Shown piece by piece: positions 1-64,000 of a DNA stretch of 64,000 nt (within the stretch, counting starts at the first letter, position 1; the number at the start of each line of letters is the position of its first letter). The notes below the pieces were generated by a model. It saw only the letters and a list, made by a program, of their open reading frames with translations. It was not told the DNA's origin and ran no database searches. The translations under genes and the position numbers were made by a program. The DNA comes from a gamma proteobacterium symbiont of Taylorina sp. (GTDB taxonomy: Bacteria > Pseudomonadota > Gammaproteobacteria > GRL18), in contig JAHXIV010000082.1 of NCBI GenBank assembly GCA_025655455.1, forward strand, positions 1-64,000, given 5' to 3'.

Positions 1-673
1 TGGAACGGGATTATAGGTTCTTGTTAAACCATATCCTCTGCTGCCTCCTGGTGATGAGCTGATGGTGAAGGTGACATTTTTACCTGATTTACCCGTGCCA
101 TCATAATTCACCAGTTTTACCTGTATGGGGTCGCGCATGGTCGTGCCAGTTCTACCTCGATAAGAGCTGCCATTAACAGTTTCTAGAGTCCGACCAATGA
201 CTTCAAAAAAACGCATTGTTTCCGGAATAAGCTCACCTTCTACCAGTAATTCTACTTTCCATTCACCCATTTGGTCAGGATAGACACCGGGTGCATAATG
301 CCAATAAGATGGATAGCAGAAAGTATTAAATATATCCATCATCCAGCAACTATTACCATTTTCTTCAATCCTTGATCTTGCATTGCGATTTTCAATGCCG
401 CCATCTGGACTGGTCCATCTCCAGAAAAAAGAGTCTCCTACATTTCTCGGATTCTGGAGTTGAACCCAATAATAGACTGCATAATCTGAAATATAGGCTT
501 TATTATTGTCGACTATAAGGTACAAATGATGTATTTTCAATTTCCATTCTATTGAGCGGGTTATCTTCCACGTCAAAATACCCGGGCACTGTATAGGAAT
601 AGGAAATCCCGGTAAAACTTATCAATAGTACGAAAATTGCTTTTGACAGATATGAACAGAAGGTATTTTTCAT
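1..673 (-). pseudogene. Exported Ig-like-domain protein, frameshifted and cut by window edge
   Basis: Reading leftward from the ATG at 673, the frame begins with a signal-peptide-like stretch (MKNTFCSYLSKAIFVLLISF) and runs into a stop near 500. A neighbouring frame then stays open to the window edge and encodes Trp/Tyr-rich sequence followed by beta-rich sequence (FFEVIGRTLETV, then KSGKNVTFTISS) that looks like a bacterial Ig-like or invasin-type domain. Joining the frames at the GGG run at 558-560 (one extra base) gives a smooth reading, VEDN then RSIEWKLKIHH. This is either an inactivating frameshift or a sequencing error. The C-terminus lies outside the window. The family was not identified. 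Confidence 0.6.
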
Positions 674-688
674 GATATTCCCATTAAA

Positions 689-889
689 TCAGGTTATATT
701 GTGTCTCATAACTATAGATTCTTTCGTTACTGAGATAGAGCCTTTTTTATCTATTAAACTATCAAAGTTAATCCCTTCTTCATATATCCATCTGGATGTA
801 GGTAAATTACCTACAAAATTTGTATTATTGTCCTCTGTATCAAAAGGGTCAGAGTAATTGATTTTCAACCTTAAGAAAAAAGTGTCCTG
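689..889 (-). pseudogene. Fragment of a decayed coding sequence
   Basis: On the minus strand the frame is open from a stop at 890-892 to a stop at 689-691 and encodes a plausible protein C-terminus (LKINYSDPFDTEDNNTNFVG, later SRWIYEEGINFDSLIDKKGS) with no start codon. A different frame just upstream encodes EDHGGGRINHITGHFFLKVE; joining them at the T6 run near 876 gives continuous sequence, which suggests a second frameshift. Together with the frameshifted gene next to it, this points to a decaying block. No family was recognised. The plus-strand open frame over the same stretch is not supported. Confidence 0.35.
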
Positions 890-892
890 TTA

Positions 893-1196
893 TGTGGTTG
901 ATTCTACCACCACCGTGATCTTCCCCTGAGTTTCAGTCCGGGAATATATATTCTAAAGAACTGCAAAAAGTTTTTTTCTACTCATTCTGTATCACTGATA
1001 TAATATTAGCGAGTTTTGCCGAAATTGTTATGGCGAAATATCAATAAGTTACAACCATTAAATATATAGAAATAAACCTCTTTACCAAAAGCAATGCAAC
1101 CCATTGATATACAAAACAAATAAAGTTATAAAATATTTTTCAACACCTTTATTTATCGGCTCGCTAAGGAAGGGGGAGAGTAGTTACTAATAATCT
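893..1196. other. AT-rich intergenic stretch
   Basis: This gap holds only short minus-strand scraps, such as a piece reading RTETQGKITVVVESTT before a stop, and AT-rich DNA. A purine-rich tract (AAGGAAGGGGGAGAG at about 1165-1180) lies roughly 20 bases before the next gene, further than usual for a ribosome binding site. No clear promoter was found. Confidence 0.4.
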
Positions 1197-2174
1197 ATGA
1201 TATTAAAAAAAATAATTCCTATCAATAAAATCTCATGTCCCTTGTTGATTGAAAAAGACATCTCCCTTGATATTTTAAGGCTTGATCAAACCGATTCTCT
1301 TATTTCCGGTAATAAATGGTTTAAATTAAAATACAACTTATTTGAGGCTAAAAAGCAGGGATTTAAAACTTTGCTCAGTTTTGGCGGCCCTTATTCTAAT
1401 CATATTCATGCACTGGCAGCTGCGGGAAAAAAATACCATTTTAACAGCATTGGGATTATTCGTGGTGAAAAGCATTGTCCATTAAACCAAACCTTATCAG
1501 ATACCATAAAAAATGGTATGAAACACTATTATATTGACCGTAAAACCTACCGTAACAAACACACATCACAAGTCATCAAGCAGTTATTATCTGACATTGA
1601 AATCAAAATTCCCTTTCCAGGGGCTTCATCAGCAGAAGATATCTATATTGTACCGGAAGGTGGCACCAATGCTCTTGCCATCAAGGGGGCTGCAGAAATA
1701 GTCTCTTTTATTCCAGCTGAATGTGATTTTATCTGCCTCCCGTGTGGAACCGGCGGCACTATTGCAGGCATTATTTCAGGTGTTCATCAGTCACAACATC
1801 ATCATGCACAGATCTTTGGTTTTCCGGCATTGAAAGGTGGTGAATTTTTACAACAAACTATTTCGTCGCTAATTCTAATACCATCAGAAGAACAGCGAAA
1901 CAGCCAGACATCCTGGCAGTTATTTTATCATTATCACTTTGGCGGCTTTGGCAAAATGACTAAAGAACTGGCGCTCTTTATTCAGGACTTTGAAAACAAA
2001 CAGGCTATCGAACTCGATCCTGTCTACACATCAAAAATGCTCTATGCCATAATGGATATGATAAAGCGTGATTTTTTTCCTAAAGGGAGTAGAATCACTG
2101 CAATACATACGGGGGGCTTACAAGGCAAAAGAGGGTTGGCTCAAAAAATTCAAACATTGATTCATCATGGATAA
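1197..2174 (+). CDS. PLP-dependent deaminase, D-cysteine desulfhydrase / ACC deaminase family
   Basis: The 325-residue length is normal for the fold-type II PLP family that includes D-cysteine desulfhydrase and 1-aminocyclopropane-1-carboxylate deaminase. Visible landmarks are SGNKWFKLK, where Lys40 should form the PLP Schiff base, SFGGPYSNHIHALAAAGKK with the SNH motif near residue 68, PEGGTNALAIKGA near 155, and the phosphate-binding loop LPCGTGGTIAGIISG near 178-192. It is expected to be a soluble cytoplasmic enzyme releasing ammonia and pyruvate or 2-oxobutyrate; sequence alone does not settle D-cysteine versus ACC. The N-terminus is shorter than in many relatives. The next gene starts 11 bases later, so the two are probably co-transcribed. 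Confidence 0.85.
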   Translation: MILKKIIPINKISCPLLIEKDISLDILRLDQTDSLISGNKWFKLKYNLFEAKKQGFKTLLSFGGPYSNHIHALAAAGKKYHFNSIGIIRGEKHCPLNQTLSDTIKNGMKHYYIDRKTYRNKHTSQVIKQLLSDIEIKIPFPGASSAEDIYIVPEGGTNALAIKGAAEIVSFIPAECDFICLPCGTGGTIAGIISGVHQSQHHHAQIFGFPALKGGEFLQQTISSLILIPSEEQRNSQTSWQLFYHYHFGGFGKMTKELALFIQDFENKQAIELDPVYTSKMLYAIMDMIKRDFFPKGSRITAIHTGGLQGKRGLAQKIQTLIHHG

Positions 2175-2185
2175 TAATAAAAATT

Positions 2186-2848
2186 ATGGAACTCACTAAT
2201 ACTATTTTACGTCTTTTTCCTGCTCTCAATAAGGCTATTAGTAAAGATGGGATTAACATTTTAAAACACTCTCAACAAATGACCATTCCCGAAGGCACTA
2301 TAATTTTTCATCAGGGTGATCAATGCCTGAACTATTTGCTCGTCATTTCCGGTTCGGTCAAAGTCATTACCCGCGCTGAAAATGGCCGTGAAATCGTTCT
2401 CTACCATATTACCAGCGGCGGTTCCTGTGTTCTAACCACCAGCTGTCTGATTTCTTCCGAGGACTATCCTGCAGAAGGTGTTACTGAAACTGATATTGTT
2501 GCTTTAGCCATACCCAAACTGATTTTTGAACAATATATGGGAGAATCTAAAGCCTTTCGTAAACAGGTCTTCCACTCCTATGGTGATCGGCTTATAAAAT
2601 TAATCACCTTAGTTGAAGAAATCAGTTTTGCAAAACTGGATCTGCGTCTGGCAAAATATCTGCTGCACAATGGTTCCGTTAATACTCCTATTCGCACTAC
2701 TCACCAGGCTTTAGCTACTGAACTGGGTTCTGCACGGGAAGTTATCAGCCGACAATTAAAAGAATTTGAAAATAAAGGCTGGGTAAAACTCAATCGGGGA
2801 AAAATTGAAATTACCAATCATGATGCTTTGGCAAACTTAATATCCTAA
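2186..2848 (+). CDS. Crp/Fnr-family transcriptional regulator
   Basis: Residues ~15-125 form a cyclic-nucleotide-binding-like beta roll (EGTIIFHQGDQCLNYLLVIS, then GSVKVITRAENGREIVLYHI). Residues ~150-215 form a winged helix-turn-helix, with THQALATELGSAREVISRQL as helix-turn-helix and recognition helix. It lacks the N-terminal Cys cluster of Fnr, so it probably does not carry an Fnr-type 4Fe-4S cluster. Cysteines occur at QGDQC and in GSCVLTTSCLIS, a pattern I associate with unclassified Crp/Fnr regulators of sulfur bacteria. The effector is unknown. It sits between a PLP enzyme and an RND efflux operon that starts 58 bases downstream, which it may control. Confidence 0.88.
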   Translation: MELTNTILRLFPALNKAISKDGINILKHSQQMTIPEGTIIFHQGDQCLNYLLVISGSVKVITRAENGREIVLYHITSGGSCVLTTSCLISSEDYPAEGVTETDIVALAIPKLIFEQYMGESKAFRKQVFHSYGDRLIKLITLVEEISFAKLDLRLAKYLLHNGSVNTPIRTTHQALATELGSAREVISRQLKEFENKGWVKLNRGKIEITNHDALANLIS

Positions 2849-2906
2849 GTTATAATCGCTTCAATATATTTATATCTATCTTCACAATTAGACAAATGGA
2901 ATAATA

Positions 2907-4064
2907 ATGAAAAAAATTCACTCCTTTAGTGTATTCATATTAATAATCACGATATTAGTCTCTGCTTGCAATAAAAAACAGGAAGTCGTTAAAGTTGAGG
3001 AAGTCAGACCAGTTAAGACCCTGATTGTTAAAACCCCAAGTAGCGGAGGTATTAGAAACTTCCCCGGTCGTGTTGATGCCAATAAAAAAGCAGAACTGGC
3101 CTTTCGTGTTTCCGGCAAGGTTCAGGAATTACTAATTAAAGAAGGCGATCTGGTCAATAAAGGAGATCTTATTGCCAAACTGGATGCAACTGACTTTCAA
3201 ATTTCAGTGAATGATAAAAATGCCTTATTTACTCGTGCATCTAATGACTTTAAGCGGGGCAAAAAACTCATTGTCGATGGTAATATTTCAAAAATGGATT
3301 ATGACAGCCTTGAATCCAAATTTCTCAGCGCTAGAGCAGAATTAAATCTTGCCAAACAACAATTGGCTTATACTGAACTTAAAGCACCATTTACAGGCAC
3401 GGTTGCCAAGCGCTATATTCAAAATTTTGAAGAAATTCAGGCCAAGCAGGAAATTATTTCCCTGAATGACAATGAAATACTGGAAATCAAATTCGATCTG
3501 CCTGAAAATCTGATTTTACGTTTGAAAAAGATTGAAAATGCAAAACGTGAAGACACAAAATATAAGGATCATATACCTGTTATAGCTATTTTTCAGTCCC
3601 AGACAGGCAAAGAGTATTCACTTTCATTTAAGGAAATGTCAACTAAAGCAGATGCCAGTACGCAAACTTTTTTAGCCACATATACCATGCCGAAACCTGA
3701 AAGCATCGTCCTTTTACCCGGCATGACAGCCACTGTTAAAGTGGACTTCAGTAGCGTAATTGATACGGACGAAATTTTCTACCTTCCTGTCAGTGCCGTC
3801 GTCGCTGATGTCGATTTACAAGGCACAGTGTGGGTAGTGGATGAAAAAACCATGCAGGTTAATCCTGTATCTGTCAAAGTCGGCACAATGAAAGGTAATC
3901 AGATTCAAATAAAAGAAGGCGTTGATGTTGGACTGCGTATTGTGACTGCCGGAGTTCCTTTTTTATACAAGGGACTTAAAGTGACATTAATGAAAGAGGC
4001 GGAACAGGCTGATGATAATTTAATACATATTCGTCCCGTGATGCATAAAGGGTCTAAAATATGA
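2907..4064 (+). CDS. RND efflux periplasmic adaptor (membrane fusion lipoprotein)
   Basis: The N-terminus is a lipoprotein signal with lipobox LVSAC, so the mature protein should be anchored at Cys21. The body shows the adaptor architecture: a barrel-sandwich half (RVSGKVQELLIKEGDLVNKG), a coiled-coil hairpin around residues 100-150, the returning lipoyl half (LAYTELKAPFTGTVAKRY), a beta-barrel domain and a membrane-proximal domain. It should connect the inner-membrane pump to an outer-membrane channel. Its TGA overlaps the ATG of the pump gene by four bases, indicating translational coupling. No TolC-like gene lies nearby. Confidence 0.93.
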   Translation: MKKIHSFSVFILIITILVSACNKKQEVVKVEEVRPVKTLIVKTPSSGGIRNFPGRVDANKKAELAFRVSGKVQELLIKEGDLVNKGDLIAKLDATDFQISVNDKNALFTRASNDFKRGKKLIVDGNISKMDYDSLESKFLSARAELNLAKQQLAYTELKAPFTGTVAKRYIQNFEEIQAKQEIISLNDNEILEIKFDLPENLILRLKKIENAKREDTKYKDHIPVIAIFQSQTGKEYSLSFKEMSTKADASTQTFLATYTMPKPESIVLLPGMTATVKVDFSSVIDTDEIFYLPVSAVVADVDLQGTVWVVDEKTMQVNPVSVKVGTMKGNQIQIKEGVDVGLRIVTAGVPFLYKGLKVTLMKEAEQADDNLIHIRPVMHKGSKI

Positions 4065-7000
4065 ATATTGGAGAATATTCGGTAAAGAATCCCGTTGTTT
4101 CCTGGCTATTAGTCATCGTATTTCTGGCTGGCGGTTATAATGGATTTATGCAAATGGGTAAGTTGGAAGATCCTGAATTTACCATTAAAGATGTAAAAAT
4201 TATTACACAATACCCTGGTGCTACCGCACAAGAAGTCTATGATGAGGTCACTTACCATATTGAAGAGGCCATTCAGTTAATGCCGCAAGTCAAGTGGATA
4301 AAAATGTCCATTTCCCGTCCCGGCATGTCTGATATCTCTGTTACCTTTCAGGATAAATATAATGCTAAAGATTTTCCGGATATCTATGATGAAATCCGTA
4401 GAAAAATCGCTGATATGCTGTATAAACTCCCCCCCGGTGCTCAAAATCCGATAATTGTTGACAGCTTTGCCGATGTTTACGGTGTTTATCTGGCCTTATC
4501 CGGTGATGGTTATAGTTATCGAGATTTAAAGGATGCTGCTGATTTTCTTAAAAAAGAATTAGTTCTGGTTGACGGTGTCAGAAAAATTGTGATTGGCGGT
4601 GCCCAGAATGAAGTGGTCTATCTGGATATTTCCCGACAGCGTCTGGGCGAATTAGGACTATCCTTAAGCGAAATTGGTCAGATTTTACAATCACAAAATG
4701 TCGTTACCGATGCTGGTAAGGTCACTGTTGGTAACGAATATCTTCGTATTCAGCCAACCGGTGAATTCAAATCAGTCAAGTTGATAGGCGATGTTCTCAT
4801 CAGTTCATCTGACAAAACCCTGGTCTATTTAAAAGATATTGCACTCATTCGCAGAGAATATAAAGAAGTCCCCGATTTATTAATCTATTATGAAGGCAAA
4901 CCAGCTCTTACCCTGGGTATTTCCATGCAATCCGGTGAAAACGTGGTGGCTGTAGGGGAGCAAATTGGCAAAAAAATGCATGAAATTTCATCCCTGTTCC
5001 CCCTTGGAATGGAATTTAACGTGATCTATAACCAGCCAGATGAAGTTAAAAAGTCAGTCTCTGGATTCATGCTCAATCTGGTGGCGGCCATTGTTATTGT
5101 TATTGTTGTACTGCTGTTATTTATGGGGGTCACTGCAGGTTTAATTATTGGTGCAGTATTGTTGATCACCGTAGCCGGCACCCTGTTGATAATGGAACTC
5201 TATGGAATTGATCTACAGAGAATATCTCTGGGAGCCTTGATTATTGCCCTGGGTATGCTGGTGGATAATGCCATTGTAGTCGCAGAGGGTATGATGATCC
5301 GAATTCAGTCTGGTATGAACCCATCCAGAGCAGCCAAGGAAGTGGTGGGCAGAAATGCTGTTGCCCTGCTGGGAGGAACCATTATCGGTATATTGGCATT
5401 TTCAGCTATTGGCCTGTCCCAGGATTCAACTGGTGAATTTAGTCGTTCTCTGTTTTATGTCATTCTAATTTCCCTGTTACTCAGCTGGGTGACGGCGGTC
5501 AGTACCACCCCGCTGCTCTGTGCCTTATTTATTAAACCTAAAAAAAATGCCGTCTCTAACCAAAATCCTGATGATGCCTATTCCGGCTTTGTTTTTATGC
5601 TTTATCGAAATTTTTTAAAGAAAGCCCTGCATTTTCGTGGCATAACAATGACTATCATTGTTGCTTTATTTGCTGTTGCTGTTTTTGGTTTCGGCTTTGT
5701 ACGCGGTGGTTTCTTCCCTGATTCAAATACGCCAATGTTTTTTGTTGAGGTCTGGGAAATCGAAGGGACTGATATCATGCAAACCCGTGATGACACCCTG
5801 AAAATTAGTGAATATATCCGTAGTCTGCCGGGTGTCACTAAAACCACTGAGCTAATTGGTGGTGGTGATCAACGTTTTTCACTCGTTTACGAACCCAAAG
5901 AACGCAGTCCGGCTTATGCCCAAATCATTGTTCAGACTGAAAGCCGGGAACAAATTGCTGATATCTGGGATAAAACCGATACCTACATGAAAGGTTTCCC
6001 CAATATAGAACCAATTATTAAACCCTTACGTATCGGACCGGGACGTGACAGCAAAATCGAGGCTCGTATCAGTGGTCCGGATGGTTCTGTATTAAGGCAC
6101 TTATCTGAACAGGCAAAAGAAATCTTTCGCAATAATAATGGTACAAAGGAAATCCGTGATGACTGGCGTCAACCGGTTAAGCTAGTCAGGCCTGTTTTTA
6201 ATGAACAGGTAGGACGTCAGTTAGGTATTAATTATGAAGATTTATCAACAGCATTAAAATATGCCTTTGATGGTACTCAGGTCGGGCTATATCGTGATGG
6301 CATCCGTCTCTTACCTATGTATAGTCGTGCCACTGATGAAGAACGTGAAGATATCAGTAATATTCAGGATATTCAGGTCTGGAGTCCCGCCTTGCAAAAA
6401 TCAGTACCCATTGCACAGGTCGTCAAACGTTTCGAAACCATCTGGGAAAATACAGTCATCAGGGGACGTGACCGAAGAAAAACCATTATTGCTTCCTGTA
6501 ATCCTGAAACCGGTGTTGACTCTACAGCATTATTTGAACATTTACGTCCTCAGATAGAAGCAATGAAATTACCCCCGGGTTATCAACTGGTCTGGGGTGG
6601 TGAATATGAAGATTCAACATTGGCGTCACAATCTTTAGCTTCTGCATTACCCGGTGGATTTTTAATGATGATATTGACGACTATACTACTATTCGGCAAG
6701 GTGAGACAACCGGCAATTATCTGGTTAACAGTACCATTGGCGGTTATTGGAATTACCGCAGGGCTATTATCACTGGATGGGGCATTTGATTTTATGGGGC
6801 TATTAGGTGCATTAAGTCTGATTGGCTTATTGATTAAAAATGCCATTGTTTTGATTGAAGAGATAGATATGCAGATTGAAGAAGGAATTGAATCTTTTAA
6901 AGCCATTCTCGATTCATCAGTCAGCCGCATGAGACCAGTGATGATGGCGGCTGCAACGACAATTTTAGGCATGATACCGCTGCTTTCAGATGTTTTCTTT

Positions 7001-7117
7001 GTTAATATGTCCATTATCATTATGTCTGGACTGGCTTTTGCATCAGTTTTAACATTAATTGTAGTACCGGTATTGTATTCTATCTTCTTCAAAGTAAAGT
7101 ATCGCGAAGAGGTCTAA
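4061..7117 (+). CDS. RND efflux pump, inner-membrane permease (AcrB/HAE1 type)
   Basis: The 1018 residues match the family length. An N-terminal TM helix (PVVSWLLVIVFLAGG) precedes the first porter domain, with QYPGATAQEVYDEVT typical of RND pumps. TM helices ~335-500 include LGALIIALGMLVDNAIVVAE, the conserved TM4 stretch carrying the proton-relay aspartate. A second porter half and C-terminal helices follow, including ALSLIGLLIKNAIVLIEEID. It should export hydrophobic or drug-like compounds by proton antiport; the substrate is not predictable. It is coupled to the adaptor by a 4-base overlap and is followed by a small lipoprotein gene. Confidence 0.94.
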   Translation: MNIGEYSVKNPVVSWLLVIVFLAGGYNGFMQMGKLEDPEFTIKDVKIITQYPGATAQEVYDEVTYHIEEAIQLMPQVKWIKMSISRPGMSDISVTFQDKYNAKDFPDIYDEIRRKIADMLYKLPPGAQNPIIVDSFADVYGVYLALSGDGYSYRDLKDAADFLKKELVLVDGVRKIVIGGAQNEVVYLDISRQRLGELGLSLSEIGQILQSQNVVTDAGKVTVGNEYLRIQPTGEFKSVKLIGDVLISSSDKTLVYLKDIALIRREYKEVPDLLIYYEGKPALTLGISMQSGENVVAVGEQIGKKMHEISSLFPLGMEFNVIYNQPDEVKKSVSGFMLNLVAAIVIVIVVLLLFMGVTAGLIIGAVLLITVAGTLLIMELYGIDLQRISLGALIIALGMLVDNAIVVAEGMMIRIQSGMNPSRAAKEVVGRNAVALLGGTIIGILAFSAIGLSQDSTGEFSRSLFYVILISLLLSWVTAVSTTPLLCALFIKPKKNAVSNQNPDDAYSGFVFMLYRNFLKKALHFRGITMTIIVALFAVAVFGFGFVRGGFFPDSNTPMFFVEVWEIEGTDIMQTRDDTLKISEYIRSLPGVTKTTELIGGGDQRFSLVYEPKERSPAYAQIIVQTESREQIADIWDKTDTYMKGFPNIEPIIKPLRIGPGRDSKIEARISGPDGSVLRHLSEQAKEIFRNNNGTKEIRDDWRQPVKLVRPVFNEQVGRQLGINYEDLSTALKYAFDGTQVGLYRDGIRLLPMYSRATDEEREDISNIQDIQVWSPALQKSVPIAQVVKRFETIWENTVIRGRDRRKTIIASCNPETGVDSTALFEHLRPQIEAMKLPPGYQLVWGGEYEDSTLASQSLASALPGGFLMMILTTILLFGKVRQPAIIWLTVPLAVIGITAGLLSLDGAFDFMGLLGALSLIGLLIKNAIVLIEEIDMQIEEGIESFKAILDSSVSRMRPVMMAAATTILGMIPLLSDVFFVNMSIIIMSGLAFASVLTLIVVPVLYSIFFKVKYREEV

Positions 7118-7165
7118 TACTGTAAAATAAATTTTTATAATTAATTTAATTCAATAGAGATTATT

Positions 7166-7360
7166 ATGACTCAAATCAAAACTATTTTTATCTGTACAAT
7201 CTTTTCATTGCTTATGGCTTGCGGCGGCGGCGGCGCTAGAGTTGATAATACGACAACAACAGTGGGGCAGGAATTAATGGATCTCGATGAAAGCCATAAA
7301 AAAGGTCTTCTTTCTGAAAGTGAATACAAAAAAGCAAGGAAAAAAATAATGAGCCGCTAG
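7166..7360 (+). CDS. Small lipoprotein with SHOCT-like C-terminus
   Basis: This 64-residue protein has a lipoprotein signal ending in LLMAC followed by GGGGA, so the mature part is about 45 residues. The C-terminal helices (LMDLDESHKKGLLSESEYKK, then ARKKIM) match the SHOCT pattern, in which a short helix, 'G-x-(L/I)-(T/S)-x-x-E-(F/Y)' and a basic helix end the protein. A possible ribosome site (AGAGATTATT) precedes the ATG. It lies 48 bases after the RND pump gene and may be its last co-transcribed member. Function unknown. Confidence 0.75.
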   Translation: MTQIKTIFICTIFSLLMACGGGGARVDNTTTTVGQELMDLDESHKKGLLSESEYKKARKKIMSR

Positions 7361-7389
7361 AAGCTTGTCACACACGTATTTGAATGGTA

Positions 7390-7414
7390 CAGGGGCGAAA
7401 CGAGTTCACCCCTG
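7390..7414. terminator. Hairpin between convergent genes, probable bidirectional terminator
   Basis: CAGGGGcGAA pairs with TTCaCCCCTG around a 5-base loop, with one mismatch. It lies between the ends of the rightward lipoprotein gene and the leftward HPP gene. Short T-rich tracts rather than a perfect T-run follow on either strand, so efficiency is uncertain. Confidence 0.6.
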
Positions 7415-7433
7415 CAGTTTGTAATTTTTCTAA

Positions 7434-8360
7434 TTATTTCAGACTCCATCTTTTATCTTTATAAACCACTTCATGTTTAGCCCACAGAGCAAAAGCATCT
7501 CTTGATGTTGCCGCAGTTTTCTTGCGATCAGAACCAGTAATGACCTTATAAATAATCATATCCTTATCATCACCTGATTCATCAATCACCCGTCTAATCA
7601 CACCATTACCATTATTTTTACCATGCAGATAATAATGTCCGAGTATAATATCCTGCGGCTTTAAATGCCGTATTGCTTCATGTTGTGTTGCAGCCTGATA
7701 AATTATTTCCAGTTCATTTTCACTAATATCAGTAAATGACTGAATTGATTTAAGTGCAAACTCCAGATCAACTTTTGGTATCACACCTAAATTATCAGAT
7801 TTAGCACTTTCATCCTTTGGCTTTAGCTGAACGGCTAAAACAGCAGGGTAACGACGCCATGAAAAAGCATAATTAAATACAATTGCCACCAGCAGAATAA
7901 CAACAACATTCAATAATACCGGTGTCAACAGATATTCATAAGCCAGAGCATGCACTTCTGCTCCCCCAACCACGGCTGACAATGCAGTGGCACCACCGGG
8001 AGGATGGATACAGCGACAATAATACATGACAGCAATACTCAGCCCCACGGCCATCGATGCAGCCAAAAGAATATTGGGTATCAGCAGATAACAGCTAATA
8101 CCTACAAAAGCAGACAATAGATGACCGCCTGCTACAGGCCAGGGTTGTGATAATGGCCCATGAGGGACTGCAAATAACAACACTGCAGAAGCCCCCATTG
8201 ATGCAACAATCAACCCTGCGCTATTCATTTCGACAAAAGATAAGGTAATCAAAAGGATGAACAAGATACTGACAAAGCCGCCTATGGCAGAGATTATCTT
8301 CTCTTTATGCTGTGTTGTATCGCGTTGAATACCTGCTAACTGAGAAAATCTATATTGCAT
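7434..8360 (-). CDS. HPP-family integral membrane protein
   Basis: The first ~165 residues hold about five hydrophobic helices and the family signature CIHPPGGATALSAVVGG near residues 115-130, which contains the HPP tripeptide. The last ~125 residues are soluble and mixed alpha/beta, with no domain I can name. Some HPP proteins have been implicated in nitrite transport, but the substrate here is unknown. It is the last gene of a leftward operon after a peroxiredoxin-glutaredoxin and a rubrerythrin, with only 7 bases between it and the rubrerythrin, so a role in redox or nitrosative stress is a reasonable inference. Confidence 0.85.
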   Translation of the reverse strand: MQYRFSQLAGIQRDTTQHKEKIISAIGGFVSILFILLITLSFVEMNSAGLIVASMGASAVLLFAVPHGPLSQPWPVAGGHLLSAFVGISCYLLIPNILLAASMAVGLSIAVMYYCRCIHPPGGATALSAVVGGAEVHALAYEYLLTPVLLNVVVILLVAIVFNYAFSWRRYPAVLAVQLKPKDESAKSDNLGVIPKVDLEFALKSIQSFTDISENELEIIYQAATQHEAIRHLKPQDIILGHYYLHGKNNGNGVIRRVIDESGDDKDMIIYKVITGSDRKKTAATSRDAFALWAKHEVVYKDKRWSLK

Positions 8361-8367
8361 TATATTC

Positions 8368-9027
8368 CTATTTTTTGGAATTCAATCTGGATTGATATTC
8401 CTGTGGATGTTTACACACCGGGCACATTTTTAAGGCTTTTTTACCATAATGTACATGACCACATACTTCACAGATCCAGGCTTCATTCTCATTATCACTG
8501 GAAAATTCCAACTCTGCCTGCAGACGTTCCAACAACATTTTGAACATATTTTCATGTTCAACTTCAATTTTTCCTATACCGTCAAATAATACAGAAGCTT
8601 CTTTATACCCTTCTTGTTTTGCAATCGCAGAGAAATCCGGATACATGGTGATGTTTTCATAACTTTCACCAGCAATTGCAGTTTCAAGGTTTTCTATGGT
8701 ATTACCAAAATTATTATCTGTACCGCTGATCATTCTATTATTGAGAGCCAGTTCTAATTTCGCATGTACTTTTTCATTATTTGCCGCTCGTTGAAAATGT
8801 TCCGCGATGTCTCTATAACCTTCTTTTTGTGCTACTTTTGCAAAGTATTCATATTTATTTCTGGCCTGAGATTCTCCGGCAAAGGCTTTCATCAGATTCA
8901 CTAAAGTTAAATTTTCAGTCACCATTTCCATATCTTTTCCACAACAACTAAGAGCACCACCACCCACATTTTGCACTTCTACGACATTACCACATTCATT
9001 ACACCGATAGGATTCATATTGTCTCAT
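8368..9027 (-). CDS. Rubrerythrin with N-terminal desulforedoxin-like domain
   Basis: From the ATG at 9027 the protein has 219 residues. The N-terminus carries a desulforedoxin-type iron site (C9, C12, C28, C29: CxxC and adjacent CC). The middle ~150 residues are a ferritin-like di-iron domain with repeated Glu motifs (FAGESQARNKYEYFA and IAGESYENITMYPDF). The C-terminus is a rubredoxin site (ICEVCGHVHYGKKALKMCPV with CPVC). Such proteins reduce hydrogen peroxide using a rubredoxin-like electron relay. The 9027 start has GGAG at proper spacing; an upstream in-frame ATG at 9039 overlaps the previous stop codon and has no ribosome site. Confidence 0.9.
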   Translation of the reverse strand: MRQYESYRCNECGNVVEVQNVGGGALSCCGKDMEMVTENLTLVNLMKAFAGESQARNKYEYFAKVAQKEGYRDIAEHFQRAANNEKVHAKLELALNNRMISGTDNNFGNTIENLETAIAGESYENITMYPDFSAIAKQEGYKEASVLFDGIGKIEVEHENMFKMLLERLQAELEFSSDNENEAWICEVCGHVHYGKKALKMCPVCKHPQEYQSRLNSKK

Positions 9028-9038
9028 TATTATCTCCA

Positions 9039-9767
9039 TTATTTTAAATAGGCTTCTAAATCATCTGCACTACCAATTAATTTTCCATCCATAAACACCT
9101 GTGGTGTTGTATGAGCACCACTCATAGCAGTGAGCGAACGATTGGTGACTGATTGACTCAATACCACTTCTTCAAATACCAGTCCTTTAGCATTGAGCAG
9201 ATCTTTTGCTCTATCACAATGAGGACATCCCTTTCTGCTGATTATCGTTACCGTCGGCAAGGCTTTAGCCTCAGGATTGATAAACTTTAACACCGTGTCA
9301 GCATCTGAAACACCAAACGGGTCACCCTCCACCTCAGGTTCAATAAACATCTTTTCTATAATACCATTATTCACAATCATGGCATATCTCCAGGAACGAT
9401 CACCAAAACCCAGGTTTTGTTTTTCTACCAGCATCCCCATAGCTTTTGAAAATTCACCATTACCATCCGGGATCATAGTGATATTATCAGCATTTTGATC
9501 AGCCTGCCATGCATTCATGACAAAAGTATCATTCACTGACAGACAATAAATATCATCGATGCCATTGGCCTGAAATACTGGAAACAGTTCGTTATACCTT
9601 GGCAGATGACTGGATGAACAGGTGGGTGTAAATGCACCCGGCAGAGCAAAAACAATCACTTTCTTATTATCAAACAAATCACTGCTTGTGACATCAGTCC
9701 ATTCATTATTCTGACGAGTTTTAAAAGTATTAGAGGGCACTTTTTGACCTTCACGATTTTCTAACAT
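9039..9767 (-). CDS. Hybrid peroxiredoxin 5-glutaredoxin (hyPrx5)
   Basis: Residues ~1-165 form a Prx5 domain with the peroxidatic Cys50 in GAFTPTCSSSHLPRYNELF. Residues ~170-242 form a glutaredoxin domain with CPHC at 181-184 and the cis-Pro region TTPQVFMDGKLIGSADDL. Known hybrid enzymes of this type reduce peroxides with glutathione as electron donor, acting in the cytoplasm. The chosen ATG at 9767 has GGAG about 8 bases upstream; an in-frame ATG at 9791 would add eight residues and lacks a ribosome site. It heads a leftward operon with rubrerythrin and HPP genes. A perfect inverted repeat lies ~110 bases upstream. Confidence 0.93.
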   Translation of the reverse strand: MLENREGQKVPSNTFKTRQNNEWTDVTSSDLFDNKKVIVFALPGAFTPTCSSSHLPRYNELFPVFQANGIDDIYCLSVNDTFVMNAWQADQNADNITMIPDGNGEFSKAMGMLVEKQNLGFGDRSWRYAMIVNNGIIEKMFIEPEVEGDPFGVSDADTVLKFINPEAKALPTVTIISRKGCPHCDRAKDLLNAKGLVFEEVVLSQSVTNRSLTAMSGAHTTPQVFMDGKLIGSADDLEAYLK

Positions 9768-9879
9768 AATATTTCTCCATAAGCTTATCAATTATTATTA
9801 AGATATTTGTCTTAAAACCTCTGTCTTAAAACATAGCCACATTATAATGAGACTTTATGAATTAATAAAATGAATTAAA

Positions 9880-9896
9880 TCGAATATAATATTCGA
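9880..9896. promoter_or_regulatory. Perfect inverted repeat, candidate operator
   Basis: TCGAATAT-A-ATATTCGA has 8-base arms around one base. It lies between the leftward peroxide-defence operon and rightward small genes, where a divergent operator would be expected. I cannot assign the cognate regulator; it is not an obvious OxyR or Fnr site. Confidence 0.45.
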
Positions 9897-9917
9897 TAAA
9901 ATCGATTTATCTTTATA

Positions 9918-10025
9918 GTGGCAGAAAATGAAATGAAACTGCCAGGAGCTTGTCCGAGAATAGACACCGTAATTAAACAGTTAGAGGAAAAAGCTAAAAA
10001 ACATATTTTTATAACTTTTAAGTGA
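9918..10025 (+). CDS. Possible small protein, 30-35 residues
   Basis: A short frame from GTG 9918 (or ATG 9933) to TGA 10023 encodes KLPGACPRIDTVIKQLEEKA followed by a short basic tail. The composition is protein-like, with one amphipathic helix and a single Cys, but no family was recognised and there is no strong ribosome site. It could equally be a gene remnant. It lies between the divergent palindrome and the DUF2892 gene. Confidence 0.25.
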   Translation: MAENEMKLPGACPRIDTVIKQLEEKAKKHIFITFK

Positions 10026-10107
10026 CATTATCACTTAACTATTTATTTTTTACAGGCACAATATACACAGATTAAAAAACATAACGCAAAAACTTAGGAA
10101 GAATATA

Positions 10108-10302
10108 ATGAAAAATGTTGGTGGAATAGATAAGAATTTACGCATTGTATTTGGTATTATGTTAATTGCTTCAACTTTTTTTGTACCTGCTATGAGTCTT
10201 TGGGGCTGGATTGGGGTAGTACCTCTTGTGACCGGATTATTTAATTTCTGTCCTCTATACCCGCTGCTTGGATTGAATACATGCAAAAAATGTGAAGATT
10301 AA
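10108..10302 (+). CDS. DUF2892 (YgaP-like) small membrane protein
   Basis: This 64-residue protein begins MKNVGGIDKNLRIVFGIML, the usual DUF2892 opening (N-x-G-x-x-D-R/K-x-x-R), followed by two TM helices and the family ending FNFCPLYPLLGLNTC. The same module is fused to a rhodanese in E. coli YgaP, and stand-alone copies are common in sulfur-oxidising bacteria. The exact function is unknown. An AGGAAG ribosome site precedes the ATG, and a clear terminator follows. Confidence 0.9.
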   Translation: MKNVGGIDKNLRIVFGIMLIASTFFVPAMSLWGWIGVVPLVTGLFNFCPLYPLLGLNTCKKCED

Positions 10303-10362
10303 TATATAAAGATTCACTCTTGACAGCTCTTTAAATTAAAGAATCTCCTCTTTTGCTGTCAT

Positions 10363-10393
10363 GGCTGGGATACTACATCTCAGCCACTTTTTT
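10363..10393 (+). terminator. Rho-independent terminator after DUF2892 gene
   Basis: GGCTGGGA pairs with TCTCAGCC around a 7-base loop, with one G-T wobble, followed by AC and a run of six T. Confidence 0.8.
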
Positions 10394-10404
10394 AAATGAA
10401 TATG

Positions 10405-10480
10405 ATTATAGCAAGGTGTTTTTTTAACATGCAAACCTCCCCCCCATTGCATAATAATCAAAAAAGCACCTTGCTATAAT
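10405..10480. repeat. 76-bp inverted repeat with C-rich loop
   Basis: The outer arms ATTATAGCAAGGTG and CACCTTGCTATAAT are perfectly complementary over 14 bases, and pairing continues after one mismatch through T6/A6. The loop contains a run of C's (about 10439-10445). It lies between convergent genes. It may be a bidirectional terminator, a small RNA or a remnant of a miniature mobile element. Confidence 0.7.
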
Positions 10481-10506
10481 TATATTCTTCACATCACGAT
10501 AAATAT

Positions 10507-12156
10507 CTATGAATCATATAAATAACCTTGTCCCAGAATCACTTCAAATTCATTCGCTGGAACCGGACGACTAAAGAAAAAGCCCTGCACCAAATCACAA
10601 CCCTGCTTTCTCAACAAGTTAACATGTTCAATGCTTTCAGCACCTTCTGCAACCACTTCAAGTGATAATCCCCGTGAAAGGCCGATAATTGCACTGGTAA
10701 TTTCTGCAGTTTTAGCATCAGTTTCCATACCGTTAATAAAAGCCCTATCAATTTTTAATGTTGTTATCGGAAAACGACTCAGGTAACTGAGGCTTGAATA
10801 ACCAGTGCCGAAGTCATCAATAGAGATATGTATCCCCATATCACGAAATATTTGTAATTTCTCAATCACCTTTTCCATATCACCAATCAGACTGCTCTCA
10901 GTAATTTCCAGTTCCAGAAGATGCGGCGGCAGTTGTGTTTGAGTTAGTGCCGATTGTACTTTTTTAACCAGATTTTTATCACTAAATTGTGATGCAGTCA
11001 CATTAACAGAAATACGCGCAGGGTTTAATCCATTTTTATACCAGAGACTATTTTCCTGACAAGCAGTCAGAAGCACAAACTCACCAATATCTCCAATCAA
11101 ACCTGCCTCTTCTGCAACAGGAATAAAATCTCCCGGTGGAATAAGACCTTTCTCAGGATCAAGCCAGCGAACCAGAGCTTCTGCTCCAACCACCGCATTA
11201 TTTTCCAGATTAACCTTAGGCTGATAATACACCACAAATTCTTTATTTTTTAACGCATGCCGCAGTTTGTTCTCCATATCAATACGAGTTTTTGCTTTTT
11301 GATTCATTTCTCTGGAAAAGAACTGATAATGATTACCACCGAGCTTTTTGAGATGACGCATGGCACTTTCTGTATTTTTAACCAGTTCATCTCTGTCAAG
11401 CGTATCATCAGGAGAAATACTAATGCCGATGCTGGCTGTAATCGAGATAGATTGATCATCAATGATAAAAGCATTATTGAGAACTTTAAGGATTTTTTCT
11501 GCCACCAGCACACTATCTTCAACAGTGGTAATCTGCATTACCAGGCCAAATTTATCTCCTTCAAAACGAGCCACTGTATCACTGCGTCGAATCGCATCCG
11601 ATAGTCGACCGGCAATGGCAATAAGTACTTTATCTCCAATATCATGTCCGAGACCATCATTAATCCTGGCAAAGTGATCCAGTCCAATCATCAGCAGGGC
11701 AACAGATTTATTAGTTCTCGGTGCTGCTATCAGTGCTTGTTCAATGCGATCAAGAAATAAAAAATAATTGGGAAGAGCAGTTAGCTTATCATATTGCTGA
11801 ACATCATATTGCTGTTTCCAAAAAATAGTAATACAGCTTTTTTCCCCGCTAACTTCATCATCAGTCCAGCGACAGCAGGCAAACATTTTTGAGATCTTAT
11901 TTTCATTATTCTTTACCATGACCTCCCCTTCCCAATCCTGATAAGAAGCAAGAGTATTCTGGAAGTTTTTTTCATTATCAGAATCATTGACCAATAAATC
12001 AGCAAGCATCATCCGCAAAGAATCATCTGGAGGATTAGAAAAATAATTTTCAAAGGCGGTATTAACCTGCAAAATTTGTTGTTCTGCATCACTGATAACA
12101 ATAATATCTCGTGATGCGAAAAGAATAGTATCAATAATATGATTAGTTTTGAGCAT
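10507..12156 (-). CDS. PAS-GGDEF-EAL protein, probable c-di-GMP phosphodiesterase
   Basis: A PAS-like domain (~1-110) leads into a GGDEF domain (~118-280) and an EAL domain (~290-545). The cyclase signature is degenerate: RFEGDKFG stands where RxGGDEF is expected, so cyclase activity is unlikely. The EAL domain keeps GAEALVRW, DDFGTGYSSLSYL and the late VVAEGAE motif, as expected for active c-di-GMP hydrolysis. There are no TM helices, so it should be cytoplasmic, with the PAS or degenerate GGDEF domain as sensor. It appears monocistronic. Confidence 0.92.
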   Translation of the reverse strand: MLKTNHIIDTILFASRDIIVISDAEQQILQVNTAFENYFSNPPDDSLRMMLADLLVNDSDNEKNFQNTLASYQDWEGEVMVKNNENKISKMFACCRWTDDEVSGEKSCITIFWKQQYDVQQYDKLTALPNYFLFLDRIEQALIAAPRTNKSVALLMIGLDHFARINDGLGHDIGDKVLIAIAGRLSDAIRRSDTVARFEGDKFGLVMQITTVEDSVLVAEKILKVLNNAFIIDDQSISITASIGISISPDDTLDRDELVKNTESAMRHLKKLGGNHYQFFSREMNQKAKTRIDMENKLRHALKNKEFVVYYQPKVNLENNAVVGAEALVRWLDPEKGLIPPGDFIPVAEEAGLIGDIGEFVLLTACQENSLWYKNGLNPARISVNVTASQFSDKNLVKKVQSALTQTQLPPHLLELEITESSLIGDMEKVIEKLQIFRDMGIHISIDDFGTGYSSLSYLSRFPITTLKIDRAFINGMETDAKTAEITSAIIGLSRGLSLEVVAEGAESIEHVNLLRKQGCDLVQGFFFSRPVPANEFEVILGQGYLYDS

Positions 12157-12390
12157 TGGTTTTATATCTATCCCTGATTATTATCTGTCTGATAAAAATT
12201 TGTACAAATTTTATTATATGTTAAGCTCAAAAATAAAAGTATATTTATCAAATATTTTTATCTTTAATTTCAACCATTTTTTATTGTTATAGTTTTGTTC
12301 TGGTTTTTCAAGATTTGTATGTTACTTGTTGTATAAAAAATAAGGGCGCAGCGGTGCTTCATCCAATGGTGAATAGGTGTTAAATTTATT
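12157..12390. other. AT-rich intergenic stretch
   Basis: This is the upstream region of the leftward PAS-GGDEF-EAL gene. I see no confident gene, terminator or operator; the short open frames in it have poor codon composition and no ribosome sites. Confidence 0.4.
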
Positions 12391-12540
12391 ATGATAAATA
12401 GTCTGACAGGATTGTTGCTGATACTTCCTATCGGAGCAGTTGCCGGGGATAACATTGCCGACCCTGATTCTTGTCAGCAATCACTATTTCTATCTTATAC
12501 TTTACAATATCATCTATGTTATACCACACATTATAATTAG
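12391..12540 (+). CDS. Possible small exported protein or 5' remnant, 49 residues
   Basis: The ATG at 12391, preceded by AGGTG about ten bases away, opens a frame with a convincing signal peptide (NSLTGLLLILPIGAVAGD) and a mature part starting DNIADPDSCQQS, then becomes low-complexity and stops at 12538. The abrupt loss of protein-like sequence suggests the 5' end of a truncated exported protein. No family recognised. Confidence 0.35.
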   Translation: MINSLTGLLLILPIGAVAGDNIADPDSCQQSLFLSYTLQYHLCYTTHYN

Positions 12541-12743
12541 CATCACATTTATATTCACATATCCTGTTGAAGTGGAAAAACTCAGTATTTCAGCATTGAA
12601 AATCACCGGGCAAAGGCAGTACTTTTTGCTGTGAAATTCCAATCATCAATGAAGCTTGAAAATAAAGTTGCTTAAGATTTATAATGGTAGAGTACCTTCT
12701 ATTAACAATAAGCTATTGTTTAAATTCTGACGAGGTAATGACT

Positions 12744-15053
12744 ATGCTTAAGGATCAAAACAGGATTATAATTTTTAAGTTTTTCTGGATATTATTTCTC
12801 TTATGTTTTTCCAGTCTGCTCAATGCCGGAAGTATCAGCGGTCAGGTCACTGATATTTCCGGTAAGCCTATACTAAATGCTTATATTAGTCTCTATACAT
12901 GGGATGGTAAAGCATTAAAACCTTATTATGATTTAAGTACCGATGAAAACGGAAAGTATTACCTGTCAGATATAGAAAATGGAGAATATTATCTTGAATT
13001 TGGTGATTTTTCCGGTCCCTATCTTGAGCAGGCATATGCCACAGGTATACCTTTAGAAGAAAACTGTATGGCTTATCAAAAGCCTGTGATCATTACTGCG
13101 GATAAAAACCTATCTGAATTGAATACACAATTGTCATTAGGAGGTTCTATCTCCGGTCGTGTCACTGATTCTGCAGGAATTGGTATTCCCAATGTATACG
13201 TATTCATTAATAGCTGGGATGGTCAATCTTTCCGTCGACACCCATCAGTGCCCGGCACTGATTCTGATGGTTATTATACAGCTGTAGGCTTAGCCGGTGG
13301 AGACTATTATCTGCAATTTGATAAAGATGATAGTCCCTATCTTTCACTTGGTTACCAAAGTGAAATGCCCTTTGAGTACGGCACTATTGATAATAAAACA
13401 GCTATCACACTTCAACCGGGGCAAGTGATCTCAAATATTGATGTCCAATTAACACTGGCTGGAAGCATTAGCGGTCGCGTAACAAATGCTGAAGGCGTTG
13501 GAATTGCTGGTGTCTATGTCTTTGCCGATACCTGGAATGGCTCCTTTTTTGATCGACAGTCATCAATTCCACTGACTGATGCCAATGGCTATTATACTGT
13601 GCCGGGTTTAAGCAATGGTGATTATTATCTTCATTTTGAGAAAGAAGAGAGTATTTATCTTTCACAAGGCTATACCAATGAAATACCTTTTACCTATGGT
13701 AATATTGATTATAAAACGGCAATCAGAATCCGCTCGGGACAAAATTTTAAAAATATTGATATCCAGTTAACATTAGCAGGAAGCATTAGTGGTCGGGTAA
13801 CCGATACTGATGGGCATGGAATTTCAGGAGTCTATGTCTTTGCCGATACCTGGAATGGCTCCTTTTTTGATCGACAGTCATCAATTCCACTGACTGATGC
13901 CAATGGCTATTATACTGTGCCGGGTTTAAGCAGTGGTGATTATTATCTTCATTTTGAGGAACAAGAGAGTAGCGAATATTTTTCGCTGGGTTATCCCGCT
14001 GAGGTGCCCTTTGAGTATGGCAGCATTGAAAATAAAACCGGTATCAGAATTACAACAGGGCTGCTTATTTCAAATTTAAATGTACAATTAATAAAAGGTC
14101 AGGATCCATCAAACCCACTTTCCAGACCAATATCCAGTTTGACACCATTACCCGCTCAGCCCCCAAGTGCGACTGTTAAATCAATTACGGGCACTTTAAT
14201 TACCGTAACTCCGGATACTGTGCAGTTAAATCAAACAGGTGACACTCCAAAGGTACAAAATGTATTAGTGATGCTCACTGATCAAGAATCTGCTGTCACC
14301 ATTGAACGTGAAAGCAAAGTAGAAATAGAGATGCAGGAAAAAACCATTGCTGTTTTTCACCCGACAGCCAATAGTGAATCCATTTCAGAAAAGCAGAATA
14401 ATGAACCAGTCACCTTAATTCGCGGCACTATAGCATCAAATATAACTTGTAGTAATTATGAAGTGCGTACCTCACTTGCTACAATGGTTACATTAAATTC
14501 ATGTTCCTGTTTTAGAAATATTTCCAGAAAACAACGTGCAGCTAGTGGCCAGACAAAATTTACCACTTCATACGAGCAGTCAGGTTTAAATGCTTCTCTC
14601 AAAGTCATAGTTAACACCGGTACCGTTGATATTATAGATAAAGATGGTAATACAGTGACTTTAACAGCAGGTGAAGAAAAGGTCATCAATAATAGAGTAC
14701 CTCACACAGCATGGGTTTTACCCATTGATGGTGATAAAATCTACGGTGATAAAGATAATTTGTTTATCTGGACAGAATACCCGGATGCAAAGAGTTATCT
14801 AATGGAATATAATTTCCCGAGTCCGGTGTTTGCTGAAGATAATGCTGCCAGCACTGAATATCCAAAGCAATCTATACCATTACCTGCCAGTACTTATAGT
14901 AAATACGATGGATTGATTCTATTTACCTTGCCATTACCCAAAGGAGCTCATGGTGTACTTTTAGAAGTACGCATATTTGCCCTGGATGCTGCCGGTAACA
15001 TTATTGGTGAAAGTGCCTCCAGTGACAGAAGCACAATTACTATTGCAGACTAA
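12744..15053 (+). CDS. Exported protein with four Ig-like carboxypeptidase-regulatory repeats and FecR-like C-terminus
   Basis: From the ATG at 12744 (GAGG eight bases upstream) the protein has 769 residues and a signal peptide ending LLNA. Four ~105-residue units begin with GSISG(Q/R)VT at about residues 29, 134, 240 and 346. Each has the SGRVTD...GVYVFADTW...GYYTVPGL...GDYYLHF pattern of carboxypeptidase-regulatory-like beta sandwiches. Residues ~490-650 resemble a FecR domain (VTLIRGTIASNITCSNYEVR, then KVIVNTGTVDIIDKDGNTVT), and a beta-rich tail follows. It is probably periplasmic or cell-surface. Units 3 and 4 share an almost identical DNA stretch, indicating recent duplication. An in-frame ATG at 12684 is upstream but unsupported. 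Confidence 0.8.
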   Translation: MLKDQNRIIIFKFFWILFLLCFSSLLNAGSISGQVTDISGKPILNAYISLYTWDGKALKPYYDLSTDENGKYYLSDIENGEYYLEFGDFSGPYLEQAYATGIPLEENCMAYQKPVIITADKNLSELNTQLSLGGSISGRVTDSAGIGIPNVYVFINSWDGQSFRRHPSVPGTDSDGYYTAVGLAGGDYYLQFDKDDSPYLSLGYQSEMPFEYGTIDNKTAITLQPGQVISNIDVQLTLAGSISGRVTNAEGVGIAGVYVFADTWNGSFFDRQSSIPLTDANGYYTVPGLSNGDYYLHFEKEESIYLSQGYTNEIPFTYGNIDYKTAIRIRSGQNFKNIDIQLTLAGSISGRVTDTDGHGISGVYVFADTWNGSFFDRQSSIPLTDANGYYTVPGLSSGDYYLHFEEQESSEYFSLGYPAEVPFEYGSIENKTGIRITTGLLISNLNVQLIKGQDPSNPLSRPISSLTPLPAQPPSATVKSITGTLITVTPDTVQLNQTGDTPKVQNVLVMLTDQESAVTIERESKVEIEMQEKTIAVFHPTANSESISEKQNNEPVTLIRGTIASNITCSNYEVRTSLATMVTLNSCSCFRNISRKQRAASGQTKFTTSYEQSGLNASLKVIVNTGTVDIIDKDGNTVTLTAGEEKVINNRVPHTAWVLPIDGDKIYGDKDNLFIWTEYPDAKSYLMEYNFPSPVFAEDNAASTEYPKQSIPLPASTYSKYDGLILFTLPLPKGAHGVLLEVRIFALDAAGNIIGESASSDRSTITIAD
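13512..13959 (+). repeat. 318-bp-period internal direct repeat
   Basis: The sequence from 13512 recurs from 13830 with about 100 identical bases, then one substitution (AGCAATGG versus AGCAGTGG) and further identity to about 13641/13959. The period of 318 bases is 106 codons, one beta-sandwich unit of the encoded protein. Confidence 0.85.
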
Positions 15054-15103
15054 CTCAGTAATGGCTAAAATTTATCATTCGAATTAAAAATTAAAGGTCT
15101 ACT

Positions 15104-15916
15104 ATGCAGCGATATTTTATTGTTTCTCTATTGTTTATATCACTTATAACCGCCTGCAGCACAAGTCCGACAGGACGCAATCAACTCATGCTGGTTTCTC
15201 CAGAACAGGCTATATCTGCATCCAAAGAAGCTTACATTCAAACATTAAAGCCACTGGATGATAAAGGCAAAGTGGATAATGATGCAAAAGTGACAAAACG
15301 GGTTAAATTAATTACCGGTCGTTTGATTGCGCAGGCCATTGAACAATATCCCCATACCAGAAACTGGGAATGGAGTGTTAAAGTCATTGATGATCCAAAA
15401 ATAGTCAATGCATGGTGTATGGCTGGTGGCAAAATGGCTATATACACCGGCTTGTTGAATAAAGTAAAACCCACTGATGATGAACTGGCACAGGTAATGG
15501 GACATGAAATTTCACATGCGCTTGCCAATCACACAGCAGAAAAAATGTCTGTTTCGATGGCTTCACAAATCGGTATGGTGACATTGGCTGTCCTTGTTAA
15601 TGACAGCCGGCATAGAGGTCTGGCATTAACAGGCGCAGCACTGGCAGCAACCATGGCAATACAATTACCCAATAGCCGTACAGCTGAAATCGAGGCCGAT
15701 AGAATGGGTATTGAATTAGCAGCCAAAGCCGGATACGACCCTCATGCTGCCGCTACTTTATGGAAAAAAATGGCAAAAGCCGGCGGTTCTAATCCGCCGG
15801 AATTTTTGAGTACTCATCCTTCACCGGGAAATCGACAGAAAACACTACATGATCTGGCTTCACAGATGATGCCTTATTACAAAGAAAAAAAACAGCATCC
15901 GATCTATCAGCTTTAA
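15104..15916 (+). CDS. M48-family metalloprotease, lipoprotein
   Basis: The lipoprotein signal ends LITAC, followed by STSPTGRNQLMLVSPEQ, a typical start for YcaL/LoiP-like periplasmic M48 peptidases. The zinc motif HEISH covers H134, E135 and H138, and the third ligand is expected at E197 in AEIEADRMG. The 270-residue length is normal. It should be attached to a membrane facing the periplasm and take part in envelope protein quality control. It lies 50 bases after the repeat-protein gene. A dispersed palindromic element starts five bases after its stop codon. Confidence 0.92.
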   Translation: MQRYFIVSLLFISLITACSTSPTGRNQLMLVSPEQAISASKEAYIQTLKPLDDKGKVDNDAKVTKRVKLITGRLIAQAIEQYPHTRNWEWSVKVIDDPKIVNAWCMAGGKMAIYTGLLNKVKPTDDELAQVMGHEISHALANHTAEKMSVSMASQIGMVTLAVLVNDSRHRGLALTGAALAATMAIQLPNSRTAEIEADRMGIELAAKAGYDPHAAATLWKKMAKAGGSNPPEFLSTHPSPGNRQKTLHDLASQMMPYYKEKKQHPIYQL

Positions 15917-15920
15917 CCTA

Positions 15921-16014
15921 AGAGCCATCGGCCAATGAAATTTTCACCACTGTCGCTTTGCAAACATTTTTCCTGCAAAGAGTATAATGGTGACAAATTC
16001 ATGTTTGATAAGAG
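15921..16014 (+). repeat. Dispersed palindromic element, copy A
   Basis: Arms 15935-15962 and 15974-16002 form an imperfect stem (TCACCACTGTCGCTTTGCA against TGCAAAG...GGTGACAAA) around a short loop. CAAACAT (15961-15967) is also complementary to ATGTTTG (16001-16007), directly after the stem. TAAGAG occurs at both ends of the element. It starts 5 bases after the M48 lipoprotein stop codon and ends in the leader of the nitroreductase gene. Confidence 0.85.
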
Positions 16015-16025
16015 AGAGTGACATA

Positions 16026-16700
16026 ATGAGTGACAAGACACGATTAAAGCAGCAGTTTACTAAAATGATGCAATTTCGTCATGCCTGTAAAGTTTTTGAC
16101 GAGACAAAAAAGATTCCACACGAAGATTTTAATTATATTCTCGAATCTGCCCGGCTCTCCCCCAGCTCTTTTGGCTTTGAGCCATGGAAATTTCTTATCA
16201 TCCAGGATGCAAAACTAAGAGAAAAAATAAAACAACACACCTGGGGAGCACAAAATTCTTTACCAACTGCCAGTCATTTCATTATTACTTTGGCAAGAAC
16301 TGAAAAATCCATGCATTTTAACAGTGACTATATTCAATACATGATGGAAAAGATACATCATATTCCTGAAGAAGGACGTCTGATGAGAAAAAAGTTTTAT
16401 CAACAATTTCAGGAGCACGATTTTAACTTAACACAAAATGATAAAACTATGCAGGACTGGGCAAAAAAACAGACTTATATTGCCTTAGCCAATATGATGA
16501 ATGCAGCAGCATTTATTAACATCGACACCTGCCCTATTGAAGGTTTTAAAGAAGATAACATCAATCAATTACTGGCTGATGAATTTGATATTGACACTGC
16601 AGAGTTCAAAGTTTCTCATATGCTTGCCTTTGGTTATAGAATCAATGAGCCTGGAGAAAAAACCCGCTTACCACTGCAAGAGATTAGCCGCTGGTATTAG
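16026..16700 (+). CDS. Nitroreductase-family NAD(P)H oxidoreductase
   Basis: The 224 residues show the nitroreductase fold: QFRHACKVFDETKKIPHEDF near the N-terminus (the R-x-S/A-x-R region of FMN binding), LESARLSPSSFGFEPWKFLI, and the later INIDTCPIEGFKEDNINQLL. It should be an FMN flavoenzyme reducing nitro compounds or quinones. The ATG at 16026 is preceded by AGAGAGAGTGA. An in-frame ATG at 15987 would add 13 residues, but that stretch is part of repeat copy A and is rejected. Copy B of the repeat follows this gene. Confidence 0.9.
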   Translation: MSDKTRLKQQFTKMMQFRHACKVFDETKKIPHEDFNYILESARLSPSSFGFEPWKFLIIQDAKLREKIKQHTWGAQNSLPTASHFIITLARTEKSMHFNSDYIQYMMEKIHHIPEEGRLMRKKFYQQFQEHDFNLTQNDKTMQDWAKKQTYIALANMMNAAAFINIDTCPIEGFKEDNINQLLADEFDIDTAEFKVSHMLAFGYRINEPGEKTRLPLQEISRWY

Positions 16701-16730
16701 GGTGTCTGCCATGGCAGCATGACTCAAACT

Positions 16731-16825
16731 AAGAGCCATCGGCCAATGATTTTTTCGCCGCTGTCGCTTTGCAAACATTTTTTCCTGCAAAGAGATAGTG
16801 GTGATAAATTCATGTTTGATAAGAG
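16731..16825 (+). repeat. Dispersed palindromic element, copy B
   Basis: It is about 90% like copy A. The arms retain pairing through G-U-compatible changes (CGCCGC opposite GTGGTG, where copy A has CACCAC). CAAACAT (16772-16778) and ATGTTTG (16812-16818) are 40 bases apart, the same as in copy A. It begins 30 bases after the nitroreductase stop codon. Confidence 0.85.
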
Positions 16826-16956
16826 TCCTCAGGAAAACTCGGGACGATTTATTATTATAAAATAGATTATGTTTGCGTAACATCAGTTATTTACTGGAAT
16901 ATCGTGAACTACAATAATCTGTAGGAACTTTAACTGAATATAAACAGGAGTAATTT

Positions 16957-17844
16957 ATGATAGCTTTTTTTAATAATGCAGTCGTAATAGGGTTTGCAGG
17001 ACTTATTGCAGACTATATTCGTAAACGATATCAACAACATAAACAAGCTCAGGAAAAACAAGATGAACTTCTGAATGACTTGTCTTACCATATGGCGAAC
17101 GTAATTGGAGAGACAAGTGTGTTAATTATGGAATTATCTAACTGTTTAACTGGCGGTAAAGTAGATTTTGAAATGCTTGACTCTCATAAAGTTGCCTGGA
17201 ACGAGAGTATTATGGAATGGAATAATTCTAATGCTGTCTATTATTACAAAATACAAAAGTTGACTGCAAAACCGCATTCCGCAGCAAAGTTATTTAGAGA
17301 TACTGATTTTAGTGAGGAAATATTAATTGTTGGTAAGAAAGTAAAAATAGAAGAGAAAACTACTTTGGTTTCTGCTGTTTGGATATTATCCAAGATGATT
17401 TTACGTGTATTACCAAGTTATGAAGCAATACTGCATGAACTTCAAATTCTTCTTGAGAAGAAAGGTAATCCGGAACTTATAGAGGCCACAATACAAGTTT
17501 TGGATAATATGGAAGATAATATTAAACCCAGTTCTCAGTCTTATACCATTGAAGAAATTAAGAAGATTTTATTAGACCAAGACAATGAAAGAAACGATTT
17601 AGAAGACTGGTTATTTAATAAAAGCACAAAATTACTTTCTAGTTGCTATCGTGATTTACTAATAGACACTAAAGGATCTTCTAAACCATTTTTACCAGAT
17701 AGTGATGATGAAAAGCTCGTTTATAATGTACTTTGGCTGCTAGATAGATATAAAGAGATGTTTGGTTTATTCGCTCAAGTAGATAAAAAAATTCAAGAAT
17801 TCATTCCTGTACTTCATAAAGAATTTCAAAAAGCAAAATATTGA
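16957..17844 (+). CDS. Unknown protein with N-terminal membrane anchor
   Basis: A well-placed AGGAGT ribosome site precedes this 295-residue protein. Residues ~3-20 are a hydrophobic helix followed by basic RKRYQQHKQ, so the rest should be cytoplasmic. The body is predominantly helical with acidic segments, includes a second hydrophobic stretch (LVSAVWILSKMILRVL near 140), and has no recognised catalytic motif. It is bounded by repeat copy B upstream and a convergent giant gene downstream. No family was recognised. Its position at the start of an accessory region suggests acquired DNA. Confidence 0.7.
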   Translation: MIAFFNNAVVIGFAGLIADYIRKRYQQHKQAQEKQDELLNDLSYHMANVIGETSVLIMELSNCLTGGKVDFEMLDSHKVAWNESIMEWNNSNAVYYYKIQKLTAKPHSAAKLFRDTDFSEEILIVGKKVKIEEKTTLVSAVWILSKMILRVLPSYEAILHELQILLEKKGNPELIEATIQVLDNMEDNIKPSSQSYTIEEIKKILLDQDNERNDLEDWLFNKSTKLLSSCYRDLLIDTKGSSKPFLPDSDDEKLVYNVLWLLDRYKEMFGLFAQVDKKIQEFIPVLHKEFQKAKY

Positions 17845-17925
17845 TTGTACGAATAGGTTCTAAATGATCCGACTTTATGTTTAATGTGTATTAGTTAACA
17901 CACATCAGACAGTTTTTTATTCTCT

Positions 17926-20900
17926 CTAACGACAATTTTTATTAATAGGAATTTTCATTTGAGAAAGTGATTCAGCTCCTTTACATCGTGCTTTCTTTAA
18001 CTTGCCTATTATCTCCTGCTGCTTTTTGCTCGCACGCATCATCTTGCAGGCAACATCTTTTTGACCAGAATAACTAGCAACTGTCGGTGTCATCTGTTGG
18101 GAAAGCAGTTGCATTTCCTGCCATAATCGTTTACATGTATTTGAACTACCCACTTTAATTTTAGGCGGATCTCTTTTTCTGATTATTTGCTTTGGATGTT
18201 CTTTATACTGCACCTTTTTTTTAGTTTTAACTTTTTGTGTATAACAGGTATTAGTTGATTTTTTATAATGGGGCTTATTTGATGGACAGCAAATATACTG
18301 CCCATTACTTTTAGTAAAAGCCAAAACTTTACCGTTTAACTTGCATATATTTTTTCCTTTGGTGATAATTTCTTTTTTACTTAAACATGCCTTTGATGAT
18401 TTACTGTATCTTAGGCTTTTAGCACATCCACATTCGTATTTACCAATGGATATCACTTTTTTAAGAATTCCTCTACTAATTTTTTTTGCACAATATTTAT
18501 TTCCATCATCTCTCACTCTTTTTTTCGAAATACAGCCCGTCTTAGTCTTATTCTTGATATAATCACTTCCACACCGACAGGTAAAACTAGCATCTTTATT
18601 TTTACTGGTAATTACTCCATCACCATATTTTTTGGTACATTTATATTCAGCCTGTGTTTGCGTTAGCGGCTTAGTGATTTTTTTTACCACAGGTTTAGAT
18701 CTTTTTTTCTCAGCACATTGCTCCAATGCCTGCTTTAGTTCTACTGTTTTATTCTTTGTAAGAAGATGAGAGACCGAAGCAAAATTGCTGATCATGCTAT
18801 TAATTTGAGAAATATTACAATCTTGTATTGATTTATCCGCACGATGCAGAGCACTCTGCATCCTAGTGATTCTATTTTGACGAGCGGAGACTCTACTGAT
18901 TATATCCGAACATTTACTCTTTTCAGCTTGCCTAAGATAAGATTTAGATTGAAGAAGTTTTCCCTTGAAATAGGCATCCTTCGAACTAGAAAAATCCCTG
19001 CTTGACTTAATTTGTTGATTAAATTTGGAAATCAATGCCTTAGCTCTGGCTGGTACAGGGTTAAAATTGCTGAGTTTATCACGTACTCTGATTAATTTTG
19101 CTCTATCACAGCTGTTTAGGTATTTATCCGCCTGATCAATATAGCTGGTTTCTTCAGCATCATTGTTATCTTTTGTTTGTTTGCTGTATATGCTTAGTTT
19201 ATCAAAACATGATTGCGTTTTATTAAACAGCTGACGAATAGTATTGATATCAACCCTTTGAGAGTAAAGTTTTTTTATTCTCTGATATTTTTCTTCATTA
19301 AGTTCTGGAAGCTCGAAGCTATCTTGCGCACTATATTCACTGACTTTCACTCTTAAATCAGACCATTCTCGAATAAAGATATTAACTTCATTGCGGTGTA
19401 ATGAAAAATGATTGTCAGCAATTTTAATTTCTTGTATAGAGCCATTTAATTGAGTCAATCCAGTAATTTTTTTATTGTAATAATCAATTACATTGGAATC
19501 TATACTTGTGTTATTAAAAGAAGAGCTAAGGCGATTAATTGTATTATTAGATTGGGTCTTAATGGTTGACAAGTCTGAAATTAACTGTTCCATGGTGAGT
19601 AAATTTAACTCAGTTTGATGAAGTAATTTTATTAATTGTTGGGCACTTTTTTTAACATTTTCTGGATGATGATTTGATATACCTTTTAAACGACCGGCAA
19701 AGTTTATATAGGCCGTAAAACCAGAGTTTTCCTTGGCAGCAATGCTTTCAGATTCATTATAAAATTGAATCAGTTTATTCCACTTTTGTTGACAGCTAAC
19801 AAAATAATCACCTCTATCGTTACTATTTTCTTTTTTTAAAGTATCCAGACAGGAACAAATATAAAGGCTGTTTTTATTAATATTATTTTTATTTTCTATC
19901 TGTGTATTTGAAAAGTTTTCAAGATCTGTCAGCCATTGAGTCTGTTGTCTGGAAAGTAGTTTTATTTCCTTAACTTGTTGTTGTAACCAGGGAAGATCAT
20001 AAGCCTTATTAATAGCCTCTTTAATTAAAGTGATCAAGTTGCTAATTGTTTCTAGATCATTTTCTACTTCTGTATTCAGCTTATTGTACTTTTGCTGAAT
20101 TTCTATGGCCTTAGCTAATTGGTTTTCAATGTTAGTTATCTGATCATCAATCGACTTTATTTTTTGTTGATTATTTTCTTTGGCCGTGAGATTAATTTCC
20201 CAACCATTTAAAAAATTGCACTGCTGGAATAATTTAAATTGTTCACTATATTCCAGGAAATTTTCAGCAGTGACTTTAATAGTTGCAGAGAGATCGTTAT
20301 AATTACTATTTGACCGCTTAAATACCATTTCAAAAAAACCATTTTTGTTAGTATAGACTGACATACTTTCACTACCAATATTTATCGTCACTTTTGAATT
20401 TGCAATAGCTTTTTCATCAATATCTTTAATACTTGCCCTAAACAAAATAGTATTAGACACCAACCTTGAAAGAAAATCCTTTAAATAATAGACTTCCCCA
20501 ATTTTAAAAATATAGTTGGCAATAAAGTTGTTCATATTATAATTTACTGATGACATCACTTTATCTAGTTTCTTTTTTTGATTTTCTATTGCCAAAATAT
20601 GGCTTTGACAGCTATTAATGGAGCTTAGTTTAATAAATAATTGTTTGGCTTCTAGCTTTTCTTTACTAAACTCAGAAAATTCAGTATTGCACCAGGCAAT
20701 CATTTTAGGTGCAGAAATAACTTTTCTATAAGCCAGTTTCCAATGATAAAAAATATCACTGGCACCGCTTAGATCACAGTTTAATTTTTCCCATTTTTTA
20801 TTGCTCCAAAGATAAGCTTTTTTACCCGTCTGATTAGCCCAGATTTCACCTTTTATAGGACGTATTTTTGAGTAGCAGATAATATCCCCGGTTGACATAT

Positions 20901-21621
20901 CTTCATATGCTTTACGTTTAGGATCGTTGGAGTCTCCATAGCTATCTCCACCGATATAGCCAATACAGTTTCCAGCCCTTGATTTTATCTTTTTCTGAAT
21001 ATCTTTTAGACCACCACTTGCAAGTTCAATCGCTGTCTTGAAATAAACAATACCTGTGCGAATTAGCCAAACAGGCGTATTTTTAAGCATTTCATTTTTT
21101 TTCTCATCGGGTAAAAATGATTCCAGATCAGTAAACAGGTTTTGCATCACTTCAAGTGATCTGAACGGATCGGAAGTATCAGGTCGATAGCGATCATAAA
21201 AACTAATCAACTTATCTGCTTTAGCCTTTTTATTCATCAAATGTTCAAGACCATCATCAAACTTTTTAAAAGTCTTTTTAACCTTGCTAATTTTAGTCTT
21301 TAAACCTGCAGCATTGATTTCATCGATTTTCTTTTGAATTCTGGGATCCAATTCAGGAAAGTTTTCTTCCAATTTTTTCCATTTTTCTAAAAAATCATCA
21401 AATTTTTGCTGTGACTGAGAAGATATTGTTTTTGAAGTTTCAATAAAATTTTCCAGGCCTGCTTTTTCTTCTTCACTCATCAAGACATCTAAACTGTCTC
21501 TTTCAGCACAGATAACGGATACGGGTAAAAAAAACAGAAAAATCAAGACTAGAACATTAATACTCATGTATCTAACAAACTTTGTGTTCAAAAGAGAGTC
21601 GTTAAACATTAGTATCACCAT
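17926..21621 (-). CDS. Giant exported coiled-coil protein with cysteine-rich C-terminal repeats
   Basis: The 1231-residue product begins with a hydrophobic signal (INVLVLIFLFFLPVSVICA). Residues ~45-130 and ~480-960 are helical and partly coiled coil. Around 390-475 a beta-sandwich, carboxypeptidase-regulatory-like segment (SKVTINIGSESMSVYTNKNG) interrupts the helices. At about 1000-1130 there are three tandem ~40-residue units, each with C...C-x-C/CC...C (TCRCGSDYIKNKTKTGC; YECGCAKSLRYSKSSKAC; YICCPSNKPHYKKSTNTC). A basic tail with four more Cys ends the protein. Disulfides imply a periplasmic or extracellular location. The ATG at 21621 is weakly supported; an ATG at 21609 is an alternative. 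It is divergent from the caspase-like gene. No family recognised. Confidence 0.75.
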   Translation of the reverse strand: MVILMFNDSLLNTKFVRYMSINVLVLIFLFFLPVSVICAERDSLDVLMSEEEKAGLENFIETSKTISSQSQQKFDDFLEKWKKLEENFPELDPRIQKKIDEINAAGLKTKISKVKKTFKKFDDGLEHLMNKKAKADKLISFYDRYRPDTSDPFRSLEVMQNLFTDLESFLPDEKKNEMLKNTPVWLIRTGIVYFKTAIELASGGLKDIQKKIKSRAGNCIGYIGGDSYGDSNDPKRKAYEDMSTGDIICYSKIRPIKGEIWANQTGKKAYLWSNKKWEKLNCDLSGASDIFYHWKLAYRKVISAPKMIAWCNTEFSEFSKEKLEAKQLFIKLSSINSCQSHILAIENQKKKLDKVMSSVNYNMNNFIANYIFKIGEVYYLKDFLSRLVSNTILFRASIKDIDEKAIANSKVTINIGSESMSVYTNKNGFFEMVFKRSNSNYNDLSATIKVTAENFLEYSEQFKLFQQCNFLNGWEINLTAKENNQQKIKSIDDQITNIENQLAKAIEIQQKYNKLNTEVENDLETISNLITLIKEAINKAYDLPWLQQQVKEIKLLSRQQTQWLTDLENFSNTQIENKNNINKNSLYICSCLDTLKKENSNDRGDYFVSCQQKWNKLIQFYNESESIAAKENSGFTAYINFAGRLKGISNHHPENVKKSAQQLIKLLHQTELNLLTMEQLISDLSTIKTQSNNTINRLSSSFNNTSIDSNVIDYYNKKITGLTQLNGSIQEIKIADNHFSLHRNEVNIFIREWSDLRVKVSEYSAQDSFELPELNEEKYQRIKKLYSQRVDINTIRQLFNKTQSCFDKLSIYSKQTKDNNDAEETSYIDQADKYLNSCDRAKLIRVRDKLSNFNPVPARAKALISKFNQQIKSSRDFSSSKDAYFKGKLLQSKSYLRQAEKSKCSDIISRVSARQNRITRMQSALHRADKSIQDCNISQINSMISNFASVSHLLTKNKTVELKQALEQCAEKKRSKPVVKKITKPLTQTQAEYKCTKKYGDGVITSKNKDASFTCRCGSDYIKNKTKTGCISKKRVRDDGNKYCAKKISRGILKKVISIGKYECGCAKSLRYSKSSKACLSKKEIITKGKNICKLNGKVLAFTKSNGQYICCPSNKPHYKKSTNTCYTQKVKTKKKVQYKEHPKQIIRKRDPPKIKVGSSNTCKRLWQEMQLLSQQMTPTVASYSGQKDVACKMMRASKKQQEIIGKLKKARCKGAESLSQMKIPINKNCR

Positions 21622-21728
21622 ATTTGAGAAAAAAATTGAAAATATTTTAATTTTATTAATATATCATTATCATTAAGATAAGATTAGTATAATTAAAATG
21701 ATGAAGTAATTATAGACTGATTAGCAAA

Positions 21729-21757
21729 TAGTCACTGCCAAAATAAATTGCTATAAT
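21729..21757 (+). promoter_or_regulatory. Sigma-70-type promoter for the caspase-like gene
   Basis: A consensus -10 TATAAT at 21752-21757 lies 17 bases after TAGTCA (21729-21734, four of six consensus positions), giving a leader of about 30 bases before the ATG at 21795. Confidence 0.6.
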
Positions 21758-21794
21758 GAAAAAGATATAAGTGATAAACAACAAGGTATGCTCC

Positions 21795-23714
21795 ATGATT
21801 AGAAAATATTATCCATTGAAATTATTCATTGGTGTATTGATCTTTAGCATAACTATTCAACCTCTAATTGCTTCGCAAAAACGAATTGCATTGATTATTG
21901 GCAATAGCAACTACAATAATATCTCCACACTTAAAAATCCTGTCAACAATGCCAATGACATGGCTTTGCAGTTTACAAAATTGGGTTTTCAAGTAGATAA
22001 ACTTATCGATGCCAAACAACAACAAATGGATCAGGCAATTCGAAACTTTGCCCATCAAATGGGAGATAAAGATACCATTGCGCTATTTTATTTTTCCGGA
22101 CATGCCGTACAACTAAACCAGAATAACTACCTCATACCTATCGCCTCAACAATACATAATAAAATGGATATTAAAGCCAATTCAGTAGAATTTGGCGTCT
22201 TGTTAGAACAATTAAAAGATGAACAGAATAGTCTAAATCTTATTATATTAGATGCCAGTCAAGAGAACCCATATGCAAATCAGTTAAGCTCTATTGCCCC
22301 TGGACTTGCCAAAATTGAAACTGCTCTACCCCAAAATTCAGTTATATTATATGCCGCTTCCCCGGGGCAAGTAGCAGTTGATGCAGAAGGTCGAAATAGC
22401 CTATTTACAGAAAAACTACTACAATTATTGAAAAATTCTAAACTAAGTATTGCTGATATTATTAACCAAACGGTAAAAACTGTCAGCAAATCATCACAGA
22501 GCATCCAGTTTAATAGTAATAAACAACAAGTTGCGGGAAAGTCTGAATTAAGTTTTGATGATATGATTAATCAAAAATCAAAGGTCTTTTATAATCTACC
22601 ACGGAGCAGCCAGTTTCCCTATAAAAAAGGAAAGATTATAAATGATTTCTATTTTAGTAGTGCATCTACAAATAACTACCAAGCTAACAAGCAGACAGCC
22701 ATTGTGGAACATTATAATACCGATGACAAACAGCAAGATATCTTCTGGACCAGTGTCGAGAGAACGCCTTCAATAGAAGGCTACCAAGTTTATTTACAAC
22801 AATATCCTAACGGGGTGTACCAAACCCTGGCATTATTAAAAATAAAACAATTAACACAACTTAAGAAACAGCCACTAGACACTAAAATTATTCCCGCCCA
22901 GACTAAACTAACCGTCCGATCAAATGTTTATGATGATAATGTCACCATTAATGGGGAAGATAAGGGCAGTACCAGACTGGATTTACAATTAAAACCGGGA
23001 AGTTATGATCTGATAGTGAGTAAAAGTGGCTATATAAGCTGGGAAAAAAATCTGCATATCACAGCAGGAGATGATCAGATGGTATATGCCAAGCTAAAGA
23101 AAATTTCTAGCCCCTATCCTGTAGTAGCTCAAATTTATGAACAACCACAAAAAAAAGAAGCCAGATCCTCTAAGGCAAAGTTGACAATACCAACAGAAAC
23201 CGATCTGGTCTCACAATGGCAACAGTTATTGAGTGAATTGAAAGACATCGATAGTGGCTTGAAGAAAGTTAAGTATATAAATCAATTTTTTAATGCCGTT
23301 CCAATTTATAGTGATAAATCCTTGTGGGGTGTAGAAGACTATTGGGCTACACCTATGGAGATGCTTAATAAGAATGGTGGTGATTCTGAAGACCGTGCCA
23401 TTGGAAAATATATTTCACTGAAAAAAGTGAATATCCCTGTTGAAAAAATGCGTATTTCTTATTGTAAAAATTTAAAGTTAAACAGACCTGTAATGGTACT
23501 TAGCTATTACCCGGAACTCAATGCTGACCCTTATATCTTGGATTGGAATAATAAGTTACAGAAGCTGTCGGAGCGTGAAGAGCTGGAAAGAGTATACAGT
23601 TTTAATGATAAACATTTATGGAAACATGATGCGAAGGGAGATAGAAAAGTAGGTAATCCAAACAGGATATTGAGATGGAGAGAGCTATTGAATAAGATAG
23701 AATCAGGAAAATGA
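21795..23714 (+). CDS. Exported caspase-like / PEGA / LapG-like (BTLCP) protein with both nucleophilic Cys replaced
   Basis: From the ATG at 21795 (AAGG seven bases upstream) the protein has 639 residues and a signal peptide ending PLIA. Residues ~28-250 are a caspase-like C14 domain (RIALIIGNSNY; His103 in YFSGHAVQ), but the nucleophile position reads LDASQENP (Ser155) where DAC is usual. Residues ~370-435 are a PEGA domain (DDNVTINGEDKGSTRLDLQL). Residues ~465-635 resemble the bacterial transglutaminase-like cysteine peptidase fold: GGDSEDRAIGKYISL has Ser531 for Cys, and RPVMVLSYY has Val566 where His is expected; Asp583 remains. Both domains are therefore predicted to be non-catalytic binders. 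An upstream GTG at 21771 precedes the signal peptide and is unlikely as a start. Confidence 0.82.
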   Translation: MIRKYYPLKLFIGVLIFSITIQPLIASQKRIALIIGNSNYNNISTLKNPVNNANDMALQFTKLGFQVDKLIDAKQQQMDQAIRNFAHQMGDKDTIALFYFSGHAVQLNQNNYLIPIASTIHNKMDIKANSVEFGVLLEQLKDEQNSLNLIILDASQENPYANQLSSIAPGLAKIETALPQNSVILYAASPGQVAVDAEGRNSLFTEKLLQLLKNSKLSIADIINQTVKTVSKSSQSIQFNSNKQQVAGKSELSFDDMINQKSKVFYNLPRSSQFPYKKGKIINDFYFSSASTNNYQANKQTAIVEHYNTDDKQQDIFWTSVERTPSIEGYQVYLQQYPNGVYQTLALLKIKQLTQLKKQPLDTKIIPAQTKLTVRSNVYDDNVTINGEDKGSTRLDLQLKPGSYDLIVSKSGYISWEKNLHITAGDDQMVYAKLKKISSPYPVVAQIYEQPQKKEARSSKAKLTIPTETDLVSQWQQLLSELKDIDSGLKKVKYINQFFNAVPIYSDKSLWGVEDYWATPMEMLNKNGGDSEDRAIGKYISLKKVNIPVEKMRISYCKNLKLNRPVMVLSYYPELNADPYILDWNNKLQKLSEREELERVYSFNDKHLWKHDAKGDRKVGNPNRILRWRELLNKIESGK

Positions 23715-23846
23715 GGCAAGTTAGTTGTCTAAGTTATTTTGTGAACGTTCCTTAGCGTATTTGTTCTGTTATTCGGCTCCTATGATGTGCCCATGCTAAG
23801 AAGGAAAAGAAACCCTAAAGCTAAAAAATAGAATGTATCTTTTTAA

Positions 23847-24176
23847 TCAAAATGGTGTGTTAGCAAACTTACCAACTTTTGCCAATGCAAATACAATTTT
23901 AGACAAAGTAAAAGAAAAATAAAAAGCAATCAAATTTACTCTGCCAATAAATGAAGGAACACTATCATAATATGCAAAAACTGCTGTGCATATCCCTAAA
24001 ACTACAATAGCAAACATGGATTCAATCATATTGTCTCCATTCATTGTAAGTAGAAGATTTGGAATGAAAAACCATATAAAAAGCCAATAGTTAAAACTTC
24101 CAGTAAATGCTGTGACAATTAACCATGCTGTTAAGCTAGAAATAAAACAAGTAACAACAAGCCATTTAGTTTCCAT
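23847..24176 (-). CDS. Unknown small membrane protein
   Basis: This 109-residue protein has three to four hydrophobic helices (for example WLVVTCFISSLTAWLIVTAF) and short loops, with no recognised motif. It follows the next upstream leftward gene by 12 bases, so the two are probably co-transcribed. An AGAG stretch precedes the ATG. No family recognised. Confidence 0.6.
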   Translation of the reverse strand: METKWLVVTCFISSLTAWLIVTAFTGSFNYWLFIWFFIPNLLLTMNGDNMIESMFAIVVLGICTAVFAYYDSVPSFIGRVNLIAFYFSFTLSKIVFALAKVGKFANTPF

Positions 24177-24188
24177 TTTTTATAATCT

Positions 24189-24803
24189 CTATAGTAGGAA
24201 AAAAATTATCATAGCGCTTACAAGTAACATGAAAGGTAGTGCAAACCAAAATATTTTAGCGAAGTTTTTAGTTCCTGCAACTGAAGGCCAAAGAGGGTTC
24301 ATAAAGCTAAAAATCATTCCAGTGCCATTCACATATTCAAGATTCCACATTAAACCTGCTAATATATATAAAATTGAAGATGCATATATATTCACGAGCC
24401 AGGTGCCTGGATAAAAGCCATCTCTAAGAACTAAATATAGATCATATGACCAGCTAGCTGAAAACATCCAAAGACATATGGCAATATATGCATTGATAAA
24501 TAGTCTTTTTGTGAAAAGGGTTCGATATAGAGTGCTAATAACCCATGGAGCAGTAGTATAAGTCAATACAGCCATAAAAGCTGCATCATAATAATCCCAA
24601 GTTGGATCTCCTGTATAGGGTGCAATTAATATTATTCCACTCAAGGCAATCAAAAAACTTATAACTTTCCATGTCTGAAACAATCCCTGCCAGTAAGCTC
24701 TTTGAAAGAGTTCTAATTGACTTCTAAATAGGAACATCATGACAAGGGCAATTATGCAGGCCGTTCCCCAACAGAGCATATATACGATAAAGAAATCTGA
24801 CAT
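24189..24803 (-). CDS. Unknown polytopic membrane protein
   Basis: This 204-residue protein has about six TM helices. Trp/Tyr-rich loops occur (DPTWDYYDAAFMAVLTYTTA, WSYDLYLVLRDGFYPGTW), and the overall pattern slightly resembles small Yip1-like membrane proteins, but I cannot place it. It is the first gene of a two-gene leftward unit with the 109-residue membrane protein. The ribosome site is weak. Confidence 0.65.
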   Translation of the reverse strand: MSDFFIVYMLCWGTACIIALVMMFLFRSQLELFQRAYWQGLFQTWKVISFLIALSGIILIAPYTGDPTWDYYDAAFMAVLTYTTAPWVISTLYRTLFTKRLFINAYIAICLWMFSASWSYDLYLVLRDGFYPGTWLVNIYASSILYILAGLMWNLEYVNGTGMIFSFMNPLWPSVAGTKNFAKIFWFALPFMLLVSAMIIFFLL

Positions 24804-24853
24804 CAGATTAGTTATTGGCTAAAGTAGTGGTTATATTTTTTTTACTTTGAAAT

Positions 24854-25348
24854 TCAGTCATAATGATCCCATTTTTTTTCGCTAAAATCATAACTATGCC
24901 TGCCAAATGGAGGCATAGTGACATAGTACAATGATGTAAATTCTTGAGAATTTGAATAATGAAACCTGCTCATTGAAGCATATTTTGCCGATGGAATTGA
25001 CTCAATATACTTTGGTATCAATGCCTCCAATTTTTTTGGATAGCTACCATTATCTTTTTTATACTTTTCTATTTTAGTTATTAAGATTTCAGAACGGTGG
25101 TAAGCAATTAAATTATTCACATAGTTAGCACAAAAAACAAGACCAGCTGAAGTCCCATAAATTAAGCATATAATATAACCCATTTTATACTCTTTCTTTT
25201 TGTATTGTCTATAAATTGTTTTTGGTATCAACACAAAAATAATAATAAATAAAGTAATGCCGGCAATGACTCCTTGATTTAGAAAAAAAGCATCCACAAT
25301 AAAAATAATTGCTGCAATAATAATTGATATTGTAATTTTTGTTCGCAT
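24854..25348 (-). CDS. Unknown membrane protein with pseudopilin-like periplasmic segment
   Basis: Three hydrophobic helices occupy residues ~1-85. The remaining ~75 residues begin with a helix and KDNGSYPKKLEALIPKYIES, which resembles the segment following the long helix in GspG-type pseudopilins (G-x-YP-x-x-L). There is no prepilin cleavage site at the N-terminus, so it is not a pseudopilin itself. AGG precedes the ATG with about nine bases spacing. It belongs to a run of small membrane-protein genes without known function. Confidence 0.6.
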   Translation of the reverse strand: MRTKITISIIIAAIIFIVDAFFLNQGVIAGITLFIIIFVLIPKTIYRQYKKKEYKMGYIICLIYGTSAGLVFCANYVNNLIAYHRSEILITKIEKYKKDNGSYPKKLEALIPKYIESIPSAKYASMSRFHYSNSQEFTSLYYVTMPPFGRHSYDFSEKKWDHYD

Positions 25349-25523
25349 ATGACTAGGCCTATATAAATTAAATGATTAAACCTGAAACTATTTAATTGCG
25401 CTCTGCAAATGTCCTGACAGCTCAGCTAAATTTTCACTTGCATTGGCAGTAGTTTTAAGTCAGGAAATACCCTACTTACAAATTAATAAATAGGTGCCTT
25501 CTTTGTTTTCTACTATTAGTTTT

Positions 25524-25907
25524 TTATTTGAAATGCTGTGATTTTGAGAATATCCCTCTATAATGATCTTTAGTTATAGCATAGACTATCAGTCCCCACT
25601 TTATTGGTTCAAGCAGAAACAAAACACCTTTCCAGAATAAATCCAGATCTGCGTTGAATAAACAATACAGAGCCAGTATGGTGAAAGGAATATACCAAAA
25701 CGCTTCTAATCGGTTACCAATACGAAATACATTACAAAACAAAAAAAAAGAAAAAACCAGATAAAGAGGGATCAAATAGAGGCTATATTCAAGAAAATTA
25801 TAATAAAGTAAGCCGCTCAAGCTACATAATATTATCAAAAAAATAAAATCTGAAAGATTAAAACGAAATCCAGCCCTGTGTTGAACTTTAAATGTTAGCC
25901 ATTTCAT
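25524..25907 (-). CDS. Unknown small membrane protein
   Basis: This 127-residue protein has four hydrophobic helices (LSDFIFLIILCSLSGLLYYN and three more) and no recognised motif. Its start overlaps the end of the preceding YdjM-like gene by about 20 bases, implying translational coupling and a shared membrane role. No family recognised. Confidence 0.65.
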   Translation of the reverse strand: MKWLTFKVQHRAGFRFNLSDFIFLIILCSLSGLLYYNFLEYSLYLIPLYLVFSFFLFCNVFRIGNRLEAFWYIPFTILALYCLFNADLDLFWKGVLFLLEPIKWGLIVYAITKDHYRGIFSKSQHFK

Positions 25908-26775
25908 CAGTCAGTTTTCCTTGATGATCAAATTTAAGGGTGGTTTTAGCAAACTTGCCACCAAAATTTCTTATAGCAAGATCATTGGCTGTTATAATGA
26001 TACCATTATCCACTTGTTTAATTTCTGTAATCTGTAAAGCACGTGTAATGTCACGCATATCACAAAATACAGTACTGGTTTCAGCCAGCTTTTGATATTT
26101 TGGGTCAACAGATGGGTAGTATTGAATACCATGTTTATGATGATTAAATGTATTATATAAATAACTGCACAGACTCATGTCTGTCTGTTCAAGGATATAA
26201 AACTCAAAAGGATTAAGACTACTTGGAATGGCATAAAGTGGATTAAGATGTTTAACCACCTTATTATGCAGATAAAGTTTGATGATAAAATAGCCACTGA
26301 ATAATAACGGGTAGAGATATGCTATTATTTTTATATCAAAATAAATGTAGAGTGGATAAAATGCTATAGTAAGTAACAAGGCTACACTATCAATAAAAAA
26401 GACGGCATCCAAGCTATATCGTTGAGTGAAGAAAGGAGAAAATAGCTCAATACTGAAGGTATTAAACCAATCCAAAATAATGTGTAGAATAATACCGCTT
26501 AATGCCGCTAAAAACAGCAACCAGCTCCACTCAAGCTTTAGCAGCCAGATTAAGGGCAGACAAAGTAACACTGCAAATAGAGGTGCTAACAATAATGAGT
26601 GAGTGATCCCCTGATGATTGCGCAGATAAAATCGCTTGCCAAACACGATAAAAAAAACATCCAGATCAGGGAATACACTGGCTGCAATAAAAACGATACC
26701 AAGCAACGACTGGTCAGCTGCTGAAGCCAGAACAAAACCAGTGCCGCCAATCAGTGTGTGATGAATAATATCCAT
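25888..26775 (-). CDS. YdjM/LexA-regulated-type membrane-bound metal-dependent hydrolase
   Basis: A strong AGGAGAG ribosome site precedes the ATG. The first ~170 residues hold five or six TM helices with the YdjM-family motifs PDLDVFFIVFGKRFYLRNHQ, GITHSLLLAP and HIILDWFNTFSIELFSPF, where conserved Asp and His residues could bind metal at the membrane face. The C-terminal ~110 residues are soluble. Enzymatic activity of the family is annotated by homology only. It is coupled to a small membrane-protein gene at its 3' end. Confidence 0.85.
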   Translation of the reverse strand: MDIIHHTLIGGTGFVLASAADQSLLGIVFIAASVFPDLDVFFIVFGKRFYLRNHQGITHSLLLAPLFAVLLCLPLIWLLKLEWSWLLFLAALSGIILHIILDWFNTFSIELFSPFFTQRYSLDAVFFIDSVALLLTIAFYPLYIYFDIKIIAYLYPLLFSGYFIIKLYLHNKVVKHLNPLYAIPSSLNPFEFYILEQTDMSLCSYLYNTFNHHKHGIQYYPSVDPKYQKLAETSTVFCDMRDITRALQITEIKQVDNGIIITANDLAIRNFGGKFAKTTLKFDHQGKLTDEMANI

Positions 26776-26879
26776 AAAGTTCTCTCCTACAACTAATTAT
26801 CATACCTTCATTTATAGAAATTTAATGTTACTATAAATGATGGTGGCCAAATTCAAGTTTGGCTAAAGGCTACACACAT

Positions 26880-28076
26880 CTATACAAACTGTCCGGCACT
26901 AAAGCCTGATGACCATGCCCACTGGAAATTATATCCACCCAATTGCCCGGTCACATCCACTACTTCTCCAATAAAATATAATCCGGATATTTTCTTTGCC
27001 TGCATTGTTCTGGAAGATAATTCATTAGTATCGACCCCCCCCATAGTTACTTCAGCAACACGATATCCTTCTGTTCCATCCGGCCAGAATTGCCAGTTCT
27101 GAAATAAATCACTAATTATTTTCAGTTCTTCACGTTGATACTGTTTAACAGGACGTTCAATAAACTGAGTATGACAAAAAATTTCAATCAGTCTTTTAGG
27201 CAGCTGTTGTGATAAAATATTTTTTAACATCATTCCAGAGTGTCGTCTTTGTTGTTCTAATAAGTAATCAAAGAGATCAATTTCTGCTAATAACTTAATA
27301 CTGACAGGTGCAGAAATATCTTTCTTTTGAGTCACCCAATAAGATGATATTTGCAGGATTGCCGGCCCACTCAAGCCTTTATGAGTAAAGAGAATATTTT
27401 CTATAAAGTTTTGTCCAGCAAAACTGACTTCAGCCGGGAGTGCGATACCAGATAATGACTGATACTTTTTTTTATCTTTACTATTATAAGTTAGAGGAAC
27501 CAGCCCCGGATAATTTGCAACACAATTTATTTCAAATTGCCCGGCAATTCGCAAGCCAAAATCACTGGCTCCCATTTTACTGACTGACAAACCACCGCTT
27601 GCAATCACTAATGATTGAATTGAATAGTCTGCTATTGATGTTTTTAGAACAAAAGTAGAATTTTGATTTTTCTCAACTTGTCGGATCTGACAATTAAGCT
27701 GGATGCTTACTCCATGTTGGTGACATTCTGACAAAAGCATCTGCACAACATCATTAGCACTACGGTCGCAAAAAAGTTGTCCATGTTCTCTTTCATGCCA
27801 GGGGATATCATATTCAGCCATTAAGGCAAGAAAATCATAATATTGATAGCGCGATAATGCAGATTTACAAAAATGTTTATTTTCAGACAGGTAATTTTCA
27901 GCACTGATATTATAATTAGAAAAATTACACCGTCCTCCTCCTGATATACGAATTTTTTTTGCCGCTTTTTCTGCATGATCCAGGACAATGACCCGGCGAC
28001 CACGTTTGGTCGCTTCTATTGCACACATTAAGCCTGATGCACTTGCACCAATAATGGCCACATCAAATAACTTCAT
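26880..28076 (-). CDS. HI0933/YhiN-family FAD-dependent oxidoreductase
   Basis: The N-terminus is a dinucleotide-binding fold (VAIIGASASGLMCAIEATKR), followed by the family hallmark KIRISGGGRCNFSN near residue 45. The C-terminus has GLYFIGEVVDVTGQLGGYNF and WAWSSGFSAG, the FAD-contacting end typical of YhiN/HI0933 flavoproteins. The length of 398 fits the family. The substrate is unknown; relatives include the bile-acid reductase BaiN. It appears monocistronic. Confidence 0.92.
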   Translation of the reverse strand: MKLFDVAIIGASASGLMCAIEATKRGRRVIVLDHAEKAAKKIRISGGGRCNFSNYNISAENYLSENKHFCKSALSRYQYYDFLALMAEYDIPWHEREHGQLFCDRSANDVVQMLLSECHQHGVSIQLNCQIRQVEKNQNSTFVLKTSIADYSIQSLVIASGGLSVSKMGASDFGLRIAGQFEINCVANYPGLVPLTYNSKDKKKYQSLSGIALPAEVSFAGQNFIENILFTHKGLSGPAILQISSYWVTQKKDISAPVSIKLLAEIDLFDYLLEQQRRHSGMMLKNILSQQLPKRLIEIFCHTQFIERPVKQYQREELKIISDLFQNWQFWPDGTEGYRVAEVTMGGVDTNELSSRTMQAKKISGLYFIGEVVDVTGQLGGYNFQWAWSSGFSAGQFV

Positions 28077-28276
28077 ATAACACCATAGTTACTATTAAAT
28101 TTGGAAAAAACAGTTAAACCTTACATAGAAAAAGAGGATATGTGAATTATACAGACTGAAGGCCTGATGGGGAAATCCCTGATAGACATTATAAAAATAC
28201 AATTTTATAATCGTCAATAATAATCATTTTCAGACTAAGCCTACTCTCATATTATAGAGGCTGTGGGAAGCCATAG

Positions 28277-28290
28277 ATCTCAATTGAGAT
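28277..28290. promoter_or_regulatory. Perfect 14-bp palindrome upstream of an exported-protein gene
   Basis: ATCTCAATTGAGAT is a perfect palindrome 60 bases before the ATG of the following gene and just downstream of a TATTATA stretch (about 28251-28257) that could serve as a -10 element. It may be an operator; the regulator is unknown. Confidence 0.35.
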
Positions 28291-28349
28291 AACTTGGTTG
28301 CCTAAGAATACTTTAGATCAACTTCTACAACGAGAGTAAGGAGATCAAT

Positions 28350-29216
28350 ATGATTAAGAAAAAACCTATCATGATACTTGCTGCTGCCTCTGTTGCGGCT
28401 ATTGCTATCACATTGACAATTTCATCTACATCAGAAAAAATTTCAGATAAAACTAAAACTATATCTGAAATTATTATTGACAGCGCAATTCCAAAAATTG
28501 AAAAAGCCATGATGGATGGCAAATATAAAGCCATTACAATCAGGGCAGATAAAGAGATGGAAATGCATATCCAGAGCAGAATAAGCCCGGAATTACCTTT
28601 CTCATATGAGACTTTAACTGGTGACTCTGACAGTGTTGTATTTGTTTTTCATAGTGTTGTGCCCAATCATCTGGTCAAACAAAATCCACAACAAGTGCTG
28701 GAAGAGTACACCATTCAGGAGACAGAGACAGAAGTCGTTTCAGAAACAGATGAGAATGTATCCACCAAATTTGACTTTGAATTTTACCCAACACCAGCTG
28801 CCGGAGGAATGATAGTTGATGAAGTTATGCTGTTAGAAGAAAGAGCACAGGTACATATTAAAGAAAATCGATTATCAACACCCAAAGATAATTGTGCCAT
28901 GTCCATTGTTGCACTGATTGAAGCCCAAGGTGGTGATGCATCATCTTTGAGAGATCAGGTAGGAAATCGTTATCTTGTGCTTGCCAAAGACCGGTTTAAT
29001 AAGGGAGACAGCAAAAAAGGCAATATCTATGCTGATCAGGCAATCGTTATATCAACCAATCTGACTCAATCTGCAGAACAAATAAAAGCTTATGGACAGA
29101 GTTTGGAGCAAGAAGATACAAGCAAAGCGGTTATTAAATCTGTAAGCAATTCTCCCTCTTCCGCCAGCGTCCTGCCAATTGATGAATCTACAAAAAAACA
29201 AAACGGTTTTTTCTAA
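28350..29216 (+). CDS. Unknown membrane-anchored or exported protein
   Basis: AAGGAG is correctly spaced before this ATG. Residues 6-26 are a hydrophobic signal or anchor helix with no obvious cleavage site. The remaining ~260 residues contain two alpha/beta-like segments (a DKTKTISEIIIDSAIPKIEK helix, and strand-rich SDSVVFVFHSVVPNHLVKQN), an acidic linker and a C-terminal helical region with two Cys-poor repeats. No catalytic motif is visible and no family recognised. It is followed by a terminator. Confidence 0.7.
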   Translation: MIKKKPIMILAAASVAAIAITLTISSTSEKISDKTKTISEIIIDSAIPKIEKAMMDGKYKAITIRADKEMEMHIQSRISPELPFSYETLTGDSDSVVFVFHSVVPNHLVKQNPQQVLEEYTIQETETEVVSETDENVSTKFDFEFYPTPAAGGMIVDEVMLLEERAQVHIKENRLSTPKDNCAMSIVALIEAQGGDASSLRDQVGNRYLVLAKDRFNKGDSKKGNIYADQAIVISTNLTQSAEQIKAYGQSLEQEDTSKAVIKSVSNSPSSASVLPIDESTKKQNGFF

Positions 29217-29237
29217 ATATCAGTAATTTCTCATGTT

Positions 29238-29262
29238 TAACAAGCTAAACTTGTTACTTTTT
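29238..29262 (+). terminator. Rho-independent terminator
   Basis: TAACAAG pairs perfectly with CTTGTTA around a 5-base loop, followed by C and five T. It ends the rightward exported-protein gene and overlaps the extreme 3' end of the convergent gene. Confidence 0.75.
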
Positions 29263-29827
29263 ACGGGCAAATTACATCACCGTCCAGAGTCACTGCTTTT
29301 GGAAAAAGGAAACAGTAGAAAGGCTGAATGATTTTTTTAAAACCAACTAAAGGCGTATGTAGTTCTGTCTCTTCAATTGCTATATCAACTGGAACATTCA
29401 ACTGAATAGGGATGGTCTGGTCAACAGGAACAACCAGGTTCAGAGTAATTGGCAAGCTGGTTCCAGCTGGCAGTACCACTGTTGCAGGGGCATTAGTAAT
29501 ATCAATCAAAGTTGTTCTAACTGAAACATGTGCTCCCTTAATGGTGACATCTTTGCTCAAAACCACATTGGTGTCCTGTTTCAATTTTAATTCAAATTTA
29601 ACCGGCATCATATCATCTACAACAACATTAGTTTTTATATGCGCCTGATCCATTAATTGAAAATCATCGTAGAGATCCTGAATAGTATTATTTGATAAAA
29701 TAAAGCCAATAATGAACGCAATAATAATATTGATCAATACTGAGGTGACGCTGGTAATAGTCCACAAAATACTCAGCAGTTTGTTTTTTGTTTCAGCACT
29801 ATTTTGATTTTCAGATATTTGTTTCAT
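29261..29827 (-). CDS. Unknown single-pass membrane protein
   Basis: This 188-residue protein has one TM helix (VTSVLINIIIAFIIGFIL, near 30-48). The periplasmic beta-rich domain has repeating hydrophobic strands (VSVRTTLIDITNAPATVVLP; LPITLNLVVPVDQTIPIQLN), somewhat like a LEA- or Ig-type sandwich. Two Cys near the C-terminus could form a disulfide. No family recognised. It is monocistronic and convergent with the preceding gene. Confidence 0.7.
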   Translation of the reverse strand: MKQISENQNSAETKNKLLSILWTITSVTSVLINIIIAFIIGFILSNNTIQDLYDDFQLMDQAHIKTNVVVDDMMPVKFELKLKQDTNVVLSKDVTIKGAHVSVRTTLIDITNAPATVVLPAGTSLPITLNLVVPVDQTIPIQLNVPVDIAIEETELHTPLVGFKKIIQPFYCFLFPKAVTLDGDVICP

Positions 29828-29994
29828 AGATCGTCTTTAACAAGATGTTTTTAGAGTTTTTTTAGTCTATATTACTATAAATAATTCATAAATTATATTA
29901 GCAATGACAATATAATAACAAAACTTATTCATATTATTCCCCTAGAACTTATGATAAATTAGCCGGAATAAACTTTTTTATCAAGTGGAAAATA

Positions 29995-30204
29995 ATGTCT
30001 GATCTTGAACACCGAGTTATGGAACTGGAAATCAAAAATTCTCATCATGAAGACACGATTGAGCAATTAAATCAAATTATTTTTGAACAGCAAAAAAATA
30101 TAGATACAATCTCAAGGCATCTTGAACAGGTACAAAGCAAAATTAATCATATGCAGGAAAATAGCACAATAGAAGAATCTGAACCACCGCCGCCTCATTA
30201 TTAA
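29995..30204 (+). CDS. slyX: SlyX family protein
   Basis: The 69-residue protein is a single coiled coil starting LEHRVMELEIKNSHHEDTIE and ending in a Pro-rich PPPPHY tail, the standard SlyX layout. The family is widespread in Gammaproteobacteria and its molecular role is not established. It precedes a cheV-like gene by 115 bases, and an imperfect hairpin (AAGATG/CATCTT at about 30224-30246) lies between. Confidence 0.88.
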   Translation: MSDLEHRVMELEIKNSHHEDTIEQLNQIIFEQQKNIDTISRHLEQVQSKINHMQENSTIEESEPPPPHY

Positions 30205-30318
30205 TAATATATTATAGTTTTTTAAGATGATGTCGATACATCTTCTTAATTAGGTAAAAATAATAGAGACAGCGAATAAATTTTAACGACTTAACTATTT
30301 TTTGGGATAGAAACAATC

Positions 30319-31245
30319 ATGGACAATATTTCTAATGATACGAATGATACAAATCGTCTGGAATTACTTCTTTTTTATCTCGGTGGCAGACGTCGATTTG
30401 GAATTAACGTACTAAAAATAAAAGAGGCCATACCTTGCCCTCCCCTACATCAATTACCTTCCACCAATCCTAAGATACTTGGTGTGACAAAGTTGCGAGG
30501 TGAAACTTTACCCATTATAGATCTGGCCAAGGCCGTGAGTTCAACGCAGCGTATACTTAGTGAGGATCAAATAGCCCAGGGAGCAGTTCTTACCACAGAA
30601 ATCAGTCGCTCACACCAGGGTTTCTGGATCAGTGCAATTGATAAAATTATGTTATGCAACTGGAAGGACATACTTCCCCCTGCAAAAGGCAGCGGTATTG
30701 GTAATTATACAACCGGTGTCACTCTGATTGAGGATGAACTGGTACAATTAATCGATATTGAAAAGGTTATTGGCGAAGTCCTGGGGGTTGAACTTCCCCA
30801 TACGGATAAATTAAATATTCCCAGGAGCAAATTGGATTCTATTATTGGTAAATTAGTCATGGTTGTAGATGATTCCAGTATGGCAATGAAACAAACTATT
30901 CTTTCTCTTGAAAAACTGGGGCTACAACATCTTTCAGCAAAAGACGGCAAAGAAGCATTAAAGATACTCAATGATTATCAAAATGGAGATCCTCATACCA
31001 TGGAACCAATTGCCATGATTATTTCTGATATTGAAATGCCGGAAATGGATGGTTATGGATTTGTATCCAAATTAAGGCAATTAGAGAAATTCAAAGATAT
31101 TCATATATTAATGCATACTTCTCTTAATGGCTCTATGAATATGCAAAAAGCCATTGCTTGTGGAGCTAATGATATATTAACAAAATTTGTTCCCGATGAA
31201 TTAATAGGAAAAGTAATTGAGCATCTCACTTCAGAAACAGACTAG
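30319..31245 (+). CDS. cheV: CheV-like chemotaxis coupling protein
   Basis: Residues ~10-155 are a CheW-like domain (LLFYLGGRRRFGINVLKIKE; GVTKLRGETLPIIDLAKAV) and residues ~178-300 a response-regulator receiver (MVVDDSSMAMKQTILSLEKL, with phospho-acceptor Asp in IISDIEMPEMDG and the conserved Lys in LTKF). CheV links chemoreceptors to CheA, with adaptation by phosphorylation. No other che genes are adjacent, but a chemoreceptor is encoded near 60 kb. Confidence 0.93.
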   Translation: MDNISNDTNDTNRLELLLFYLGGRRRFGINVLKIKEAIPCPPLHQLPSTNPKILGVTKLRGETLPIIDLAKAVSSTQRILSEDQIAQGAVLTTEISRSHQGFWISAIDKIMLCNWKDILPPAKGSGIGNYTTGVTLIEDELVQLIDIEKVIGEVLGVELPHTDKLNIPRSKLDSIIGKLVMVVDDSSMAMKQTILSLEKLGLQHLSAKDGKEALKILNDYQNGDPHTMEPIAMIISDIEMPEMDGYGFVSKLRQLEKFKDIHILMHTSLNGSMNMQKAIACGANDILTKFVPDELIGKVIEHLTSETD

Positions 31246-31253
31246 TTAAAAAC

Positions 31254-32021
31254 ATGAAAAAAACCATTATTGCTATAGGCATTGGTGAAATGTCAGGTGT
31301 ATTTACCCGAGCCTTATTACGTGCAGGCTATCCCATATTTCCAGTCACCCGGGACAGCAATATTTCTGAAGTTCATCAGCTAGTGAGCGATCCTGAAATG
31401 ATCCTGGTCGCCGTGGGAGAAAATGATCTCAATCCTGTTTTAGAACAATTACCACAGAGTTGGAAAGATAAAGTCGTCTTACTGCAAAATGAACTGCTGC
31501 CGAAAGACTGGCAAAAATTTGCATTAAATGACCCGACGATCATATCAGTCTGGTTTGAAAAAAAGAAAGGTCAGGATTTTAAGGTACTGGTTCCCTCCCC
31601 GGTCTTTGGTGCCAAAGCGGATATAATTAAAAAAGCCTTATCATTGCTGGAAATCCCTTCTTTCATAGTACCTGACGACAAAACAATGTTATTTGAGCTG
31701 GTTAGAAAGAATCTGTATATTTTAATGACCAATATTGCCGGCCTGGAAGTGGGTGGGAATGTCAATACACTATGGAACCAACATCGGGAACTGGCTATTA
31801 AAGTTTTTGATGAACTACTACTCATCCAGAACCATATTACTGCCCATGAAAATGATCGTGAACGCTTAATTGAAGCTGTAGTTGAAGCAATTAACGGGGA
31901 TTTATCTCATCAATGCATGGGACGTTCTGCTCCTGCAAGACTGGCAAGAGCTGTAGAGTATGCTGAAAAATATCAGTTACAGCATACCGAGCTGGAGAGA
32001 ATTGCAAAACAATTCTGTTAG
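31254..32021 (+). CDS. Unknown protein with Rossmann-like N-terminus
   Basis: This 255-residue protein starts with a beta strand and glycine loop (TIIAIGIGEMSGVFTRALLR) and continues with alternating strands and helices, reminiscent of ketopantoate reductase-like dehydrogenases. The C-terminal half is helical and ends with RSAPARLARAVEYAEKYQLQ, as in the substrate-binding half of that fold. Key ketopantoate reductase residues could not be confirmed. It lies eight bases after cheV and is probably co-transcribed. Confidence 0.7.
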   Translation: MKKTIIAIGIGEMSGVFTRALLRAGYPIFPVTRDSNISEVHQLVSDPEMILVAVGENDLNPVLEQLPQSWKDKVVLLQNELLPKDWQKFALNDPTIISVWFEKKKGQDFKVLVPSPVFGAKADIIKKALSLLEIPSFIVPDDKTMLFELVRKNLYILMTNIAGLEVGGNVNTLWNQHRELAIKVFDELLLIQNHITAHENDRERLIEAVVEAINGDLSHQCMGRSAPARLARAVEYAEKYQLQHTELERIAKQFC

Positions 32022-32030
32022 AGTTCAGAA

Positions 32031-32573
32031 TTATTTTAAAATAGTAGCTCGATAATAACGAAGTTCTTCAATGGATTCACGAATATCATCCAATGCCTGA
32101 TGTGTTGCTTTTTTCTCAAATCCTGTCATGACATCAGGATACCAGCGTTTGGCTAATTCCTTTAGAGTACTCACATCCAGGTTGCGATAATGAAACCAGT
32201 CTTCAAGTTCGGGCATGCCGCTCGCCATAAAACGGCGATCCTGGCAAATGCTGTTACCACATAAGGGAGAAACACCCTTAGCAATATATTGTTCTAAAAA
32301 TTGTATAGTTTGTCGACCAGCCTCAGTTTCATCAACCGTGCTATTTCTCACTCTTTCAATCAAACCGGAATCACCATGGTGCTGAGTATTCCACTCATCC
32401 ATACTATCCAATACTTCATTCGTCTGATGAATTGCAAAGACCGGACCTTCAGCGAGAATATTTAAATCTGCATCGGTCACAATGGTGGCAATTTCAATAA
32501 TGCTATCAGTTAGGGGTTCTAATCCTGTCATTTCCAGGTCGACCCAGACAAGATTACGATGATCTTGTGTCAT
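32031..32573 (-). CDS. orn: Oligoribonuclease
   Basis: The 180 residues show the DEDDh exonuclease motifs: [20 protein letters not shown] (Exo I, D-x-E), a central aspartate region ([20 protein letters not shown]), and [18 protein letters not shown] (Exo III). Oligoribonuclease degrades 2-5-mers of RNA, including pGpG from c-di-GMP turnover, which suits this c-di-GMP-rich genome. It is divergent from the M48 peptidase gene, an arrangement seen in many Gammaproteobacteria. Confidence 0.96.
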
Positions 32574-32646
32574 GTGTTCTCTCTTTTATTGTTTTCAGGT
32601 TATAATAACAAATTAATATAAATCCTACAAAACTTGATGGAAAATT

Positions 32647-33912
32647 ATGCCGTTTTTTAGCACACTCTTTATTATTATGATAATTCTAGCCACACTCACT
32701 CATCTGTGGCTGTCATTACGACAAATTAAGCATGTCAGTCAAAACCGTCAGCATACACCTTCTGCATTTGCTGATAAAATTTCTTTAGCAGAGCATCAAA
32801 AAGCAGCTGACTACACAATAGCCAGAGAAAAACTGGGTAATATTGAGCTTATAATTGGAATGGCATTATTACTCATATGGACTTTGGGCGGTGGCCTGGA
32901 ATTCATCGATCAAACTGTGCGCAGTTTTCAACTGTCACCACTTTATGCAGGAGTTATTTTTATCCTGTTAATTGGTTTGATTTCTTCTATTCTTGATACG
33001 CCATTAACACTTTATAATACTTTTATACTGGAAGAGAAATTTGGTTTCAACCGCACAACAATGAAAATCTGGCTGATTGATTTAATCAAACAAACATTAC
33101 TGAGTTTATGCATTGGAATACCTTTAATCATGGTTATTTTATGGCTGATGGGCAGTGCCGGAGAATACTGGTGGTTTTACGCCTGGGCGGTATGGATGAG
33201 CTTCAGTTTTTTTATGCTCTGGGCTTATCCGGCTTTCATAGCACCACTATTTAACAAATTTTCAGAATTGGAAGATGTATCACTTAAACAACGAATTGAA
33301 CAATTGATGACCCGTTGTGGTTTCATCAGTAAGGGCATTTTAGTCATGGATGGTTCAAAACGTTCCAGTCATGGTAATGCTTACTTTACCGGTCTGGGCA
33401 ATAATAAACAAATTGTATTCTTTGATAATTTACTGGAATCACTGGAAGAAGAAGAAGTTGAGGCAGTTCTGGCTCATGAATTAGGGCATTTTAAAAAGAA
33501 GCACATTGTTAAACGCTTAATATCGATGACATTTATTACATTGCTTGGATTTGCTGTTCTTGGTTATCTGATGCAGCAGGATTGGTTTTATCATGGTTTG
33601 GGTATGAGTACAGCATCAATTTATGCCGCATTAGTACTTTTTAGCGTCGCCTCCCCCATCTTTACTTTTTTTCTCAGCCCTCTTAGCGCCATGATTAGTC
33701 GAAAACATGAATTTGAAGCAGATGATTTTGCCGCAGAGCAGGCAGATGCTCAGAAACTGGTCGATGCCTTAGTTAAATTATACAAAGAAAATGCCAATAC
33801 CCTGACACCCGATCCATTACATTCAGCTTATTATGATTCTCACCCGCCTGCACCGGTTAGAATCAAACATTTACTTTCAGCCCGTAACACAAACAAAGGA
33901 ACTTCTATATGA
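32647..33912 (+). CDS. Ste24-type M48 membrane metallopeptidase
   Basis: The 421 residues have seven or so TM helices. The zinc motif LAHELGHFKKKHI (His277, Glu278, His281) and downstream EFEADDFAAEQA carry the ligand and catalytic residues of the CAAX-protease-1/Ste24 M48 family. TGGA precedes the ATG. The stop overlaps the ATG of the cytochrome c gene by four bases. It likely processes membrane or periplasmic proteins; in bacteria the substrates are mostly unknown. Confidence 0.93.
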   Translation: MPFFSTLFIIMIILATLTHLWLSLRQIKHVSQNRQHTPSAFADKISLAEHQKAADYTIAREKLGNIELIIGMALLLIWTLGGGLEFIDQTVRSFQLSPLYAGVIFILLIGLISSILDTPLTLYNTFILEEKFGFNRTTMKIWLIDLIKQTLLSLCIGIPLIMVILWLMGSAGEYWWFYAWAVWMSFSFFMLWAYPAFIAPLFNKFSELEDVSLKQRIEQLMTRCGFISKGILVMDGSKRSSHGNAYFTGLGNNKQIVFFDNLLESLEEEEVEAVLAHELGHFKKKHIVKRLISMTFITLLGFAVLGYLMQQDWFYHGLGMSTASIYAALVLFSVASPIFTFFLSPLSAMISRKHEFEADDFAAEQADAQKLVDALVKLYKENANTLTPDPLHSAYYDSHPPAPVRIKHLLSARNTNKGTSI

Positions 33913-34220
33913 ACACATCTCAATACCTGCCAGCAGCAATCACACTGTGTGTATTAATCACTATGACATCGGCATCATACGCTGCCGATCCCGCTAACGG
34001 GAAGACATTACATAACGAAAGTTGTATTGCCTGCCATACCTCATTGACCAATGGTAAGCCTGATACACTTTACACTCGACCTGATCGTAAATTTAATAGC
34101 CTGCACGGTCTGAAAAGCCAGGTTATGCGTTGTCAGACTTCAGTGGGAGCTAACTGGTTTGATGATCAAATAGATGATGTGGTGCAATATCTTAATACAA
34201 CTTTTTACAAAGTTAAGTAA
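33909..34220 (+). CDS. Small exported c-type cytochrome
   Basis: A signal peptide (cleavage near SASYAAD) is followed by an ~80-residue domain with one haem site CIACH and a candidate axial Met in SQVMRCQTSVGANWFDD. Cys appears again at RC, which could form a disulfide. It is a monohaem class I-type cytochrome acting in the periplasm. It is coupled by overlap to the M48 peptidase and lies nine bases before rsgA. Confidence 0.92.
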   Translation: MNTSQYLPAAITLCVLITMTSASYAADPANGKTLHNESCIACHTSLTNGKPDTLYTRPDRKFNSLHGLKSQVMRCQTSVGANWFDDQIDDVVQYLNTTFYKVK

Positions 34221-34229
34221 GGTTTAGCA

Positions 34230-35282
34230 ATGGCAAAACGAAAGTTAAGCCGCCGCCAGGAATGGCGTATAAAAAAAATTCAGGAGGAGCGCTTAGCTAG
34301 AGCAAATAATAAGCAGGAACGTGCCTCTGAAAATATTGAACAGCTACAGGAAACACTCTACCATGGTATTGTCGTCAGTCATTTTGGAGCTTCTCTGGAT
34401 GTAGAAACAATTGAAAGTGGAAAAATAATCCGTTGTGCCCTGCGGCAAAATATTAATTCTATTGTCTGCGGCGACAGGGTGATTTGGCAAAAAGTAAATA
34501 ACATTCCGGAAGACGAACAAATCCAGGGTATTATTACCGCTTTACAACCAAGAACAACAGTACTTGCACGGCCGGACTTTAATACTCAAATGAAAGCGGT
34601 GGCGGCCAATATTGATCAGATGCTGATCGTTATTTCTCCAATTCCTGAACTGAATGAAGGATTGATCGATCGTTATCTGGTTGCTGCAGAATTATCCCAT
34701 ATTCAGGCTGTTTTAGTACTCAATAAAGTAGATACTCTCTCTGATGAACAAAGAACATTATTAGAAAAGCGCATTAAAACCTATCAGGATATTCACTACC
34801 CCGTTCTTTATACCAGTGCAAAAAGTCAGTATGGATTAAACAGTCTCTATCGGCAGTTATCCGGAAAAACCAGTGTTTTTGTTGGTCAGTCAGGAGTAGG
34901 TAAATCCTCTCTGATCAATGCCCTGCTGCCCGAAGCAAAAATCAAAGAAGGCAGGGTCTCTGAAAAAACCAATAAAGGCACTCATACCACAAGTATTTCA
35001 AGGCTTTATCATTTAAAGTTAAATCAATTTATAGAAGAAAGTAACTTGATCGATTCTCCCGGAGTACGGGAATTTGGCTTATGGGATATTAAAAAAGACG
35101 ATGTTATCCATGGCTTTGTCGAACTGCATCAACAGGCTGAAAACTGCCGCTTCAGAAATTGCAAACATCTGAATGAACCGGGCTGCAATTTGCTCAAGGC
35201 CATAGAGAATAATGAAATCAATCCACTCAGACTGGATAGTTATCATCGAATTGTTGAATCTTTGGAGCCTTCAGCCAAATGA
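34230..35282 (+). CDS. rsgA: Ribosome small-subunit maturation GTPase RsgA
   Basis: A basic N-terminus (KRKLSRRQEWRIKKIQEE) and OB fold precede a circularly permuted GTPase: G4 VLNKVD, G1 GQSGVGKSSLINALLP, then G2/G3 (TTSISRLYHL; DSPGVREFGLW). The C-terminal zinc site is CRFRNCKHLNEPGC. It matures the 30S subunit late in assembly. The last codons (Ser-Ala-Lys-stop and just before) lie in the start of a dispersed palindromic element, so the C-terminus was probably overwritten or extended by the element. TAAGG precedes the ATG. Confidence 0.96.
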   Translation: MAKRKLSRRQEWRIKKIQEERLARANNKQERASENIEQLQETLYHGIVVSHFGASLDVETIESGKIIRCALRQNINSIVCGDRVIWQKVNNIPEDEQIQGIITALQPRTTVLARPDFNTQMKAVAANIDQMLIVISPIPELNEGLIDRYLVAAELSHIQAVLVLNKVDTLSDEQRTLLEKRIKTYQDIHYPVLYTSAKSQYGLNSLYRQLSGKTSVFVGQSGVGKSSLINALLPEAKIKEGRVSEKTNKGTHTTSISRLYHLKLNQFIEESNLIDSPGVREFGLWDIKKDDVIHGFVELHQQAENCRFRNCKHLNEPGCNLLKAIENNEINPLRLDSYHRIVESLEPSAK

Positions 35283-35353
35283 AATTTATCGCTGTTGCTT
35301 TGCTAACATTTTTATAGCAAAGAAAGACAGTGAAAAATTTCATGTTAGATAAA
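35264..35353 (+). repeat. Dispersed palindromic element, copy C
   Basis: It includes the rsgA stop codon. The arms around GCTGTTGCTTTGCTAACAT / ATAGCAAAGAAAGACAGTG pair as in copies A and B. The loop reads CTAACAT (35303-35309) and the downstream motif reads ATGTTAG (35342-35348), so the base change is compensated. A 15-base direct repeat (AGCCTTCAGCCAAAT) occurs at 35266-35280 and 35354-35368, suggesting a partial tandem copy. Confidence 0.8.
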
Positions 35354-35374
35354 AGCCTTCAGCCAAATAAAATT

Positions 35375-36235
35375 TTATTTTTTATAAGCTAACAATAAAT
35401 CACCAGCCACACCCTGCTGGCCATTTTTATATTCAAACTGACCTATCTGGGCAATAGTGTCATACTGGTTAATTGCCTGATTATGCTCACTATAGCCTAC
35501 ATTTATAGAGGCTATATTTGATTCATGCAAACTGGAAAGATGCTGTCCATTTTTATCCATGGAGAATAGTTGTAATTGTTCATAAATTGCATCAGATTGA
35601 TCTATTTTTCCATCCTGATTGTCATCATAAGCGGCCAATTCGGCAAAACCATGTTGGTAACCATTGCTGTCACCAAACAGTTCTTTTGCGCCATCAATTA
35701 CGCCGTTACCATTCCTGTCATAGGCAAGGAAGGCATCTCCTCCTGTTATAAAGCTGGTTTTTTCCTGTTTTCCATCTCCATTTATATCAAACATCACTCC
35801 ATTTTTTACACCCGTTGTCTGTAATCCATCACCATTTAAATCTAATGCCAGAGGATCACTTTTTTTTATTTCCTCTTCACCAACAGTTCGTGAAATTGAC
35901 AAACTGGCTCGCTCATTAGCTTCTATTTCCTGACGACTGACGGCAGACTCATTATTACTTGAGAGACTAACAGCCTGTTGTGAAATCGATAAGGTATCTG
36001 TTTGAAAGTTAGCCGGTGATTCTTTTTTATCAGTACTTTTAATGCTTATAGCTTTACTTTCTTCAGTGGATGCTTGCTTCTTAAACAGGGTCTTTTTTAT
36101 GATTTGATAGTCAACTGATGCTTCAATATTTTTTTTGACCTGATCTTCAAGATCATCTGCCTGTTTTACTTCAGAAGATTTTTTATCTGCCGATAGTAGA
36201 GTACTACTGCCTTGAGAAATTGAGGGGATAGCCAT
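35375..36235 (-). CDS. Calcium-binding protein with EF-hand-like loops
   Basis: From ATG 36235 (GGAG eight bases upstream; ATG 36241 is too close) the protein has 286 residues. The first ~120 residues are Ser/Glu-rich and probably disordered. The remainder has successive Asp-rich loops (DLNGDGLQT, DINGDGKQE, DRNGNGVIDGAKELFGD, DDNQDGKIDQSD), like dockerin- or EF-hand-type calcium sites in large RTX/VCBS secreted proteins. No signal peptide is visible, so if secreted it would use another route. The module usually ends bigger proteins; here it is a separate gene. Confidence 0.8.
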   Translation of the reverse strand: MAIPSISQGSSTLLSADKKSSEVKQADDLEDQVKKNIEASVDYQIIKKTLFKKQASTEESKAISIKSTDKKESPANFQTDTLSISQQAVSLSSNNESAVSRQEIEANERASLSISRTVGEEEIKKSDPLALDLNGDGLQTTGVKNGVMFDINGDGKQEKTSFITGGDAFLAYDRNGNGVIDGAKELFGDSNGYQHGFAELAAYDDNQDGKIDQSDAIYEQLQLFSMDKNGQHLSSLHESNIASINVGYSEHNQAINQYDTIAQIGQFEYKNGQQGVAGDLLLAYKK

Positions 36236-36370
36236 AAACATTACTCCACTTTTTCATATTGCCTAAGGATATAGCGTCCAATAACACAAAAAAAACAGAC
36301 TAATCAGGTTTGATCCTTCCTAATCGGTGATACAATGATATCTCATTAATGAACAGCCCCCAACAAAACT

Positions 36371-37861
36371 ATGGCCAACAAAGCAGAACTTAATACACAA
36401 CTCAGCCAATTCATAAATCGATCGGATATTGCTGCACTCCCTGTATTGCACAATACATTGCAGGAATTAAAAGAAACTTTGGCAAAACCCAGTTTTAATT
36501 ATCACCATCTGGATGCGATTCTTCAATATGATCCAGCCTGTATGATTAACTTATTATCTTATGCCAATAAAGAAATCAATAAGGATTTTGATAAACAAAT
36601 ATCAAAAGTTGAACATGCTGCCATGTTCCTGGGAATGGATAGACTGGAAAAATTTATCAATAATATCAGCTCTGTTTACAGTATTAAAAATAGAAAAGTT
36701 GCCGAAAAAATTAACAGATTACAATACCGTGGTATTCATGCAGCCTTTCAGGCAAAGAATTTAGCCCTGCTTATCAATGATTCAGCTATTGATGAAATTT
36801 ATACCAGTGCTTTAATCAGTCCCCTTTCAGAATTAATGTGCTGGTTCCTGGAGCCTGTCAAAGCTCAAAAAGTTGAATTATTAGTCCATCATAAAAACAG
36901 GGGCTATGCACAAGCCCAGCTGGAAATTTTTGGATTCAGCTACCATGAGCTGGCACAGGCATTAACACTGCATTGGAATATCCCTACTTTGTTTTTACAA
37001 AGACAGGAAGTTGATAGCATTGAAGATATGTCAAAACCGGTAAAATGCATTTATTTTGCTGAAAAATGCAGTTTATACGCTGAAAAAGGCTGGTATTATG
37101 ACGCCATGTATAAACATATAGACTATTGTTCAGACAACTTGCATTATAGCAAGGGAAGAATTGTTCAGGCGTTCCATAAAACTGCCATTCATCTTGCCCA
37201 CACAACGAAAAGGTTTTATAAAATACAATCTGTTTCCGCTTATCTTGCTTTATTGCCGGGAGAAGTGCCTTATACTCAAGTGATAGAAATAGAAGAAAAG
37301 AAAAAAACTGCGCTCTCAAAATCACAAAATAAGCTATCAGATATCACTATCAATAAAGCTGATTCCATAAAGATTGAAAGTATAAATTTTATAAAAACAG
37401 TCAATAATTTTCCCAGTTTAATCCGTATTACCATGGATGCCCTGTATGAAACTGAAGCTTTTTCCCGGGTCGCATTTATCATGCTGACAAAGGATAAAAA
37501 AAATTTACAGGTACGTAGTCTTCGCGGTGCAAAAAATAAAGTTTTTATTGAAACCAAACTCCCCCTGCAACCGGCCAATTTATTTTCCAAGCTACTTGAA
37601 AAACCTCAGTTTATATTAATTAACTCTCAAAACTATCAGAAGTTTTCACCCATCATTAATAAAACAATGCAGAATATGCTGGATTCACAGGAGTTTATTG
37701 CACGATCAATTCATAGCAAGGATAAACCTATTGGTTTATTTTATATCGATAATCATACGCCAAAGAATCAAGATGAAAAAGATAGTGTCAGTACAGCGGA
37801 TATGGCTAAAATAAAAGAAATTTATAAACTATTTGATAAACAACTGACAATCATTACCTAA
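36371..37861 (+). CDS. HDOD-domain signalling protein with C-terminal GAF-like region
   Basis: Residues ~15-215 are an HDOD domain (IAALPVLHNTLQELKETLAK; VEHAAMFLGMDRLEKFINNI), a non-catalytic relative of HD phosphohydrolases. Residues ~340-495 look like a GAF domain (EAFSRVAFIMLTKDKKNLQV; IHSKDKPIGLFYIDNHTPKN). It should be cytoplasmic and sense a small ligand or redox state. HDOD proteins are common regulators of motility and surface life. No partner gene is adjacent. Confidence 0.85.
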   Translation: MANKAELNTQLSQFINRSDIAALPVLHNTLQELKETLAKPSFNYHHLDAILQYDPACMINLLSYANKEINKDFDKQISKVEHAAMFLGMDRLEKFINNISSVYSIKNRKVAEKINRLQYRGIHAAFQAKNLALLINDSAIDEIYTSALISPLSELMCWFLEPVKAQKVELLVHHKNRGYAQAQLEIFGFSYHELAQALTLHWNIPTLFLQRQEVDSIEDMSKPVKCIYFAEKCSLYAEKGWYYDAMYKHIDYCSDNLHYSKGRIVQAFHKTAIHLAHTTKRFYKIQSVSAYLALLPGEVPYTQVIEIEEKKKTALSKSQNKLSDITINKADSIKIESINFIKTVNNFPSLIRITMDALYETEAFSRVAFIMLTKDKKNLQVRSLRGAKNKVFIETKLPLQPANLFSKLLEKPQFILINSQNYQKFSPIINKTMQNMLDSQEFIARSIHSKDKPIGLFYIDNHTPKNQDEKDSVSTADMAKIKEIYKLFDKQLTIIT

Positions 37862-37906
37862 TAAGGTTTTATTTAATTAAATGCTGTCTAAAAATTTTAA
37901 GAACAA

Positions 37907-38272
37907 CTATTTGGTGTTTTTGCTCAGCAATTGAGACTGAATTTTTAATAATTCAAGCATCCCAATCTGCAAGTCATTAGGCAGTAGTTGAAAAAGTGTA
38001 TTGATTTGATTACTGGCGGCATATTGAGGTGCTTTTTCCTCACCGATCTGATTGCTTTCAATATAATCCCGTTCCCCGCGTCCGGTGGCCAGCCATTCGA
38101 AGTGTACATTTAGTAATAGTGCTAATTTAGAAAGATTTTCAACACTGGGTGAGGTCTTTCCCCGCTCCCATTGACTGCAGGAACCACGAGATACCTGTAG
38201 TTTTTCAGCCATCTGAGTTTGAGAAAAACCCCTCAGCTTTCTGGCGATCATAATCCTTTGAGCAATAGTCAT
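37907..38272 (-). CDS. XRE-family helix-turn-helix regulator
   Basis: The 121-residue protein has an N-terminal HTH_3 domain (ARKLRGFSQTQMAEKLQVSR; GSCSQWERGKTSPSVENLSK), followed by LLNVHFEWLATGRGER and a Gln/Leu-rich C-terminal helix. This is a phage- or plasmid-repressor-like type common as a stand-alone regulator. The ATG at 38272 is preferred; an in-frame TTG at 38293 lacks support. It lies next to a possibly decayed region. Confidence 0.85.
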   Translation of the reverse strand: MTIAQRIMIARKLRGFSQTQMAEKLQVSRGSCSQWERGKTSPSVENLSKLALLLNVHFEWLATGRGERDYIESNQIGEEKAPQYAASNQINTLFQLLPNDLQIGMLELLKIQSQLLSKNTK

Positions 38273-38438
38273 GCGTATAGAATAGCATTGCAAATCTTAT
38301 TTTATAATGATAGTATCGATTCATCCGTTTAGTATCTGTAACCTTTTGTGCCGGGTTAAATTAATAACCTTGTTTTTTACCTAAATTACCTGAAAATGGA
38401 AGTTCAGGTAATTTTGTTATGTATTAAGAGCCAGAGGT

Positions 38439-38660
38439 GTGGTATTGAGTCAATATATTTTATCTGAAGTGATCCTTTATTTAGTCTTTTTTGTTTTTCT
38501 GATTTTAAAACAACAACGTTCTGTTTCAGATACCAAAGAATTCCTGTCTCTCGGCTCATTTGATTCTGCAGAAAAAACATACCAGCTGTTAGGTAAAACA
38601 TTTGAAGCCTCTAATGCCTCTTTTGCCACAACCTTTGTTGGTCTGTTTGCCATTGCATAA
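38439..38660 (+). pseudogene. Truncated membrane-protein fragment (ExbB/MotA-like?)
   Basis: A frame from GTG 38439 encodes a TM helix (SEVILYLVFFVFLILKQQR), a soluble linker and ASNASFATTFVGLFAIA, which looks like the start of a second TM helix with the A-x-x-T-T-x-x-G-L pattern seen in ExbB/MotA-type proteins. It stops abruptly, and the same frame after the stop continues INLFYAIYVIIG, suggesting a nonsense mutation in a longer gene. Function uncertain. Confidence 0.4.
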
Positions 38661-38917
38661 ATTAATCTGTTTTATGCTATTTATGTTATCATAGGCTAGC
38701 TGCTCATTTGTATGATCAAAACGCTTGCAAAAGCCCTCTTGTTGCCGTTGATTGTCGGAATCCAAAGGACATCAGTTGTGGAAATATATGAAATCAAAGG
38801 GGACAAAGTTATTATGGGACAAAAATAAAGAATTATAAAGGGACATCCTGATTTAATTTCAACTATAAATTAGTTGTGATTTGGTTGGTTTTTCAGTGGA
38901 GGGTCAGATATAAAAAT
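38661..38917. other. Intergenic region with repeated GGGACA motifs
   Basis: No gene is supported. GGGACA occurs three times in about 45 bases (38800-38845), the sort of sequence left at ends of degraded insertion elements, but no inverted repeats or transposase coding were found. Confidence 0.35.
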
Positions 38918-39367
38918 TTAAAGTGGGTGATATTTTTGGCTATAGAGATTTATTTTTTCTACTGTTTTAAAAAGGGTAGGGACATTTTCAAGAACTTGAT
39001 GAAAAATAAGCTGTATTGCTTCAGGAATATATTCATGGGCAATTCGGTTTCTTAATTCCCTAATGAAAATAAAAGTTTCAGCATTGTCTATAAGCCCTTT
39101 TTTTTCGGCTCTGTTAATTCGATCTCGAACACTGCCATCATCATCCAGGTCAATTTTATCAATTAATCGGAAAATTTTCTGAGTAATAATATCACTTAAT
39201 CTTGCAAATCGACTGGTTAATGACTCAAATATTTCTAATTGATCAGGATCATAATTATCAACTTTTCCAATTTTTATACATTTGTTATAAGAATAGCCTA
39301 AAACATCTTCAGCTTGGGTCATTAAAGCAAGTTCTTTCCTAAGTAATTGAAATTGTAAATGTTTCAT
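38918..39367 (-). CDS. HepT-like HEPN toxin (type VII toxin-antitoxin)
   Basis: The 149-residue helical protein carries RNRIAHEY, an exact R-x4-H-x-Y match to the catalytic and AMPylated motif of HepT-type HEPN ribonucleases. Known HepT toxins cleave RNA and are neutralised by AMP transfer onto the Tyr by the partner MNT nucleotidyltransferase. The upstream MNT gene overlaps this start by four bases. HEPN/MNT pairs of unproven activity are common, so the toxin role is by family. Confidence 0.82.
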   Translation of the reverse strand: MKHLQFQLLRKELALMTQAEDVLGYSYNKCIKIGKVDNYDPDQLEIFESLTSRFARLSDIITQKIFRLIDKIDLDDDGSVRDRINRAEKKGLIDNAETFIFIRELRNRIAHEYIPEAIQLIFHQVLENVPTLFKTVEKINLYSQKYHPL

Positions 39368-39660
39368 AAATGGATAGCTTCTTCTTTAATCATATCTATA
39401 AATGTTTGATTGCTTTTGGATGGGAGAACAATATCAAACTTTTGTTCTCCCAATAAATTTTTAAGACTGATGATATAGTTAATTTTTTTCTCAAAAAGCT
39501 TATCACTTTCTTTTAGACTGGTGTCAATAAATAAATCAATATCTCCACCACGTTTGCTATCATCTACCCGAGATCCAAAAAGATAGACATGTACATCATG
39601 ACCAAAAAACTCCCTGGCTTTAGAATTAATAATATCCTGATATTTTTTAGTTAATCTCAT
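39364..39660 (-). CDS. MntA-like minimal nucleotidyltransferase (antitoxin)
   Basis: The 98-residue protein has the polymerase-beta-type signature GSRVDDSKRGGDIDLFID (GS...D-x-D), giving the metal-binding aspartates. It should act as antitoxin by adenylylating the HEPN partner, whose gene it overlaps by 4 bases. Here the nucleotidyltransferase gene is first. It lies beside other mobile or decayed remnants. Confidence 0.85.
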   Translation of the reverse strand: MRLTKKYQDIINSKAREFFGHDVHVYLFGSRVDDSKRGGDIDLFIDTSLKESDKLFEKKINYIISLKNLLGEQKFDIVLPSKSNQTFIDMIKEEAIHL

Positions 39661-39757
39661 GATTGAAGTATAGAAAAAATAAGTATTTTTTTCAATTAAT
39701 ATTATTGAGGAAAGAAAGCATTTTTAAAAGATGTTGACTTTGGGAATATATCATCCT

Positions 39758-39840
39758 GTGCGCCGAGCTAAATCGGTAAGAAATCGAAGGTGCAAGTCCC
39801 CTATCTGGTAAGGGTTAGCTCGGGAGATCCTGGGATAGAG
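39758..39840 (+). ncRNA. Possible group II intron 5' (domain I) fragment
   Basis: The stretch begins GTGCGCC, as many bacterial group II introns do, and includes GAAGGTGCAAGTCC, resembling a domain I segment of those introns. CGAGCTAA (39764-39771) pairs perfectly with TTAGCTCG (39815-39822). No intron-encoded reverse transcriptase or domain V is present, so it would be a ~80-nt remnant. A riboswitch-like RNA upstream of nothing obvious is less likely. Confidence 0.4.
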
Positions 39841-39860
39841 TAATAAATAAATTTCCAACT

Positions 39861-40460
39861 CTAACTAAATTTCTGACGTCCATTGAATGCGTGTCCCAGA
39901 GTAGAACCATCAATGTATTCCAGTTCACCACCGATTGGTACGCCATGTGCGATACGAGTAATAGTCGTTGCATAGGGTTTTAACATTTCTACGATATAAT
40001 GGGCTGTTGCTTCACCTTCAACCGTGGCATTGGTTGCCAAGATAAGTTCTTTAATGGCTTCATTTTTAATCCTTGATTTTAAAATATCAAGATGCAGCTG
40101 TTGTGGACCTATACCATCAAGAGGAGATAAATGTCCCATCAAAACAAAATAAGTCCCGCGATAAGAACCTGATTGTTCAATCGCATAAACATCGGATGGA
40201 GTTTCTACAACACATAAGACTTGCCTGTCACGTTTTAATGACTGGCAGATATCACAGAGTTCGTATTCAGTTAATATCCGGCAACTGCTGCAATGCCCAA
40301 CTTTTTCCATTGCCTGAGTTAATGCATGGGAAATTTGTCTAGCCCCGTTTCTATCTCGTTCAAGAAGGTAGTAAGCCATGCGCTGTGCAGATTTATTTCC
40401 CACACCGGGAAGACATGTGAAGCTATCGATTAATTGCTTTATCAGTGGTGAATGAGCCAT
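39861..40460 (-). CDS. recR: Recombination mediator RecR
   Basis: The 199 residues have the helix-hairpin-helix start ([20 protein letters not shown]), a four-Cys zinc site (CSSC and CDIC near 57-72), a Toprim domain ([15 protein letters not shown]...) and the C-terminal Walker B-like region ([20 protein letters not shown]). RecR acts with RecFO to load RecA on gapped DNA. Its ATG shares one base with the ybaB stop codon (TAATG), so the two genes are coupled. Confidence 0.97.
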
Positions 40461-40780
40461 TAAAATGGTAGTTTAAAACCTGGAGGCAAGTTTAGACCAT
40501 CAGCCATACCAGACATTTTTCCCTTGGATTTTTGTTCAATCTGACGTACCGCATCATTCACTGCTGCCGCAAGCAGATCTTCCAGCATTTCCTTGTCATC
40601 CATAACACTGTCATCAATACTAACACGACGCAGATCATGACGGCCAGTCATGACCACAGAAATCATACCACCACCTGATTGACCCGTAACTTCCATATTG
40701 GCAATTTCAGACTGAGCTTTCTGCATATCTTCCTGCATTTTTTGGGCTTGTTTCATTAAGCCGCCTAAACCACCTTTCAT
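40460..40780 (-). CDS. YbaB/EbfC nucleoid-associated protein
   Basis: The 106 residues begin [20 protein letters not shown] and contain [20 protein letters not shown], the standard YbaB/EbfC pattern for a small dimeric DNA-binding protein. AAGGAA is properly spaced before the ATG. It lies between dnaX and recR, the conserved arrangement in proteobacteria. Confidence 0.95.
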
Positions 40781-40811
40781 ATAAATTCCTTATGTTTTAA
40801 TTGCAAATAAA

Positions 40812-42671
40812 TTAATGGATTGTATGTTGTTGATCCAATGGTTTGATTGTTTCTTCATGGACTATGGCTGAAAATGAGCTCAATAATAGATCGATATTTG
40901 GATCGGAAAGAATTGATTTCACCGCCTCTTGTTGTAGAATTTCAGCTTCCTGAATTTCACGCCGTCTGGGCGTTTGTAACTGCTCCTCTACCTTCAACTG
41001 ACACTCTTTAATTTCTATTTTAACCGGTGAACCCAATGATTTTTGTATCGCTTCCTGAAGACGATTTTTCATTTTATCATTGAGTAAATGTTTATGCACT
41101 GATTCTAATAATAATTCAAAAGTCTGTCTATTATCCTGTTCTGATTGACTAATAAGAGCACAATGTTTCGCCAGTTGTTGAGCCAGCCCGTCAAGCTGAG
41201 AACGTTCAATTAAATCAGACCAATAAGGTGCTAATTCATCTGAATTCTTGTCACAAATCGGCATTGCATAAGAAGCTGTTGCTGATTTATATTGCTTCTC
41301 AGGTGTTTCTTCTATTGAAGAATTTTTTTTTAAGTCAGTATCAATCCCCTTCTCATGTGTATATAAAAGAGGATCCTGATCTGTCTGATGTTGTAGAAGT
41401 AATTCAGAGGGTTCATCAAAATCTTCCTGTGAATAGGACTCAACAGGTGGCAAATCAAAATCCTGAGGCATTGAATCACGACTTTGATTTTTATTGGAAA
41501 GAAGGTTTTTACTATTTTCCTGAGGACTATTTTCAGGTTCAGCTTGTACTTCTTCTAAAGGTGAAGCAGCAATTTTAGGCTTTACTGATGCTGGTTTAAA
41601 AGCCAGCATACGTAATAAAATCATCTCAAAACCACCTCGGGGCTGAGGTGAATAAGGTAAATCTTTACGACCATTTAAAGCTATCTGGTAATATAATTGA
41701 ATATCTTCTGCAGAAATGGCCTGTGCTATTTTTTCCAGTATATTTTTATCACCCAGACTATCATCAATAGCATCAGGAACTTGCTGGCATAAAGCGATAC
41801 GCTGCAGCATTGTAATCAATTCAGCCAAAACGGTATTGACATCAATACCCTGTTCAACCAAGATTCGACTCTGTTCAATCAATGCACGACCATCTTCATT
41901 GGCAAGTGCGGTCAATAGTTCAAAAATTCGTCCTTTTTGAACACTGCCTAACATAGTCTCTATATCAGTCAAATTAGGTTTGCCATCACAATAAGCTATT
42001 GACTGATCGAGTAAACTCAAACCATCTCGCATAGATCCATCAGCAGCAATTGCCAGAGGTTTTAGGATATTATGATCAAAAGTAATATTTTCTTCATTAA
42101 GAACCCTTCCTAATTGCAATTCAATCTGCTCAATGGTTAAACTTTTAAGATTAAATTGCAGACACCTTGATAATATAGTGGCGGGTAATTTTTGCGGATC
42201 GGTTGTCGCCAAAAGGAATTTAACATGTGGTGGCGGCTCTTCCAATGTTTTTAGTAAGGCATTAAAACTATGTCCTGATAACATATGGACTTCATCAATC
42301 AGATAAATTTTAAAACGGCCGCGTGAAGGTGCGTACTGAACATTATCTAAAAGATCACGGGTATCTTCTACCTTGGTGCGTGAAGCCGCATCCACTTCAA
42401 TCAAATCAATAAAACGCCCCTGATCAATTTCCTTGCAGGCTGCGCATTGACCACAAGGACTGGCTGTTATTCCCTGCTCACAATTCAGTGCCTTAGCCAG
42501 AACTCTGGCGACTGTTGTTTTTCCAACACCACGTGTTCCGGTAAATAAATAAGCATGATGTAGACGTTGTGACCCAAGAGCATTTTCCAATGCTTTCAAA
42601 ACATGTTCCTGACCCACCATAGTAGAGAAGATCTTCGGACGATATTTACGAGCCAGAACCTGATATTTCAT
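40812..42671 (-). CDS. dnaX: DNA polymerase III subunit gamma/tau
   Basis: From the ATG at 42671 (start MKYQVLARKYRPKIF) the protein has 619 residues. The AAA+ clamp-loader core has Walker A GTRGVGKTTVARVLAK near 45, a zinc module (C-x8-CGQCAAC), the DEVHMLS box and sensor SRCLQF. An acidic linker (~370-500) precedes a conserved tau-like C-terminal region. It loads the beta clamp on DNA. An upstream in-frame ATG at 42731 overlaps the 4.5S RNA gene and is rejected. It forms a leftward cluster with ybaB and recR. No slippery A-run for gamma production was noted. Confidence 0.96.
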   Translation of the reverse strand: MKYQVLARKYRPKIFSTMVGQEHVLKALENALGSQRLHHAYLFTGTRGVGKTTVARVLAKALNCEQGITASPCGQCAACKEIDQGRFIDLIEVDAASRTKVEDTRDLLDNVQYAPSRGRFKIYLIDEVHMLSGHSFNALLKTLEEPPPHVKFLLATTDPQKLPATILSRCLQFNLKSLTIEQIELQLGRVLNEENITFDHNILKPLAIAADGSMRDGLSLLDQSIAYCDGKPNLTDIETMLGSVQKGRIFELLTALANEDGRALIEQSRILVEQGIDVNTVLAELITMLQRIALCQQVPDAIDDSLGDKNILEKIAQAISAEDIQLYYQIALNGRKDLPYSPQPRGGFEMILLRMLAFKPASVKPKIAASPLEEVQAEPENSPQENSKNLLSNKNQSRDSMPQDFDLPPVESYSQEDFDEPSELLLQHQTDQDPLLYTHEKGIDTDLKKNSSIEETPEKQYKSATASYAMPICDKNSDELAPYWSDLIERSQLDGLAQQLAKHCALISQSEQDNRQTFELLLESVHKHLLNDKMKNRLQEAIQKSLGSPVKIEIKECQLKVEEQLQTPRRREIQEAEILQQEAVKSILSDPNIDLLLSSFSAIVHEETIKPLDQQHTIH

Positions 42672-42705
42672 AAATTTTATATTTGATAAGATAAGAGATT
42701 GGTAG

Positions 42706-42806
42706 ACTCTGTCAGCCACATCCCGGCACATGAGTCGAACGCTGCAGTTGCTTCCTTCCGGATCTGGCTGGGTTCACGATCTATCATTGCGAGAGAACCG
42801 ACAGAG
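42706..42806 (-). ncRNA. ffs: 4.5S signal recognition particle RNA
   Basis: On the minus strand the sequence contains CCGGAAGGAAGCAACTGCAG, the conserved SRP apical core with GGAA tetraloop, flanked by pairing arms and closed by CTCTGTC/GACAGAG at the ends. The ~100-nt size and location just upstream of dnaX match Gammaproteobacteria. It works with Ffh to target membrane proteins. Confidence 0.93.
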
Positions 42807-42813
42807 AACGCGC

Positions 42814-42819
42814 ATTATA
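42814..42819 (-). promoter_or_regulatory. -10 box of the 4.5S RNA gene
   Basis: On the minus strand, TATAAT lies eight bases before the RNA 5' end, followed by a GCGCG discriminator typical of stable-RNA promoters. No good -35 element was seen. Confidence 0.65.
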
Positions 42820-42878
42820 CCTAATGAAAATTCTGGATACCAGAAAAATCGTCATTTATCGCCAACTGCTTAGTATAG

Positions 42879-44213
42879 TCAGTTGTCACGTTGATCTGTA
42901 CGTAACAGATCTGATTCAGCTCTATCTGAATTAACATCATGACTATCGACTACCTGATTTCTACCATTCTCTTTTCCCTGATAAAGTGCGATATCTGCTT
43001 TTAACAAAGATTTATCAATTGTCTCTTCCAGATCAGTTGTAAACCCAATACTGACTGTCATTTTTAATATTCCTCCCTCCGGTTCAGGCAGAGAAAGTTC
43101 CATTGATTCAACAGCTGTGCGCAGAGTTTCAAAGAAAATATGATAATTATCTCTACCGACAACAAGCAGGCAAAATTCTTCGCCGCCAAAGCGAATAATA
43201 ATATCTTTTTTGCGGGAACTCAGTCTTAATTGCTCTGAAATTGCTTTAAGAGCAAGATCACCAACTTTATGACTATGATCATCATTCACTTTTTTAAAAA
43301 AATCGATATCCAGTATCGCAACTGCTAAGGGAAATTGTTGTTTTTTTGCATCCATAAAAAGCTTATTACCTAAATCAAATAGATAACGGCGATTGTGCAG
43401 ACCTGTCAACTGATCTCTAACAGCCATATCTTCAATTAGGGCAATATGTTCAAGCATTTCAATATGATTATTAATGCGACTGTAGAATTCTTCCACAAAA
43501 AATGGTTTGGAAATAGTGTCATTGGCACCACTTTTTAGAAATTGTGCCGATAATTCAGGCTTTGTATAGGAAGAAATAGCAATAATACAGAGTTCAGAAC
43601 GACTATGAGTTTTTCGAATTGCCCGGGTTAATTCCATACCATCCATATTCGGCATAGTATAATCAGTCAATACCATCATGATTTTATGCTTATGTTTATG
43701 CTTATGTTCATCAAGTATCTTCAATGCATCTAAGCCGTCAACAGCTTCTAAAACCTGATAGCCATGAACTTTTAACAGACTGGCAGTATATTGTCTGAAT
43801 GCTGACGAATCATCAACGACAAGAATTTTTACAGCAGGGTTTTTGTCAAGACGATGAATTAGTGACAGGACATGATAAATCTCACTCATATCGTTTTTGA
43901 TAACATAATCAACAATAGGACGAGATAAAATATTATCTCTCACTTTTTCACTCAGATTACCCGTCAAAACAATTGATGGTATACCTTTTTTTAGTACAAA
44001 ATCAACCACTTCACCATTCGGTGCATCCGGTAAGTTGAGATCAAGCACTGCGGCAAAATACTCAGATTCAGAATCAGCCTGTGATTCCAGTATTTGTCTG
44101 GTCTCTTCAAAGGTATAGCAAATAGTTACATCACATTGAATGGAATCACCGATATTTGCTGTCAAAATATCTGAGATATATTTAGAATCATCAACGATGA
44201 GTATTTTTTTCAT
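42879..44213 (-). CDS. Dual-receiver diguanylate cyclase
   Basis: Two receiver domains (~1-125, starting KKILIVDDSKYISDIL; ~132-255, starting KILVVDDSSAFRQYTA) precede a GGDEF domain (~270-425). The cyclase site FGGEEF is intact, and RKKD, five residues upstream, is an I-site for product inhibition. Both receivers have the acceptor Asp (AVLDLNLPDAPNG and LTDYTMPNMDG). It makes c-di-GMP under phosphorelay control. A His-Lys repeat (HKHKHKHK, encoded by a duplicated 12-base unit near 43685-43710) interrupts the second receiver. It lies 28 bases downstream of a small acidic gene. Confidence 0.94.
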   Translation of the reverse strand: MKKILIVDDSKYISDILTANIGDSIQCDVTICYTFEETRQILESQADSESEYFAAVLDLNLPDAPNGEVVDFVLKKGIPSIVLTGNLSEKVRDNILSRPIVDYVIKNDMSEIYHVLSLIHRLDKNPAVKILVVDDSSAFRQYTASLLKVHGYQVLEAVDGLDALKILDEHKHKHKHKIMMVLTDYTMPNMDGMELTRAIRKTHSRSELCIIAISSYTKPELSAQFLKSGANDTISKPFFVEEFYSRINNHIEMLEHIALIEDMAVRDQLTGLHNRRYLFDLGNKLFMDAKKQQFPLAVAILDIDFFKKVNDDHSHKVGDLALKAISEQLRLSSRKKDIIIRFGGEEFCLLVVGRDNYHIFFETLRTAVESMELSLPEPEGGILKMTVSIGFTTDLEETIDKSLLKADIALYQGKENGRNQVVDSHDVNSDRAESDLLRTDQRDN

Positions 44214-44241
44214 CTGTAATTTTGTATATTACTAAAAAGCA

Positions 44242-44658
44242 CTAATGAAAGCGCCAGGGCATTGAAGGTGATGAATCTGTCTGATAAACACGAATACCGT
44301 GGTTTTTGTCCTCTTTTTCCAGCTCTAATAAATCAAACAAATCCTGTATTTGTTTTTTAAAAGCATCCTCTTCCTGAGCTGACATGGGTTTTCCAGAACT
44401 TCTTCTGCTGATAATTATCTTTTTTTTCTGCTGTTTCTCTGCACTTATATTTTTTTCAGCAGAGAGTGCTTCTATCAGTTCAGCAGGCTCTTCGAGCATC
44501 TCTGCAGAATCCTGAGATACTTCTAAAGTAATATTACCTGAGCTCTCAAATTTTTTATCTACTTTAATCAAAATTGAAGAATCAAGTTCATTATCTTCTA
44601 TAGACAGATCATCTAATAAATCCCACTCTTCTGCAGTGAATTCTGTTTTTTGTCCCAT
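44242..44658 (-). CDS. Unknown acidic protein in a signalling operon
   Basis: AGGTG precedes this ATG. The 138-residue protein is strongly acidic, with a basic stretch (KKKIIISRRSSGK) and a C-terminal helix (DAFKKQIQDLFDLLELEKED). It lacks a signal peptide and recognised domain. It sits directly upstream of the dual-receiver cyclase with a 28-base gap, so it may be a partner in that pathway. Divergent from a sensor gene. Confidence 0.65.
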   Translation of the reverse strand: MGQKTEFTAEEWDLLDDLSIEDNELDSSILIKVDKKFESSGNITLEVSQDSAEMLEEPAELIEALSAEKNISAEKQQKKKIIISRRSSGKPMSAQEEDAFKKQIQDLFDLLELEKEDKNHGIRVYQTDSSPSMPWRFH

Positions 44659-44767
44659 TAGGCACCTGATAGTTTATGTTTGTTAGTCATATTGCTCATA
44701 TTGTATTAAGATACACTAAATAAGCTTATATTGATACAATTTAACTGACATTTAAAAACAATTTAAA

Positions 44768-46783
44768 ATGCATAAAAGTAAAAATATTTTTATTATTCTT
44801 AGTCTTGTCATTGCTTTTATCATCAGCATATTTTCTATCAGAAATTATTATTATTCAAAAAATAACTTCTATACTAATCTGGATATAAAACATCAAAATT
44901 ACTTTGCTACCTATAACACAATATTAGAATCTACCTATAATGGTCTCTCCATGCAGGCCAGAATTTTTTCCAATGATAAAGAAATTCAGGATCTTTTTTT
45001 ACATGGAAAGAAATTATTAGAAAAAGAAGGCGGCAATAGCGGAGGGGAAAAAACTGCAGAAATCAGGAAAAAACTCTATCAGCAAGTCATCAACTCCTGG
45101 CAGGATAGCACTAAAAATATTGATGGAGGCTTATTTCAATTTCATCTTGGTCCTGGTTCACTGTCTTTTTTACGTGTCCATAAACCTAAAAAGTTTGGTG
45201 ATAAGATGGATACCTTACGTTTTATTGTTGTTGATACCAATAAGGAACATACACCAAGAACAGGCTTTGAAACTGGTAGAATCGTCTCTGCTATCAGAAG
45301 TGTTGTCCCCGTCTTTTCCTGGGATCAACAAATGAAAAAAAAGGTTTATACCGGTGCACTTGAAATAGGGGTATCTTATAAACAATTATTTCAAACAATT
45401 AATAACTATAATCAAATAGAAATCGGCATTCTATTAAATAACGAGCATGTCAAACAAACAGTCTGGGATGAATTTATCACAGTTTTTTATAAGCAAAAAA
45501 CTGTGATAAATTGTAATTGCATATTAGAATCCAGTTCAAGTCCCACACAAAAAACACTATTAGAGTATATATTTAAGAATTCCGACTCAAATCAGACTAT
45601 CCAAGACAATTCAGAAACTAAAGTAATAGCATTTGGAGCAAAGATTTATTCTTATAAATTTTACCCTTTACGTGATTACCTGGGAGAAAAAGAGGCCTCA
45701 CGCCAGGATGTTGGTTCAATTTTTATTGCCAAAGACATCTCAAATGAAATGCTCTCTTATCGAAGAAGTCAACTATATTCATTTATTTATGCTGTTATCG
45801 CCTATTGTTTGATTGAGCTGCTTTTAATTATTACCTTTTTTAATATTACCAGACAACTAAGCTCCCAAATAAAACACCAGGCACAGCAATTATTAAAACA
45901 AACAAGAATTATTGATCTTGACAGAGTCAAATATAAAAATTTAATTAATACGATTAATAGTAATTATTTCTTTTATACCCGGGACAAAGAGCATTTTTCA
46001 TTTGTATCTCCCTCAGTCAAGCAGGTTCTGGGTTACAATGATACTGAATTTCTATCTAATGCTCTTCACTATTTAAGTTCAAAAAGCCATGCAATACTTT
46101 TTCAAACTAAAAATAAACAGACTTTTCTTGATCAGAAGAAAAATACCTTTGAAATAGACATTATTAATAAAAATGGTCGTTTACAATATTTATTAATTAC
46201 TGAAACAATTAAAAATAATTTAAATAAATATCAGATGGATGAAGTTGAGGGCTTTGCGCAGGATATTAGTCAGTCTCGGCAGGAAAAAATGTTATTACAA
46301 TTACGCTGCAATATACTACAAATGATTTCTGATAAAACTGATCAGAAAAAAATCCTGGAAACACTGGTATTAGACATTGAACACATTATTCAGGATATCA
46401 ATTGTGCGATTATGCTGTTTGATAAGGAATCTATGTGTTTATTATCCGGAGCAGCTCCCAGTGTTAACAAAGAGCTGATTAGTGCTTTAGACGGGAAAAA
46501 AGTTGAGTCTGCTACAGGCTCCTGTGGAATTGCAGCGGTCAGTTGTAAAAGAATTATTATTTCTGATATGAAAAAATATAAGGGTTTTAAAAATCTTGAG
46601 CATATTATAGAAAATACAGACTATCAATCCTGCTGGTCAGAACCGGTACTCTCCAGTAAAGCTAAGGTTTTAGCGACTATTGATGTTTATTATAATAAAA
46701 AACAAAAACCGGATGAATCTGATTTTGCAGTAATTGCGGTGGGAATCAAACTGATATCAACTCTATTGGAGCCTAGTACCTAA
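44768..46783 (+). CDS. Membrane sensor with Cache, PAS and GAF domains and no output domain
   Basis: An N-terminal TM helix (NIFIILSLVIAFIISIFSI) and a second helix near 340-360 enclose a ~300-residue periplasmic domain with LFQFHLGPGSLSFLRVHKPK and the GFETGR...IRSVVPVF pattern, typical of a double-Cache ligand-binding module found in sensor proteins. A PAS domain (~390-500) and GAF domain (~510-665) follow. There is no histidine kinase, GGDEF, EAL or methyl-accepting output domain, so it may act by protein contact or be the truncated front of a longer sensor. It is divergent from the receiver-cyclase operon, its likely partner. Confidence 0.85.
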   Translation: MHKSKNIFIILSLVIAFIISIFSIRNYYYSKNNFYTNLDIKHQNYFATYNTILESTYNGLSMQARIFSNDKEIQDLFLHGKKLLEKEGGNSGGEKTAEIRKKLYQQVINSWQDSTKNIDGGLFQFHLGPGSLSFLRVHKPKKFGDKMDTLRFIVVDTNKEHTPRTGFETGRIVSAIRSVVPVFSWDQQMKKKVYTGALEIGVSYKQLFQTINNYNQIEIGILLNNEHVKQTVWDEFITVFYKQKTVINCNCILESSSSPTQKTLLEYIFKNSDSNQTIQDNSETKVIAFGAKIYSYKFYPLRDYLGEKEASRQDVGSIFIAKDISNEMLSYRRSQLYSFIYAVIAYCLIELLLIITFFNITRQLSSQIKHQAQQLLKQTRIIDLDRVKYKNLINTINSNYFFYTRDKEHFSFVSPSVKQVLGYNDTEFLSNALHYLSSKSHAILFQTKNKQTFLDQKKNTFEIDIINKNGRLQYLLITETIKNNLNKYQMDEVEGFAQDISQSRQEKMLLQLRCNILQMISDKTDQKKILETLVLDIEHIIQDINCAIMLFDKESMCLLSGAAPSVNKELISALDGKKVESATGSCGIAAVSCKRIIISDMKKYKGFKNLEHIIENTDYQSCWSEPVLSSKAKVLATIDVYYNKKQKPDESDFAVIAVGIKLISTLLEPST

Positions 46784-46792
46784 AACACATAG

Positions 46793-46850
46793 AAAAAAAA
46801 GGCTCGGAGTCAAAACTGCACAATATTCTGTGCAGTGTGACTCCGAGCCC
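46793..46850 (-). terminator. Strong hairpin terminator for the hemerythrin-like gene
   Basis: On the minus strand, GGCTCGGAGTC pairs with GACTCCGAGCC and an inner CTGCACA/TGTGCAG stem forms, followed by eight T. The very long stem also faces the end of the convergent sensor gene, so it may stop both. Confidence 0.85.
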
Positions 46851-46870
46851 TTCCCTTACAAGCAATCTTT

Positions 46871-47308
46871 TTAGGCTGCCATTTTTTCGCCATAAACACT
46901 ACGCACAACGGGATAAAACTTCTCGGTTTTGTCAATAATACGAAGTTGTATCAGGTCAAGAAAATCATCAGTTTCCTGAACAAAATTATCATGATTTTTA
47001 ATACGTAAATTTTTATTATGACACCAGCGCTTCATATAATGTTTATAAACACGTCTGATTTCAGCAGCTCCGGATAAGAAATTATCGGCCGTTGTTTTAA
47101 TGGCATGATCACTATGAGTCAGCATATCCTTATATAACTCACGTTCTTCAATATCCATCTGGCTCTTGATCCTGTCCATCAAATCAAAAAACAGATCACA
47201 GGTAACATCACTATCACAGATAGTACGATCTTTAATCATATAACTAATAATATTAATGCGTTCCAGAATTTTATGATTATGCTGGCTTATTTCTTCAAAA
47301 GTTACCAT
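46871..47308 (-). CDS. Hemerythrin-like protein
   Basis: A perfect GAGGAGG ribosome site suggests strong translation. The 145-residue protein is all-helical and has His/Glu positions like a hemerythrin HHE domain (SQHNHKILERINIISYMIKD; FFDLMDRIKSQMDIEERELY; THSDHAIKT), which would bind a di-iron centre and O2. The full ligand set cannot be aligned with certainty. It should be cytoplasmic. It ends in a strong terminator and is monocistronic. Confidence 0.7.
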   Translation of the reverse strand: MVTFEEISQHNHKILERINIISYMIKDRTICDSDVTCDLFFDLMDRIKSQMDIEERELYKDMLTHSDHAIKTTADNFLSGAAEIRRVYKHYMKRWCHNKNLRIKNHDNFVQETDDFLDLIQLRIIDKTEKFYPVVRSVYGEKMAA

Positions 47309-47542
47309 AATATACCTCCTCTAGCATAAACAATAGAAAACTACTTTCTTTTGTTTATTAAATTTTTTGTAGTAAATTGATTTAAAATGACTTTCGCTAA
47401 GCAATAGCACAAACCAATCGATAAATTTTTATAATTATGTTGCAATTATCCATGATATTAGTAGTCATATCAATTGGTAATAACCCTAATATGAACAGCT
47501 ATTAGCATTGATTTAAAACTTTCATCTAAAAGGACAATTATT

Positions 47543-47965
47543 TTGCATAAAATTACTATAACGATATTTTTCAGTTTACTTTTTTTATCTCTTGTGAACC
47601 CGGTTGTGGCAGATTTTGAAGCTGCTATTGAGGCTAATCAGCAAGGTGATCGGGATACGGCATTTAATGAATTTTACCGTGCAGTTCAGAAAAAAGATCA
47701 ACGTGCTTATGGTAAATTAGGCAGTATGTATCTTTACGGCCTGGGCACTAAAAAAGATTATTTTAATGCTTATATCTGGTTTCACATGGCTTATTTGAGC
47801 GGTGAAAATGAAGGTGAACGGTTTCGTGATGCAGCTTCATCGATGATGAATCGTGATGAATTCCTAAAAGCAGTTGAGGCAGCAGAGAGCCAAAGAATCG
47901 TACAGGGTCTGGGAAAGACACCGCCGCAAAATAAGCCTCCAGTCATGAAAAAACCAGCAGCTTAA
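47543..47965 (+). CDS. Small exported Sel1-repeat protein
   Basis: A TTG start at 47543 is supported by AGGA eight bases upstream. The 140-residue product has a signal peptide ending PVVA, then one TPR/Sel1-like unit pair (AYGKLGSMYLYGLGTKKDYF; NAYIWFHMAYLSGENEGERF) and a Pro/Lys-rich tail. Sel1 repeats mediate protein contacts in the periplasm. It is monocistronic and convergent with glutaredoxin. Confidence 0.82.
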   Translation: MHKITITIFFSLLFLSLVNPVVADFEAAIEANQQGDRDTAFNEFYRAVQKKDQRAYGKLGSMYLYGLGTKKDYFNAYIWFHMAYLSGENEGERFRDAASSMMNRDEFLKAVEAAESQRIVQGLGKTPPQNKPPVMKKPAA

Positions 47966-47984
47966 TTTCAACAGTCTGGAGAAA

Positions 47985-48242
47985 TCAGGATTCCATTAAA
48001 TGATCCAGTTCTCCATCCATATGCAATTCTGTCAATTCTGCCAGACTACCAATCCATTTTCCATTCACTGTTATTTGAGGAACAGTCCTTGCGCCGTCAG
48101 TGACTTTGCTCATTTCAATCAGACCTGCCCTATCCATATCAACGCGAACGTCAACAAAATTAATATTCCACTTTTCCATTAGCCCCTTAGCTCGTGTACA
48201 CATAGGACAGGTAGCGGTACTATATATTTTTACTTCACTCAT
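47985..48242 (-). CDS. Glutaredoxin 3-type protein
   Basis: The 85 residues show the thioredoxin fold with CPMCTRAKGLM (C12 and C15; most GrxC proteins have CPYC), the cis-Pro TVPQITVNGKWIGSLAEL, and the GS motif. It should reduce disulfides or glutathionylated proteins in the cytoplasm. AGGAAAG precedes the ATG. The operon continues from an ABC exporter and a receiver-like gene upstream. Confidence 0.9.
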   Translation of the reverse strand: MSEVKIYSTATCPMCTRAKGLMEKWNINFVDVRVDMDRAGLIEMSKVTDGARTVPQITVNGKWIGSLAELTELHMDGELDHLMES

Positions 48243-48265
48243 ACTCTTTCCTTCTGCTAATACTA

Positions 48266-48640
48266 TTAATTGACGGCATGACGTAATTGAGTTTCATCAA
48301 TGGGAAATGATAAGGTTTGATGAATCTCAAAACGAGAGCTGACACGTTTAAAACGTTCTGAATTGGTTTGGTCGATAAAAATAATCACTTTAATTGCCTG
48401 TTGGTGTTGAGTACTGGCCATAATGGATTCCAGCGAGCTGGTTCGATCACGAAAGTCTGTCTGAAAATTAAACTCTGCAACTAATACGTCAACAGCATTT
48501 TTTTTTAAAAAACTGATTGCCTTACGCGGAGATTTTACCGTCACAACCTGATAACTGGCTTCTTCATACAAATAGCTAAAATCCGGATATCCACCCTGTT
48601 CAATCACAGCTAATAATATTTTTTTACTTTGAACTGTCAT
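48266..48640 (-). CDS. Degenerate receiver-like protein
   Basis: The 124-residue alpha/beta sequence follows the receiver fold (SKKILLAVIEQGG; NAVDVLVAEFNFQTDF; IKVIIFIDQTN), but the acidic pocket is incomplete: the acceptor position appears as Glu in VLVAEFN. It is probably a phosphorylation-independent response-regulator relative. Its start overlaps the ABC exporter's stop by 17 bases. No output domain. Confidence 0.6.
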   Translation of the reverse strand: MTVQSKKILLAVIEQGGYPDFSYLYEEASYQVVTVKSPRKAISFLKKNAVDVLVAEFNFQTDFRDRTSSLESIMASTQHQQAIKVIIFIDQTNSERFKRVSSRFEIHQTLSFPIDETQLRHAVN

Positions 48641-50429
48641 TTTTACTATTTTTTTCCTGCAACTGAATACGCCATAAACGACTATAAAGCCCCTTCGCTG
48701 TCAATAGTTCCTGATGTGTACCCTGTTCTTTAATCTGCCCCTGATCCAGCACCAGAATAATATCAGCATCAGCTATGGTTGACAATCGATGGGCAATAAC
48801 CAGAGTCGTTCGCTGTTGTGCAACGTCAGCCAATGAGGAAAGAATGATTTGTTCAGAATGAGAATCCAGTGAAGAGGTTGCCTCGTCAAAAACCAGAATT
48901 TTAGGATTTTTTAATATCACCCGGGCAATAGCAACCCGCTGCTTCTCTCCACCTGACAATTTCAGTCCCCGTTCACCAACTACTGTATCGTAAGCATCTG
49001 GAAGTTGTTGAATAAAATCATGGATATTGGCTAATCTTGCTGCCTGATAAACTTCTTCCTTAGTCGCATCCGGTCTGGCATAGATAATGTTGTGATAAAT
49101 ACTTTCATTAAATAAAACTGTATCCTGGGGCACGATTCCAACCATATTCCTCAAGCTTTTCTGCGTCACATTATTAATAGATTGTCCATCAATGGTCACC
49201 CTTCCATTGTCTACATCATAAAAACGAAAAAGCAATCGGGATAAAGTTGATTTACCGGCTCCGGATGGTCCAACCACAGCCAGTTTTTTTCCTGCCGGTA
49301 TTTCAAAAGTCACATTTTTCAGAATTTGTCGCTCAGGTTGATAAGAGAAATCTACATTTTCAAAACGTACAACCCCCTGACTAATTTGTAAATCCTGTGC
49401 ATTTTCTGTATCAGTCACAGCACTCTTTTTATCCAGTAAAACAAACATCAAATCAATATCTGCCAGTGAGTGCATCATAGAACGATAAATAATGCCAAGA
49501 AAATTAAGCGGAATGAATAATTGCAGCATCAAGGCATTAACCAGCACCAGATCACCTATACTCATTTCACCATCAACAACACCCTGTGTCGCATAAAACA
49601 TCATCATAGTGACACCAACGGCAATAATGCTTCCCTGTCCTAAATTTAATAAAGACATCGAGGTCTGACTTTTTACAGCCGCCTCCTCCCATTCATATAA
49701 AGTATTGTCATAACGATTGATTTCATAATGATCATTATTGAAATATTTAACCGTTTCATAATTAATCAAGCCATCAACAGCCATAGCATTGGCACTGGAG
49801 TCCAGACGATTCATCTGATGACGCACATGCATACGCCAATTAGTAACAGACAAGGTAAATCCGACATAAACTAACACTGTCGTAAAAGTAACAAAGGTAA
49901 ATTCAACACTATAATCACCCAATAGTAAAAATGCCACCAGAACAAATTCAGCCAGAGTGGGGATTATATTAAAAACCAGAAAATTCATAATCGATGAAAC
50001 CGCTCGTGTTCCCCTTTCTAAATCACGTGAAATTCCTCCAGTACGACGTTCCAGATGAAATTGTAAGGATAATGAATAAAGATGTGATAATACTTTTCGC
50101 GACAGATCCCGCATAGTCTGATAACGAACCCGGGCAAAAATGGTATCCCTCAACTCACTGAATAACACATTCAATAAACGTAAGACACCATAGCCTAATA
50201 GTAAAGTTATCGGCATCATCAGTACCAATGTTTCCTTATTCATCAGATCAACAATTTCTTTAAGCACCAACGGCACAGCCACCGTCGCAATTTTTGCCAG
50301 TATCAAAAAAGACAATGCAATTGAAACTCGTCCTTTATATGCCCATAAAAATGGTACAATGCGTTTAATATTTGATAGATCATGACGATCTTTATGCGGT
50401 GCATCGGTATAATGTGTGCGAATAGACAT
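48624..50429 (-). CDS. ABC exporter, ATM1/HMT1-like half transporter
   Basis: Residues ~30-310 hold six TM helices (ABC membrane domain), and residues ~340-585 an ATPase domain with Walker A GPSGAGKSTLSRLLF, signature LSGGEKQRVAIARVI, Walker B ILVFDEATSSLD and the H-loop IAHRLSTI. The bacterial ATM1-like subgroup exports glutathione or polysulfide-type compounds, and the downstream glutaredoxin supports a thiol link, but the substrate is not determined. It should work as a homodimer in the inner membrane. Confidence 0.93.
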   Translation of the reverse strand: MSIRTHYTDAPHKDRHDLSNIKRIVPFLWAYKGRVSIALSFLILAKIATVAVPLVLKEIVDLMNKETLVLMMPITLLLGYGVLRLLNVLFSELRDTIFARVRYQTMRDLSRKVLSHLYSLSLQFHLERRTGGISRDLERGTRAVSSIMNFLVFNIIPTLAEFVLVAFLLLGDYSVEFTFVTFTTVLVYVGFTLSVTNWRMHVRHQMNRLDSSANAMAVDGLINYETVKYFNNDHYEINRYDNTLYEWEEAAVKSQTSMSLLNLGQGSIIAVGVTMMMFYATQGVVDGEMSIGDLVLVNALMLQLFIPLNFLGIIYRSMMHSLADIDLMFVLLDKKSAVTDTENAQDLQISQGVVRFENVDFSYQPERQILKNVTFEIPAGKKLAVVGPSGAGKSTLSRLLFRFYDVDNGRVTIDGQSINNVTQKSLRNMVGIVPQDTVLFNESIYHNIIYARPDATKEEVYQAARLANIHDFIQQLPDAYDTVVGERGLKLSGGEKQRVAIARVILKNPKILVFDEATSSLDSHSEQIILSSLADVAQQRTTLVIAHRLSTIADADIILVLDQGQIKEQGTHQELLTAKGLYSRLWRIQLQEKNSKNDSSK

Positions 50430-50505
50430 TGTTTGCTACTTTTAAATTTACGCCAAAAACCAAGCATTTTACTCAATTTTAAGCTGAACTATACAAAAAT
50501 TTAAT

Positions 50506-51570
50506 ATGTTTTTAAAAAATAAATCTTATTTTCAGTCCATTTTCAAGCTCTCACTGACAATATTTATACTGTTTTTAATGGGCTGTAAAGAGGAACCTCA
50601 GAAGAAAAAACGTGCAGCCCGACCGTTACCTGTTGTGGAAATTGCACAGGCTGAAGTTCAACTACTTAACCATCAGATTATTGTCACCGGCACTCTGAAG
50701 GCTAATCGCACTATTCATTTTTATAATCAGGCACAGGGATTATTAAAATCATTGCCCTTTCACGAAGGTGACAGAGTGGAATCCGGTCAGCTTCTGGCTC
50801 AATTAGATGACACCATCATCAGGGCAGAATATGATAAAACAACAGCCACATTAAAACAAACAAAAATTGATTATCAGCGTCTGAAAAAACTGGCACCATT
50901 AAATCTGACCTCAAAAGAGTTATTAACCCGCGCAAAAACCAGGGTCGCTCTGGATCAGTCCGAGTACAATTTACAAAAAAAACGACTGACTTATACTCAA
51001 ATCAAGGCTCCCTGGTCAGGCATTATCAGTGAACGTCTGGTAGAGCCGGGCGATGTCCTCCCCTTATATACACATTTTATGAGCCTCATAGATACTTCGA
51101 GTTTAAATGTAAAAATTCCCTTATCCGAACTCTCCCTGAACAAAATAAAGGCAGGAGATGAAATCTCATTTGTAATTGATGCACTAGGAAATAAAACGTG
51201 GTTAGGCAATATCTTACGAATACATCCTAATGTTGATTCTATCACTAGAAAAGGAATTATTGAAGTCAAAATAAATCCTGTTCCACCCGGTGCCCGCCCC
51301 GGTCAGTTAGCCAGAATAAAACTCTCTACAGCAAAGCATCAGGTTTTAGTGATCCCATTATCCGCAATTCGCTACAATCAACATGGTGCTTATGTATTTA
51401 CTCTTGATAGTGAAAACACAATTAATTTGACCGCTATCACTACCGGACAGAAATATCCTCGATACATGGAAATCCTGGAAGGATTAAAAACAGGTGACAG
51501 AGTAATAAAAAAAGGCTTGTTTGGTCTCAGCTCGGGCAATAAAGTGAAGATAATAGAATATAGTGATTAA
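50506..51570 (+). CDS. RND efflux periplasmic adaptor, second system
   Basis: The lipoprotein signal ends LFLMGC. The adaptor architecture is visible: GLLKSLPFHEGDRVESGQLL, coiled-coil hairpin residues ~100-150, the returning lipoyl half (LTYTQIKAPWSGIISERLVE) and the beta-barrel domain. It should bridge the pump encoded ten bases downstream to an outer-membrane channel. The ribosome site is weak. No channel gene is adjacent. Confidence 0.92.
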   Translation: MFLKNKSYFQSIFKLSLTIFILFLMGCKEEPQKKKRAARPLPVVEIAQAEVQLLNHQIIVTGTLKANRTIHFYNQAQGLLKSLPFHEGDRVESGQLLAQLDDTIIRAEYDKTTATLKQTKIDYQRLKKLAPLNLTSKELLTRAKTRVALDQSEYNLQKKRLTYTQIKAPWSGIISERLVEPGDVLPLYTHFMSLIDTSSLNVKIPLSELSLNKIKAGDEISFVIDALGNKTWLGNILRIHPNVDSITRKGIIEVKINPVPPGARPGQLARIKLSTAKHQVLVIPLSAIRYNQHGAYVFTLDSENTINLTAITTGQKYPRYMEILEGLKTGDRVIKKGLFGLSSGNKVKIIEYSD

Positions 51571-51579
51571 ATTATAAGC

Positions 51580-54500
51580 ATGTCAAAACAGTCTCAATCC
51601 CCTCATCACAATAAATCCTACAATATTGCTGCATGGTCGATCAGACACCCCGTTGGTGTCAATATGATTGCTTTGGCCTTGCTGGTACTGGGCTTGTTTA
51701 TGCTGCAAAATCTGGGCATTAATTTATTGCCTGATATTATCTACCCGGATGTTAGAGTGAGAGTCGTTGACAGTGGTGTGCCTGCAGTCATCATGGAAGA
51801 TAAAGTCACCCGTCAACTTGAAGAGCAGCTGGCCATTACCGAAGATGCCATATCGATACAATCAAGAACCACTGAGAGTCGCAGTTCTATTGATTTAAGC
51901 TTTCCCTATGGTACTGATATTGATACAGCCTTACGTGATGCCAGTAATCGCTTAGATAGAGCCAAACGCTTTTTACCGGATAGCATTGATCCCCCGACAA
52001 TCTATAAACGTGATCCTTCACAAATTCCTGTCATTGAGTTTATTATCACTTCCAATCAGAGATCACCGGTTGAGCTTCGCAGTTATGCTGATTATCAATT
52101 AAGCAAATGGTTTATCAATTTACCCGGAGTGGCATCAACAGAAATCGGTGGTGGCCTGGTACGTGAAATTCAGGTCATTCTTGATCAGCAGCGTCTGGCT
52201 TTTCACCAGTTAAGTTTTCAACAAATTATTAATCTGATCAAAGAAGAAAATCAGGATATTGCCGCAGGTAGAATTTACACAGCTTTTGATGAATTAAGCG
52301 CGCGCACCGAAGCTCGATTTGCTTCTCTAGATGAATTAGCACAACTTCCTCTGGTTAAAGAACAATCACTGAAAATTGATAATATTGTCAAACTCAATGA
52401 AGTCGCCGCTATTATCGATACCCATGAAGAAAGTCGCGTGGGTATTCGTCTTAATGGAATGGAGGGCATCAAACTTTCTATTCAAAAGCAGCCCGGTGCA
52501 AATACTGTTGCCGTAGTAGAAGCCATTCATCAGCAGATTCAGGATTTAAAGCAACAAAATTTAATCCCTGAGGATATTCAGATTACTGCAGTGGATGATC
52601 AGGCTGTTTTTATTAAACATGCTTTAAATAATGCATCCCGGGCAGCATTATCAGGTGCATTACTTGCTATGTTAGTCGTATACTTATTTCTCGGTGATAT
52701 ACGCCGCACACTGATTATCGGTTCCGCTATTCCTCTGGCCATTATTATTACCTTTATTATTATGAATATCACCGGGCTGACTTTAAATATTATGACACTG
52801 GGCGGGCTGGCTTTAGGTATTGGAATGTTAGTCGATAGTACCATTGTTATGCTGGAAAATATTTCCAGGCACCAGATTAATAATATTCCATCTACCGGGC
52901 AATCAAATCAGACATCCGCTTTAAATGCCGCTAATGAGGTCAATAGTGCAATTGTTGCATCTACCAGTACCAATCTTGCAGCAGTACTCCCCTTTCTGTT
53001 TATGGGTGGTTTAGCAGGTTTATTATTTAAAGAATTAATTATCACTATCTCTGCTGCGATTCTGGCTTCAATGCTGGTATCTCTTACCGTAGTACCCAGT
53101 CTTGCAGCACGTCTTAAAACACAATCAGCTAAAAAATCCAACCGTTTTTTCAATGCAATCAGCAATAGCTATGAGAAGCTGATTCGATTTCTTATTCATC
53201 ATGGCTGGATACCGGTGGTTATTCTATTATTCGCATTATTTTTTAGTGTGCAGTACCTGAGTGGTAAAAAACAGATTTTTTTGCCTCAGATTGATGAAGG
53301 GCGTATTTATCTGCGCATTTCCGGCGAACCGGGAATGAAGTTAAGTGAAATGAATAAGGTGGTTAGAAAGATAGAGGAAGTGCTGCTGGCAGATAAAAAT
53401 GTACTCACTGCTTTCAGTACTATTGGCGGCAGCATTTTTGGACGTTCACAAAGAGAAAGCAGTCACTATAGTTCGATAAAAATTCAATTAGTGCCTGTTG
53501 ATCAGAGAGAAACAGGTGCACAGCAATGGATAACACAGATCAAACCCAGGATTAATGAACTGAATCTCATTGGCATTAAAACCCGCCTTTCTGTGCGTGG
53601 TGTACGAGGCGTTCGATTAGGTAAAAGTGATGAAAAAATCAGTATTCGGGTGCAGGGTGAAAATCTGAACCGTTTAAATAATATTGGTCATCAACTGGTA
53701 AAAAAACTGGAATCCATTGATGGTATTCGCAATCTTGAACAAACCTATGAAGAAAGCCATAAGGAACTTAAACTAAAAATTCTGCGTAATCGTGCAGCTG
53801 ATCTGGGTATTAAAAGCAGTGATATTGGTAATGCTCTTAAAGTAGCCTTAGAGGGTGTCATCGTTTCTGATTATATTGAAGGGGATCGGGACTATAATAT
53901 CCGTGTACGACTTCCTCGATCCGCAATATTATCTAATACTGATTTAAAACATCTATTAATTAAATTTCACAAAGGCCAGGCCATTTACCTTCATGAGGTG
54001 GCGCAAATAGAATTTTCTGCCTCCCCATCTGTTATCAAAAGAGATAATCAACAACGTATTGTTGAAATCACTGCCAGTCTGGTTAATGATGATGATCAAT
54101 TGCAGGTTATGAGCCAGATTGAACAACAGCTCAGAGACTTTAGCCTGCCTGAAGGTTACATGTTATATGATGGCAGCAGTAATGAGGCGATTAAAGAAGG
54201 TCAGAAAACCAGTTTAATTTTATTTTCACTGGCCATTTTCCTGGTTTTTGTAGTCATGTCTGTACAATATGAGTCATTAAAAAATCCTCTGGTGATTTTA
54301 TTAGGCATTCCATTTATGATCATAGGTGTTGCTGCCGGTCTTTATAGTCGAGATCTGCCCTTATCCATGCCGGTCTGGCTGGGGTTAATTATGCTTTCCG
54401 GTATTGTTGTTAATAATGCCATCGTACTGGTGGAACAGATTGAAATTGAACGAAAAAAACAGCTTACATTAGACAATGCCATTGCACATGCCGCCCGCCT

Positions 54501-54690
54501 GAGATTTCGACCTATTCTGATGACAAGCATCACCACCGTTGTCGGCATGCTTCCCCTGTCCATAGGTTTAGGAGAAGGCGCTGAAATGCTGCAGCCACTG
54601 GCAGTGGTGATAGTCTGGGGATTAAGTTTTTCAATGTTGGTAAGTTTGATCCTGATCCCGGTTATTTATCGTTTCACTCATTCTGACTAG
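51580..54690 (+). CDS. RND efflux pump, HAE1-type permease, second system
   Basis: The 1036 residues have the full RND layout: TM1 after AAWSIRHPVGVNMIALALLV, porter domain with PDIIYPDVRVRVVDSGVPAV, TM block with GGLALGIGMLVDSTIVMLEN (relay Asp), second porter half and the last TM block with LIMLSGIVVNNAIVLVEQIE. It should expel hydrophobic compounds; the substrate is unknown. It differs clearly in sequence from the first pump. Its 3' end overlaps that of the convergent nucleotidase gene by 17 bases. Confidence 0.94.
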   Translation: MSKQSQSPHHNKSYNIAAWSIRHPVGVNMIALALLVLGLFMLQNLGINLLPDIIYPDVRVRVVDSGVPAVIMEDKVTRQLEEQLAITEDAISIQSRTTESRSSIDLSFPYGTDIDTALRDASNRLDRAKRFLPDSIDPPTIYKRDPSQIPVIEFIITSNQRSPVELRSYADYQLSKWFINLPGVASTEIGGGLVREIQVILDQQRLAFHQLSFQQIINLIKEENQDIAAGRIYTAFDELSARTEARFASLDELAQLPLVKEQSLKIDNIVKLNEVAAIIDTHEESRVGIRLNGMEGIKLSIQKQPGANTVAVVEAIHQQIQDLKQQNLIPEDIQITAVDDQAVFIKHALNNASRAALSGALLAMLVVYLFLGDIRRTLIIGSAIPLAIIITFIIMNITGLTLNIMTLGGLALGIGMLVDSTIVMLENISRHQINNIPSTGQSNQTSALNAANEVNSAIVASTSTNLAAVLPFLFMGGLAGLLFKELIITISAAILASMLVSLTVVPSLAARLKTQSAKKSNRFFNAISNSYEKLIRFLIHHGWIPVVILLFALFFSVQYLSGKKQIFLPQIDEGRIYLRISGEPGMKLSEMNKVVRKIEEVLLADKNVLTAFSTIGGSIFGRSQRESSHYSSIKIQLVPVDQRETGAQQWITQIKPRINELNLIGIKTRLSVRGVRGVRLGKSDEKISIRVQGENLNRLNNIGHQLVKKLESIDGIRNLEQTYEESHKELKLKILRNRAADLGIKSSDIGNALKVALEGVIVSDYIEGDRDYNIRVRLPRSAILSNTDLKHLLIKFHKGQAIYLHEVAQIEFSASPSVIKRDNQQRIVEITASLVNDDDQLQVMSQIEQQLRDFSLPEGYMLYDGSSNEAIKEGQKTSLILFSLAIFLVFVVMSVQYESLKNPLVILLGIPFMIIGVAAGLYSRDLPLSMPVWLGLIMLSGIVVNNAIVLVEQIEIERKKQLTLDNAIAHAARLRFRPILMTSITTVVGMLPLSIGLGEGAEMLQPLAVVIVWGLSFSMLVSLILIPVIYRFTHSD

Positions 54691-55285
54691 TGAGTTTATC
54701 CAATGAGATAATACAGGAATCAATAAAGGTCTCTATAAAATATTCCACTTCAGGATATTGTTTAAGCTCTTCCAATTTTTTTTCTAAATTTATCTTCACA
54801 TGTTCAAATTCATAATTATGATGTTTCAATTCATCTAATGTTTTAATATATGCACATAATATATCTGCTGATTTCACAATCCTTACATATTCAGGTTCAA
54901 TATTTTGTGACACCAAAATATTAGAAAAGTCATCTTTAAATTCATCCGGCAATGTATCCAGACAGAGTTTTTCTGCCATACACTCCAGTTTTTTAAACTC
55001 CGCAGTTAATTGTTCATGATGATATTTAATCGGAGTAACGGTATCCCCTGTATAAATTTCAATTTGATCATGATAAAGAGCAATCGTGGCAGCCCGTTCC
55101 GGACTCAATAGAGGTTTATTTTCCTGCAAAGCAAATTTTTTATTAAATATCAAAGCCAGCAGATGCGCAACCACTGCAACCTGATGAGAATGTTCAGCAA
55201 TATTTTCAGGCTTGTGGCAAAACATCAAAGACCAGCGCTTAATCAATGGCATTCTGAAAACCCAGGCAAGAAAAGTACTTTTCAT
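54674..55285 (-). CDS. yfbR: YfbR-type HD-domain 5'-deoxynucleotidase
   Basis: From ATG 55285 (AGGAAA well placed) the 203-residue protein starts MKSTFLAWVFRMPLIKRWSL, close to E. coli YfbR. The HD metal ligands are visible in IAEHSHQ, YHDQIEI and the late SADILCAY, and TPIKYHH corresponds to the family substrate loop. It hydrolyses dNMPs to deoxynucleosides. An in-frame ATG at 55393 would overlap the upstream gene's coding end and is rejected. It is 8 bases after the 5'-nucleotidase gene. Confidence 0.92.
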   Translation of the reverse strand: MKSTFLAWVFRMPLIKRWSLMFCHKPENIAEHSHQVAVVAHLLALIFNKKFALQENKPLLSPERAATIALYHDQIEIYTGDTVTPIKYHHEQLTAEFKKLECMAEKLCLDTLPDEFKDDFSNILVSQNIEPEYVRIVKSADILCAYIKTLDELKHHNYEFEHVKINLEKKLEELKQYPEVEYFIETFIDSCIISLDKLTSQNE

Positions 55286-55292
55286 AAATTTC

Positions 55293-56180
55293 CTATTGAT
55301 TAGCCACACCGTGCAGCACCTGGGCTGATGGTACATGCTCAGCAGCAGATTCACAATGTCCACTTTGATCATCGAAAAATATATCTGCCCCAAAGGCTTT
55401 TAAAAATTCTCCTTTTGATTTACCACCTAAAAAGATAGCCTCATCAATGCGAATATCCCAGGCACGCAAAGTCCGTATTACCCGTTCATGTGCCGGAGCA
55501 CCACGAGCAGTGACCAATGCAGTTCTGATAGGAGATTGATCAATAGAATATTCTTTTTGTAAACGGTGTAAAGAAGCGAGAAATTCCTTAAATGGCCCTC
55601 CGGGTAAAGGTTTATTAGCAGAAGATTGCTCAGCCGCATCAAAAGCCGCTAAACCTCCTTCACGATAAATTTTTTCCGCTTCATCAGAGAAAATAACTGC
55701 ATCACCATCAAAGGCAATCCGTAATGGGCCATCATCATGACTGCGACTGGCTGATGGCAAAATTGCCGCAGCCGCATAACCCATATCCAGGGCTTCACGG
55801 ACATCTGTTGGTTCTGCAGACAAAAATAAATCCGTATCAAAAGGTTCAATATAACGATAAAGAGAATCTCCGCTGGTAAAAGCTGCCCGCACTATCGGTA
55901 AGTTATGTTTTTCAATTGAATTAAATATTCTCAGACCGGTATCTGCACTATTTTTAGACAGTAAAATCACTTCAACTTTTTCATTAGCACTATTATTAAG
56001 AGAGAGTAGTTTTTTAACCAGAGTAAAGGCCACTCCAGGCTCTAAAAGTTCATCTTCATGTTCTATCTGATATTGACAATAGGCTTCGATACCATCATTA
56101 ATAAAAATATTATGACCTTCCTCCAAATCAAACAAAGCTCTTGAAGAAATAGCCACAACCAGTTTATTTTTTTCTTTCAA
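55293..56180 (-). CDS. Cytosolic 5'-nucleotidase (NT5C1-like)
   Basis: The 295 residues match the family of cytosolic 5'-nucleotidase I homologues found in bacteria: SSRALFDLEEGHNIFINDG, FLSAEPTDVREALDMGYAAA, LRIAFDGDAVIFSDEAEKIY (D-x-D motif), and the acidic pocket FFDDQSGHCESAAEHVPS. It releases phosphate from nucleoside monophosphates. It is co-directional with the YfbR gene, so together they form a nucleotide-salvage or nucleotide-pool unit. Confidence 0.88.
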   Translation of the reverse strand: MKEKNKLVVAISSRALFDLEEGHNIFINDGIEAYCQYQIEHEDELLEPGVAFTLVKKLLSLNNSANEKVEVILLSKNSADTGLRIFNSIEKHNLPIVRAAFTSGDSLYRYIEPFDTDLFLSAEPTDVREALDMGYAAAAILPSASRSHDDGPLRIAFDGDAVIFSDEAEKIYREGGLAAFDAAEQSSANKPLPGGPFKEFLASLHRLQKEYSIDQSPIRTALVTARGAPAHERVIRTLRAWDIRIDEAIFLGGKSKGEFLKAFGADIFFDDQSGHCESAAEHVPSAQVLHGVANQ

Positions 56181-56290
56181 TGAACGAGTCCTTCCTTTTA
56201 CTTTATATCATCTTTGAAGATCTGCTTTTAATCGATCAGCATAGATCTATATTAATGATGCTGACATCATACAAAATTGTAAGTGATTTG

Positions 56291-56389
56291 TCACCGCATG
56301 AGCATTTCTAGTTTGACTTTTCTGACTACTTGACTACTAATATCGCATTTTAATTCTTTAAAATTGGATTCAATTTTCCATCGACCAAT
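56291..56389 (-). mobile_element. Remnant of an IS4-type transposase
   Basis: A minus-strand frame encodes IGRWKIESNFKELKCDISSQ followed by VVRKVKLEMLMR and a stop, matching the C-terminal DDE region of IS4-like transposases (Y-x-x-RWxIE-x-xF-x-xLK). The upstream part of the transposase is missing or frameshifted, and no terminal inverted repeats were found. Confidence 0.6.
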
Positions 56390-56455
56390 ACCAACTGATA
56401 ATCTGATACATTAAAAACCTTCCCTCTTACGGTGTTGGAAAATTCCCTCCCAGCC

Positions 56456-56488
56456 AATAAAAAGGGCATCATTTAAAATGACACCCTT
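56456..56488 (-). terminator. Terminator of the sulfur-globule-like gene
   Basis: On the minus strand AAGGGTGTCATTT pairs with AAATGATGCCCTT with two mismatches, followed by a T-rich tract. Confidence 0.65.
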
Positions 56489-56507
56489 AAAGTTTTATCA
56501 AATTTAA

Positions 56508-57062
56508 TTATTTGTTTAGTGCTTCTCTTACCTTAGCAGCTTTCATTTCAGCAGCTTTCATTTGCGCTGCTTTCACTTGTGCGGCTCTCACTTGGGCGGC
56601 TCTCACCTCAGCGGCTTTCATCTGTGCAGCTTTCATCTGTGCAGCTTTTACTCTTGTGTTTAATTGTGAACTTGGTGCCATTGGATGTGGTGGGGCATAA
56701 GCACGATATCCACCATAACCACGATTATTATCATAACGGTTATCCCCGTCCCCCTGGAAACGATTATCCCAATTATTGTAACCACTGCCAGAAAAGTTAC
56801 TATTGCCAGAACCACGAGTATTACCACGCCCCCTTCCACGAGCATGAGTTTTAATAGTAATTTCAATATCACCATCCATATCACTGTCCATACTACCATC
56901 ACCCCAACCGTTGCCATAACCATTACCATAGGCATTATTGTTCCAGTTGTTATAACCCTGGCCATTCCAATTAGTATTGCTATTTCCATCATCCCAAAAT
57001 GCACTGGCTGCCATAGAAACTGTAGTAGCTGTGATTGCAGCAATAATTAATAATTTTTTCAT
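56508..57062 (-). CDS. Sulfur-globule-like exported protein with Ala-rich amphipathic tail
   Basis: AGGAGAAG precedes the ATG. A signal peptide (cleavage near MAASAF) is followed by an Asn/Gly/Trp/Tyr-rich stretch (residues ~22-65), an acidic DMDGDIEITIKTHARGRGRG segment, more Gly/Asn/Tyr, and residues ~140-184 with about nine repeats of the five-residue unit (K/R)AA(Q/E)(M/V), which should form an amphipathic helix. The front resembles small sulfur globule proteins coating intracellular sulfur in gammaproteobacterial sulfur oxidisers. The helical tail is not something I recall in those proteins. It is monocistronic with a terminator. Confidence 0.7.
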   Translation of the reverse strand: MKKLLIIAAITATTVSMAASAFWDDGNSNTNWNGQGYNNWNNNAYGNGYGNGWGDGSMDSDMDGDIEITIKTHARGRGRGNTRGSGNSNFSGSGYNNWDNRFQGDGDNRYDNNRGYGGYRAYAPPHPMAPSSQLNTRVKAAQMKAAQMKAAEVRAAQVRAAQVKAAQMKAAEMKAAKVREALNK

Positions 57063-57386
57063 ACCTATCTTCTCCTAAGTGATTTAAATAGTTTCAAATT
57101 TCTAACGATTCCCAATTTAAAACTGTTCATAACGCAATGATTTGTTTTTTTGTTATCATGCATAAGTATAGGCACTTATATGATCTTTTGATAGTTGAGT
57201 GTCAAATAAATTTATAAGGCTACCATTTGAAATCTATAGCCTTATATCAGTTGTGGATAAATGAGAATGATTATTAATTATGTTTAATGTTTATTTAAGG
57301 CTGATGCAATACAGCCTGGAGTATTATCTTAGCCATGGAAGATAAAAATATCTTCAAAACACTTAAAACCAAAAAGGATAATAATC
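57063..57386. other. Divergent intergenic region
   Basis: This separates the leftward sulfur-globule-like gene from a rightward exported-protein gene and should hold both promoters. A hairpin-capable GGCTG/CAGCC pair (57299-57316) lies 70 bases before the right gene. No confident -35/-10 pairs were identified. Confidence 0.4.
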
Positions 57387-57719
57387 ATGAAAACTTTAAC
57401 AACTTTAATTATTGCAACTGCAGCTTCTTTTTCTCTGAATGCCAATGCTATTGATGTTGATACATTAAGTGCTGGTGAGATATTCCCGATTCAGAATCCT
57501 GCCATTCAGGAACAGATGAAGACTGTTTCAGCTAAGACCGACGGCCTGGAGTATGATATTGATTCAGAAACACTGGTTTATCTGAATGCATCTGAGAAAC
57601 AATCTGTTGCAAGTGTTTTACATGAACTGGAAAGCAATCCTCCTGCAGCAGGTAATAGCAAAGGTAAAAAAAATATTTTTATCTGGAATGAAAATGGAGG
57701 TGAATATCATCTCCAATAG
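57387..57719 (+). CDS. Unknown small exported protein
   Basis: AAGGA precedes the ATG. A signal peptide (ending LNANA) leads to a 90-residue mature protein starting IDVDTLSAGEIFPIQNPAIQ, with ASEKQSVASVLHELESNPPA and a Lys/Gly-rich part before a beta-like end (NIFIWNENGGEYHLQ). No Cys and no catalytic motif are seen. It is divergent from the sulfur-globule-like gene and is followed four bases later by repeat copy D. Confidence 0.7.
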   Translation: MKTLTTLIIATAASFSLNANAIDVDTLSAGEIFPIQNPAIQEQMKTVSAKTDGLEYDIDSETLVYLNASEKQSVASVLHELESNPPAAGNSKGKKNIFIWNENGGEYHLQ

Positions 57720-57723
57720 AAGT

Positions 57724-57812
57724 TGACAGCAAATAAAAATATACCACTGTCGCTTTGCAAACATATTTACCATTGCAAATAAGACAGGGGTATATTTTTA
57801 TGTTTGATAATA
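57724..57812 (+). repeat. Dispersed palindromic element, copy D
   Basis: The arms AAAATATACCACTGTCGCTTTGCAA and TTGCAAATAAGACAGGGGTATATTTTT pair well. Compared with copy A, both sides of the outer stem changed together (TTCACC/GGTGAC versus TATACC/GGTATA). CAAACAT (57758-57764) and ATGTTTG (57800-57806) are again complementary. It begins 4 bases after the stop codon of the exported-protein gene. Confidence 0.85.
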
Positions 57813-57884
57813 GGATAATACAATGAATGCAAAACACTTTACACTATAAAAGAGTTTTGATAAAAAGTTAAACAGATGTATCAA

Positions 57885-59648
57885 TTAAGCATTTTTACTT
57901 ATAGTCTCAGGCAGCACAACTTTAGCAACATTTTTTGCATGGGTATAAACCCGATAGATTTTCTCCATCAATGACATTTCCATACGCACCCTTTGCAGAT
58001 AATTGTCTTCATCTTTACCCAGATTATCTGATTTTCTGGTCATGATTTTTTCCTGATATGTTTTCAGATCAGCCTTTCGATTAATAACTTTTTCTGCAAA
58101 TTGCTGATCATTTTCACTGATGGCTTTGACTGCATCACTGACGGAGTGACAGACTTCCTGATAGTAATTATTAAATAATTCTCGTGTCACTTCACTATTG
58201 GGGCGTCCATTTTCTATATAATGAATGGCAAGTTCAGCGATTTCATTTTTAATCACATCAGCCAGTTCTTCCAGATTAATGGTTGCCGTCATCACTGCAT
58301 GCAGATCATCACTTTCCTGATCGGTTAAATCTTCTTTTTTCAACTGGTGAAGATATTGCAGGATAGATTCTTCCAAAATATTGACTTTATTATCCATTGA
58401 AATAATCTTATCAATTTGTTTGCGATCCTTATCCATCACTGCAGGCTGGATGGAATGAAACATAGTATTCACCAGCCCTCCCATATGTCCCAGTTCCATT
58501 CGAACCTGTTCAATAGCAATTGAAGGTGTATCAATCGCATCCTCAATTATAAATTTTGGTTCAATAATTACTCCCTTTTTCTTAGCTGGTGTGGGGGCAA
58601 TACGAATTGCTGCTTTTGCAAACCATCCGGTAAAGCTGATAAAAATGACAGTATTGATTACATTAAACAAAGTATTCGCATTGGCAATTTGTCTGGGCAC
58701 CTCAGAACCATCTGTTGCAGCGGGTGAAAGTTCCACTGCAAATTCAGCCAGTTGCGGTATAAACATAATCCATAATAAAACCCCCATTACATTGAATAAA
58801 ACATGAACAACTGCTGCACGAACAGCCTCCACTGGTTTGCCTAAAGCTGCCATCATGGCGGTGACACAGGTACCAATATTGGCTCCCATTGCCAATGCTA
58901 TACCTGCTGGCAAGCTCAACAGACCTTCACTGGCCATAGCAATGGCAATACCCACCGTAGCTGCAGATGACTGAACCAGACCGGTAAAAAGTGCACCGGC
59001 AAATACTCCAATAATAGGGTTTTCCATAGATTTTAAAAATTCAATAAAAGGCTCATAACTACGCAATGGCCCCATTGCATCACTCATCATGCCCATACCA
59101 AAAAAGACCAGTCCCAGACCCATTATCATCATACCGTAATATTTTATCTTTTCACGTTTGGCAATAAAGGTCATAAAGAAACCAATGGCTATTGGCAATA
59201 AGGCATAGGCAGATAAATTAAAAGCAAGCAGCTGTGCGGTGACTGTGCTACCGATATTGGCACCCATAATCACACCAACAGACTGACTGAGACTCATGAC
59301 GCCGGCAGTAATAAAGCTGACCACCAGAACAGTAGTCACTGAAGATGAATTTAAGATACCAGTGACAATAGCTCCGGTAACAGCCCCCATAAAGCGGTTG
59401 GTAGTGAGCTTGGAGAGTAAAATTTTCAGGGTCTCCCCTGCTGCTTTTTTTAAGCCGTCTGAGAGCATGTCCAGACCTGCCAGGAATAAAGCCAGACCGC
59501 CAAACAACCCCATTCCTAATTGAAACCAGTCGATTGGTACTTGTTGTGCTGCCTGAGTAATTACTGATGATGCTGATATCACTGCACTCCAGGTAAACAG
59601 CGCCAATAGTATGGAGAAACCAATGGTTTTAGAAAGATGAGAGTGCAT
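57885..59648 (-). CDS. Na+/phosphate cotransporter family protein
   Basis: GAGG is well placed before this 587-residue protein. About eight TM helices contain the paired Na/Pi motifs (ILNSSSVTTVLVVSFITAGV and FTGLVQSSAATVGIAIAMAS). The C-terminal ~220 residues form a PhoU-like helical domain. It may import phosphate with sodium, or serve in efflux. It is monocistronic. Confidence 0.93.
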   Translation of the reverse strand: MHSHLSKTIGFSILLALFTWSAVISASSVITQAAQQVPIDWFQLGMGLFGGLALFLAGLDMLSDGLKKAAGETLKILLSKLTTNRFMGAVTGAIVTGILNSSSVTTVLVVSFITAGVMSLSQSVGVIMGANIGSTVTAQLLAFNLSAYALLPIAIGFFMTFIAKREKIKYYGMMIMGLGLVFFGMGMMSDAMGPLRSYEPFIEFLKSMENPIIGVFAGALFTGLVQSSAATVGIAIAMASEGLLSLPAGIALAMGANIGTCVTAMMAALGKPVEAVRAAVVHVLFNVMGVLLWIMFIPQLAEFAVELSPAATDGSEVPRQIANANTLFNVINTVIFISFTGWFAKAAIRIAPTPAKKKGVIIEPKFIIEDAIDTPSIAIEQVRMELGHMGGLVNTMFHSIQPAVMDKDRKQIDKIISMDNKVNILEESILQYLHQLKKEDLTDQESDDLHAVMTATINLEELADVIKNEIAELAIHYIENGRPNSEVTRELFNNYYQEVCHSVSDAVKAISENDQQFAEKVINRKADLKTYQEKIMTRKSDNLGKDEDNYLQRVRMEMSLMEKIYRVYTHAKNVAKVVLPETISKNA

Positions 59649-59744
59649 TACTAAACCTCAGAATTATAAGTATTGTTGTTATCTGTCTATGATAAAGCAA
59701 TAGTGAGTATCATTCTATAAATTTGAGGTTGCTGATATGAATCA

Positions 59745-61358
59745 CTAAAGCTGAAAATTACTAACATGTTGTTTAAGATTCTCTGCCAGTCGTTCTATTT
59801 TTTTACTGGATTCCACTGTTAATTGTGAATTTTCTGTGGTTTTAGTAAACACATTACTGATATTAGTCACTCGATCAGACATTTCATTTGCAGTCTGACT
59901 TTGATTATTGGATTTCTGAGCAATTTCTTTATTCATACTGGTAATGATCTGAATATTATTATTAATTTCATCCAGAGCAGTAACAGCCTGATTGGCCTGT
60001 CCCACACTTTTATCTGTCTGTTCTATGCCATGCTGCATAACCCCGCTAGCATTTTGAGCTCCTGCTTGTAACTGCTCAATCATCTCCTGAATTTCCTGTG
60101 TCGATTCCTGAGTACGTGCAGCCAGGGTTCTCACTTCATCAGCAACAACAGCAAAGCCTCTCCCCTGTTCACCAGCCCGTGCAGCTTCAATAGCTGCATT
60201 TAAAGCCAGGAGATTAGTTTGATCGGCAATGCCTTTAATTACATCAACGATACCACCAATATTTTCACTATTTTCAGCTAATTGTTGTATTGCATCAGAA
60301 GCTTTTGAAACACTATCGGACAAGTCATTAATTGAATTAACTGCCTTATTAACAACTATTTTACCTGTGTTTGCATTTTCATCAGCGGTCAGCGCAGAAC
60401 GAGATGCTGAATTGGCTTTATCAGAAACCTGATTGGCATTACCTGACATAATTTGCATTGAACTGGAAATATCATTCACTTCTAACTGCTGGCTTATCAT
60501 CAGCTGCATACTATTATCTGAAAGTTGACTCATATCTGTGGTTGCTGAAGACAGTTCTTCAGTTACATTTCTAACCTTAGAAACAATTTCAATTAAACTG
60601 TCTTTCATCAGATTTAAACTGCCACATAAATTGCCCAGTTCATCATATTCCTTGCACCAATGTTGACTATCCCCTGTCAAATCACCCTTTGCAACTTCGC
60701 TTAAAGATTTTGAAATCACACCTAAAAACGATAATGATTTTGACATTCCAAAATAGAGAATAGCAATACTGCTTAACACCAGGAAAAATATAATCATAAT
60801 TGCATATAAGCTTTGATTAATTGATTCAGATTGAATCTGCGTCATTTCATTCGTGCTGTTTATCGTTTGTTCAAGGAAAATATCAATGTGTGTAGACATT
60901 TTTTCAGCAGCACTATCAAATTCAGCCATGGTTTTATTGCCGCCTGCAGGTCCGTCTTTAACATAGGCCTTTGCCATTTTTTTTCCAACAGAATAATAAT
61001 TATCAAATACCGGCAGCATGGATTGATATTCAGAAGAATTTTCAGGATTCAGTGCAATCAACTGATCAATTAAAGTTTTGAATAAGCGAGCATTATTCTC
61101 AGCCTCATCAAACCCATCGTTCAATCCATCCAGTCCTCTGGTGGCACTAATATCAGTCAGCCATTGCTGCACCTGAACAATAGATAATTTAAGTCGATGG
61201 GCAATATTAAGGATGGGGACTTTATTGTTGGCAATATCATCATTCAAAGCGCTGGTGTTTTGATTCGCGGATAAAATAATACCACCGCCAACAGCCATTA
61301 TCAGAAAAAGAAAAAGAATTAATAATATAAAACGTTTTTTCAGGGTCAGTTTTGTCAT
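59745..61358 (-). CDS. Methyl-accepting chemotaxis protein
   Basis: The 537 residues have two TM helices (~10-30 and ~187-207) bounding a four-helix sensor domain, a HAMP segment ([17 protein letters not shown]) and a signalling domain with the highly conserved tip ([20 protein letters not shown] then [20 protein letters not shown]). The C-terminal pentapeptide for CheR/CheB tethering is absent. It should signal to CheA with CheW or CheV; cheV is 30 kb away. Confidence 0.95.
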
Positions 61359-61418
61359 TTGTCTTTTCCAGTAGTTATCAGAATCTAATAAATCATAACG
61401 GCATCTATAAAGTAATCT

Positions 61419-63368
61419 TTAATCACCTGCAAATTGATAACGATTTCTACCATTTTTCTTAGCAATATACATTGCATTGTCAGAGCTCTTTACCAGTTCA
61501 TCTACTGAAACCCCATTATCAGGATAGATTGCTATGCCGATACTTGTACCAATTCTACATTCTATTCCTTTCAGGTAAAAAGGTTTAGCCAATGTGCTGA
61601 TAATATTGTCTGCAATTTTTTCACAAATCTTTGTATCTGTAATCTCTCTTAGTATAATGGAAAATTCATCGCCACCAATTCGTGCCACCGTATCCACCTC
61701 ACGAACAGTCTCAGACATCCGTTCAGCCGCTTCCTGCAATAGCAAATCGCCAATTTCATGTCCATGAGTATCATTGACCTGCTTAAAATAATCCAGATCA
61801 AGATACAATAAGGCATGTTTAATGGTTGTTTGCCGCTTGCCCTCTTTTATTGCCTGATTAAGACGCTCACGAAACAACATCCGATTTGAAATTCCTGTGA
61901 GAGGATCATAAAAGGCAAGACGTTCTAATTCTTCTTCAGCCTCTTTCAAAGTAGAAATATCAGAAAACATACCAACATAATTGGTAATTTTATTTTCAGA
62001 ATCACGGATGACATTAAGACTCAGCCATTCAGGGTATATGCCTCCATCTAACTTGCGGTTCCAGATTTCTCCTTCCCAGAAGCCTGTTTCATGTAACTGA
62101 TGCCACATCTGTTTATAAAATTGACTATCGTGTCGACCTGAAGCTAATATACTTGGATTTTTTCCAAGCACTTCTTTTTGAGAAAATCCTGTAATTTTTA
62201 AAAATGCGGGGTTAACCAATTGAATACGTGCTATTGCATCGGTAACAATAATACCCTGCAGAGCATGAACAATAATACTTGAACCCAGCTTTAACTGTCG
62301 TTCAGCCTCTTTGCGTTTACTAATATCACGGATGATTCCGATTGCCCGAAAACCATCTTCTGAATCCAATGCAGCGATTGAAACTTCAATTGGAATTTCC
62401 TTGCCATCTTTGCGAATACCGACAATTTCAGATGAATTACCAATCAGTCGACCCACCCCGGATTTTTGAAATGCTTCATAGTGATTGCGAAATTCTACCT
62501 GAAAGCGTTGCGGAGCAATCAATCGGTGTAAATCCTGTGCCATAGCCTCATCACTGCTGATACCGAATATACGTTCAGCTGCCTGGTTCCAGAAAGCGAC
62601 CCGTCCCATACAATCCATTTCAATAATGGCATCTTGTGCTGAGGAAGTCATATGACGAAATCTGTTTTCACTTTTCTCTAAGGCCTGCAAAGCTTCATCA
62701 CGACTACGTACTATCGTTGCTGAACGTATTTGTACAATAAGCAATGCAACTATTAGTATTAGTGCCATAAAAATCATTTGTAATGTGGAGTTTGAAAGTA
62801 ATTTATCTAATGAAAGTTTGCGTTGTGTGATATCATAGTAAAGCTCAAATGCCCCTAAAAATTTATCTCCATTCATTATTGGTGAATAGCTTTCAACAAC
62901 ATCACGATCAACAATTCTTCCCTCTGCCGTACTATGACTCTTTTGAACAAGTTTTGAATAAGCCTGACCTGTTGCTACTACATTGTGGAAATAATCATGT
63001 TTATTAATTTTACCTATATCCTCTTCATTTGTAGAATAAATAACCTCACCTGTTTGTCCAAATAGCTTAACTTTTTCCAATCTAAAATCATTTTTTACTT
63101 CTTTCAACATTTGTTCAAAACCAGAGGGAAGAGTCCCTCTTTGAAGTTGTTTATTAGAATTAATAAGGGGGTGACTTAAATGCTTGCCTACACGAGAGGC
63201 ATCATCTTCAATAAATTGGATGATTAAGTTATTATATTGAGGCTGTGTAACAAGGGTATGATAGAGTGGGAATAATAGTGTAATAATGAATGATAGTAAT
63301 AAAATATTACGTAACTGTGGTGACAACCATATCGTTTTTAATAATTTAAACAGGGTAGAATTATTCAT
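61419..63368 (-). CDS. Membrane PAS-GGDEF diguanylate cyclase
   Basis: Two TM helices (~20-35 and ~195-212) flank a Cache-like periplasmic domain. Two PAS domains follow (SRMTSSAQDAIIEMDCMGRV near 235 and a second near 360), then a GGDEF domain (~485-645) with ARIGGDEFSIIL intact and an I-site REVD upstream. It should make c-di-GMP in response to periplasmic and cytoplasmic cues. It lies 60 bases upstream of the MCP gene on the same strand, so the two could share a transcript. Confidence 0.94.
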   Translation of the reverse strand: MNNSTLFKLLKTIWLSPQLRNILLLSFIITLLFPLYHTLVTQPQYNNLIIQFIEDDASRVGKHLSHPLINSNKQLQRGTLPSGFEQMLKEVKNDFRLEKVKLFGQTGEVIYSTNEEDIGKINKHDYFHNVVATGQAYSKLVQKSHSTAEGRIVDRDVVESYSPIMNGDKFLGAFELYYDITQRKLSLDKLLSNSTLQMIFMALILIVALLIVQIRSATIVRSRDEALQALEKSENRFRHMTSSAQDAIIEMDCMGRVAFWNQAAERIFGISSDEAMAQDLHRLIAPQRFQVEFRNHYEAFQKSGVGRLIGNSSEIVGIRKDGKEIPIEVSIAALDSEDGFRAIGIIRDISKRKEAERQLKLGSSIIVHALQGIIVTDAIARIQLVNPAFLKITGFSQKEVLGKNPSILASGRHDSQFYKQMWHQLHETGFWEGEIWNRKLDGGIYPEWLSLNVIRDSENKITNYVGMFSDISTLKEAEEELERLAFYDPLTGISNRMLFRERLNQAIKEGKRQTTIKHALLYLDLDYFKQVNDTHGHEIGDLLLQEAAERMSETVREVDTVARIGGDEFSIILREITDTKICEKIADNIISTLAKPFYLKGIECRIGTSIGIAIYPDNGVSVDELVKSSDNAMYIAKKNGRNRYQFAGD

Positions 63369-63507
63369 GATTCGTGTAAAATATTTATCCTGATTGTTGA
63401 AAATAAAAAATCCAGTCGCTTGGCAGTGCTGGAATGAACAATAACATATGGGTATATACCCGAACGAACTGATGTTATTGACTTATTTTATGATATAAAT
63501 CATTATC

Positions 63508-63606
63508 ATGAAAGTCAGTAATTACCCTTATGAATGGATGCGGTTTGATGCTGATATGCTTGGATGGTTCCGTAAGCATGGAAATAAATATCAAAAAGCC
63601 AGTTAA
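63508..63606 (+). pseudogene. BrnA-like antitoxin remnant
   Basis: The 32-residue frame ending FDADMLGWFRKHGNKYQKAS matches the C-terminal dimerisation motif of BrnA-type antitoxins (D-x-D-x-x-x-WF-x-x-x-G-x-x-YQ), but lacks the usual following NAVLR helix and upstream half. No BrnT toxin gene is next to it. Confidence 0.5.
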
Positions 63607-63611
63607 CTTGT

Positions 63612-63780
63612 TTAAGAGCCAGCAATAATTGACCATTCCATATTTAATTTTGAGCGAAAGGCAGTTTTTGATACACCTGCAGTCAGATAATTTTTATTAT
63701 CTGGCCAGGTTTCAACAATCGTATCATTGTCCTTATTAATGTCCTGCCATGATTGAAAAGTACTCAGGTCAGATTTCTAT
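63612..63780 (-). pseudogene. C-terminal fragment of an unknown protein
   Basis: On the minus strand, a start-less frame between a stop at about 63778 and a stop near 63615 encodes KSDLSTFQSWQDINKDNDTI followed by VETWPDNKNYLTAGVSKTAF and ending WSIIAGS. The composition is protein-like, but no start or family was found. Together with the antitoxin scrap it suggests a decay spot. Confidence 0.35.
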
Positions 63781-63875
63781 TGAGTGATGGAGATCACAAT
63801 CTGAATAATGCTAAGATGATAAAATTTACCATGAATATAAGATGAATCATTTTACTTAGCTAAGAGGTTTTTTAA

Positions 63876-64000
63876 ATGAATAATACATACAATCCTTATT
63901 CAATCAGAATGAATGAAACAGCTAATAGTTTTGCAATGAAAAAACATCTAAAGCAGGAATTCTCTGAGCTGGGCAATTATGAGAAAAAAACGAACAATAC
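63876..64000 (+). CDS. Start of an unknown protein, cut by the window edge
   Basis: GAGG lies about nine bases before this ATG. The visible 41 residues (MNNTYNPYSIRMNETANSFA, then helical KKHLKQEFSELGNYEKKTNN) are hydrophilic with no signal peptide. Function cannot be judged. Confidence 0.45.
   Translation, partial: MNNTYNPYSIRMNETANSFAMKKHLKQEFSELGNYEKKTNN

What the first reader, a model, noticed from the sequence alone, without database searches (positions are those of the whole stretch)
15921..16825. Dispersed palindromic element with co-varying arms and a conserved loop-to-tail pairing (copies A and B)
Two ~95-bp copies lie 715 bases apart, after two consecutive rightward genes. Each can form a long imperfect stem. 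Differences keep pairing (CACCAC/GTGGTG in A, CGCCGC/GTGGTG in B through wobble pairs). A loop segment CAAACAT is complementary to ATGTTTG just after the stem, 40 bases apart in both, so a pseudoknot or alternative fold is possible. With copies C and D, all four lie directly 3' of a gene on the same strand, which points to a 3'-UTR RNA element or a mobile palindrome inserted after stops.
Basis: seen in the sequence. Interest (0 to 1): 0.8.

Follow-up and report, generated by a model that had tools for sequence, protein, structure and literature searches.

The report
Jumping palindromes inside bacterial genes
The two repeats are copies of a roughly 90-base mobile hairpin, found at least 133 times in this bacterium's genome, that inserts itself right after the letters TAAGAG, sometimes in frame inside essential genes, and carries a loop that almost always matches its own tail.

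Summary
Copies A and B are real. They belong to a mobile palindrome family with at least 133 hits in this genome; related types were found only in this genus and family.

Each element is a hairpin inserted directly 3' of TAAGAG and itself ending in TAAGAG. An empty site in three relatives fixes the boundary. A 3-bp target duplication is excluded by type-2 copies.

The loop-to-tail pairing is genuine: CAAACAT/ATGTTTG, CTAACAT/ATGTTAG and AGAACAT/ATGTTCT co-vary, and two elements share the intervening DNA while loop and tail both switch. The stem arms co-vary too, and G.T wobbles mark the + strand as the folded one.

The 3'-UTR idea fails: orientation is 37 same to 21 opposite, 19 sites are divergent, and 15 genes carry in-frame insertions, among them prmC, hisC, mutL, pepN, ribD and hrpA. 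The PrmC insert is modelled as disordered.

Closest known kinds are Rickettsia palindromic elements and REPs. The GTAG and CGTC tags are absent and no transposase was found. Best mechanism (inferred): single-strand, IS200/IS605-like insertion in trans, the loop guiding recognition of the right end.

The parts
15919..15924 (+). copy A: left target hexamer TAAGAG (host side of the insertion point)
   Evidence: target logo of 49 isolated copies: T40 A34 A40 G46 A49 G46 of 49; empty site at another copy
15925..16014 (+). copy A: inserted element, 90 nt (head CCATCGGCC, long stem, loop, tail, terminal TAAGAG)
15961..15967 (+). copy A: loop motif CAAACAT
   Evidence: covariation
16001..16007 (+). 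copy A: tail motif ATGTTTG, complementary to the loop
   Evidence: covariation
16009..16014 (+). copy A: terminal TAAGAG, element-encoded right end that re-creates the target
16730..16735 (+). copy B: left target hexamer TAAGAG
16736..16825 (+). copy B: inserted element, 90 nt
16772..16778 (+). copy B: loop motif CAAACAT
16812..16818 (+). copy B: tail motif ATGTTTG
35268..35355 (+). copy C: sub-type 1b element (loop CTAACAT 35303-35309, tail ATGTTAG 35342-35348); its head supplies the last residues PSAK and the TGA stop of rsgA
57719..57813 (+). copy D: type-1 element with a degenerate head

Best explanation
Copies A to D are members of a non-autonomous mobile palindrome family. The unit is about 87-90 nt, inserted directly 3' of TAAGAG. 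It starts with the head YCNTCRGCC, forms a long hairpin on its + strand, and ends in ATGTTNGATAAGAG. Shown: boundaries, target, multi-copy dispersal, strand-specific folding, loop-to-tail covariation, in-frame insertion in genes. Inferred: the + strand moves as single-stranded DNA, cut and joined by a trans-acting HUH-type (IS200/IS605-like) enzyme. The hairpin would be the recognition structure, and the loop (NNNAACAT) would act as a guide by pairing with the tail (ATGTTNNN) next to the right cleavage site AAGAG. Because the right end copies the target hexamer, each insertion offers a new target, which would yield the head-to-tail arrays. Copies with a free frame and a length divisible by three survive inside genes, as Rickettsia palindromic elements do.
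For: 133 genome hits; tandem arrays sharing TAAGAG; empty site TTATGAG|CCAGTA in three same-genus genomes against a filled site in G000, with a different-subtype element at the same nucleotide in another genus; target logo confined to the 5' side, TAAGAG; right end AAG opposite left GAG in 13 type-2 copies, so no 3-bp duplication; + strand more stable in 94 of 120 copies with DNA parameters and G.T 205 against A.C 78; loop/tail covariation kept when the intervening DNA is unchanged and kept in type 2/3 hybrids whose stems no longer match; 58-residue insert in PrmC absent from 20 orthologues, modelled as disordered; 12 of 12 measurable intragenic copies are 87 nt long against 38 of 79 others divisible by three.
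Against: No enzyme is tied to the family. The single IS200-type TnpA is not flanked by such ends. The conserved 280-aa RAYT-like protein has lost the HUH histidines and its C-terminal class is described as not REP-associated. The intact 230-240 aa RAYT was not detected in G001 (76% complete) or G012, which carry the head motif. In IS200/IS605 the guide lies 5' of the hairpin foot, not in the loop. A 2-bp AG duplication cannot be excluded. Four copies with the loop deleted exist.
Confidence: 0.55

Rival explanations
1. A classical MITE: terminal inverted repeats bound by a DDE transposase on double-stranded DNA, with a 2-bp (AG) target duplication.
For: Imperfect inverted arms run nearly to both ends; many bacterial MITEs look like this (PMC10969869); a 2-bp duplication is not excluded.
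Against: The target logo is one-sided, a 3-bp duplication is excluded, the wobble bias shows one strand folds, hybrids with unmatched arms persist in several copies, and the loop/tail match is unexplained.
Confidence: 0.17
2. An RNA copy of the + strand guides or templates the movement (bridge-RNA-like, omega-RNA-like or reverse-transcribed); the loop reads the element's own end.
For: The + strand fold tolerates G.T, as G-U in RNA; loop matched to own end and co-varying resembles donor recognition by bridge RNAs.
Against: No IS110 recombinase in G000, G001 or G006; no Rfam match; the strand preference was clearer with DNA than RNA parameters. TnpB and reverse transcriptases were not searched.
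Confidence: 0.13
3. A 3'-UTR or other cis-acting RNA element kept for gene regulation.
For: Weak same-strand excess, 37:21; strong RNA hairpins.
Against: 19 divergent sites, 21 opposite, 15 genes with in-frame insertions in coding sequence, sites empty in close relatives.
Confidence: 0.05
4. The complementarities are by-products of hairpin-templated replication errors (quasi-palindrome correction) and of halves exchanged by recombination, not of function.
For: Mosaic halves exist; template switching can make arms match.
Against: The tail lies outside the stem; in L055 against the L073 neighbour, loop and tail both change while the DNA between them stays the same and the inner stem is broken.
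Confidence: 0.1

Closest known systems
Rickettsia palindromic elements (RPE)
   Same: Dispersed palindromes, many inserted in frame inside unrelated genes and encoding a similar peptide (about 150 bp, 44 insertions in R. conorii; PMC10969869). Here 15 genes carry in-frame insertions, at surface-like positions (PrmC insert modelled as disordered).
   Different: No CGTC tag as reported for some RPE (PMC3733652); shorter (87-90 nt); different lineage; here target, empty site, strand and loop-tail covariation are resolved. Sequence relatedness to RPE was not tested.
GTAG/CGTC REPs and REPINs (RAYT-mobilised)
   Same: Small palindromes in high copy, tandem or paired, between and within genes (PMC3733652); thought to move as single strands (PMC8266576).
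   Different: Tag is AAGAG, not GTAG or CGTC; unit is one long asymmetric hairpin, not two REPs; heads found near only one of the RAYT-like loci read (L080).
IS200/IS605 ends (IS608)
   Same: One-sided target, one active strand with hairpin, element-coded right end, short sequence complementarity selecting the cleavage site (PMC6006769, PMC8266576).
   Different: Guide-like motif sits in the hairpin loop and reads the tail over 7 bases; no TnpA carries these ends here.
TAACTGA repeats of Beggiatoaceae
   Same: Short repeats in tandem in marine sulfur-bacterial genomes, some within ORFs (PMC4679880).
   Different: Different sequence, heptamer, no palindrome.

Membership tests
Rickettsia palindromic elements | palindromic repeat inserted in frame in unrelated protein genes, encoding a conserved peptide | tested here: met
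   15 different genes in G000, G001 and G006; e.g. KSPRPINSPAVVLQTSSPANKTEGEFMFDK
Rickettsia palindromic elements | sequence homology to an RPE family | not tested
   no RPE sequences were compared; the published CGTC tag is not at either end
GTAG/CGTC REP superfamilies | GTAG or CGTC tag at one end | tested here: not met
   ends are (TAAGAG)CCNTC and GATAAGAG in 91 left and 96 right ends
REPIN/RAYT system | RAYT gene flanked by the repeat | tested here: not met
   exact head motif absent from the RAYT-like loci read in G000, G001, G003, G005, G007, G008, G011-G015, G021, G022; one mini copy near a G006 locus (L080)
IS200/IS605-type mobility | insertion 3' of a fixed short target without duplication | tested here: met
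   a 2-bp AG duplication remains possible
IS200/IS605-type mobility | HUH/Y1 transposase acting on these ends | tested here: inconclusive
   Y1 proteins exist but none is linked to the family
DDE MITE | target-site duplication | tested here: inconclusive
   3 bp or more excluded by type 2; 2 bp AG not excluded
integron attC | RYYYAAC ... GTTRRRY at the two ends | tested here: not met
   AAC lies in the loop, not at the left end, and GTTTGAT/GTTACTT do not fit GTTRRRY
IS110 bridge-RNA element | IS110 recombinase in the genome | tested here: not met
   none in G000, G001, G006
Rfam families | match at gathering score | tested here: not met

The most novel reading that the evidence does not exclude
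The loop is an in-cis nucleic-acid guide: the folded + strand (ssDNA or its RNA) uses its loop to recognise its own right end, so the element reads itself and can diverge into types that each keep their own loop/tail code. That would be a guide-based recognition mode not described for RPE or REP elements, and it would give a route by which RPE-like palindromes move.
Probability: 0.25. Interest if true: 0.85.

Novelty: new variant of a known kind. Interest (0 to 1): 0.68.

Why it matters
Palindromes that insert in frame inside essential genes were made known by Rickettsia, and how they move is, to my knowledge, unknown. Here is a family, in a gammaproteobacterial lineage represented by marine MAGs, for which the insertion point (3' of TAAGAG), an empty site, the active strand and a co-varying loop/tail code can all be read from sequence. 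That makes the mobility question directly testable with short synthetic elements. It also shows genes such as prmC, hisC, mutL and hrpA tolerating 29- to 58-residue inserts.

Tried and rejected
3'-UTR rule: rejected. Known Rfam family: none. IS110 bridge RNA: no recombinase. Integron attC: motif positions do not fit. RAYT as the enzyme: the conserved 280-aa protein lacks HUH and heads do not flank RAYT genes. IS200 TnpA: no matching ends. Three-bp target duplication: rejected by type 2. Empty site for copies A and B themselves: relatives too diverged. Long autonomous element: 20 tails without an exact head nearby were read; they were degenerate, deleted, partial or solo copies, none an obvious gene-carrying element in the 125 nt examined. 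RNAalifold on the MAFFT alignment missed the long stem because arm lengths vary; the arm-swap test replaced it.

Full report
Observation. Copies A and B are as described: 84% identical over 100 nt, each with a hairpin that none of 200 shuffles matches on the + strand. No Rfam family matches. A 1001-base search of the own genome G000 returned dozens of further copies, many in head-to-tail arrays of 87-88 bp. A covariance model built from 42 copies gave 133 hits at E <= 0.001; 150 candidates were scored, so this is a lower bound.

Anatomy. 101 non-redundant type-1 copies lie in 622 kb of fetched G000 sequence. The left flank of 49 isolated copies reads TAAGAG (T40 A34 A40 G46 A49 G46); the right flank has no motif apart from a lack of G at +1. 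The element then runs YCNTCRGCC, stem, loop, stem, tail ATGTTNGATAAGAG. The exact tail ATGTTWGATAAGAG occurs 72 times in the genome and its reversed control never. Because the right end repeats the target hexamer, a copy offers a target for the next one.

Empty site. A copy upstream of an Hsp70-like gene (L256) reads GAAGTAGAGTTATGAG|CCGTCAGCC...ATGTTAGATAAGAG|CCAGTACAG. Same-genus genomes G005, G007 and G012 read GAAGTAGAGTTATGAG|CCAGTATAG or close variants. A genome of another genus, G019, has an element of a different subtype at the same nucleotide, which suggests two independent insertions. In 13 type-2 copies the left side ends in GAG while the element ends in AAG, so a 3-bp duplication is excluded; a 2-bp AG duplication is not.

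Covariation. Among 144 copies with both motifs, loop and tail read CAAACAT/ATGTTTG 59 times and CTAACAT/ATGTTAG 18 times; the central pair is A-T 100, T-A 24, A/A 9, T/T 5. Fisher's test gives 7e-15, but copies are related. A third code, AGAACAT/ATGTTCT, occurs in L233 and in the element left of the L073 copy. The L073 neighbour and L055 share ATTAAAATCTCACATAAGACAGCTGCAGCTTTTT almost letter for letter, yet loop and tail are AGAACAT/ATGTTCT in one and CTAACAT/ATGTTAG in the other, at the price of the inner stem. Types 2 and 3 have unrelated stems and the code AGTAAC/GTTACT; type 2/3 hybrids have unmatched arms but keep the code. Own arms pair better than swapped arms. G.T wobbles (205) outnumber A.C (78), and the + strand is more stable in 94 of 120 copies with DNA parameters, 82 of 120 with RNA parameters; type 2 shows the same trend.

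Geometry (inference). With a stem of about 20 bp and no linker, loop and tail cannot easily pair while the full stem stands. The pairing is therefore probably an alternative state or occurs between strands.

Context. At 94 independent sites the element lies between co-directional genes in the same sense 37 times and opposite 21 times, at divergent sites 19 times, convergent 6. Eighteen full-length copies are spanned by a frame open for at least 50 codons on both sides. Two of these (L017, L009) lie in masked tandem arrays and are not counted; the other 16 fall in 15 genes of G000, G001 and G006. Family searches identify PrmC, HisC, PepN, MutL, RibD, HrpA and RluA-type synthase among others. 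Alignment of HisC to PDB 3euc breaks at the insert. PrmC carries two tandem copies (58 residues); 20 orthologues in the family lack them. AlphaFold models the insert (44-99) below pLDDT 50 in an otherwise confident fold. All 12 intragenic copies whose ends could be measured are 87 nt long; other lengths fall 38, 22 and 19 modulo three. In this window, copy C supplies the end of rsgA.

Distribution. The head AAGAGCCNTCAGCC occurs 47 times in G000, in 15 of 16 genomes of the genus and in most of genus g3 of the family; outside the family only two single matches appear in 33 genomes, no more than the reversed control. In other species the head occurs mostly alone or in 18-, 21- or 24-bp arrays, some apparently inside genes. 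The two named hosts of close copies are MAGs CSMAG_1671 (DAOVUE01) and C1.bin.13 (JADFVK01).

Enzyme. None is identified. The RAYT-like 280-aa protein conserved in most of the genus lacks both the HUH histidines and the tyrosine region and resembles the C-terminal-domain subclass described as not REP-associated (PMC6006769). An intact 230-240 aa RAYT is present in some genomes only. IS200 TnpA ends do not match; IS110 is absent.

Mechanism. Shown: target, boundary, folded strand, loop/tail covariation, tolerance inside genes. Inferred: movement as single-stranded DNA by an HUH-type enzyme in trans, with the loop as guide for the right end. It works like an IS200/IS605 end or a REP. It is not filed as a member of either: no enzyme is linked and the REP tags are absent. 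In behaviour it is closest to Rickettsia palindromic elements (PMC10969869, PMC3733652); homology to them was not tested.

Noticed in passing
L191, L193, L201, L206, L209, L217, L226, L227 (relatives G005, G008, G012, G015): The head motif AAGAGCCNTCAGC stands alone or in 18-, 21- or 24-bp tandem arrays, some apparently read in frame as repeats such as EEPSAN or KEPSAS.
   Followed up: partly
L081:1009-1848 (-), L077:1429-2268 (+): A RAYT-like 280-aa protein, syntenic in G000 and G001 and found in most of the genus, has lost the HUH histidines and the catalytic tyrosine region but gained a C-terminal HTH-like end.
   Followed up: partly
window 26803-26871 (-): A truncated copy of a second palindrome type (type 2) with an unrelated stem but the same head.
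   Followed up: partly
L256:1470-1558 (-): The element's tail supplies a possible start codon and first residues (ATGTTAGATAAGAGC, MLDKS) of an Hsp70-like gene.
   Followed up: no
L255, L257, L264, L265: Four copies share an internal deletion at the microhomology GCAAATAA, removing loop and left arm but keeping head and tail.
   Followed up: no
window 16957-17841 (+): ORF directly after copy B has no Pfam match; a stretch of it recurs at 88-92% identity at G000:C4:72786, in G005 and in G007, which suggests a mobile gene.
   Followed up: no
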